Source: an uncultured Gammaproteobacteria bacterium (GTDB lineage: Bacteria > Pseudomonadota > Gammaproteobacteria > Arenicellales > JAANXG01). From it: DNA of 37,278 bases. Made by a program: the position numbers and the translations under genes. Shown one piece after another: positions 1 to 37,278 of this stretch. Positions within the stretch are counted from its first letter, which is position 1. Every line of letters begins with the position of its first letter. A model generated the notes under the pieces. That model did no database searches. It saw nothing but the letters and a program-made list of their open reading frames with translations, and was not told the origin of the DNA. Where the stretch lies: contig CAMYIN010000126.1 in assembly GCA_947258495.1 (NCBI GenBank), positions 1 to 37,278 of the forward strand, given 5' to 3'.

Positions 1-2
1 CT

Positions 3-218
3 CTGCTGGTGTTGATGAACGTGTTTCTCATGCGCTGGAACGTGGTCATCGGTGGGCAGGAGATCGCCAAGACGATGCGCGGGATCCTGCAGTACCACGA
101 TCCTGGCGGACGCGAAGGCTATTTCGCGGCGTTTGGCGTCCTGATGGGCCCGTTGATTCTGCTTTTCATCCTCACTCGTGTGCTCCCACCCTGGAAGGAC
201 ATGACCGAGAAGGCCTGA
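3..218 (+). CDS. NrfD/PsrC-family membrane subunit, C-terminal fragment
   Basis: Only the last 71 codons are inside the window; the frame is open to the left edge, so the true start lies outside. The fragment has a segment with the RWNVVIGGQ motif followed by a hydrophobic helix (AAFGVLMGPLILLFILTRVLPPW) split by a short loop, then a short charged tail. This pattern is typical of the C-terminus of NrfD/PsrC-type quinone-interacting membrane subunits, which pass electrons between the quinone pool and periplasmic iron-sulfur or molybdenum partners. Which complex it belongs to (polysulfide/tetrathionate reductase, Dsr-like or other) cannot be told from this piece. The family call rests on the RWNVVIGGQ-like segment and hydrophobicity, so it is moderate. 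Confidence 0.6.
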   Translation: MLVLMNVFLMRWNVVIGGQEIAKTMRGILQYHDPGGREGYFAAFGVLMGPLILLFILTRVLPPWKDMTEKA

Positions 219-335
219 TCCGGACCGCCGCCGCTGCGCCCAACAGGTACGCGTTAGCGTGATTACCATGGCAACGCCGCCGCCGGCTGCTCTAGAGTAG
301 ACCGGCCATCGTCGCCGATACCGAGATCCGGTTGC

Positions 336-869
336 ATGTCCAAGCACAGCACGCTACTACTGGTTGTCCTCTGTGCCGCGGCGCTCGCGGCCGGCCTATG
401 GTTTGCCCAGCACCTGCGCGACGAAGACACGGCCGTCTCGGCGCCCGACGGCATCCTGGGGGAGCCGTTCAAAGACCTCAAGGGTCGGCCGGCGACCGTC
501 GCCAATTGGCACCAGCGCGTAACCCTGGTGAACTTCTGGGCTACCTGGTGCGCGCCCTGCCGCGACGAAATACCGTTGTTCATGACCATGCTGGAACGCT
601 ATCGGGACCGGGGGTTTCGCGTCGTCGGGGTCGCCATCGACGAAGTGGCGGCGGTGGATCGGTTCCGCGACGAGCTCCTGATCAATTACCCCCTGTTGAT
701 TCTGGAACACAACGTCAACGCGGTGATGCAGCGCTACGGGGACAGAATGGCGATCCTGCCCTACTCCGTGCTGGTGGACGCCGAAGGCAACATCGTGGCG
801 AAAAAACTCGGTGCCTACGAAAACACGGAGCTGGACACCTTGCTTGCGGAATTGCTGGCACAGAATTGA
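336..869 (+). CDS. TlpA/ResA-like periplasmic thiol-disulfide protein
   Basis: The protein has 177 residues. An N-terminal hydrophobic helix (about 6-24) anchors or exports it, and a thioredoxin fold follows with the active site WCAPC (Cys72 and Cys75) preceded by NFWAT. A cis-proline region (ILPYSVLVD) and the ending expected of the AhpC-TSA/TlpA family are also visible. Such proteins reduce or exchange disulfides in the periplasm, often for cytochrome c heme attachment or for CuA/copper-site assembly in oxidases. A CuA-containing oxidase subunit lies about 1.5 kb downstream, so a maturation role there is plausible but inferred. It follows the NrfD-like gene on the same strand after a 117-base gap. 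The start ATG at 336 gives a normal signal-anchor. Confidence 0.85.
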   Translation: MSKHSTLLLVVLCAAALAAGLWFAQHLRDEDTAVSAPDGILGEPFKDLKGRPATVANWHQRVTLVNFWATWCAPCRDEIPLFMTMLERYRDRGFRVVGVAIDEVAAVDRFRDELLINYPLLILEHNVNAVMQRYGDRMAILPYSVLVDAEGNIVAKKLGAYENTELDTLLAELLAQN

Positions 870-1010
870 GTGCCGCCGCGTGCACGGCACGGGTCGATCA
901 CGCCCTGCGCCCGAGGTAGCCGGTCAGCCGGTCCCAGCAGCGCATGGCGGAACTCGGGACCGAGTGAATCGGAATGCGACCGAAGCAATCGCAGCGCCAA
1001 TGGCGGCGCA

Positions 1011-2207
1011 TCAAGGTTTGGCGGATGCCGTCCGTATGCCGTCGCCCTCGGTCCACGCCAGGTATATACGTTCACCGCGTTTTTCCAGTTGCGGGAACCC
1101 GCTGCTACGAGACAGAGACATCCCGCTGATTGCGACCGAGGCCTCACGCTTACCGTCCCGGTGAACCTTGCGTATGCGAAGCTCTCCCGCGTCCGCGCCT
1201 GCTTCCAGCCAGCTGACGACCGCGGTATTCTCGTTCAACAACACGATATCGGCCCTGCCCACCGGATTGCCGTCGTCGGCCCTGAGCGGGGGCGTGAAGC
1301 GCGTTCCGCTGTCGCCGGAGAACGCGGCCTGCACTCGAGGTTCGCCGTCGGCCGCGGTGAACCAGGTCACCGCGAGCTGGTTGCCGATGGCGTCCGCCCG
1401 CGGACCGTCGACCGGGCAGCCGTCGATACGCCAGTTATCCCGCGCCACCGGGGAGGGCCCCGTCCAGGCGCCGTTTTCCCACCAGGCGATGACTATGTCG
1501 CGGATCTCGTCCCCGGAGCGGTCGCGGTAGACGACTGCGGGGCCGCGTGCCGTGCGCACCGCCGCGGGTTGGCAGCAATCGCAAACGCGCAGATCGATGG
1601 GGCCTTCGTGCTTGAGCTCGCCACGCCGGTCGACGAAAGCCGCCCTCAGGCCCATCGAGCCCCCCGTCTGGCGCGCGCCCCAGGTGTTGTTTCTCCCGTC
1701 GAGCCAGGCGACCAGAAACTCGCCGTCGGCCGTCGGCAACAGTGCCGCGAAGCCGTGCTCGGTCTGCGACCGATCGTCGTGCGGCACCAGTGGCCCCAGC
1801 CAGCTGCTTCCTCGATCGCTCGACACCACGACGTTGAGGTTGTAGCCGTAGGTCTTGGTCCCGCTTCGTACCAGGTAGTTGGCGATCAGACCGCCGGCGC
1901 CGTCCGCGGCGATCATCGGCACGTCCGCCCAGTTGACGAACCAATGCGGGCCGCCGGCTATGCGTTGCGGTCGGGACCAGGCCTCTTGCTGCAGCATAGA
2001 AAAATACAACGTGTGCTGCGCTTCGTCCCGCTGGGTCCACGTCAGAAACAAGACACCGCCGGCGTCGGCGTAAAGATGCGGCACCGTGCTCTGATGCCGG
2101 GCGGGCGAATCGATCTCTGTCGCCGTGGGCCGGACTGCGAATTGTCGCGTCTCGCTGTCACATCCGACGAGAACAAGTACCAGCGCGATGACGACAACGT
2201 GCTTCAT
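1011..2207 (-). CDS. Asp-box beta-propeller (sialidase-like) lipoprotein with CDCC motif
   Basis: The protein has 398 residues with a lipoprotein signal peptide and lipobox LVGC (Cys16), so it is expected to be lipid-anchored in the envelope. The body consists of repeated beta-strand blades typical of BNR/sialidase propellers. Two Asp-box motifs (S-x-D-x-G-x-x-W/F) are visible at residues 129-136 and 297-304. No convincing sialidase catalytic set was recognised, so an enzymatic sialidase function should not be assumed. A cysteine cluster Cys209-Asp-Cys-Cys212, plus Cys264 in GCPVDGP, is unusual for a propeller and could bind metal or heme or form disulfides. It is transcribed away from the oxidase genes and converges with the tlpA-like gene. 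The architecture is clear; the function is unknown. Confidence 0.75.
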   Translation of the reverse strand: MKHVVVIALVLVLVGCDSETRQFAVRPTATEIDSPARHQSTVPHLYADAGGVLFLTWTQRDEAQHTLYFSMLQQEAWSRPQRIAGGPHWFVNWADVPMIAADGAGGLIANYLVRSGTKTYGYNLNVVVSSDRGSSWLGPLVPHDDRSQTEHGFAALLPTADGEFLVAWLDGRNNTWGARQTGGSMGLRAAFVDRRGELKHEGPIDLRVCDCCQPAAVRTARGPAVVYRDRSGDEIRDIVIAWWENGAWTGPSPVARDNWRIDGCPVDGPRADAIGNQLAVTWFTAADGEPRVQAAFSGDSGTRFTPPLRADDGNPVGRADIVLLNENTAVVSWLEAGADAGELRIRKVHRDGKREASVAISGMSLSRSSGFPQLEKRGERIYLAWTEGDGIRTASAKP

Positions 2208-2386
2208 GGTTATCGAGTCTCAGTGCCTTGTTGCAGCTCGATTCGTGTTTTCCTTAATTGTTCCCCGGACGGCGTTGTCAACATAGCATGAAATCGGGCC
2301 ATGGGCATCCGGCCACATCACGTCGTTTGCCGACCACCGCGTTTTCCATCACAATTGCCTGCGACCAGCATCGTCGAACCGCTCCC

Positions 2387-2989
2387 ATGCCGGACCAACT
2401 AGAACCCGTGCCTACACACCTGACTACGCGCCGTGGCTTTATTGTCCTGTGCGGTTTCGCCGTGGTGAGCCTGTACGGCTTGTGGGCGGCGTATGGCGCG
2501 GCGCCGAGCGGACTCGGCCGCGACGACGCAGCCATGTCGTCACCGCCGACAGCCGGCGCACCGCAACCGCTGGATACGCACATGCCGCCGGAAGAATTCC
2601 GTCGACTGGCGCAGGAGTTCGTCGACGCCAACATCCAGGCCGACGGCAGCGTCAAGCCGTCGTTGGACACGAGCGCCGCCACCGCCCTCGCCGGGGCCTA
2701 CATCGGTGAGCCGGTGGACGTCTACATCCAGGCGCGGCAGTACAGCTATTGGCCGGCGGTTCTGAGGCTGGAACGGGACGTTCCCTACCGCTTCCGCATC
2801 ATGGCCATGGACACCGACCACGGCGCCTCCATTCAGTTTCAGGGCGCGGCCTATATGATCCGAGCGCCGGCGGAGCACGTGGTAGAGAAGGTCCTCGTAT
2901 TCCGGGAGGCGGGGGAGTATCCGGTCTTCTGCACCGTGTACTGCGGCATCGGGCACGATCTGATGAAAGCAAAGATCGTGGTGGAATAG
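2387..2989 (+). CDS. cytochrome c oxidase subunit II-like CuA protein (ba3 type)
   Basis: The protein has 200 residues: one N-terminal transmembrane helix (about 17-38), a linker, then a cupredoxin domain. The full CuA ligand set is visible: His145 (in DTDHG), Cys182, Cys186, His190 and Met193 within CTVYCGIGHDLM, matching the Cys-x3-Cys-x3-His-x2-Met pattern. A single helix and short length fit the ba3 (B-family) oxidase subunit II rather than the two-helix A-family type. CuA accepts electrons from a soluble cytochrome c or cupredoxin and passes them to the low-spin heme of subunit I, whose gene begins 10 bases downstream. The frame is open upstream of 2387, but the ATG at 2387 puts the helix where expected. 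GTG at 2408 is an alternative. No strong ribosome binding site decides between them. Confidence 0.87.
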   Translation: MPDQLEPVPTHLTTRRGFIVLCGFAVVSLYGLWAAYGAAPSGLGRDDAAMSSPPTAGAPQPLDTHMPPEEFRRLAQEFVDANIQADGSVKPSLDTSAATALAGAYIGEPVDVYIQARQYSYWPAVLRLERDVPYRFRIMAMDTDHGASIQFQGAAYMIRAPAEHVVEKVLVFREAGEYPVFCTVYCGIGHDLMKAKIVVE

Positions 2990-2999
2990 CGGGCGCGCG

Positions 3000-4673
3000 A
3001 TGGCCAACGTCGCTTTGGTAACGCGACTGCGTCGTCTCCCCGCCGGCGACAAGCGCCTGCTGCGGGCGTTCGTCTTCCTGGCCCTGCTGAGCCTCGCCCT
3101 CGGCGTCGTATTCGGGGCGCTCACCGCGTTTCGGCGCGCCGGATTCCTGGCCCTGCCGCACGCCGTCGGCTACGAAATCTTGAGCCTTCACGGCGTCACA
3201 ATTTTCTTCTACTGGCTGTATTTCGTACAGGCGGCTTTGGTGCTGATGCTCGCCAGCGTCTACACCGACGGCGTCGGCCGGCTCCTGGGCAGGCCCCTGG
3301 CCTGGGTCGCGTTGGTGCTGATGGCGGTGGGATTCGGATTGAGCGAGCTGACGCCGGCGATGAACGTGCCGCTGCTGTACGACGGCAACCCCGAACTGGT
3401 GGTGGAGCACTCCGCCCTGGCCGGGATTTTCTACCTGGGATACGTGGTCATGAGTGCGGGCCTGTTCCTGGTCGGCGCGAGCGCGATCCTCACCGCCCTG
3501 GGACCGAAATTCGCGGGGCGCGCGGAATCCTGGTCGGCCGTCACCTTCGCCACCGTGGCCTGGGCGGGTCTGCTCATGGTCAGCGCCATGGCGGCGTTCA
3601 ACGTGTTCCTGCCGCCCATGCTTTGGGCCTTCGGCCTCGGCCCGGCGGTCGCCGACTACGGTATGCAGTGGCACGTGCTGTTCCACAACATGCACTACTT
3701 GCCGCTCATGGCCACGGTCATCGTCTGGTATGTGCTGGTCGAGGTCATCACCGGGGTGCGCTCTATCTTCGGCACCCAGTTCTCCAAGATCGTGTTCACG
3801 AGTTATCTGATCTTCGTCCCTCCCACGTTCCTCTACCATATGTTCCTGGATCCGGGCCTCGCCGACGCGGTGAAGGTAATCGGCTCGTTGCTGTCGTTGT
3901 TTATCGCCGTCCCCACCATACTCGTCTACCTGATCATCGTCAGCTCGCTGGAGGCCTATGCCCGGGCCCAGGGCGGCAGGGGCCTGTTCGGCTGGATGCG
4001 CCTGCTTCCCTGGGACAATCCCGCCATGACGGCGATCGGCCTCGCGACGCTCAACATGGCGATCGGGGGCGCGCTTTCGTTCGTGCTCATTCAAGGGAAG
4101 CTCGCACCGTTGCTGAGCGACACCTTCTTCGTCCCCGGTTATTTCCATTTCTTGACGCTGGGCACGGTGACGCTCAGTTTCATCGCCGCCCTGTTGTACG
4201 TGATCCCAGGGGTTACCGGGGGTTCCGTGTGGCGACCCCGGCTGATGAACCAATTGCCGCTTATCCTGTCGCTGGGATTGTTGATCTTTGGCGCCGCCGG
4301 CGTCACCGCCGGGTACATCGGCGTGCCCCGCCGGGTGTTCGATATCGGCTACGGCGGCGAGGCACCGGCGTGGTGGGCGTCGCTCATGTTCCTCGTCGGC
4401 GTCGGCGCGGTTTTCATGAGCGCGGCGCTGGCGCTCTACGTCTACGGGTTGTTTCGCATGTTGCTGCAGCGCCGCGTAGACGCGGACACGATCGTTTCCG
4501 CGCTCCCCGAGGTGGCGCTCGGCGAAGGCAGCGTCGGACATCAGCCCGCGTGGACAGGGCCGCTCTCCGTTCTCGTCCTCATCGGCGCCATGGCGGTGTT
4601 CACGATTCTGGGCTTCGAGCTCATGCAGAGCGTACCCCTGTCCGCAACCGGGGGTGGCCACGCACACCATTAG
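3000..4673 (+). CDS. ba3-like heme-copper oxidase subunit I with altered binuclear-centre ligands
   Basis: The protein has 557 residues and many transmembrane helices, and it aligns by eye with Thermus ba3 oxidase subunit I; GGRGLFGW, LPWDNPA, VPRR and AVP segments are shared. The low-spin heme ligands are kept: His64 (SLHGV) and His383 (YFHF). One CuB histidine (His229) and the Tyr four residues later (Tyr233, cross-linked Tyr position) are also kept in FHNMHY. The usual His-His pair before DPG is Tyr279-His280 (LYHMFLDPG), and the high-spin heme axial His of GHFH is Tyr381 (PGYFH). The codons TAC and TAT were read directly. Loss of these ligands makes ordinary O2 reduction doubtful. The C-terminus is His-rich (GGGHAHH). 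It is cotranscribed with the CuA subunit and overlaps the next gene. Family membership is strong; activity is unknown. Confidence 0.88.
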   Translation: MANVALVTRLRRLPAGDKRLLRAFVFLALLSLALGVVFGALTAFRRAGFLALPHAVGYEILSLHGVTIFFYWLYFVQAALVLMLASVYTDGVGRLLGRPLAWVALVLMAVGFGLSELTPAMNVPLLYDGNPELVVEHSALAGIFYLGYVVMSAGLFLVGASAILTALGPKFAGRAESWSAVTFATVAWAGLLMVSAMAAFNVFLPPMLWAFGLGPAVADYGMQWHVLFHNMHYLPLMATVIVWYVLVEVITGVRSIFGTQFSKIVFTSYLIFVPPTFLYHMFLDPGLADAVKVIGSLLSLFIAVPTILVYLIIVSSLEAYARAQGGRGLFGWMRLLPWDNPAMTAIGLATLNMAIGGALSFVLIQGKLAPLLSDTFFVPGYFHFLTLGTVTLSFIAALLYVIPGVTGGSVWRPRLMNQLPLILSLGLLIFGAAGVTAGYIGVPRRVFDIGYGGEAPAWWASLMFLVGVGAVFMSAALALYVYGLFRMLLQRRVDADTIVSALPEVALGEGSVGHQPAWTGPLSVLVLIGAMAVFTILGFELMQSVPLSATGGGHAHH

Positions 4674-5076
4674 CGCTGTGGTGAAAAACACGGACGCCAG
4701 ACTCATCGGCCTGGTCTCCACAATCTGGGGGGGCTTCGCCGTCACCTATTGGGCGCTCGGCATGCGCACCAGCGCCATGACCTGGGGCGCAGGCGCGTGC
4801 GTGTTCTTCATCTTCGCCGTCGCCATGACCTTGGCGCGAGCCCGCACCGCCTCGACAAAGGACACTGTCGAAGCGTTACCCCGGGCACCACGGCACGGCG
4901 ACACGGTGTTCTTGGCGACAGTGTCCGCCGTTTGGACGGTATTCGCTCTCGTTTACGCCTGGCTGGGCATGTCCATCAGCGCCGTGACCTGGGCGGCGGG
5001 CGCCTGGCTGTTCCTCCTGCTTACCGCGGGGTTGGTCGCGGCGAGACGGCGTCGCGGCCCGCGCGCACGAGTATAG
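4654..5076 (+). CDS. small membrane protein with internal two-helix duplication
   Basis: The product is up to 140 residues with four predicted transmembrane helices in two pairs. The halves (about residues 17-62 and 89-135) share a pattern with spaced identities: VS-x2-W-x2-FA, Y-x2-LGM, SA-x-TW-x-AGA and a closing AR-rich stretch, so the gene arose by internal duplication. The GTG at 4654 lies inside the end of the oxidase subunit I gene (20-base overlap). GTG codons at 4678 and 4681, just after that stop codon, are equally possible starts. Position and overlap suggest an accessory subunit of the oxidase-like complex. I do not recognise the family, and this is inference from context. Confidence 0.65.
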   Translation: MATHTISAVVKNTDARLIGLVSTIWGGFAVTYWALGMRTSAMTWGAGACVFFIFAVAMTLARARTASTKDTVEALPRAPRHGDTVFLATVSAVWTVFALVYAWLGMSISAVTWAAGAWLFLLLTAGLVAARRRRGPRARV

Positions 5077-5102
5077 CGCCGGTCCGCGTCCAAGCGGCCG
5101 AC

Positions 5103-5489
5103 TCACCGCCGCGTGATGGTATAGGCGTAGGATATATCGGCGGTACGTTCGTGGGGATTGGTCCACATGAGACAATAGCGGCCGTTCGTGTCGGGGCTAA
5201 ACGTGTCGTCGACCTGTCGCCTCAACACTTCCTCCGAACCGTAGACGATCTCCCTGCCACGATGGAAATGCAGGTTGAACGCCAGCGGCACACCCGCCTC
5301 GAAGCGGTAGTCGACACGGTCCCCCGCCTTGAGATCGAAGCACCTCTCATGGATCTTGTGTTGCGCCAACAGGGCGAATTCCTTCTCGGTTGTTGGCGCG
5401 GGCCGACAACCGACCAGCGTCAGCAGCGCGCAACCGACTAAGGTGATTAGGAGGAAAAACAGTGACTTCGGGACGGTCGCGATCTTCAT
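5103..5489 (-). CDS. small putative lipoprotein with two successive lipobox-like motifs
   Basis: The protein has 128 residues starting at ATG 5489. The signal region reads LITLVGC then ALLTLVGC, giving two possible lipidation cysteines, Cys20 and Cys28; the second is followed by RPAP. The mature part looks mainly beta-strand, with an HFH motif (His74, His76), Cys50 and Cys106 in YCLMW. These could be disulfide or metal-binding residues, but that is speculation. It converges with the duplicated membrane protein gene, ending 26 bases past its stop. A longer in-frame start at 5564 would put charged residues before the signal peptide and is less likely. I do not recognise the function. A GOLD-like beta-sandwich is possible. 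Confidence 0.6.
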   Translation of the reverse strand: MKIATVPKSLFFLLITLVGCALLTLVGCRPAPTTEKEFALLAQHKIHERCFDLKAGDRVDYRFEAGVPLAFNLHFHRGREIVYGSEEVLRRQVDDTFSPDTNGRYCLMWTNPHERTADISYAYTITRR

Positions 5490-5874
5490 CGCTCGGCGTT
5501 TTCGTCGGAAGCCCGCCTCGTCAATATACGTACATGTCCGACCGCGGTTTGCGTGCGGGAACACGAAAAGGGTCCCTGCACAAATGGCATTTTCTCGAGC
5601 TTGCTAATAATTGAACGAAGGCGGAAGCGAGAGCTGGCCCCCGGGACACGCCGGGAAACCGTCCGTGTGGACTCGGCGCCAGCATCCCGGCTGGCGACGG
5701 TCGCGGGAGATCTACCTCGCTTCCCTTTTGGGTGCATCTTTATAGTCAGCACGATACCGACCTGTGCTGCAACGGATTCACGAATAGGTTCGGGCCGAAC
5801 CAGATTGCATATGCGCGGGCGCGACCATGTGCCGAGCGGACTTACACGCCTTCAAGTCGTGGGCGCGGCGTGTG
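5490..5874. other. 385-base gene-free stretch
   Basis: The stretch lies between the small lipoprotein start and the glyoxalase II stop codon. Short open frames cross it but lack ribosome binding sites and recognisable protein features. I see no tRNA-like cloverleaf, no strong hairpin followed by T-rich sequence, and no repeat. It must contain the promoter of the minus-strand lipoprotein gene, but no clear -35/-10 pair stands out. Confidence 0.5.
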
Positions 5875-6666
5875 TCACCATCGATTACGCAGTTCACGCA
5901 GCTTCAGAAATACCGTCTTCTCGTCCGGCGCATCCGGAAGGTCGGGAAATTCGCGCCGCAGAGCGGCGATGACACCGGGGCTGTGTAAGCGGAAAAAAGT
6001 GTTGACCTCTTTTTCCAGCGCCAGATTGGTGACCAGGGCGCGTTCCGGATCCTGTTGTTCGACCGCGGCCAGCAGGCTTTTTGCGGCCTCGTTGTCCGGT
6101 TCCCGGTCCAGGGTGAAGGCCAGGTTGTTGGCAATGTAATCGTGCCCGGGGTACACCTGAGTGGTATCCGGCAGTCGGGTCAGTTGTCGCGCAAAGGTGG
6201 TGTAAAGCTCCTCCGGGTGACCGCCGTTGTGGCAGTTTCCAGCACCCGCGTTGAACAAGGTGTCGCCGCAAAACAGCGCCGGCGGATCGGAGTGCGACAA
6301 CAAACAGATATGGCTCATGGTATGCCCCGGCGTATCCAGGGCCTCGAGCTCGACGGTCCTGCCGACCTTTACCACGTCACCGGCCCCGAGGCCCACATCG
6401 ATGTTTGGGATCATTCGCCGCGCGTTGCTGTGGGCCAGGAGCCTGGCGCCGGTGGCGGCGATGACCTGTGCGTTTCCGCCCGTGTGGTCGCCGTGCTCGT
6501 GGGTGTTGAGGACCTGGGTAATGTCCCATCCGCGCTGCTTCGCGGTGCGCAGACACTTTTCGTGGTCCAGAGGATCCACCGCAAGTGCCTCGCCGCTCTC
6601 GGTGCAGACGATCAAATAGTTGAAGTTGCGCCAGGCGTTACCGGTCCATATTTGTTCGACAATCAT
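5875..6666 (-). CDS. gloB: hydroxyacylglutathione hydrolase (glyoxalase II)
   Basis: The product has 263 residues from ATG 6666. It is a metallo-beta-lactamase fold with the zinc-binding motif THEHGDH at 55-61, followed by PGHTMSH, FCGDTLF and YPGHDY, the ordered metal ligands of glyoxalase II. It hydrolyses S-D-lactoylglutathione to glutathione and D-lactate, finishing methylglyoxal detoxification in the cytoplasm. The C-terminal helical region with NLALEKEVN and FFRLHSP resembles the glutathione-binding domain of this family, which favours GloB over generic metallo-hydrolases. Length matches the usual 250-260. The open frame extends 11 codons further upstream, but the ATG at 6666 aligns with the usual N-terminus (MIVEQIW). 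Confidence 0.9.
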   Translation of the reverse strand: MIVEQIWTGNAWRNFNYLIVCTESGEALAVDPLDHEKCLRTAKQRGWDITQVLNTHEHGDHTGGNAQVIAATGARLLAHSNARRMIPNIDVGLGAGDVVKVGRTVELEALDTPGHTMSHICLLSHSDPPALFCGDTLFNAGAGNCHNGGHPEELYTTFARQLTRLPDTTQVYPGHDYIANNLAFTLDREPDNEAAKSLLAAVEQQDPERALVTNLALEKEVNTFFRLHSPGVIAALRREFPDLPDAPDEKTVFLKLRELRNRW

Positions 6667-6852
6667 AGCGGCGTTAACGGATAACTCGGGGAAAAACATA
6701 TTACCACGCCACCGCTCGCTGTTGCGGTCGAGGCACGCGGGTAACCGCCATAGGAGGGCGCCGAGACGATTTAACCCTCGTTAACAGATGCCCCCTCCCG
6801 TTCGATTCGTCGGCGACTACAATTGCGCTCCGCTTAATTCGGAGAGAAGACG

Positions 6853-7278
6853 ATGTTCAAAGAATTCAAAGAATTTGCCATGCGAGGGAACGTTGTAGAT
6901 ATGGCGGTCGGGATCGTCATCGGCGCCGCGTTCGGCACCATCGTCAAGTCGTTCGTCGACGACGTGCTCATGCCGCCGATCGGCTTGCTGCTCGGCAATG
7001 TCGACTTTTCCAATCTCTTCCTGGTCATCAAGGAGGGCGCCGTCTCGGCGCCGTACGCCACCCTCGAGGCGGCCAAAGAGGCGGGGGCGGTGACCCTCAA
7101 TTACGGCGCGTTTTTCAACACCGTGGTCAGCTTCGTCATCGTCGCCTTTGCCGTGTTCATGGTGATCAAGTCCCTCAACAGGATGAAGAAGCAGGAAGAG
7201 GAAAAACAGGAAGCGCCGCCCGAGCCGAGCTCCGAAGAACGGCTGCTCACCGAAATACGGGACCTGCTCGCGAAATAG
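6853..7278 (+). CDS. mscL: large-conductance mechanosensitive channel MscL
   Basis: The protein has 141 residues, close to the usual 130-140. The N-terminus [13 protein letters not shown] and the first helix [13 protein letters not shown] are hallmark MscL sequence, followed by a periplasmic loop and a second helix around 92-106. A charged cytoplasmic tail ends in an amphipathic helix ([14 protein letters not shown]). As a homopentamer in the inner membrane it opens under high tension to release solutes during hypo-osmotic shock. A good ribosome binding site (GGAGAGAA) lies about 6 bases before the ATG. It is monocistronic and converges with the glpD-like gene. Confidence 0.97.
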
Positions 7279-7331
7279 GGGCTCACGCCGCAAGGCGCCC
7301 CGTGGCCGCGGACCGCACGGAGGCATTGTGA

Positions 7332-7349
7332 GACCGCGCCATTGCGGTC
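7332..7349. terminator. possible stem-loop between convergent genes
   Basis: GACCGC (7332-7337) and GCGGTC (7344-7349) form a perfect 6-base stem with a 6-base loop in the 85-base gap between the ends of mscL and the glpD-like gene. No clear T-run follows on either strand, so a role as intrinsic terminator is only possible. Confidence 0.25.
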
Positions 7350-7363
7350 GGCGACCGGGCTTG

Positions 7364-8536
7364 CTAGTCGGCGGATAGTGCCAGTTCAGCGGTGTTCGCT
7401 ACTGCGGGCTGCTGCGGCAGCGTGCGCCGCAGGATTCGCAGGATCTTTTCCGCGGTGGCGCGATAAGTAGTGAGCTTTCCGCCATAAATCGTCAAAAGCC
7501 TCGGGCGCGCGTCGCTATCCGTCACCAGCAAGGTCTCGCGGGAACGTCCGAAGGCGGATCCGCGCGCTGCGGGCAACACCCGCAGACCCGCCCAGGATGT
7601 CAGCACTTCGGGGGGGCAATCGGGGAAGTAATGGCGGTGCGTGCGGAGAAGATAATCCACTTCTTCGGACAGTGGCGCGACCGCATCCGGATCGCCCCGG
7701 TAGAGATGTTCCGTGGTGCCGAGCAACGCAACGTCTTCCCGCCAGGGGATCAAGAACACCGCGCGCCGATCCTCAGGGACCTCCATGTAATAGCATCCGC
7801 GTTGCACCCGGCGCCGCAGCTCGAGGTGGGAGCCCTGTACGTTTTCCACCGCCGGTGCGGGCAGCGTGGGCCGAAACCGCCGCGCAAGCCCTGCGGCCCA
7901 GGGACCGGCGGCGTTGACCACCACACGTGCCAGGCACTCGCGCTCCTCGTCCCTTTCGTCGCGATAGGCGACGCGGCAGCCCTCGGCCTCGACCGAGCCG
8001 CGCACAAAGCTCGCCGGCCACAGGCAGTTCGCCCCCAGCGATTGCGCCGACTTGAGTACGGCCGTGGTCAGGCGCGCGTCGTCGGTCTGCGCGTCCCAGT
8101 ACCGGAACACCGCCTGCAGGCCGTCGACGCGCAGACCGTCCAGCTCGTGCCAGCGGGACTCAGGCACGGTCTTGAAACCGACCGCCTTACCGAACCCCGC
8201 CAGCAGCGCATACAGGCTCAGTCCCGTGCGAATCCTCCAGGGCCTGCGGCGGGTGTCGCGATACACCGGGATGTAAAAACGTTGTCTGCGCACCAGCCCC
8301 GGCGCCAGGCGCAGCAGCAACTCGCGTTCGCGCAGGCTCTCCCGCACGAGGCGAAAATCGGCGCTCTCCAGATACCGCAGGCCGCCGTGAATCAGCTTGC
8401 TGGAACGGCTCGAAGTCCCGGCGGCCGGGTGGCTTTTCTCCAGCAGCATCACGGAATACCCGCCGGCCGCGGCGGCCTGGGCCACGCCCGCACCGTGGAT
8501 ACCGCCGCCGATGACCAACAGATCGCAGTCGGTCAC
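7364..8536 (-). CDS. short GlpD-like FAD-dependent glycerol-3-phosphate dehydrogenase
   Basis: The protein has 390 residues. The N-terminal FAD-binding motif IGGGIHGAGV (9-18), the SSRSSKLIHGGLRYLE block and the C-terminal GGKLTTYR motif identify a GlpD/GlpA-type DAO-fold enzyme. It oxidises sn-glycerol 3-phosphate to dihydroxyacetone phosphate and passes electrons to the quinone pool at the membrane. E. coli GlpD has about 500 residues; this protein stops about 40 residues after the GGKLTTYR motif and lacks the C-terminal cap domain. The remaining 85 bases before mscL leave no room for one. It starts with GTG at 8536 in a GTGA overlap with the stop of the phosphodiesterase gene, so the two are translationally coupled. 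A related FAD oxidoreductase with another polyol phosphate substrate remains possible. Confidence 0.82.
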   Translation of the reverse strand: MTDCDLLVIGGGIHGAGVAQAAAAGGYSVMLLEKSHPAAGTSSRSSKLIHGGLRYLESADFRLVRESLRERELLLRLAPGLVRRQRFYIPVYRDTRRRPWRIRTGLSLYALLAGFGKAVGFKTVPESRWHELDGLRVDGLQAVFRYWDAQTDDARLTTAVLKSAQSLGANCLWPASFVRGSVEAEGCRVAYRDERDEERECLARVVVNAAGPWAAGLARRFRPTLPAPAVENVQGSHLELRRRVQRGCYYMEVPEDRRAVFLIPWREDVALLGTTEHLYRGDPDAVAPLSEEVDYLLRTHRHYFPDCPPEVLTSWAGLRVLPAARGSAFGRSRETLLVTDSDARPRLLTIYGGKLTTYRATAEKILRILRRTLPQQPAVANTAELALSAD

Positions 8537-9285
8537 GCGGAATCCAGGCCCCCGGCTTTGGAGTGGTCAAGCATATCGATGACGTTGTCCGTCTCGATGA
8601 ATCGGATACCGCGGCGAAACAACGCCGCCGCTTCGCCGGCATCGTCGACGACGTAGACCGCCCATTCCCAGGGGCCCTGCCACAGCCCGCCGCCGGGAAG
8701 TATTTCCGTGTCGCAGAACAGGAACTGCGGCGCCAGTGCCGCCGCTCTCTCTGCGTTTTCTTGCGTCCACGCGGGCAGCACCCACCCGGTACGCACGCTG
8801 TGTGCGCGGCCCGCGTACTGCACCGCTTCGGCGTCAAAGGAGATGCATACGGCCCGCTGTTTCAGCTCGCCCACGACCTGGAATACGGTATCCACGGTCT
8901 GCTTGATCCCAAACCGCTGCAGGCTCTCGCCTTTGAGCTCGACGAACACCTGGGCGTCGCTTTGCGTTGCGATCCAGCTGCAGAATTCGTGCAAGGTTGC
9001 GACCGGGGTATCCCGGAAGCGGGTGCCGAAACGTTCCGGGCAGGACGCGCGCAGCGCCTGAATCTGCGCGAGGTTGCGGTCGAACAGCGTACCGGGGACC
9101 CCCGAGATGCGCGCGGTGTCGGCATCGTGGTACAGCAGGGGAACACCGTCGCCGCTGAGTTGCACGTCGAGCTCGAGGTAGCGCGCGCCGGCGCGCAGCG
9201 CGGCCTCGAAACCAATAAGCGTATTTTCCGGCATGACCTCGGGCACCCCGCGGTGGGCCACGAGGCAAGGAGAACCGATCGGCAT
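8533..9285 (-). CDS. glycerophosphodiester phosphodiesterase (cytosolic UgpQ type)
   Basis: The protein has 250 residues from ATG 9285, which is preceded by a strong GGGAG ribosome binding site; an upstream ATG at 9324 is less likely. The GDPD-family motifs are visible: HRG at 11-13 followed by PENT, the metal ligands in ELD at 38-40, YHD at 52-54, and VELKGE in the middle. It hydrolyses glycerophosphodiesters such as glycerophosphocholine or glycerophosphoethanolamine to glycerol 3-phosphate plus the alcohol. No signal peptide is present, so it acts in the cytoplasm like UgpQ rather than periplasmic GlpQ. Its stop overlaps the start of the GlpD-like gene, which consumes the product, so the pair forms a two-step pathway. 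Confidence 0.9.
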   Translation of the reverse strand: MPIGSPCLVAHRGVPEVMPENTLIGFEAALRAGARYLELDVQLSGDGVPLLYHDADTARISGVPGTLFDRNLAQIQALRASCPERFGTRFRDTPVATLHEFCSWIATQSDAQVFVELKGESLQRFGIKQTVDTVFQVVGELKQRAVCISFDAEAVQYAGRAHSVRTGWVLPAWTQENAERAAALAPQFLFCDTEILPGGGLWQGPWEWAVYVVDDAGEAAALFRRGIRFIETDNVIDMLDHSKAGGLDSA

Positions 9286-9422
9286 ATCACTCCCGGTGCG
9301 CAAGTTGTTGTGGCGCCCGTGCACAGCGCTTGGCGGCGGTGCCCCGCCCGGTATGCCGCTTGCTCATGGACGAGGCATCGCCGGGGCGTGCGCGCTACGA
9401 CCGGACTGCAACAGGACGCTAA

Positions 9423-9428
9423 AGTATA
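9423..9428 (-). promoter_or_regulatory. candidate -10 element for the glycerophosphodiesterase operon
   Basis: On the minus strand TATACT is present about 140 bases before the phosphodiesterase start. No matching -35 hexamer is obvious at 16-18 bases, so this is a weak candidate based on the -10 alone. Confidence 0.25.
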
Positions 9429-9525
9429 CCGCCTACGGCGCGGGGCGTGATGCCCAGTCGCCGCTCGGCACGGCTGTCGCTGTGGGAGCGAAAGCCCGCT
9501 GGCTCTGCCCGGTGCGTGCCGAACA

Positions 9526-11841
9526 CTAGAGACGCCGCTCCAGGCGGTGCTGACGGCTCGCGCGGTAGAACGCCTGTTGCCGCTCGTCGGCAAGGGAGTC
9601 CTTGAGATCGTCGTAGACCTGCCGCGCCCACTCCCGATCGGCGAACAGCGCGACGATGCCTTCGGCCCAATGGATGCGTGCTAGCGGCGACGACAGCTTC
9701 TCTCCAGCGGAACCGTACAGGGCGCGCAAAGTCTGATCGTCGATCCCATCCTTGCGCATGCGCTCCATAACCTGCAGCACGTGTTCCGCAGCGTCGCAAC
9801 GGTCCAGGGCTTTGCGGTACAGCGCCTGCGCCCAAACGCCGTCACCGATCTCGGAGGCAACACGCCCGGCGCGCGCAAAATCGAGCCGATGCTGCGCCGC
9901 GCCCTCGGCCCATTGAAGCAGTTCCTTCGCCCAGTCTTGGTCCCCGAGCTCACGCAGCACCGCGTCCGTCAGCTTGATCTTGTCGGGAAAGGCAGCGTCG
10001 GCGAGTCTTTCCTGCTCCGCCCGGTAAAGTTCCCGCGCCAGACGCCGCCCCATCTCGCGGTCTTTGAGGGAGGAAGCCGCTGACCGCGCCACGCTATGAA
10101 CGCAGGCAAAGTAACGGCAGCGGCGGGCGCACTCCCGGTAAAGCCGCTCTACCCACTCCGCGTCCGCAAGGTTTTTCTCGACGCTCGTGATCAATCCCTG
10201 GTACCTGCTGAAGTCGAAGCTTTCTTCCGTCAGCAGATCTTCCGCCTGGTCCAACAGTTTGCGCGCGTAGAACTGGTCTTCAAGCTCCTCCATGACCTGG
10301 TCGGCAAGCCGCAGGAATTGTTTCGCCGTGGTACACGACTCTTCTCTCTTTTGTATCTCCGCGTATCGGGCCTGGTTCGCTTCCCGTTTCTGCAGTTTTT
10401 CCGAGACCCGTGACCGCCACTCGCGGTCGTCCGGAGCAAACTGCGCCACCGTTTCCGCCACTTGGCGCATCTCGTCCAGGCTGGTGACACGTTCCTCGGC
10501 GAGCCGCAGCATCTCAGCACCCAGCTCTTTGTCTGCGGACAGGTCCAGGACCTTGGTATGCAGACCGAGCAGCTCGCCGCTGGTCTCGGCGGTGGCGCCG
10601 AGTTTTTCCAGAACGGCTCGCAGCAGACCCTGGTCTTCGACCTTGTCCTGCACCGCATCCAGCAGCTTCATCAGCCCGGCGAAGTCCTCCGTCTTCTGCA
10701 GCGCCTTGTTGTAAATGTCCGCGGCGCGCGGTCGATCGTCCAGGTCGTTGAGCACGGCGCTGGCAAGATTCATCAAATCGTGGGCGCCCGACATCTTTTC
10801 CTCGGCCCGACCATAGACCTCGGAGGCGTACTCCTTGTCGCCGAGGGTGTGCGCGATCTCCCGTGCGAGCTTCACGAAGTCTCCCGCCACCGTGGTCTTC
10901 GCCTCCACCTTGGCGTAGACCTCTTTGGCGAGCGCCTTGTCGCTCAGCTCCGCGCCGACCTTGTTTGCCAGCTCGAGCAACTGCGATCGGTCGGCCACCT
11001 CAGGCAGGGCCTGCCGATACGCCTGCGCCGCTTTGTCCGCGTCGCCGTTTAGCTCCCAGTATCCCTGCGCCAGGTCCAGGTGCTCCTCGCCGGACATGGC
11101 GAATTCCGTGGCCTGCTGCAGCAGATCGTCGACCTTGGCGTCGTCTCCGAGGATGTCCTTGAAGCCACGGGCAAGCGAAACGAACTCCTTGGGAAACTGA
11201 CAGTCGGTCTCGGCCGCCGCCAGGATCTCCCGTGCCCAGTCCTCGTCGCCGAAGGTGTCTTTGGCACCGCGCGCGTACGCCACGGTGGCGTCCGTATCGT
11301 CGCAATAGCGTTCCGCTTTTCGGTATACCTGCCGCGCCGCCTCTGCATCGGTCTTGACGACGCGCGCCGCGAGCGCCTGAAACGCCTCGAGGTCCTGGCA
11401 TTGGGCTTCGATCTTTTCAAACAGCGATTTAGCGAGCTCGGCGTCGATGTCTCCGGCCAGGGTGGCGAGCTCAGTGAGTGCGGCGCCTTCCCCGGCCTCC
11501 GCAACCGCCTGTTCGAACAGGGCCTTTCCCTTTTCCCGGTCGCCGAGCAGCGTCGCCACGGCGTGACCGACGGCGGCGTACTCCTTGCCTTCAAAGCAGG
11601 CTTCCTCGGCCTGCTCCAGCAACTGCTGGGCGTAATCCTTGTCCGCCAGGGCCTCGGCGAACGCCCGTGCCGTCTGCACGTATTCCGCCGGGAATTGGCA
11701 TTGCATCTCCGCCTGCTGTAACAGGTGCCTTGCGTATTCGTCGTCTACGGGTTCCGCCAAGGCCTCGTTCGCCAGGGCAATATAGTCGGCGCCACTGCCG
11801 CACTGGGATTCGCGCGCTTCTAAGTCCTCTCGTTTCGCCAT
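9526..11841 (-). CDS. solenoid protein of about 21 degenerate 34-residue helical repeats
   Basis: The product has 771 residues from ATG 11841; the open frame extends 15 codons further up but GTGAG lies just before this ATG. It is an almost uninterrupted array of about 21 repeats of about 34 residues. The core is a hydrophobic helix with L-A near its middle, then [LG]-x-D-[KRE]-x-[WYL]-A and a second helix ending [LV]-[LY]-x-x-A-E, often followed by Cys. Examples are DKDYAQQLLEQAE, DEDWAREILAAAE, DKEYASEVYGRAE and DQDWAKELLQWAE. Helix pairs of 34 residues fit a TPR/Sel1-like superhelix for protein binding. No signal peptide, membrane helix or catalytic domain is seen, so it is probably cytoplasmic. 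One longer insert (EANQARYAEIQKREE) breaks the regular spacing past the middle. It is divergent from srkA. Partner and role are unknown. Confidence 0.85.
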   Translation of the reverse strand: MAKREDLEARESQCGSGADYIALANEALAEPVDDEYARHLLQQAEMQCQFPAEYVQTARAFAEALADKDYAQQLLEQAEEACFEGKEYAAVGHAVATLLGDREKGKALFEQAVAEAGEGAALTELATLAGDIDAELAKSLFEKIEAQCQDLEAFQALAARVVKTDAEAARQVYRKAERYCDDTDATVAYARGAKDTFGDEDWAREILAAAETDCQFPKEFVSLARGFKDILGDDAKVDDLLQQATEFAMSGEEHLDLAQGYWELNGDADKAAQAYRQALPEVADRSQLLELANKVGAELSDKALAKEVYAKVEAKTTVAGDFVKLAREIAHTLGDKEYASEVYGRAEEKMSGAHDLMNLASAVLNDLDDRPRAADIYNKALQKTEDFAGLMKLLDAVQDKVEDQGLLRAVLEKLGATAETSGELLGLHTKVLDLSADKELGAEMLRLAEERVTSLDEMRQVAETVAQFAPDDREWRSRVSEKLQKREANQARYAEIQKREESCTTAKQFLRLADQVMEELEDQFYARKLLDQAEDLLTEESFDFSRYQGLITSVEKNLADAEWVERLYRECARRCRYFACVHSVARSAASSLKDREMGRRLARELYRAEQERLADAAFPDKIKLTDAVLRELGDQDWAKELLQWAEGAAQHRLDFARAGRVASEIGDGVWAQALYRKALDRCDAAEHVLQVMERMRKDGIDDQTLRALYGSAGEKLSSPLARIHWAEGIVALFADREWARQVYDDLKDSLADERQQAFYRASRQHRLERRL

Positions 11842-11953
11842 ATCGCACTCACGTTTACGGAGCCATTGTCTGGAGGCGGCAATCATAGCTCACGCCTTCG
11901 CAGGCGAAAAATCCTTACTACAAATTCTCTTTTGGCTGCGCTAAGGTGGCTTA

Positions 11954-12976
11954 ATGCCAGAGACCACCGCGAACGATATGGGCGAAGCCAACGACGCGTC
12001 GCGCGCCTACGTGGGGCTGCAGCCAACACAGATTCTGCAGTCGGTGGAAAGCCTGGGCCTGTGCTGCGACGGGCGCCTGCTCGCACTCAACAGCTACGAA
12101 AACCGTGTCTATCAGGTGGGGGTCGAAGACGAAGAGCCGGTGATCGTTAAGTTCTACCGCCCGCATCGATGGTCGGACGATGCGATCCTCGAAGAGCACC
12201 GATTCGCCGCGGAACTGGCCGACGCCGAGCTTCCCGTGGTCGCGCCGCAGCGGTCCCCGGCCGGGGAGACGCTGCACCGTCACGGATGGTTCCGTTTCGC
12301 CTTGTTCCCGCGCCGCGGCGGACGCGCCCCCGAGCTCGACAACCCGGAGCACCTGAAACAGCTCGGCAGGTTCCTCGGACGCCTGCACCGGATCGGAGCG
12401 ACGCTTGGTTTCCAGCATCGCCCCGCGTTGACCATCGACGCCTTCGGCACCGTGTCCTACCGGTATCTGTTGGAGCACGGCTTTATCCCTCCTGAGCTCG
12501 AGCTTTCCTATCGATCCACCGCCGAGGACGTGCTACAACGCGTTCGCCACTGTTTCCAGCGCGCCGGCGCGTTTCGCACGCTGCGACTGCACGGCGACTG
12601 CCACAGCGGCAACGTTCTTTGGGGCGAAAACGGGCCGCAGATTGTAGACCTTGACGACGCACGCAGCGGTCCCGCCATCCAGGACCTGTGGATGTTCCTC
12701 TCCGGTGACCGCGACTATCAGACGGAGCGCTTGGAGGACCTGTTGTCGGGATATACCCAGTTCAACGATTTTGATGCCCGCGAGCTGAACCTGGTGGAGG
12801 CGCTGCGCACGCTGCGCTTGCTGCATTACCACGCCTGGCTGGCGAGGCGCTGGCGCGATCCTGCGTTTCCGCGCGCGTTTCCTTGGTTCAATACCCAGCG
12901 TTGCTGGGAAGACCACATCCTGTCGCTGCGCGAGCAGGCGGCATTCATGGACGAAGCCCCCCTGACCTGGACTTAG
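11954..12976 (+). CDS. srkA: stress response kinase A (SrkA/YihE/RdoA)
   Basis: The protein has 340 residues and an aminoglycoside-phosphotransferase-like kinase fold. The family-typical LNSYENRVYQVG block (45-56), the ATP-binding lysine in VIVKFY (Lys66), the catalytic loop HGDCHSGN (213-220, Asp215 and Asn220) and the metal-binding DLDD (Asp232) are visible. QDLWMFLSGD follows as in E. coli SrkA. SrkA is a Ser/Thr protein kinase linked to survival under envelope and redox stress; substrates are poorly known. Length matches the 325-330 of the family plus a short N-terminal extension; ATG at 11978 is a second possible start. It is divergent from the helical-repeat gene, with about 110 bases between starts. 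No DsbA gene, the usual neighbour in E. coli, is present. Confidence 0.93.
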   Translation: MPETTANDMGEANDASRAYVGLQPTQILQSVESLGLCCDGRLLALNSYENRVYQVGVEDEEPVIVKFYRPHRWSDDAILEEHRFAAELADAELPVVAPQRSPAGETLHRHGWFRFALFPRRGGRAPELDNPEHLKQLGRFLGRLHRIGATLGFQHRPALTIDAFGTVSYRYLLEHGFIPPELELSYRSTAEDVLQRVRHCFQRAGAFRTLRLHGDCHSGNVLWGENGPQIVDLDDARSGPAIQDLWMFLSGDRDYQTERLEDLLSGYTQFNDFDARELNLVEALRTLRLLHYHAWLARRWRDPAFPRAFPWFNTQRCWEDHILSLREQAAFMDEAPLTWT

Positions 12977-13048
12977 TCCGAATATTGCACCAGGGCGGCG
13001 AAATTCAGGGCTATCAACATTATTCATACAGGCAATTCATCCCAATGC

Positions 13049-13072
13049 GCCGGGAACTCTTTGCAACCCGGC
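13049..13072. terminator. possible stem-loop downstream of srkA
   Basis: GCCGGG (13049-13054) pairs with CCCGGC (13067-13072) around a 12-base loop in the 271-base gap after srkA. A second hairpin, GCGGCG-TTC-CGCCGC, lies at 13160-13174. Neither has a T-run, so terminator function is uncertain; the gap separates convergent genes and I see no gene in it. Confidence 0.25.
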
Positions 13073-13247
13073 AACCGCCTGTCCCGGCCCTGACACGATC
13101 TCGAGCACCTGCGCTTGCCCGGCACCCAGTCCGTAGCCGGCTACAGGTTTCGCTCCTGCGCGGCGTTCCGCCGCCGGGTCCTTAGATTGCGCTCAGGACA
13201 AGCCTCTTCGCCAGCTTGCGGGATCCTTGGTGAAATTTTCAGGCTGG

Positions 13248-16001
13248 CTACGAGGCGGCGGCCGCGATGTCGGCACGCGGGAGCTCGAACGTCACCGTCG
13301 TTCCCTGCCCCAGTTCACTGCTCGCCCATATGCGCCCGCCGTGATGCTGGATGATACGCTGGGAAATGGCGAGGCCGAGACCGGAGCCCTTGGGCCTGCC
13401 TTTGTCCGGATCAATGACTTGGTGAAAGCGCTCAAAAACGAGCCCGAGCTCATCCGGCGGAATCCCCGGCCCATTGTCGATAACCTCACAACGATAGTCG
13501 CCCCCTGGGCCCTCTTGCAACCGCACCATGACCCTGCCACTTTTCGGTTCACAGAACTTGTTGGCGTTGGAAAGAAGATTTATCAGCACCAGCATCAGTC
13601 GGTCGCGGTCTCCCCGCGTCGTCAAAGGATGGGAGGGCGGGTCGTGCTCCAGGGCAACTTCCCGTTCCTTGAACAACTGCGCAACGGACGCCGTGGCATC
13701 GCGCACCAGATCACGCAGGTCCAGGTCTTCCATTCGCCATTCCATGCGCCCCGACTCGATACGTGCGAGATCCAGCACCTCGTTGACCAGCCGGGTCAGG
13801 CGCTCGGTTTCCTTTACCACCGTATTCAGAAAATCCTGCCGCTCTTTGGGATCGAGATCGGGGTTGTCGCGTAGTATCTCCGAGAAGGCGCGAATTGAAG
13901 TCAGCGGCGTCCGCAGCTCATGGCTCACGGTGAAGACGAACTCGTCTTTGAGACGATCGAGTTCCTGCAGGCGCTCGTTGGCGGCGCGCAGTTCCTTGGT
14001 CGCCGCCTCCAGTTCCGCGGACTTTTGTTCCAGTTGGCGGCTGTATTCCACCATCTGCGAGGTTTCGTCCAGGATCTGCATGACGTTCTCCACACTTAGG
14101 GCCTCGCCCTTTACGGTGGACGACACCATGACGTGTGCGGAGGCCGAACCGATGGCGCCGGCCAGTTCGCGTTCCACCAGATTCACCAGTTGTGGATCGG
14201 CCTGCAGTTCGTCCTGCAGTTTTATGCCGCGTTGCCGCGCGTAAGCGGACAAGATATCCGTGGCCCGCGGAACGCCCAAAAAGCGTGCGCAGAGATCGTA
14301 GAGCTCCGAGACCGTTGCCGTGCCGCGCCAGAAATGGGCCTCGCCTCCTTGTATGACCTGCTGGAATACGTCGACAAAGAAGGCCGCCTGCACCCGCTCG
14401 ATGGGGCTCTGGCTGGTGAACAGCGAAACCCCCACCAGAAGCCCGATGTTGAAGAACAAGCTCCAGAACACCGCATGGGAAATGACGTCCAGGCCCTCCA
14501 GGCCGAACAACTGATAGGGCCGTAAGAACTCGAGGGCGAACATACCGTGTTCTACGAAGTCCATCGACAGCCAGCCCGACTTGGCGAAGGCAGGGAGCAT
14601 GAGCGTATACGCCCACACCACGAAGCCCGCGGTCAGCCCCGCGAGGGCGCCGGCCCGGCTGGCCCCCCGCCAGTAGATCCCGAAAAGGATCGGCGGCGCG
14701 AACTGAGCTGCGGCGGCGAACGACACCAGGCCTATGGTGACCAAGGCGTAAGACTCGCCGATAAGCCGAAAATAGAGGTACCCCAAGAGCAGGATGACAA
14801 CGATCGTGCTGCGCCGAATACCCAGCAACAGGCCACCGAGATCTTTCTTGTGCGTCAAACGTAGTGACTTGATACGCAGCAGCACCGGCATCACCAGGTC
14901 GTTGCACACCATGGTGGACAACGCGATGGAGGCAACGATCACCATGCCTGTCGCTGCGGACAGCCCCCCCAAAACTACCAGCAGCGCCAGCGCCTCCTGG
15001 TGCTCGACCATAGGAATCGTCAGCACGAAAGTGTCGGGATCGATACCGCCGCCGGGGAAGCGCAGCAGGCCACCAAAGGCTATGGGCAATACGAACAAGT
15101 TGATCACGAACAGATACAGAGGGAACAACCACACGGCTTTACGTATATGTTCTTCGTTGACGTTCTCGATCACCGCCACTTGAAACTGGCGCGGCAGAAA
15201 CATGATCGCAAGCATCGACAACACGGTGAGAAACAACCAGCTTATGGCGCCGCCGGGCATCCCGTCCAGGGTCATGAGTCGGATCAGCTCCGGATCCACC
15301 GCGGCGCGCGCGAACAGGTCCCCCGGACCGTCAAAGACGCCGAAGGTTACGAAAACGCCCACGCAGAGAAACGCCACCAGCTTAATCAGCGACTCGAAGG
15401 CGATCGCTGCGACCATACCTTCGTGACGTTCGGACACGTCGATGTGACGAGTGCCGAACAGAATGGTAAAGGCGGCCATCATCAATGCCACATACAGCGC
15501 GGTGTCGCTCCACACGGGTGTCGTCCCCGAATTCGCGTGCAGGCCTAATTCGGGATAGCGCCGTACAATATTGAAGCTCGTGGACACCGCCTTCAATTGC
15601 AGCGAGATGTAGGGCATGATCCCGACTACGGCGATGATGGATACCAATCCGCCGAGCAGCGCACTCTTGCCGTAACGCGAGGATATGAAATCTGCGATCG
15701 ACGTAATGCGGTGCACTTTCGCAATGCGCACTATCTTACGCAAAACGATCCACCAGAGGGCAACCATCAGCGTCGGTCCGAGGTAGATGGGCAGAAAGCC
15801 GACCCCAGTACTCGCCGCCCGCCCGACGCTGCCGTAAAACGTCCAGGCCGTGCAATACACGGCAATGGACAAGGTGTAGATGTAGGGGTTGCTTATGATG
15901 GAGCGACCGGCATCGGCGCGTTTGTCGCCGTAATACGCGACCCCGAACAAAAGGGCGAGGTAGCCCACGGACACAGTGAGGATTACCCAATCCTGCAGCA
16001 T
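13248..16001 (-). CDS. sodium/solute symporter-histidine kinase hybrid (CbrA/CrbS type)
   Basis: The protein has 917 residues. The first about 530 form a sodium/solute symporter (SSF) region of a dozen or so membrane helices, followed by a linker (about 540-640) and a coiled coil (about 650-685). Then come HisKA with VSHELRTPL (phosphoacceptor His694) and a complete HATPase domain with N808/N812 in the N-box, DNGPG (842-846) and GSGLGL (872-877). This layout is that of CbrA and CrbS/MxtR, inner-membrane sensors that couple a transporter-like module to phosphorylation and control carbon or acetate use. It is last in a four-gene operon with a receiver protein and an exonuclease fusion, and 3 bases separate it from the preceding stop codon. 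The ligand is unknown; acetate or a short-chain acid is a guess from the locus type. Confidence 0.92.
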   Translation of the reverse strand: MLQDWVILTVSVGYLALLFGVAYYGDKRADAGRSIISNPYIYTLSIAVYCTAWTFYGSVGRAASTGVGFLPIYLGPTLMVALWWIVLRKIVRIAKVHRITSIADFISSRYGKSALLGGLVSIIAVVGIMPYISLQLKAVSTSFNIVRRYPELGLHANSGTTPVWSDTALYVALMMAAFTILFGTRHIDVSERHEGMVAAIAFESLIKLVAFLCVGVFVTFGVFDGPGDLFARAAVDPELIRLMTLDGMPGGAISWLFLTVLSMLAIMFLPRQFQVAVIENVNEEHIRKAVWLFPLYLFVINLFVLPIAFGGLLRFPGGGIDPDTFVLTIPMVEHQEALALLVVLGGLSAATGMVIVASIALSTMVCNDLVMPVLLRIKSLRLTHKKDLGGLLLGIRRSTIVVILLLGYLYFRLIGESYALVTIGLVSFAAAAQFAPPILFGIYWRGASRAGALAGLTAGFVVWAYTLMLPAFAKSGWLSMDFVEHGMFALEFLRPYQLFGLEGLDVISHAVFWSLFFNIGLLVGVSLFTSQSPIERVQAAFFVDVFQQVIQGGEAHFWRGTATVSELYDLCARFLGVPRATDILSAYARQRGIKLQDELQADPQLVNLVERELAGAIGSASAHVMVSSTVKGEALSVENVMQILDETSQMVEYSRQLEQKSAELEAATKELRAANERLQELDRLKDEFVFTVSHELRTPLTSIRAFSEILRDNPDLDPKERQDFLNTVVKETERLTRLVNEVLDLARIESGRMEWRMEDLDLRDLVRDATASVAQLFKEREVALEHDPPSHPLTTRGDRDRLMLVLINLLSNANKFCEPKSGRVMVRLQEGPGGDYRCEVIDNGPGIPPDELGLVFERFHQVIDPDKGRPKGSGLGLAISQRIIQHHGGRIWASSELGQGTTVTFELPRADIAAAAS

Positions 16002-16004
16002 CGT

Positions 16005-16241
16005 CTAGCGCTTCTGCGCGGGCGTGTTGCGATCGCGCTCGCTTCGCCGCGGCCCCCTCATGACGCTGCGTATCAGGCCGATGAGTGCGCCCCACGCGAG
16101 GAAGATGTAGAGATACAGAACCGGGATGCCGAACACCGGCGCGGGCGAATCGAAGAGGCTCAATACGGGAACGTTGAAGGCGAGTGCGGCGACCAGCACC
16201 AGGGCGACCAATCTTTCATTCTGTCGGGATCCATTCCGCAT
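16005..16241 (-). CDS. small two-helix membrane protein in the symporter-kinase operon
   Basis: The protein has 78 residues with two hydrophobic helices (about 10-26 and 40-59) separated by a short loop and ending in a basic, polar tail. It sits 3 bases after the exonuclease-fusion gene and 3 bases before the symporter-kinase gene, all on the minus strand, so co-translation is likely. Small membrane proteins commonly accompany SSF transporters and SSF-kinases (for example DUF4212/YjcH types next to ActP). This one is shorter and I cannot assign it to a named family from sequence alone. A helper subunit for the symporter domain is the natural inference. Confidence 0.65.
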   Translation of the reverse strand: MRNGSRQNERLVALVLVAALAFNVPVLSLFDSPAPVFGIPVLYLYIFLAWGALIGLIRSVMRGPRRSERDRNTPAQKR

Positions 16242-16244
16242 GGG

Positions 16245-18347
16245 CTAGAAGCTGGCTTGTTCCGTGCGCACGGTCACCACACCGTCCGACGCCTCCAAGG
16301 CCTTCCCCAAGGTGGTCACACCGCGCTCCACGAGCAGCTCGACGAGACGCAGAAAAATCTCCGCGGTCACCAGCGAGTCGCCCAATGCGGTGTGGCGGCC
16401 TGAAATCTCTACACCGAGTCGATTGGCGATGCCGTCCAAGGTGTGGTCTTCCACATGGTCGTGCAAATACACCGACAACAACAGCGTATCCAGCATAGGA
16501 TTGTCAAACCGGCACCCGGTCTCGGCCTCCTTGAGCTGGATGAATTTCATGTCGAAGGCGCCGTTGTGCGCCACCAGAACGGCGTCGCCGACGAATTCTT
16601 TGAACTGAGGCAGGACGACCGCTATGGGAGGCTTGTCCTTGACCGTCTCGTCGGTAATGCCGTGGAAGCGGACGGAACGTTTGGGAATGGGTCGTTTTGG
16701 GTTCACCAGGCGCTCAAAGGTCTCGGAGGTGAGAATCCTGCTCTTGACCACGCGAACTCCGGCGATGGATACGATTTCGTCGCCGGCCGACGGCTTCAGG
16801 CCCGTGGTTTCGGTATCGAATACCACGAAGGTAAGACGGTCCAAGGACTGGTCGGCGAGGGCTCCCAAGTCCGAGGGTTGCGCCGCCAAATCGAAATCGT
16901 AAAACTCGGGACGGGGCGGCAGTTTGTCCCGCGGGAGCTCCCATTGCTTGCTGGACACAGGAACCGGCAGGCGAAGTACCGCGTAACCCGGGCGCCGATG
17001 CTTCTGGCTCCAGACCTGGCCACTGTGAATCTCGATGGCATCCTGAGCCGTCAATGCCCCAACCGCGTGTACCAACGGTTCGGATAGCCATTGGTCGAGC
17101 ACCGATTCGCTGATCGGGTCTCCCATCCATACGATATCGAGGTAGATACGGCGATCGCCCATCAACACATCAAGGTCGAACTCCGGTACGCCGTTGGTCG
17201 CGTGAATGCGCCGGATCATTTGTTCGAGCAGCAGCATCAGCGCGTGGCTGTCGCCGTAGAGCCAGAGCGGCTGGCCGGTCATGACCACTCTTGGATCGCC
17301 GGACTTGTTGAACCGGCTCACCACGGTACCCAGCAGGTCTGCCGAATACAAGTCCGCCATCAGCCATTCGCTGCCGACGAGCGTCCGGGCGCGCTCGCTG
17401 AACTTGTTGAGTTGGTCGCTGAGTTTCGTGCTTTCCTGGACGATGATTGCTTCGAATCGTGCGCGGCTCTCGTTTTCCATGTCCGGGTGGGCGACGAGGT
17501 TCTCGGCGGCGGCGCGGATGTTGGCCAACGGGCCCCGGGTGTCGTTCAGCACCTTGCGTAACAAATCGTCACGCTGCCCCAGTGCCCGTACCTGGCGGGT
17601 TACATCATCGAAGGCGAGGACGAATCCGGAGTCGATCCCCAGCCCCGGCGACAGCAGCCGCAAGCGGCAGCGCAACAACTGCTTCTGGTCGACGGTCGCG
17701 CAGACGAAATCGGTCTCCGGCTCGGCCGTTTCCCGATGTTCCATCGCCGCCCGCCGCAAGATCTCCAGGCTGTGCTCCACCGGCTCCCGGGTCATGATAT
17801 TGTGCAGCGAACGGCCGAGGCCGATGGCTGGGTCGTTGGCAAGGATCCGCTGGACCGACGGGTTGTACAGCAGGATACGGGACTGCGCGTCGCACACGAA
17901 AACACCTTCGTCGAGTTCGCACAACACCGCCTCCAGTCGGGCCTTTTCCTCTTCCGCTTTCTGCGCCCCGCTCACCAGGGCCTGCGCAACCTCGTTTTTG
18001 ACCTGATCCAGTTCCAGGCCCAGGTTTTGGATCGCGTCGGGGAGCTCATCGAGCAGATGCGGGGGACGAATTTCCAGCTCGTGCTGCGGATTGGTCTGTG
18101 CAATGATGTCGACGCCTCGCGACAACGTACGCAAGGCCTGCATCAAGGAGCGGTCAAGCCACGCCCACGTCAGCAGGAGCGAAATCACCAGCACCACGGC
18201 GAGACCGCCGAAGACGATCACGAGCTCGGGCGGCATGGTCCGTGTTGCGAGCCGTTCGCTGAGCCACCAGGCCCCCAGAGACAGCACTGCCAACGCTATT
18301 CCCAAGACCGCGGCCAGCAGCAGCCAGAACTTGCTGCGTGCCGTCAT
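16245..18347 (-). CDS. membrane kinase-like/PAS protein fused to DnaQ-type 3'-5' exonuclease
   Basis: The protein has 700 residues. Two membrane helices (about 5-30 and 42-64) are followed by a HAMP-like linker and a PAS-like domain (about 135-250). A HisKA-like helix region (about 258-325) comes next, in which the phosphoacceptor His is Asn268 (NDTRGPL in place of HELRTPL), then an ATPase-like region without recognisable N or G boxes. The C-terminal about 195 residues are a DEDDh exonuclease: Asp511 and Glu513 in DTETTG, Asp599 in HNGAFDMKF, and His652 and Asp657 in HTALGDS, so all five catalytic residues are present. It looks like a membrane sensor with a dead kinase whose output is a nuclease. 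It is second in the operon, 6 bases after the receiver gene. Related exonuclease genes accompany CrbS-like kinases in other gammaproteobacteria (recollection). Confidence 0.88.
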
Positions 18348-18353
18348 CGCGTC

Positions 18354-18740
18354 TCAACCGTCGGATCCAAGCAAGCGGCGAACCAGATCAACCACCTCGT
18401 GGGTGGAGAACGGTTTGGTAACGTAATCGTCCGCACCCACTGCCAATCCTTTTTCCCGGTCCACGTCGCGCCCCTTGGCGGTCAACATCACTACCCGAAC
18501 ATCGCTCCACGCGGGATTCGCGCGGATGGCCTGGCAGATCGCGTACCCATTGCCTTTGGGGATATTGATATCGAGCAGCACCAGGTCCGGCGCGGCCTCC
18601 CGCATCTGCGCCAGGGCGTCTTCACCGTCGGCCGCGGTCGCTACCGCGTATCCTTCCTTCTTCATAAGGAACTCCAGTGACCAGACGATATTCGGCTCGT
18701 CGTCGACGATGAGTACTTTTCTTCCCATAGTTTCGGTCAT
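18354..18740 (-). CDS. single-domain response regulator (receiver only)
   Basis: The product has 128 residues from ATG 18740; TTG 18746 is an in-frame alternative. It is a receiver domain with the acidic pair in IVDDEPN, the phosphoacceptor Asp57 in LLDINIPKG, the Thr of MLTAKG and the Lys of VTKPF, all required residues. The protein ends just after the domain, so no DNA-binding or enzymatic output is attached. It is the first gene of the operon with the exonuclease fusion and the symporter-kinase, whose His694 is the likely phosphodonor. CrbR-type partners normally carry a LuxR-type HTH. Here the signal must be relayed by protein contact, for example to the kinase-like fusion or another regulator. 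That is inference. Confidence 0.93.
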   Translation of the reverse strand: MTETMGRKVLIVDDEPNIVWSLEFLMKKEGYAVATAADGEDALAQMREAAPDLVLLDINIPKGNGYAICQAIRANPAWSDVRVVMLTAKGRDVDREKGLAVGADDYVTKPFSTHEVVDLVRRLLGSDG

Positions 18741-18812
18741 GGCCAAGGATCGCAGTTACGCGCAGCGGTGATGAGCGCTCAGCGCTGCGGTTGGACCGTC
18801 ACCGACGCCGTC

Positions 18813-18878
18813 CCTCCCCCGACACGGAGACCTCGTTGCACTTTCGATTTGCCGTCGGCCTCAACCGTGCGGGGGAGG
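18813..18878. repeat. 9-base inverted repeat upstream of the receiver operon
   Basis: CCTCCCCCG (18813-18821) and CGGGGGAGG (18870-18878) are perfect inverted copies separated by 48 bases, in the 156-base gap upstream of the receiver-led operon. The loop is too long for a typical terminator. It may be an operator pair or chance in GC-rich DNA. Confidence 0.3.
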
Positions 18879-18896
18879 AGCGTCGTGTTCGGCGAG

Positions 18897-19112
18897 CTAC
18901 AACTTCGCAATCAAACTCTTGACTCGTTCGGGCACGTCCTGCCCGACCAGCAAAGCGTTTATCTGCGCGGCGTCGCCGCTGAGCAATGCCTTTCGTTCTT
19001 CGTTACTTATTGCCGCGTCCCGCAGCGTGTCCTTTGGGTCCGCATTGTAGCGTGCAAGCAAGGCAGGATCGTCGGCCAACGCAATGAGGTAGTCTCTGAA
19101 GTTTTCAGACAT
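18897..19112 (-). CDS. small helical LigA-like protein
   Basis: The protein has 71 residues from ATG 19112, which has a strong AGGAGAAA ribosome binding site 5 bases upstream, showing it is a real gene; the longer frame from 19136 is not needed. The sequence pattern DPALLARYNADP followed by an aliphatic-rich helix, EERKALLSGD and INALL resembles the small helical LigA-type domain (protocatechuate 4,5-dioxygenase alpha-subunit fold). That domain also occurs as free-standing small proteins and at the front of some peptide-product precursors. No dioxygenase beta subunit is nearby. It lies between the nucleotidyltransferase gene and the receiver operon on the same strand. Its function is unknown; family resemblance is by eye only. 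Confidence 0.7.
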   Translation of the reverse strand: MSENFRDYLIALADDPALLARYNADPKDTLRDAAISNEERKALLSGDAAQINALLVGQDVPERVKSLIAKL

Positions 19113-19191
19113 GGTCTTTCTCCTCGTAACATCCACAGTTGCGAATCCCGGCTCACGCCGGAGCTGTCGGCAACCAGACTGCCGGCGTCTA

Positions 19192-19197
19192 AGTATA
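19192..19197 (-). promoter_or_regulatory. candidate -10 element upstream of the LigA-like gene
   Basis: TATACT on the minus strand lies about 80 bases before the LigA-like start. TTTGCC, 16 bases further upstream, is a poor -35 match (three of six). This is a weak candidate. Confidence 0.3.
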
Positions 19198-19334
19198 CGT
19201 CCCAGAGATCTTGGGCAAAATAGCCGTGGCCAAGATGTTCGTTTGCCGATTCGCGGCCCGGGACCGGGAGAGGCCCTCGGTCATCGGCGGCGCGCGCGTC
19301 GTTCCACGACAGCCGGCATACGCTACGCGGTATC

Positions 19335-20792
19335 CTAAAAGACGTCGCCGGTCAGTCTCGTGCGCAAACGATTGCGGTATTTCTTTATTTCCCTTAGACC
19401 GTCTATCAACATGTCCCGCTCACGCGTCGATAGCGCGTCCACGGCTACGTGATTCCCCACCTTCTCTCCCGCTTCGTAGTCGCGCAACTGCTGTCGAAAC
19501 AGCAGGTTCGTGATATGCCGAAATGCGCCGGAAAGGTAGTCCTGCTCGTCGGCCGTCAATTCGCCAAGCTCAAACAATGTGTTGATACGCGCCAAGGTCG
19601 ACGTTGAATCGACTCCGTTGCTCAGTGCGGCGATGCGTACGGCACCAACCAGGGGCAACGTGCCGGTGAGCTTGAGGTTCAGCTTCCCCTTGTTGGGGCC
19701 GTCGATCTTGTCGAGCAGCAGACGATTGAACGGCCCCAGGGCGACCTCGTGGTCTTCGTCGAATTTGTACATTTCACGCAAGAAAAAAGGCCGGCGGGCC
19801 GTTTCCGTTACGCATTCCCGAAGCTCGCCGGTCAGGCGACCTTCCCCATAAACGGGAATGAAGTCAAAAAATATGTCCGCCAGGCGTAAGGCCATGCCGG
19901 CGCCCTTGCCGACCCAGCGCCGGATCTGACTGCGCCACTGCGAGACGGATTTGCGCCACAACGGGTTGGTCGCCATGACGTTGCCCTTGCAGTATTCGAA
20001 TCCCACCCGATTCAGCGCCTCGGTCATGCGTTCGGCGAGTTCTATGAACCAGGGGTCGATGTTTTGATGCTGGTCGTCTGCATAGTCTTCCAGGACAAAC
20101 CCGTTGTCCTGATCCGGATAAAGAAAACTTTCTCCGCGGCCACCGGAGCCCATGACCATTACGTCAAAGGCCACCGGCGGCTGCCCCCAGCCCGTGTCTG
20201 CCATGTCGCGTAGGCACAGCGCCACGATGCGCCGATAGAGATCGTTGTTGATCCGCGTTATCAGCGCCTGGATCTCCGGCGCGGGCACCGCGTCGGCGCA
20301 CAACTGCTTGGCGACTTCCACCTGTGCCTGCTTGGTGTGCTGCATCCCTTCCACCGTTTCCGAATGGGTCAGGACCTCGATCTGCCTCACCATCTGCTGC
20401 GCCGCCATGGCCAAAGCATGATGCAGTTGCAGGCCGCCCACTACGCCTCCGCTCGCATCCACCACGGGCATATGTCGCAGGCGACCACGACGCATCTTGG
20501 CAATGGCGTGATAGAGCAGTTCGTCGTCGCGTATCGCCTGTACCGGCCGTGACATCACGTCCGTCACCGGTGTTTTCGCGTCGACGCGGAAGATCATCCG
20601 ACGCACCACGTCCTGCTCGGTTACGACCCCGCACGGCTCTCCGTGCATGTCGATGACCACCACGCTATCCGCCCTGGACTCCCGCATACGGCGCACCGCG
20701 TCTCCGCAGGACGTTGCCACGGGCACCGTTATCGGCGCCGGCCCCATATGGTCGCGAACGATACGTGTGAAAACGGCGGTATGCGAGAGCAT
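19335..20792 (-). CDS. CBS-domain DUF294-type putative nucleotidyltransferase
   Basis: The protein has 485 residues. A tandem CBS pair (about 10-130) binds adenine nucleotides in related proteins. A linker with a short helical region follows, then the DUF294 GlnD-like nucleotidyltransferase domain with GSGGRGES (215-222) and the two metal-binding aspartates in PDQDNG (Asp227 and Asp229), then a C-terminal DUF294_C helical domain ending RTRLTGDVF. Such proteins are thought to transfer a nucleotide to a partner protein in response to nucleotide levels, but the substrate is generally unknown. In several gammaproteobacteria this gene type sits beside an exonuclease gene and an SSF-kinase (recollection), and the same three are near each other here, which suggests a shared signalling function. 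Confidence 0.9.
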   Translation of the reverse strand: MLSHTAVFTRIVRDHMGPAPITVPVATSCGDAVRRMRESRADSVVVIDMHGEPCGVVTEQDVVRRMIFRVDAKTPVTDVMSRPVQAIRDDELLYHAIAKMRRGRLRHMPVVDASGGVVGGLQLHHALAMAAQQMVRQIEVLTHSETVEGMQHTKQAQVEVAKQLCADAVPAPEIQALITRINNDLYRRIVALCLRDMADTGWGQPPVAFDVMVMGSGGRGESFLYPDQDNGFVLEDYADDQHQNIDPWFIELAERMTEALNRVGFEYCKGNVMATNPLWRKSVSQWRSQIRRWVGKGAGMALRLADIFFDFIPVYGEGRLTGELRECVTETARRPFFLREMYKFDEDHEVALGPFNRLLLDKIDGPNKGKLNLKLTGTLPLVGAVRIAALSNGVDSTSTLARINTLFELGELTADEQDYLSGAFRHITNLLFRQQLRDYEAGEKVGNHVAVDALSTRERDMLIDGLREIKKYRNRLRTRLTGDVF

Positions 20793-21102
20793 TATCGGAT
20801 TACCCTTTAGAAGCTAGGTCCCAACGGCTCCGGGGGCTCGATGCGTCCCTGCGGAGCGTGCGCATTGCGCTGTGTAGTTTACGTTTTTTGCGGCCCTCGG
20901 CGTCCGTGCTTGTGTGATTGTGCAATCCGCGGTCGACGAAACATGGCATCTTCCGAAAGACGCCGGAAAACGTCGGCCGCCTACTGGGATTATTGGCTTT
21001 AGCGCGGGATTTTGCTAGCTTCCCGGGCGGACAATCTGCCCGATCGGTACCGCCCCGAGAGGATCACCCTAGGTTAAATCAGATCACGCCTTCGCCCATC
21101 CC
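20793..21102. other. 310-base divergent intergenic region
   Basis: The stretch separates the divergent starts of the CBS-DUF294 gene and the rhomboid gene and must contain both promoters. Short frames inside it show no ribosome binding site or protein-like composition. I see no convincing -35/-10 pair, RNA gene or repeat. Confidence 0.5.
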
Positions 21103-21672
21103 GTGAAATCGCCGCCGTTGACCACCTCGCTGATCGTGTTTTGCGTTTTATTGGCGTTGGTGTCCGATTTCGGCAACAAGCTCGATATGTTGCACCCTTT
21201 TTTCATTTCCGAAAGACTGGACGTGTTCCTGCCGGAGTTCAGGCAAGGACAGGTCTGGCGGCTGTTGACGCCGATACTTGTGCACTTCGGGCTACTGCAT
21301 ATCGTTTTCAATATGCTCTGGCTTTGGGAACTCGGAGGGGCGCTGGAAAACCGACAAGGCTATGGATACCTTGGCAGCATGGTGGTCGTGCTCGGAGGGT
21401 TCTCCAATCTCGCCCAATACCTCTACCAGGGCCCGAAGTTCGGCGGCATGTCGGGCGTCGTCTTCGGCCTACTGGGATACTTCTGGATGCAAGGCCGTTA
21501 CAATCCGCGCTTCGGTATGGCGCTCCACAAACACATCGTCATCATGATGCTCGGGTGGTTTGCCGTCTGCTGGCTGGGACTGGTAGGCAATATCGCCAAC
21601 ATGGCCCACACCGTGGGACTATTGCTGGGATCCGCGTGGGGATACGCCGCCGCCCGATTTCGCGTGCCGTGA
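21103..21672 (+). CDS. rhomboid-family intramembrane serine protease
   Basis: The protein has 189 residues and about six membrane helices, starting at GTG 21103. The rhomboid signature is complete: His66 and Asn70 in HIVFN (oxyanion region), catalytic Ser117 in GMSG, and catalytic His169 in NMAHTVG. These match the Ser201/His254 dyad and H150/N154 of E. coli GlpG. Rhomboids cleave single-pass membrane proteins within the bilayer. It lacks the N-terminal cytoplasmic domain of GlpG, so it is a minimal core enzyme. It ends 2 bases from the end of the convergent phasin-like gene. Its substrate is unknown. Confidence 0.9.
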   Translation: MKSPPLTTSLIVFCVLLALVSDFGNKLDMLHPFFISERLDVFLPEFRQGQVWRLLTPILVHFGLLHIVFNMLWLWELGGALENRQGYGYLGSMVVVLGGFSNLAQYLYQGPKFGGMSGVVFGLLGYFWMQGRYNPRFGMALHKHIVIMMLGWFAVCWLGLVGNIANMAHTVGLLLGSAWGYAAARFRVP

Positions 21673-21674
21673 CC

Positions 21675-22130
21675 CTATTTCTGGAAGGCCTCCAGGAACT
21701 GTTTCATCGCTTGTTGTTGTGCCTCCATGATCTCCTTGGTGGAATCGGACAATTGCTTCATCAGTTGTTCTCCCTGTTGCTGCCAGACGGTGTTGAGCTT
21801 TTCCGCCTCGACGCTTTTCAGCGTCTCCAGCCATTGCCCCCACAGTTGCTCTTGCGCGCTGGACCACTGAGCGAACAAGTCCTGCATGGCCGGGAAATAA
21901 CTCCTGATGTCCGGCGCGCTCTTCTGTTGGGCAAGTCCGGCCCACATGTTCATGAGATCGGACTGGGCGTCCAGGGTCTGGCGCAGGGACTGTTGAAAGA
22001 ATTCGAGACCGCGGCTCCACGCATCCGCCGGAGAATCAGGGGCCGTCGGCGGCGCCCAAGACTTCCATAAGTTTTCCTGCGTGTCCGCCCAAGTCTTAAA
22101 GATCTTTTCCGCTTCATCAGCCCAAGCCAT
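21675..22130 (-). CDS. phasin-like/PhaE-like helical protein
   Basis: The protein has 151 residues and is almost wholly amphipathic helix, rich in Gln, Trp and Ala, without membrane segments. The N-terminus with WADTQENLWKSWAPP resembles the start of PhaE, the class III polyhydroxyalkanoate synthase subunit, and the rest resembles phasins that coat storage granules. A very good ribosome binding site (GGAGGAAAT) precedes the ATG, suggesting high expression as for phasins. No PhaC synthase gene is in the window. It is either a phasin or a short PhaE relative; a generic coiled-coil protein cannot be excluded. Confidence 0.65.
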   Translation of the reverse strand: MAWADEAEKIFKTWADTQENLWKSWAPPTAPDSPADAWSRGLEFFQQSLRQTLDAQSDLMNMWAGLAQQKSAPDIRSYFPAMQDLFAQWSSAQEQLWGQWLETLKSVEAEKLNTVWQQQGEQLMKQLSDSTKEIMEAQQQAMKQFLEAFQK

Positions 22131-22344
22131 GAGATTTCCTCCACGATCTAAAGGGGCCTTAACTGTAACCCGTTTCCGGCTCCACGCCCAGACGTGCGCC
22201 GCTTTTTCTTGTATGTTCGCTTCGCCGCGGGGGGGGGAGAAAGCGCAGGGGTCGCGCGCCTTCGACTACGTCCACCGCCGGCGATGAGCGCAAAAATAAC
22301 AACGCTGCTACACTATAGTACCCCACGGATGTAGAACGAAAACA

Positions 22345-23094
22345 ATGATTCAATTCCGGAAAGTCTTGTGCTGCCTCGTGCTAGCGGCGCTATCCTTGGG
22401 CACGGCATGCGCGACCCTGGACAGTCAAAAGCCGCCGCGATCCGAAGCCGACGAAGTGGTCATCGACGAAGGCGATCCCTGGCACGGATTCAACCGAGCG
22501 ATGTTCAAGTTCAATGACCGCTTTGACGACTGGATCATGGCGCCCGTCGCACGAGGGTACCGCCGCGTTACCCCGACTCCACTGCGACGCGGCGTCGGCA
22601 ACTTCTTCCGCAACCTGTTTGAACCGACGACTATCGTCAACGGTCTGTTGCAGGGCAAGATCCTGCGGGCGATGTCGGATACGGGGCGTTTCCTCATCAA
22701 TTCGACCGTGGGGGTATTCGGTCTTTTCGACGTCGCCACCAAGGTCGGTGTGGAGCGCAATGTGGAAGACTTCGGGCAGACCCTGGCGGTCTGGGGCGTC
22801 AGAACCGGGCCCTATCTGGTGCTGCCGTTTCTCGGTCCCAGTAATGTGCGGGACGCGTTTGGTCTGCTGCCCTACTGGTACTACACAGATCCGCGATTGG
22901 CGGTAGACAGCCTGGGAACACGCGCGGTATTGATCGGGCTGGATGTAATCGATCAGCGGGTGCAACTGCTCGGCGCGACAAAATTACTCGACATGCAGTT
23001 GGACCCGTATGTGTTCTCCAGAGAGAGCTATCGTCAAAAACGCACCGATCTCATATACGATGGAAGCCCTCCGCTAGAACTTCCGCCTTTCTGA
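22345..23094 (+). CDS. mlaA: MlaA/VacJ outer-membrane lipoprotein
   Basis: The protein has 249 residues. A signal peptide ends in a lipobox-like GTAC (Cys22), and the MlaA core follows with DPWHGFNRAMFKFND, PLRRGVGNFFRNL, LINSTVGVFGLFD, the FGQTLAVWG block and YLVLPFLGPSNVRD. MlaA sits in the outer membrane with a porin partner and extracts misplaced phospholipids from the outer leaflet, handing them to the MlaC/MlaFEDB system. The other mla genes are not in the window, as is common for mlaA. The next gene starts 5 bases later. Length and motifs are typical. Confidence 0.95.
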   Translation: MIQFRKVLCCLVLAALSLGTACATLDSQKPPRSEADEVVIDEGDPWHGFNRAMFKFNDRFDDWIMAPVARGYRRVTPTPLRRGVGNFFRNLFEPTTIVNGLLQGKILRAMSDTGRFLINSTVGVFGLFDVATKVGVERNVEDFGQTLAVWGVRTGPYLVLPFLGPSNVRDAFGLLPYWYYTDPRLAVDSLGTRAVLIGLDVIDQRVQLLGATKLLDMQLDPYVFSRESYRQKRTDLIYDGSPPLELPPF

Positions 23095-23099
23095 AGACG

Positions 23100-24056
23100 A
23101 TGCGCTCGCTGTTTCCGGAAATCAAACCCAACCGGAGTTTCTATATTGCGGCCGACCCCCCGCACGAATTGTACGTGGAGGAATGTGGCAATCCGCAGGG
23201 CATCCCGGTGGTGTTTCTGCACGGCGGCCCCGGGGCCGGGTGCGAATCCTATCATCGGCGTTTTTTCGATCCAGAGATCTATCGCATCGTGCTGTTCGAT
23301 CAACGCGGCGCCGGCAGATCCAAGCCGCACGCCTCCCTCGAGCGCAATACGACACCGGACCTCATTTCGGATATGGAACGAATACGTGAACACCTGGCCG
23401 TTGATCGCTGGGTAGTGTTCGGGGGATCGTGGGGCTCGACCCTCGGACTGCTGTATGCCGAGGCCCATCCGCGGCGTGTGCTCGCGCTGATTCTGCGAGG
23501 CATATTTCTGTGTCGTCGTCATGAGATCGCATGGTTTTACCAGCAAGGCGCCAGCAGAATCTTCCCCGACTATTGGCAGGATTTCATCGCTCCGATTCCG
23601 GAACCGGAGCGGGACAAGCTGCTCAAGGCGTATTATGAGCGCTTGACCGGTGACGACGAGCTAGCACGCATGGCGGCGGCGAAGGCCTGGTCGATGTGGG
23701 AGGGGAGGTGCGTGACGCTGCTTCCGAGCGGTTCAGTGCGAGACTTCTTCGGCTCACCGCACGTGGCCCTGAGTCTCGCCCGCATCGAAGCGCATTATTT
23801 CATCAACGATTGCTTCCTCTCGCCAAACCAGATTCTGCGCGATGCACACAGACTGGCCAATATACCGGGAGTGTTGGTACACGGACGCTACGACATTGTC
23901 TGCCCGTTGGAAAACGCGGTGCAGCTTAAGAAGGCGTGGGCCAAGGCGCAACTCGTCGTCGTGCCCGACGGCGGCCACGCAGCCAGCGAACCGGGGATTA
24001 CGGACGCCCTGCTCAAGGCCACGCAGAAAGTATCCCAAATGCTGATAAGCGGCTAA
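23100..24056 (+). CDS. pip: proline iminopeptidase
   Basis: The protein has 318 residues and an alpha/beta hydrolase fold. HGGPGAG (41-47), FDQRGAGRS (67-74), the nucleophile elbow GGSWGS (Ser110), the Asp in HGRYDIVCP and the His in GGHAASEP complete the catalytic triad. These are diagnostic of the S33 proline iminopeptidase family, which removes N-terminal proline from peptides in the cytoplasm. Length agrees with the 310-320 of the family. It follows mlaA by 5 bases and precedes apaH by 15 bases, so the three probably form one transcript without an obvious functional link. Confidence 0.95.
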   Translation: MRSLFPEIKPNRSFYIAADPPHELYVEECGNPQGIPVVFLHGGPGAGCESYHRRFFDPEIYRIVLFDQRGAGRSKPHASLERNTTPDLISDMERIREHLAVDRWVVFGGSWGSTLGLLYAEAHPRRVLALILRGIFLCRRHEIAWFYQQGASRIFPDYWQDFIAPIPEPERDKLLKAYYERLTGDDELARMAAAKAWSMWEGRCVTLLPSGSVRDFFGSPHVALSLARIEAHYFINDCFLSPNQILRDAHRLANIPGVLVHGRYDIVCPLENAVQLKKAWAKAQLVVVPDGGHAASEPGITDALLKATQKVSQMLISG

Positions 24057-24071
24057 ACGGTTTATAGCTCC

Positions 24072-24884
24072 GTGGCTGTCTACGCGATCGGAGACGTGCA
24101 GGGATGCTACCGCTCTCTGCAATCGCTGTTACGTAAGTTGCGCTACAGTGCAGATCGGGACCAACTCTGGTTCGTCGGCGACTTGGTCAATCGCGGGCCC
24201 GATTCCCTGTCGGTGCTTCGCTTCGTTCGAGGCCTGGGAGAGGGGGCGCGGACCGTACTGGGCAATCACGACCTCAACCTGCTGGCGGTCGCGGTCGGCG
24301 CGCGGCCAAAAGTGCGCCGCGATACCCTCCAGGCGGTGTTGGATGCGCACGACCGGGACCAGCTCCTCGAGTGGCTGTGTCGTCGTCCATTGTTTTTACG
24401 CGAGCCGACACTCGGTGTCGCCATGGTGCACGCCGGTCTGCTGCCGCAATGGACGCTGTCGGACGCCGCCGCCTTCGCCGGCGAAATCGAATCGACGCTG
24501 CGATCCTCCAAATGCACGGACTACCTCGGCGAGATGTACGGGGACCAGCCGGATCGCTGGCAGCCGTCGCTCGACGGCTGGGGTCGCAAGCGCCTGCTGA
24601 CAAACGTCTTCACGCGCATGCGGTTCTGTGACCGGTACGGCCGCATCGACTTGAGTCCTACCGGGCCTCCGGGGTCGCAACCGAAACATCTGAGGCCGTG
24701 GTTTGTGTGGCCGCGCCGGGATAGCGAATTGGTCTTGTTCGGACACTGGTCGGCGTTGGGGGCGGGGCGGTTCGGTAGCGTGGTCTGTCTCGATAGCGGC
24801 TGCGTCTGGGGGAACCGGTTGACCGCCGTGCGGCTCGACCGGGAGGTGTTGGAGTTGGTATCCGTCTCCTGCCAGGAGTGCTGA
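24072..24884 (+). CDS. apaH: symmetrical bis(5'-nucleosyl)-tetraphosphatase (Ap4A hydrolase)
   Basis: The protein has 270 residues from GTG 24072. Metallophosphatase motifs appear in order: GDVQGC (8-13), GDLVNRGPDS, GNHD, a VHAG motif, and FGHW near the C-terminus. ApaH hydrolyses Ap4A to two ADP and also removes Np4-type caps from RNA, affecting stress physiology. Length is near the family norm (about 275-280). It is the last gene of the mlaA-pip-apaH group; apaG follows after 223 bases on the same strand, the reverse of the apaG-apaH order known from E. coli. Confidence 0.96.
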   Translation: MAVYAIGDVQGCYRSLQSLLRKLRYSADRDQLWFVGDLVNRGPDSLSVLRFVRGLGEGARTVLGNHDLNLLAVAVGARPKVRRDTLQAVLDAHDRDQLLEWLCRRPLFLREPTLGVAMVHAGLLPQWTLSDAAAFAGEIESTLRSSKCTDYLGEMYGDQPDRWQPSLDGWGRKRLLTNVFTRMRFCDRYGRIDLSPTGPPGSQPKHLRPWFVWPRRDSELVLFGHWSALGAGRFGSVVCLDSGCVWGNRLTAVRLDREVLELVSVSCQEC

Positions 24885-24943
24885 TCCGGGTTCGCCGTCG
24901 TCGCAGCTATGAAGCGCAAGCGCAATGCCCGGGATGCTCGGCC

Positions 24944-24960
24944 GCGCGCCAACGGCGCGC
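24944..24960 (+). terminator. strong GC stem-loop after apaH
   Basis: GCGCGCC-AAC-GGCGCGC is a perfect 7-base stem with a 3-base loop, 60 bases after the apaH stop. Downstream sequence (CCGTTTG) is only slightly T-rich. It is a plausible terminator for the mlaA-pip-apaH transcript. Confidence 0.4.
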
Positions 24961-25081
24961 CCGTTTGTCCGCTTGCGGCTACGTCAATGGGCGGCTTTGC
25001 CGGAGCTTGCGCCGAGCGCGTCTTGGTTCGTGCACCCGTACGGGCGTCCACCTATGCGGAACCGCGGTGCGCGCGAGCGGG

Positions 25082-25090
25082 TGCTACAAT
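25082..25090 (+). promoter_or_regulatory. possible extended -10 promoter for apaG
   Basis: TGCTACAAT matches an extended -10 (TGN before a TATAAT-like hexamer). No -35 is evident, as can be the case for extended -10 promoters. It lies 18 bases before the apaG ATG at 25108. Confidence 0.35.
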
Positions 25091-25107
25091 CCGGCTGAGA
25101 ACGAGCG

Positions 25108-25500
25108 ATGCCGACGATGCCTTCGAACGACAAATACAACGTTAATGTAGCGGTCAAGACGGTCTACGTCTCCACGCAGTCGGACCCGCGTGCGAATCGC
25201 TACGTCTTCGCCTACACCGTGACCATCACCAACCGTGGGACGGTCCCGGTGCAGCTGATCACGCGTCACTGGGTCATCACGGACGCAAACGAGCGCACCC
25301 AGGAGGTGCGCGGTGACGGCGTAGTGGGGGAAAAGCCGCGTCTGCAGCCCGGGGCAAGCTTTCAATATACGAGTGGTACCGCGATCGAAACACCGGTGGG
25401 CACAATGGGAGGTAGTTACCAGATGGTGGCCGACGACGGCACCCGTTTCAATGCGGAGATACCGGTGTTCACGTTATCGACGCCGGGAATTTTACATTAG
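25108..25500 (+). CDS. apaG: ApaG protein (Co2+/Mg2+ efflux-associated, ApaG/F-box-A fold)
   Basis: The protein has 130 residues and a beta-sandwich. RYVFAYTVTI, VPVQLITRHWVI, EVRGDGVVGEKP, QYTSGTAIETPVGTM and IPVFTLS match ApaG along its whole length. The function is not firmly known; loss affects metal tolerance in Salmonella, and the fold is fibronectin-like. ATG at 25117 is a second possible start. It converges with gyrB, 49 bases apart. Confidence 0.95.
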   Translation: MPTMPSNDKYNVNVAVKTVYVSTQSDPRANRYVFAYTVTITNRGTVPVQLITRHWVITDANERTQEVRGDGVVGEKPRLQPGASFQYTSGTAIETPVGTMGGSYQMVADDGTRFNAEIPVFTLSTPGILH

Positions 25501-25549
25501 AAATAACAGAATTTAGAAACCTATTAACCGAAATTAGCTGGATTTAGCG

Positions 25550-29177
<3,628 letters not shown>

Positions 29178-29395
29178 TGTTCTAAGAAACTAAAGAAAAT
29201 AATGATATTACTTACCAGATTACTGTTAATAACTATAAAAATTCAATAATTATCAATAAGTTAAAGTCTTTATATGTTTGTTAATAATTTACCTTGAACG
29301 ACTCTGAAACCTGGGGATAACGGGTCTGACCTAGGCGCTCCCGCGGCAATACCCGGCTTTTCCACAGTATATCCCCGATATTCTACCTGCTGTTC
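29178..29395. other. candidate chromosomal origin (oriC), dnaA-dnaN gap
   Basis: This 218-base gap is strikingly AT-rich (about 29178-29300) against a GC-rich background, as expected of an unwinding element. DnaA-box-like 9-mers (consensus TTATNCACA, one mismatch each) occur at 29224-29232 and 29279-29287 (both TGTTAATAA, reverse of TTATTAACA), 29312-29320 (TGGGGATAA, reverse of TTATCCCCA) and 29358-29366 (TTTTCCACA). Its position between dnaA and dnaN beside rpmH, with two parS sites nearby, fits an origin. The boxes are degenerate, and the dnaA-rpmH gap is an alternative. Confidence 0.65.
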
Positions 29396-30715
29396 TCAGT
29401 GGCTGAGTAGTTTTTGCAAATTCGCATAGTCTTCCTTGATCTTGGCGTCGTTCTTGAGCAATTCATCGATCCGCCGGCAGGCGTGCAGCACCGTCGTGTG
29501 ATCGCGACCGCCGAAGGCCTCGCCGATGTCTGGTAGGCTCAGGTTAGTGAGTTCTTTCGTCAAGGTCATGGCCACCTGTCGCGGTCGCGCTATCTGTCGA
29601 TTGCGCTTTTTTGACAGTAGATCTGCGAGACGCATCTTGTAGTATTCCGCGACGGTTTTCTGAATGTTCTGTACCGTGACTTTGCGCTCTTGGAAGACGA
29701 GGACGTCCTTGAGAGCGTCCTTCACCAACTCCAAGTCTATGGAGCGGCCGCTGAATCGGGCGCTGGCGATAATACGATGCAGCGCCCCCTCCAGTTCGCG
29801 TACATTCGAACGGATATACCGGGCGATGAAAAATGCGACATCGTCGGAAAGCTGCACACCCTTTGCGTAGGCCTTGTTGCTCAGAATCGCGACCCGCGTC
29901 TCCAGTTCCGGCGGGTCGATGGAAACGGTCAAACCGCTGCCGAACCTCGATATGAGACGTTCCTGGACGCCGGTGATCTCTTTCGGAAAGCGGTCGCTGG
30001 TGATCACGACTTGTCGGCGACCTTCCGTTAAGGTATTGAAAGTGTGAAAAAATTCTTCCTGTGAGTGGTTCTTGCCGGCGAAAAACTGGATGTCGTCGAT
30101 GAGCAGCGCGTCCAGGGAGCGGTAGTAGCGCTTGAACTCATTGATGGTGTTGTGCTGCAACGCCTTGACCATGTCGGCGACGAAACGCTCAGAATGTACG
30201 TAGGCAACGGCCGCCTTCGGGTTTTTCGCCACAATCAGGTTGCCGGCGGCCTGCATGAGGTGAGTCTTGCCGAGGCCGACACCGCCGTAGATGAAAAGCG
30301 GATTGTAGGCCTTCCCCGGATTTTCCCCGACCTGAATGGCCGCGGCCCTGGCGATCTGGTTGGACTTGCCTTCGACATGGTTTTCAAAGGTAAAGGCGGG
30401 GTTCAAGGTGCCGGTCCGCGGCTCTGCGCTGTTCCTCTTTCGGCTTTCGGGCGCGTCGGAGGTTGTCTCGAAGTTGCTGCCTATCTCCAGCAGCACCGAT
30501 ACGCGGTCGGAGCTGTAATCGCGTACAAGTTTTTCCAGTCGAGCGAGAAATTTATCCCGCACCCAATCCATGACAAAGCGATTGGGCGCGAGCAGTCGCA
30601 GCGTTGACGCGTCTTCGATCGCCTGCAGGGGGCGGATCCAGGTATTGAACTGCTGCGGAGTCAGTTCGGCCTCCAAGTGCGCCAAGCACTTGTCCCATAG
30701 TGACGAAATCGTCAA
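29396..30715 (-). CDS. dnaA: chromosomal replication initiator DnaA
   Basis: The product has 439 residues from TTG 30715. Domain I begins [14 protein letters not shown]. The AAA+ domain has Walker [10 protein letters not shown] (144-152), Walker B LLIDDIQ and a sensor region [10 protein letters not shown]. Domain IV carries the DnaA-box-binding [15 protein letters not shown]. It assembles on oriC as ATP-bound filaments to open the origin. The frame runs to an ATG at 30766, but GGGAG lies about 11 bases before the TTG at 30715. Translation from there gives [10 protein letters not shown], matching the usual DnaA N-terminus, so I prefer it. It is divergent from rpmH. Confidence 0.98.
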
Positions 30716-30820
30716 ATTTCTTACTCTCCCGGTGGCGTAAAGTACACGCTGCGTTCGCCGTCCCATTCTATGGCAAACCGGACATCGCGTGCATCAGACT
30801 TCGTCGGCGCGCGGTTTCGG

Positions 30821-30849
30821 TTGACAGCAGTGGGTAAACCTTTTAAGTT
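30821..30849 (+). promoter_or_regulatory. probable rpmH promoter
   Basis: A perfect -35 TTGACA at 30821-30826 is followed at 17 bases by TAAGTT (30844-30849), a weak -10. It lies about 80 bases before rpmH in the dnaA-rpmH gap (30716-30926), which otherwise must also hold the dnaA promoter. The -35 is convincing; the -10 is not. Confidence 0.5.
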
Positions 30850-30926
30850 TGCTCGCCCTTTTCAGTCGAGCGCCTCCAGCATCACCGCAGGCCGAACGTG
30901 TTAGCAAAAGAGTTTTAGCTTTTACC

Positions 30927-31061
30927 ATGAAACGTACTTTCCAGCCCAGTCACGTGAAGCGCAAAAGAACGCATGGCTTCCGCGCTCGCATGCGGACGAA
31001 GGGCGGTCGCGCCGTCATCAACGCCCGCAGAGCCAAGGGGCGTTCTCAACTGAGCGCCTGA
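30927..31061 (+). CDS. rpmH: 50S ribosomal protein L34
   Basis: The protein has 44 residues: [18 protein letters not shown] followed by [10 protein letters not shown] and ending [11 protein letters not shown], matching L34 end to end. It is very basic and binds 23S rRNA in the large subunit. The frame is open further upstream, but the start at 30927 is conserved. It is the first gene of rpmH-rnpA-yidD-yidC-mnmE. Confidence 0.99.
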
Positions 31062-31076
31062 GCCGGTGTTCACCGT

Positions 31077-31436
31077 GTGCCGAATGCCCGTCTGCCAAAG
31101 AATCAGCGACTTAGACTTCGATCTGAATTTACTAGGGTGCTTCGGCACCGGCGCCGTATCCGCGTCGGTCGTTTCGAGGCGGTTTCGGCAGCGAATCGCT
31201 TGCGATATCCGAGGCTAGGTCTTTCCGTACCAAAAAAGGTCTCCGCCTGCGCCGTAGAGCGCAATCGCTTGAAAAGGCTGATACGAGAATCGTTCCGAAG
31301 GCACAAATACGAAATGAACGGGGTGGACGTGATAGTTTTTGCATTACCGGGGGCCGAAAATCTGATCGCGGCGGATGTGCGTTCGAGTTTGGAACAGATC
31401 TGGTCCTCGCTGAGAGCGTCATGCAGCGCTTCTTGA
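31077..31436 (+). CDS. rnpA: ribonuclease P protein component
   Basis: The protein has 119 residues from GTG 31077. The family motif [13 protein letters not shown] and the preceding [10 protein letters not shown] are visible; the N-terminus is basic. It binds the RNase P RNA and helps it cut pre-tRNA leaders. It begins 15 bases after rpmH and overlaps the start of yidD by 16 bases, so translation is coupled. Confidence 0.98.
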
Positions 31437-31675
31437 TTGCCGCTATCCGGCTCTATCGTTACGCCTTGAGTCCGTTTGTCGGCCGGCATTGTCGTTTTTA
31501 CCCGTCCTGCTCCGAATACGCCCTCACCGCCGTCGAGCGCTTCGGCGCAATCAAGGGATCGTGGCTAGCGGCGCGCCGAATCCTCCGCTGCCATCCTTGG
31601 CACGCCGGCGGCGTCGATCCGGTTCCAGAACAAGACGATCGTCGCAAAGCCCACAACCACGCCGAGTGTCTCTGA
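31421..31675 (+). CDS. yidD: membrane protein insertion efficiency factor YidD
   Basis: The protein has 84 residues. FYPSCSEYA, the basic RRILRCHPW and GGVDPVP are the YidD hallmarks, with three conserved cysteines (in HCRFYPSC and RC). It associates with the inner membrane and supports YidC/Sec insertion. It overlaps rnpA by 16 bases, and its stop is immediately followed by the yidC ATG. Confidence 0.98.
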
Positions 31676-33331
31676 ATGGATATTCAGCGCGGCTTATTGT
31701 TTATTGCTCTTGCCTTCGTCCTAATACTGATTTACCAAAAATGGCTTGAGGAGCAGCAACCCCCGGTCCCGCCCGGTGCCAGTACGCAGAGCACCGAAAG
31801 TCCGCCGCCGGCCGCGGACGTACCCGCGGCACCAGACCGCGCCGACCAACCGCCGCCGGCCCCTGTGGAGGCAAAGCCCGAGACCAGGGGGCAGGTCGTC
31901 ACCGTCACCACCGATCTGTTTCGCGCCACTATCGACACCGCGGGGGGTGATCTGCGCAATGTCGCGCTGCTGAAGTACCCCGTGAGCGTCGACCAGCCGG
32001 ACACGCCATTCGAGTTGTTTCAAGATTACGGCGCAGATCTGTTTTTTAGCCAAACCGGTCTGATCGGCAGGGGCCGCACGTACCCGAACCACAAGACCGT
32101 CTTCAACACCGACGAGCGCGAGTACAAACTTAAAGGCGGCGACGACGAACTCGAAGTCGCTTTGGATTGGGTAGCGCCCGACGGCATCAAGTATCGCAAG
32201 ATCTACCGCTTCTTCCGAGACAGCTACAACGTCGCCATCGATTACGTCGTCGACAACACCAGCGGCGAGCCCTGGAACGGATTCCTCTATGCGCAGTTTC
32301 TGCGCACTGAAGTGGTTCCGGATCGGAGTTTCCTCCTCGGCGTAGTGCCCAGTTACATGGGCGGGGCCATCTATACGCCCGAAGACAAGTACGAAAAGAT
32401 CGATTTTTCGGAGATGATGGACCGCAACCTGGAAAGGCAAGCCAGTTCCGGTTGGGTGGCCATGCTGCAACATTACTTTGTCGCCGCCTGGTTGCCCCAG
32501 GGCGGGGGGCCATTTCAGTTCTACTCCAACGTCGTCCGGGCGGGGGACGCGCCGCGCTACAACATCGGCTATAAGACCTTGAACGCAACCAACGTAGCGC
32601 CTGGCGAAAACGGGATGCTCAACACGCGTCTTTTCGTCGGACCCAAAGAACAAGTGCGTCTGGAGAAACAGGTCGAGGGCCTGATTCTCAGCGTCGACTA
32701 CGGTTGGCTGACACCACTGGCGGCGCCGTTGTTTTGGATTTTGGAATGGCTGCACGCGCTGGTGAAAAACTGGGGTTGGGCAATCATCATTCTCACGCTG
32801 CTGATCAAGCTCGCTTTTTATCCGCTGTCCGCCGCCAGCTACAAGTCCATGGCGAAAATGAAGAAGTTGCAGCCTCGCCTGCAGACGCTCAAGGAACGTT
32901 ACGGCGACGACAAGCAGAAACTGCAGCAGGCCATGATGGAGTTGTACAAGAAAGACAAGATCAATCCCCTGGGGGGCTGCCTGCCGATCCTCATACAGAT
33001 TCCAGTGTTCATCGCCCTGTATTGGGTGCTGCTCGAGAGCGTGGAACTGCGGCAGGCGGAGTGGGCGCTGTGGATCAGGGATCTGTCGGTGCGGGACCCT
33101 TACTTCGTCCTTCCGATCCTCATGGGTGCGAGTATGGTGGGGCAGCAATTGTTGAACCCGTCGCCGCTCGATCCCATGCAGAAGAAGATCATGATGGCCC
33201 TGCCGGTCGTGTTTACCCTGCTTTTCCTCTACTTTCCCGCCGGCCTGGTGTTGTACTGGTTGGTGAACAACGTTCTATCCATCGCCCAGCAGTGGTATAT
33301 CAACCGCAGCATCGGCGCCAAGAACACCTGA
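31676..33331 (+). CDS. yidC: membrane protein insertase YidC
   Basis: The protein has 551 residues; E. coli YidC has 548. An N-terminal helix (about 5-20) is followed by a Pro/Ala-rich linker and the large periplasmic P1 beta-supersandwich domain of gram-negative YidC. Membrane helices come after about residue 345, with the coiled-coil loop MAKMKKLQPRLQTLKERYGD and the motif NPLGGCLPILIQIPVFIALYW containing the start of the hydrophilic groove. It inserts and folds inner-membrane proteins with or without Sec. It starts directly after yidD. Confidence 0.98.
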   Translation: MDIQRGLLFIALAFVLILIYQKWLEEQQPPVPPGASTQSTESPPPAADVPAAPDRADQPPPAPVEAKPETRGQVVTVTTDLFRATIDTAGGDLRNVALLKYPVSVDQPDTPFELFQDYGADLFFSQTGLIGRGRTYPNHKTVFNTDEREYKLKGGDDELEVALDWVAPDGIKYRKIYRFFRDSYNVAIDYVVDNTSGEPWNGFLYAQFLRTEVVPDRSFLLGVVPSYMGGAIYTPEDKYEKIDFSEMMDRNLERQASSGWVAMLQHYFVAAWLPQGGGPFQFYSNVVRAGDAPRYNIGYKTLNATNVAPGENGMLNTRLFVGPKEQVRLEKQVEGLILSVDYGWLTPLAAPLFWILEWLHALVKNWGWAIIILTLLIKLAFYPLSAASYKSMAKMKKLQPRLQTLKERYGDDKQKLQQAMMELYKKDKINPLGGCLPILIQIPVFIALYWVLLESVELRQAEWALWIRDLSVRDPYFVLPILMGASMVGQQLLNPSPLDPMQKKIMMALPVVFTLLFLYFPAGLVLYWLVNNVLSIAQQWYINRSIGAKNT

Positions 33332-33383
33332 CGACGCCCGCGCCCGGAAGCGGGGTCCGGCATCGAGTCGTAGGTCATACCCC

Positions 33384-34730
33384 TTGCCGCCCGAACCGGA
33401 AACCATCGTAGCCGTCGCCACGCCGCCGGGGCGCGGCGGCATCGGTATCGTGCGCGTGTCGGGTGTCCGCGCTGCAACTATCGCAAGGGCCGTATTGGGG
33501 CGCCTGCCGAAGCCGCGGCGCGCCGTCTACGGCAGTTTCCTCGGAGCCGACGGCGATGCGATTGACCGGGGAATTGCCCTGTACTTTCCCGCGCCCGGGT
33601 CCTTCACCGGCGAGGACGTGCTCGAACTGCAGGGTCACGGCGGGCCGGTGGTACTCGACATGCTGTTATCGCGTGTGCGCGGACTGGGGGCGCGTCTGGC
33701 GCACCCGGGAGAATTTTCGGAACGGGCGTTTGTCAACGGCAAGCTGGACCTGGCGCAGGCGGAGGCGGTCGCGGACCTCATCGACAGCGGGTCGAAGGCG
33801 GCCGCGCGTTCGGCTATGCGTTCTCTGCAGGGCGAATTCTCGCGCCGCATCAATGCGCTGGTCGAGGCCGTGATTGCGCTGCGCACGCAAGTGGAAGCCG
33901 CCATCGATTTCCCGGAAGAGGAAATCGATTTCTTGGACAACCGGGAGATATCAAAGGGCCTGGAGGAGCTGCTTGCACGCATCGACCTTGTTCTGCTGTC
34001 GACGGAGCAGGGATGCTTGATGCGCGAAGGAATGCGCATCGTTCTCGCCGGTCCGCCCAACGCCGGCAAATCCAGCCTGTTGAACGTCCTCGCGCAGATC
34101 GACCGCGCCATCGTCAGCGATACGCCCGGAACCACTCGCGACATCGTGGATCAGCATATTCAACTGGACGGCATGCCCCTCCATCTCCTGGACACCGCCG
34201 GGCTGAGGGCGACCGCGGATGCGGTCGAACACCAGGGCGTGAGTCGTGCCCGGGCCGCGATGCGGCAGGCCGACCGGGTGCTCGTGGTGGTGGACGACAG
34301 CCGCGACATCGATTTGCCGTGGCTCATGAGCCAGATACCCGCCGGCGTCGCAGCGACGCTGGTGCGCAACAAGATCGATTTATCGCGGCGGGCGCCGGGC
34401 GTCCGCGCGCGCGGCACAATCCCCGAAGTCTTTGTCTCCGCCGTCACCGGGTCGGGCCTCGAGCGCCTGCGCGCCCACCTTAAGCAATGCGTGGGTTACG
34501 AGAGCGCCGACGCGCACACGTTCATCGCCCGGCGCCGGCATGTCGAAGCGCTGCGGCGCGCGCGCGAACATCTGCGGTCGGGCAAAGACCAGCTGGTCGA
34601 GCGCCGCGCGGGCGAACTCCTCGCCGAAGAACTGCGTCTGGTGCAGCAATCGCTCTGCGAAATCACCGGGGAATTCACCAGCGAAGACCTTCTGGGGAGG
34701 ATCTTCTCCACATTTTGTATCGGAAAATAA
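33384..34730 (+). CDS. mnmE: tRNA modification GTPase MnmE
   Basis: The protein has 448 residues from TTG 33384. The formyl-tetrahydrofolate-binding N-terminal domain begins TIVAVATPPGRGGIGIVRVSG. The G domain has G1 GPPNAGKSS (223-231), DTPGTTRD, DTAG (270-273) and NKID. The C-terminal FCIGK motif, with the functionally important cysteine, is intact. With MnmG it installs the cmnm5 group on wobble uridine of several tRNAs. It is 52 bases after yidC. The stop is 12 bases from the end of the convergent tgpA-like gene; mnmG does not follow. Confidence 0.98.
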   Translation: MPPEPETIVAVATPPGRGGIGIVRVSGVRAATIARAVLGRLPKPRRAVYGSFLGADGDAIDRGIALYFPAPGSFTGEDVLELQGHGGPVVLDMLLSRVRGLGARLAHPGEFSERAFVNGKLDLAQAEAVADLIDSGSKAAARSAMRSLQGEFSRRINALVEAVIALRTQVEAAIDFPEEEIDFLDNREISKGLEELLARIDLVLLSTEQGCLMREGMRIVLAGPPNAGKSSLLNVLAQIDRAIVSDTPGTTRDIVDQHIQLDGMPLHLLDTAGLRATADAVEHQGVSRARAAMRQADRVLVVVDDSRDIDLPWLMSQIPAGVAATLVRNKIDLSRRAPGVRARGTIPEVFVSAVTGSGLERLRAHLKQCVGYESADAHTFIARRRHVEALRRAREHLRSGKDQLVERRAGELLAEELRLVQQSLCEITGEFTSEDLLGRIFSTFCIGK

Positions 34731-34742
34731 CGACGGCGGAGT

Positions 34743-36773
34743 TCAGGGTTTTACGGGGTCTTTGCAAATCGCGCCGACATTCAGGCGACGCACCCGGGCT
34801 TTAAACCTGGCAACGAGGTCGGCGGAGTCCGCGCCCCCGTAACGCAGGTGCACGTACAGATCGATAATCGGTTTCAGCTCCAAGCGCAACTCGGGGCGCA
34901 CCGCGGCGACGCGTTGATAAAAATCCATAGGACCCTCGTAGGGCTGTCGCGCAAGGCCGCGTTTCGCCAATTTACTGTTCAGCCGCTGATACACCGCGGC
35001 CACCGGGTCGGACTTCCTTCGGGTCCGAAACAGGGTGATCGCCAGTAACACCAGTACCAGTCCCACGCCGACCACGAGCACCACCGCCACCTGGGTCGAC
35101 GAAGGCGCCGAAAACCCCAGTCGTTGCAGAAACCGCAACTGACGCTCCGGACCGTAGGCCATGACCCAGCGGTTCCACGCGGTGTTCGCGGCGTCCCAGT
35201 ACAGCCATAGTTTGCGCCACTGGGCCAGCAGGCCGCGCTTGTCCAGCAGTGCCAACACCGTTGCGGTTTCCAGCTCTCCGGGAAAGGCGCCCTCCGCCGC
35301 CAACGCCTGCAGCGCGCTCATGCCCAGCTCGACCCGCTCCGGTGCGACCGCCGCGGTGGGATCGACACGTGTCCAACCGCGACCGGGAAGCCACACCTCC
35401 GCCCAGGCGTGGGCATCGAGTTGGCGTACGATCAGGTACTCCCCGAACCCGTTCCATTCCCCGCCCTGAAACCCGACCACGACCCGACTGGGAATACCGA
35501 CATGACGCATCAAAGACGCGAACACCGCTGCGTAATGCTCGCAGTATCCACTGCGTGATTCGAACAAGAACGTATCGAGAAGATCGTCGCCGACAGCCGG
35601 CGGCGAAAGCGTGTAACGGAAGTCTTCCTCGTTGAAGAAGCGCAACACGGCCTTTACCGGATCGGCGGTGTCGCGCCAGGACTCCACCAATGACCGCACG
35701 CGTGCGCTCGACAGTGGCGCGGCGCGCAGGTGGCGGGCGCGCGTCTGCGCATCCAGCGGTTCGGTGCGATAGTCGAGATGAGATTGCATCGGGTATTGAA
35801 ACCGCTGGTGCACCGGACTGTTCGCTTCGATGACGAATCCGGGCCGCGCCACGGCCCCGGCGGGCACCGACGTCGGCAGGTCCAGCGCAACCAGCCAGCG
35901 GCGGTTGCTAGCTTCGTAATCAACGCTGTAGCGTGTTGCCGGGCCCACCCCGAGCAATCTCCAGACAGCTGTGGCGTCCCCGTCGGTTTGCGGGGCTCGG
36001 AACCAGGCCCTGCCGTCGGTCTCGTTCAACACCAGCGCGCGCCAGTACAAGCGCCGCAGCGGCGGCCTTTGGCCCTCGAAGGCGACCCGAAACGCCACCT
36101 CGTCGCTGTCGGAGAGCCTGCCGATGGACCCCGGCACCACGCGATCGGTGAGTCCGGTGCGGGCGCCGAAGGCGTCGTTTGGCAGCCCCCAAAGGCTCCC
36201 CTGGATACGCGGGAACAACAAATACATCACCAGCATGATCGGCAAGGCGCGCCAGAGAATCGCCAGCGAGAGCCGCATTCCCTCCGCCGCGGGCAGCGCG
36301 GTGGGAAGACTGAGCCGCACCAGGGCCGTGGTCGTGACCACCGCCACCGCCACCGCGAGCGCGGCCGCGATCAGTGACTGGGTAAACAGAAACGAGGCCA
36401 GGGTGAGGAAGTACAGCAGAAACACGCCAATGTAATAATCGCGCAGCGAGCGTATCTCGAGGAGCTTCAGCCCCACCAGCATGGCCAGCAGGCCGACGCC
36501 GGCATCGCGGCCTAACAAGGTGCCGTAGGTGCTGAGAGCGGCGACGATCGCGCACAGCAGCAGGCCCCAGCGCAACCACCTCGGGGCATGCCGCCAGCCG
36601 AAATTTTCGATCAGGTAGCGCCAGACTATCAAACCGCAGACGCCGACAGAGAGCCACAGGGGCAACCGTTGCACGTGCAGCGCGAGCGCCGCCAGGGCGC
36701 TCAACAGCAGCCAGTTGGCGGCGTGGCGATCGGGGACGTGCTCGGGGGGCCGGTAGGCACGCAGCTCAAGCAT
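34743..36773 (-). CDS. tgpA: TgpA-type membrane transglutaminase-like protease/transglutaminase
   Basis: The product has 676 residues from ATG 36773. About six N-terminal membrane helices (20-190, DUF3488) are followed by a periplasmic transglutaminase-like domain with the catalytic Cys411 in SRSGYCEHYA, His455 in LDAHAWAEVW and Asp471 in RVDPTAA. One more membrane helix (about 545-565) and a short cytoplasmic tail with a DUF4129-like region complete it. This is the layout of Pseudomonas TgpA. The biological substrate is not established. Its start overlaps the end of the DUF58 gene by 8 bases, the standard MoxR-DUF58-TgpA gene arrangement. The symbol is by similarity. Confidence 0.92.
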   Translation of the reverse strand: MLELRAYRPPEHVPDRHAANWLLLSALAALALHVQRLPLWLSVGVCGLIVWRYLIENFGWRHAPRWLRWGLLLCAIVAALSTYGTLLGRDAGVGLLAMLVGLKLLEIRSLRDYYIGVFLLYFLTLASFLFTQSLIAAALAVAVAVVTTTALVRLSLPTALPAAEGMRLSLAILWRALPIMLVMYLLFPRIQGSLWGLPNDAFGARTGLTDRVVPGSIGRLSDSDEVAFRVAFEGQRPPLRRLYWRALVLNETDGRAWFRAPQTDGDATAVWRLLGVGPATRYSVDYEASNRRWLVALDLPTSVPAGAVARPGFVIEANSPVHQRFQYPMQSHLDYRTEPLDAQTRARHLRAAPLSSARVRSLVESWRDTADPVKAVLRFFNEEDFRYTLSPPAVGDDLLDTFLFESRSGYCEHYAAVFASLMRHVGIPSRVVVGFQGGEWNGFGEYLIVRQLDAHAWAEVWLPGRGWTRVDPTAAVAPERVELGMSALQALAAEGAFPGELETATVLALLDKRGLLAQWRKLWLYWDAANTAWNRWVMAYGPERQLRFLQRLGFSAPSSTQVAVVLVVGVGLVLVLLAITLFRTRRKSDPVAAVYQRLNSKLAKRGLARQPYEGPMDFYQRVAAVRPELRLELKPIIDLYVHLRYGGADSADLVARFKARVRRLNVGAICKDPVKP

Positions 36774-37278
36774 CGTAGGCCTCAAACAGGGCCAGCGCGC
36801 GAAGACATCTGTGCAGATGCCCGGCGCCGAGGTTCGGTTGCACCTCTAGGCCGGGCAGGCGCAGGCCGTAGCGGATGCCGTCGCCTTCGGCGTCTAGGAT
36901 CCATCGGCACAGCGTGCTCAGGCGTTCTTCCACCCGCGGGCCCTGGGTCGAGGACCAGTCCAGCCAGATCACTCCGCTGGCGGAATCGCCGAAGCGCTTC
37001 GTCAATCGCGTTCCGCCGCGGGCCGCGGCCTTCCAGTGCACGTGGCGGGGCGGATCGGTCAATTGATATTCCCGCAGCCCGGTGAAGTCGTCCCCCTCCG
37101 AACTGCGCCCCGACCGGTGCCAGCCCTCGGCCAGGGGCTCCCGGGGCCACGGCAGCCGTGGCCCCGGCGAGGGATACACCAAGCAGCGGCTGCGCGCCCG
37201 TATCGGTTTCGCCCAGGTGTAGAGCAGACCAAAGGGGTAGGCGCTCGACACCGAGAAATCCGGACACGAAAGATAACC
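36766..37278 (-). CDS. DUF58 domain protein, C-terminal part
   Basis: The gene is open to the right edge; the last about 170 codons are inside. The hallmark DDFTGLREYQLTDPPRHVHW followed by KAAAR and LTKRF identifies DUF58, found next to MoxR ATPases and TgpA. The family is thought to work with MoxR-type AAA+ chaperones on envelope or large complexes; the biochemical role is unknown. Its stop overlaps the tgpA-like start, so the two are translationally coupled. A moxR gene is expected just outside the window. Confidence 0.9.
   Translation of the reverse strand, partial: GYLSCPDFSVSSAYPFGLLYTWAKPIRARSRCLVYPSPGPRLPWPREPLAEGWHRSGRSSEGDDFTGLREYQLTDPPRHVHWKAAARGGTRLTKRFGDSASGVIWLDWSSTQGPRVEERLSTLCRWILDAEGDGIRYGLRLPGLEVQPNLGAGHLHRCLRALALFEAYDA

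Follow-up and report, generated by a model that had tools for sequence, protein, structure and literature searches.

A proteobacterial family of heme–copper oxidase-type subunits with tyrosine at two active-site histidine positions

A heme–copper oxidase-type subunit I encoded at 3000–4673 (forward strand) of a gammaproteobacterial contig, analysed over its whole 37,278 nucleotides (the window), carries tyrosine at the positions of two active-site histidines, and alignment of its homologues identifies this pair as a trait of a whole family, not a mutation. Judged by sequence and fold, the protein is a member of the COX1 superfamily. It is filed here neither as an oxygen reductase nor as an NO reductase, since it lacks the axial histidine of the high-spin heme, the canonical CuB ligand set and the K path, and retains the cross-link tyrosine. 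The family is probably a branch of the superfamily with a role other than O2 respiration.

The reading frame is intact and encodes 557 amino acids. It matches the Pfam COX1 model (5.8e-34), and subunit I of the Thermus ba3 oxidase is its top match among solved structures in a phmmer search. Tyr279 (TAC, 3834–3836) aligns with the ba3 CuB ligand His282, and Tyr381 (TAT, 4140–4142) with His384, the axial ligand of heme a3. The histidine beside the first tyrosine is kept (Tyr279-His280, 3834–3839; ba3 His283), as are the low-spin heme ligands His64 (3189–3191; ba3 His72) and His383 (4146–4148; ba3 His386), together with His229 and Tyr233 (ba3 His233 and Tyr237). An initial annotation, made from the letters alone, had read the motifs as Tyr279-His280 and G-Tyr381-F-His383 and had listed His64, His383, His229 and Tyr233 as retained; codons, coordinates and the ba3 alignment all agree with it. 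Misalignment was considered and rejected, the motifs being gap-free around the changed positions in the eNOR and ba3 rows. Beyond the residues listed in that annotation, the alignment reveals further invariant differences (window/ba3): Phe228/Gly232, Asn230/Pro234, His232/Val236, Ser373/His376 and Ala369/Asp372.

The family set comprises 40 distinct open reading frames from proteobacteria, with L047 and L137 representing the two parts of a single gene. Of the sequences covering each site, 39/39 have Tyr279 and 38/38 have Tyr381. Among 55 distinct non-family rows within reach of the family profile, histidine occupies the first position in 55/55 and the second in 54/54. Four residues, Tyr279, Tyr381, His232 and Ser373, are invariant in the family, and all four are absent from the non-family rows, of which up to 55 cover the positions. 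Phenylalanine is never found at Tyr279 or Tyr381 in family rows, which argues that the hydroxyl groups are used. In nine pairwise comparisons of family genes, dN/dS lies between 0.11 and 0.22. The initial annotation had taken the intact frame to argue against decay and had proposed looking for the two tyrosines in homologues; the selection estimates bear out the former and the counts above the latter. Sequencing error and decay are rejected on the same two grounds. With the same residues present in separate genomes, among them an isolate and several plasmids, and with frames that are open and under purifying selection, an origin in sequencing error, misalignment or pseudogene decay would be extremely improbable.

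Six close relatives share 75–76% identity with the window protein. When genome contigs were scanned with these seven sequences in alignment, at least 33 loci emerged at 51–76% identity, a count that is a lower bound because the scan relied on two short peptide patterns. These loci belong to alpha-, beta- or gammaproteobacteria or to unplaced proteobacteria, and they include the isolate Gemmobacter megaterium DSM 26375. The gene is also carried on three Azospirillum plasmid records (53–55% identity). The genome searches scored few candidates per genome, so that the counts by class, order and phylum that follow are lower bounds. The family appears rare in the genomes sampled, being present in at least 6 of 337 in the class of Gemmobacter and in at least 2 of 250 in the order of a betaproteobacterial carrier, the centre genome being counted in both. 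Within the window's own taxonomic family the gene is present in 7/13 genomes, the window genome included. When the search was extended to the window's class (369 genomes, E up to 1e-40) and phylum (398 genomes, E up to 1e-30), a family gene was scored in the window genome only; the remaining matches, one and 18 respectively, were eNOR- or ba3-like. On alignment of the loci, 2 of 34 gave no alignable open reading frame, as did 18 of 64 in a further set.

In a tree of 65 selected rows the 31 family rows included form one clade with full support (100/100). The nearest group is eNOR (99/100) and the ba3-type rows fall outside, with the exact neighbour uncertain because the family stem is long (2.46 changes per column). 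Many of the matches outside the family are genes of eNOR type, which carry Gln in place of the cross-link tyrosine (L008–L015, L050, L084–L088, L091–L100, L125, L141–L145, L147–L158 and L163), and one of them, L163, carries an annotation as a cbb3-type oxidase subunit.

Subunit I is encoded within a conserved operon. The gene upstream (2387–2989, forward strand) specifies a subunit II of 200 amino acids with an N-terminal hydrophobic segment, a linker and a CuA cupredoxin domain, counted from an ATG at 2387 that was picked by reading, longer starts being possible. Its match to the NCBIfam CoxB model (1.7e-4) lies under that model's cut-off, and it has no match in Pfam. A full CuA site is present, as had been noted initially: His145 (2819–2821), Cys182 (2930–2932), Cys186 (2942–2944), His190 (2954–2956) and Met193 (2963–2965). 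The C-x3-C-x3-H-x2-M motif recurs in 35/35 family subunits II and both low-spin heme histidines are invariant, in keeping with the earlier proposal that electrons can enter the complex. The third gene (4654–5076, forward strand) encodes a small hydrophobic protein made up of two similar units of about 65 amino acids fused together; its GTG start is uncertain (4654, 4678 or 4681), and searches of Pfam and NCBIfam gave no match up to 0.001. This gene order recurs in other loci: by gene calling, subunit II is present in 34/36, and homologues of the third gene, of 57–140 amino acids as called, lie downstream in 30/36, some contigs ending early. The window protein is best explained as the catalytic-type member of this conserved complex of three genes, whose descent is B-type (ba3/eNOR-like).

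Two minor features of the operon may be recorded. The third gene is a fused tandem pair of units in the window's lineage (the window and L017–L022) and a single unit of about 60 amino acids in other lineages. A TTRRGFI stretch near the start of subunit II (2423–2443), which we take to resemble a twin-arginine signal, occurs in many family subunits II; it is altered in L026, L028, L032, L037, L044 and L047, and is thus probably not essential.

Further residues around the site are replaced alike throughout the family, which bears out the earlier suggestion that the catalytic site has been remade. Phe228 (3681–3683) is present in 40/40 family rows at a position where 54 non-family rows have Gly (46), Leu (7) or Ala (1). 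The corresponding Gly232 of ba3 is described as lining the channel for O2, whose access is strongly inhibited in R. sphaeroides by the matching change Gly283Val (PMC3141039). In the adjoining segment His229-Asn230-Met231-His232-Tyr233 (3684–3698), all residues except Met231 are found in 40/40 rows; Asn230 lies at ba3 Pro234, and the position of His232 is occupied by Gln (43) or Val (11) in the 54 non-family rows. Ala369 and Ser373-Asp374 (4104–4121), found in 38/38 family rows, replace ba3 Asp372 and His376-Asn377. Non-family rows have Asn (50), Asp (3) or Ala (1) at position 369, and His in 54/54 at position 373. Asp372 and His376 of ba3 are assigned to the heme a3 propionate and proton-loading site (PMC5085690).

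The proton path appears to have been altered as well. The equivalents of the K-path residues Thr312, Thr315 and Tyr244 are hydrophobic in 31/31 family rows and that of Ser309 is Thr in 31/31, whilst the equivalents of Tyr248 and Tyr133 are kept in 30/31 and 31/31, respectively. Some of these changes are, on the evidence of the alignment, less telling than they appear: Leu occurs at Gly232 and Asn at Asp372 in relatives, and Tyr244 is also lost in eNOR, where it is Val or Ile in 18/18 rows. Arg449 and Arg450, which serve heme b in ba3 (PMC3141039), have equivalents in the family. As read from the aligned residues, what serves CuA and the low-spin heme is retained. The changes that stand out most, at the axial histidine, the CuB histidine, His376 and Thr312/Thr315, affect the side of the high-spin heme, of O2 and of protons.

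Besides the low-spin heme ligands, the only invariant histidines in the membrane core are 229, 232 and 280; further ones lie outside it, at the C terminus (His554, His556 and His557, gaps ignored). His229, His232 and His280 may form a three-histidine metal site in which His232 replaces the lost His282. The claim that a CuB ligand has been lost therefore stands for the position, which is indeed Tyr, and may fail for the effect, as the invariant new His232 could replace the ligand. With three histidines taken by such a site, only a tyrosine would be left for the second heme. Side-chain volumes give no clear sign that a heme cavity has been filled: the mean change at 52 family-specific sites is +5.5 cubic angstrom, with 23 residues larger and 16 smaller, and the same measure gives −11.4 over 66 eNOR-specific sites.

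An AlphaFold2 model computed with 28 family rows (pLDDT 78.9, pTM 0.85) has Thermus ba3 as its best Foldseek match (1ehk; TM 0.75, rmsd 7.8 over 555 columns, E 1.5e-16). Model confidence is low at the active site, with block means of 58–65 at 221–240 and 271–300; only residues 491–500 and the C-terminal end score lower.

Comparison with known systems places the family within the superfamily and shows departures from both its oxygen reductases and its NO reductases. Its sequence family and fold are those of COX1, and both low-spin heme histidines are present (His64 in 39/39, His383 in 38/38). Six histidines, one of them the axial ligand of the catalytic heme, are named as a signature of the superfamily (PMC3475470), and two of these six are replaced by Tyr279 and Tyr381 in the family rows covering them. 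Like Thermus ba3, the family has a CuA-bearing subunit II (35/35), the low-spin histidine pair, and equivalents of the CuB ligands His233 and His283 and of Tyr237, Tyr133 and Tyr248; the helix VI cross-link tyrosine is predicted to be Tyr233 (40/40). Unlike ba3, it has Tyr for His282 and His384, and thus neither the three canonical CuB histidines nor the high-spin axial ligand, together with His for Val236, Phe for Gly232, Ala and Ser for Asp372 and His376, and hydrophobic residues for Tyr244, Thr312 and Thr315, so that the alternative K path (Thr312, Thr315, Tyr244, Ser309, Tyr248) is not preserved as such. With eNOR it shares proximity in the tree and Val/Ile at the Tyr244 position. However, eNOR has Gln at the positions of both Tyr233 and His232 and His at those of Tyr279 and Tyr381, and the Gln in place of the cross-link tyrosine that is diagnostic of eNOR (PMC8756737) is replaced by Tyr in 40/40 family rows. 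The bNOR, sNOR, gNOR and nNOR enzymes, proven or proposed NO reductases (PMC11388526, PMC3475470), are likewise B-type relatives. Unlike these and the c/qNORs, the family keeps the cross-link tyrosine and alters the axial heme histidine, a distinction drawn for sNOR, gNOR and nNOR from their published descriptions. A candidate yardstick for sNOR, L146, was dropped, as visual inspection of its neighbours revealed nothing SenC-like.

Tyrosine-ligated hemes are known from other protein families, such as the heme catalases, HasA and Sfh5, and such hemes have low potential, are hard to reduce and support peroxide chemistry. These proteins resemble the present family only by analogy of chemistry, in that a tyrosine-bound ferric heme is proposed here; their folds are unrelated, and the tyrosine-ligated heme of the family is putative.

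Two more genes of the COX1 family, which score far higher against the profile (553 and 412 bits), are present in the window genome. The first (L053) has motifs that we take to be A-type, and the second (L070) is guessed from its score to be cbb3. Further COX1-family genes were found in 13/14 other carrier genomes searched, so the family complex is probably auxiliary. For part of the family the surroundings are rich in genes for metal export. A single cluster of P-type ATPases is represented in 8/36 loci; its members in L034, L038 and L046, and a further ATPase beside the G903 copy (L168), pass the cut-off of a copper-translocating ATPase model, pass a cadmium model at a lower score and fall under the CopA equivalog cut-off. 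A CusA/CzcA-family pump is encoded in L031, genes of its cluster occur in L036 and L051, and L046 has a multicopper oxidase (copper-resistance model, below cut-off). YHS, DUF302, DUF2933 and LTXXQ proteins are among the neighbours in these loci. In the other group, which includes the window, a multicopper oxidase is found in L024 (Pfam) and an RND pump of unassigned substrate in L167. Nine genomes with 3–10 P-type ATPase matches each were considered, and five of the nine have one within 8 kb, against a chance of 1–4% per genome by hand estimate; the genomes were partly chosen on the observed link and their lineages are related, so that five of nine is an indication only.

A copper context as a family-wide rule was rejected by the neighbour tallies, which cover 249 of 254 listed proteins from 27 of 36 loci; it applies to some members only. 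Of the 179 neighbour families in the other group, the 25 commonest include none linked to copper; peroxide defence is likewise unrepresented among the 25 commonest in either tally (141 and 179 families), and no copper-export genes lie beside the window's copy. A Met/His-rich subunit II linker as a mark of copper handling was likewise discarded: where linkers could be delimited (26/35), the content was 0.102 in the island group and 0.103 in the other.

The explanation tentatively preferred, although held with rather less than even confidence, is that the complex is a CuA-fed redox enzyme with a tyrosine-ligated heme that performs neither O2 reduction nor proton pumping and perhaps acts on peroxide. 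Electrons would pass from a cytochrome c or cupredoxin to CuA, then to the low-spin heme and on to the rebuilt site. There a metal would be held by His229, His280 and His232, the last as a substitute for the missing His282, and the high-spin heme would be bound by Tyr381 as a ferric tyrosinate with Tyr279 and Tyr233 alongside. O2 reduction and proton pumping would most likely be absent, as a tyrosine-ligated heme is hard to reduce and the access of O2 and protons looks altered. A partly reduced oxidant such as peroxide would be the likelier substrate, with protons drawn from the periplasmic side, and the complex would serve as an auxiliary enzyme alongside normal oxidases. A more specific version, by analogy and unlikely as a full account, would make it a hydroperoxidase built on the heme–copper oxidase fold, a membrane cytochrome c peroxidase. 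Tyr381 would then bind a ferric heme on its proximal side, like the tyrosine of heme catalases, and His232 would act as a distal catalytic histidine or else complete a relocated metal site as its third ligand, with CuA and the low-spin heme passing electrons from cytochrome c; such an enzyme would have descended from an oxidase or NO reductase, with some lineages recruited into copper-export islands.

The main rival holds that the high-spin heme has been lost, and it may indeed be absent. A copper site formed by His229, His232 and His280, with Tyr279 and Tyr381 as possible further ligands, would then exchange electrons with CuA and heme b, for instance in Cu(I) oxidation or copper sensing as part of copper homeostasis. 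Loss of both the axial histidine and His376, the lack of any further invariant histidine in the membrane core, and the placement of some operons among metal-export genes are all consistent with this. However, the other group shows no copper family among its 25 most frequent neighbours of 179, linker Met/His content is equal in the two groups (26/35 measured), and a vacated position should drift, whereas Tyr381 stays Tyr. A tyrosine-ligated ferric heme is favoured because Tyr381 is never Phe and for the want of clear cavity filling, and the heme-free site is judged rather improbable.

Retention of O2 or NO reductase activity in an atypical B-type enzyme, with tyrosine tolerated as a heme ligand, would accord with the family's descent, its CuA input and its cross-link tyrosine. 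Leu at the Gly232 position in 7/54 relatives and the absence of Tyr244 from eNOR show that related proteins share some of the changes, and NO reductases with Asp for one CuB/FeB histidine are on record (PMC3475470). Such activity is nevertheless unlikely given the altered axial histidine, the Phe at the O2-channel glycine, the hydrophobic residues at Thr312/Thr315 and the further COX1-family genes in the window genome and 13/14 other carriers; for NO reduction in particular, the cross-link position holds Tyr and not the Glu, Gln, Asp or Asn described for NO reductases (PMC3475470). Less probable again is a non-catalytic electron relay or redox or copper sensor with a vestigial binuclear centre. 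A RegB/ActS-type kinase gene lies upstream of the operon in L023 and L025, and a RegA/ActR gene in L025, but the link is confined to these two loci, and the strict invariance of the rebuilt site would not be expected of a vestige. On balance the CuA-fed complex with a tyrosine-ligated heme remains the preferred reading. The interpretation given in the initial annotation is thus supported in part, namely in the absence of decay, the recurrence of the tyrosines, electron entry and a remade site; its tyrosine-ligated heme, different substrate and sensory or relay role are putative, and its CuB-ligand loss may be wrong in effect.

A search of the literature, with subscription papers outside its scope, gave no report of a tyrosine axial ligand in the superfamily and no earlier account of the family. 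Such an account is nevertheless possible. A published set of profiles (Murali, Hemp and Gennis 2022, via PMC11707229) splits the B-type group finely, into B1 to B9, and one of these may cover the family. A published classifier discarded sequences without the six histidines (PMC3084760), and a filter of this kind could remove the Tyr/Tyr family by design. With its electron input kept and the axial histidine changed to tyrosine, the family offers a natural experiment on which parts of an oxidase are needed for O2 chemistry, and the cultured carrier Gemmobacter megaterium DSM 26375 makes its function directly testable.

Some neighbouring genes are worth recording in their own right. Upstream of the window's operon lie a gene for a TlpA/ResA-like thioredoxin and, on the opposite strand, one for a BNR-repeat protein (336–869 and 1011–2207), whose clusters are each represented in five loci, the window included; the thioredoxin could serve CuA maturation. 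The RegB/ActS-type kinase genes are at 992–2940 in L025 and 329–2307 in L023. The accompanying RegA/ActR regulator is confirmed in L025 and is a cluster match in L023, which suggests redox control in that lineage. On an Azospirillum brasilense megaplasmid (L051, 2093–9878) the operon adjoins an RND-type efflux set, assigned by cluster, together with ICMT, DUF2933 and LTXXQ proteins, in a stretch that is unannotated in the record.
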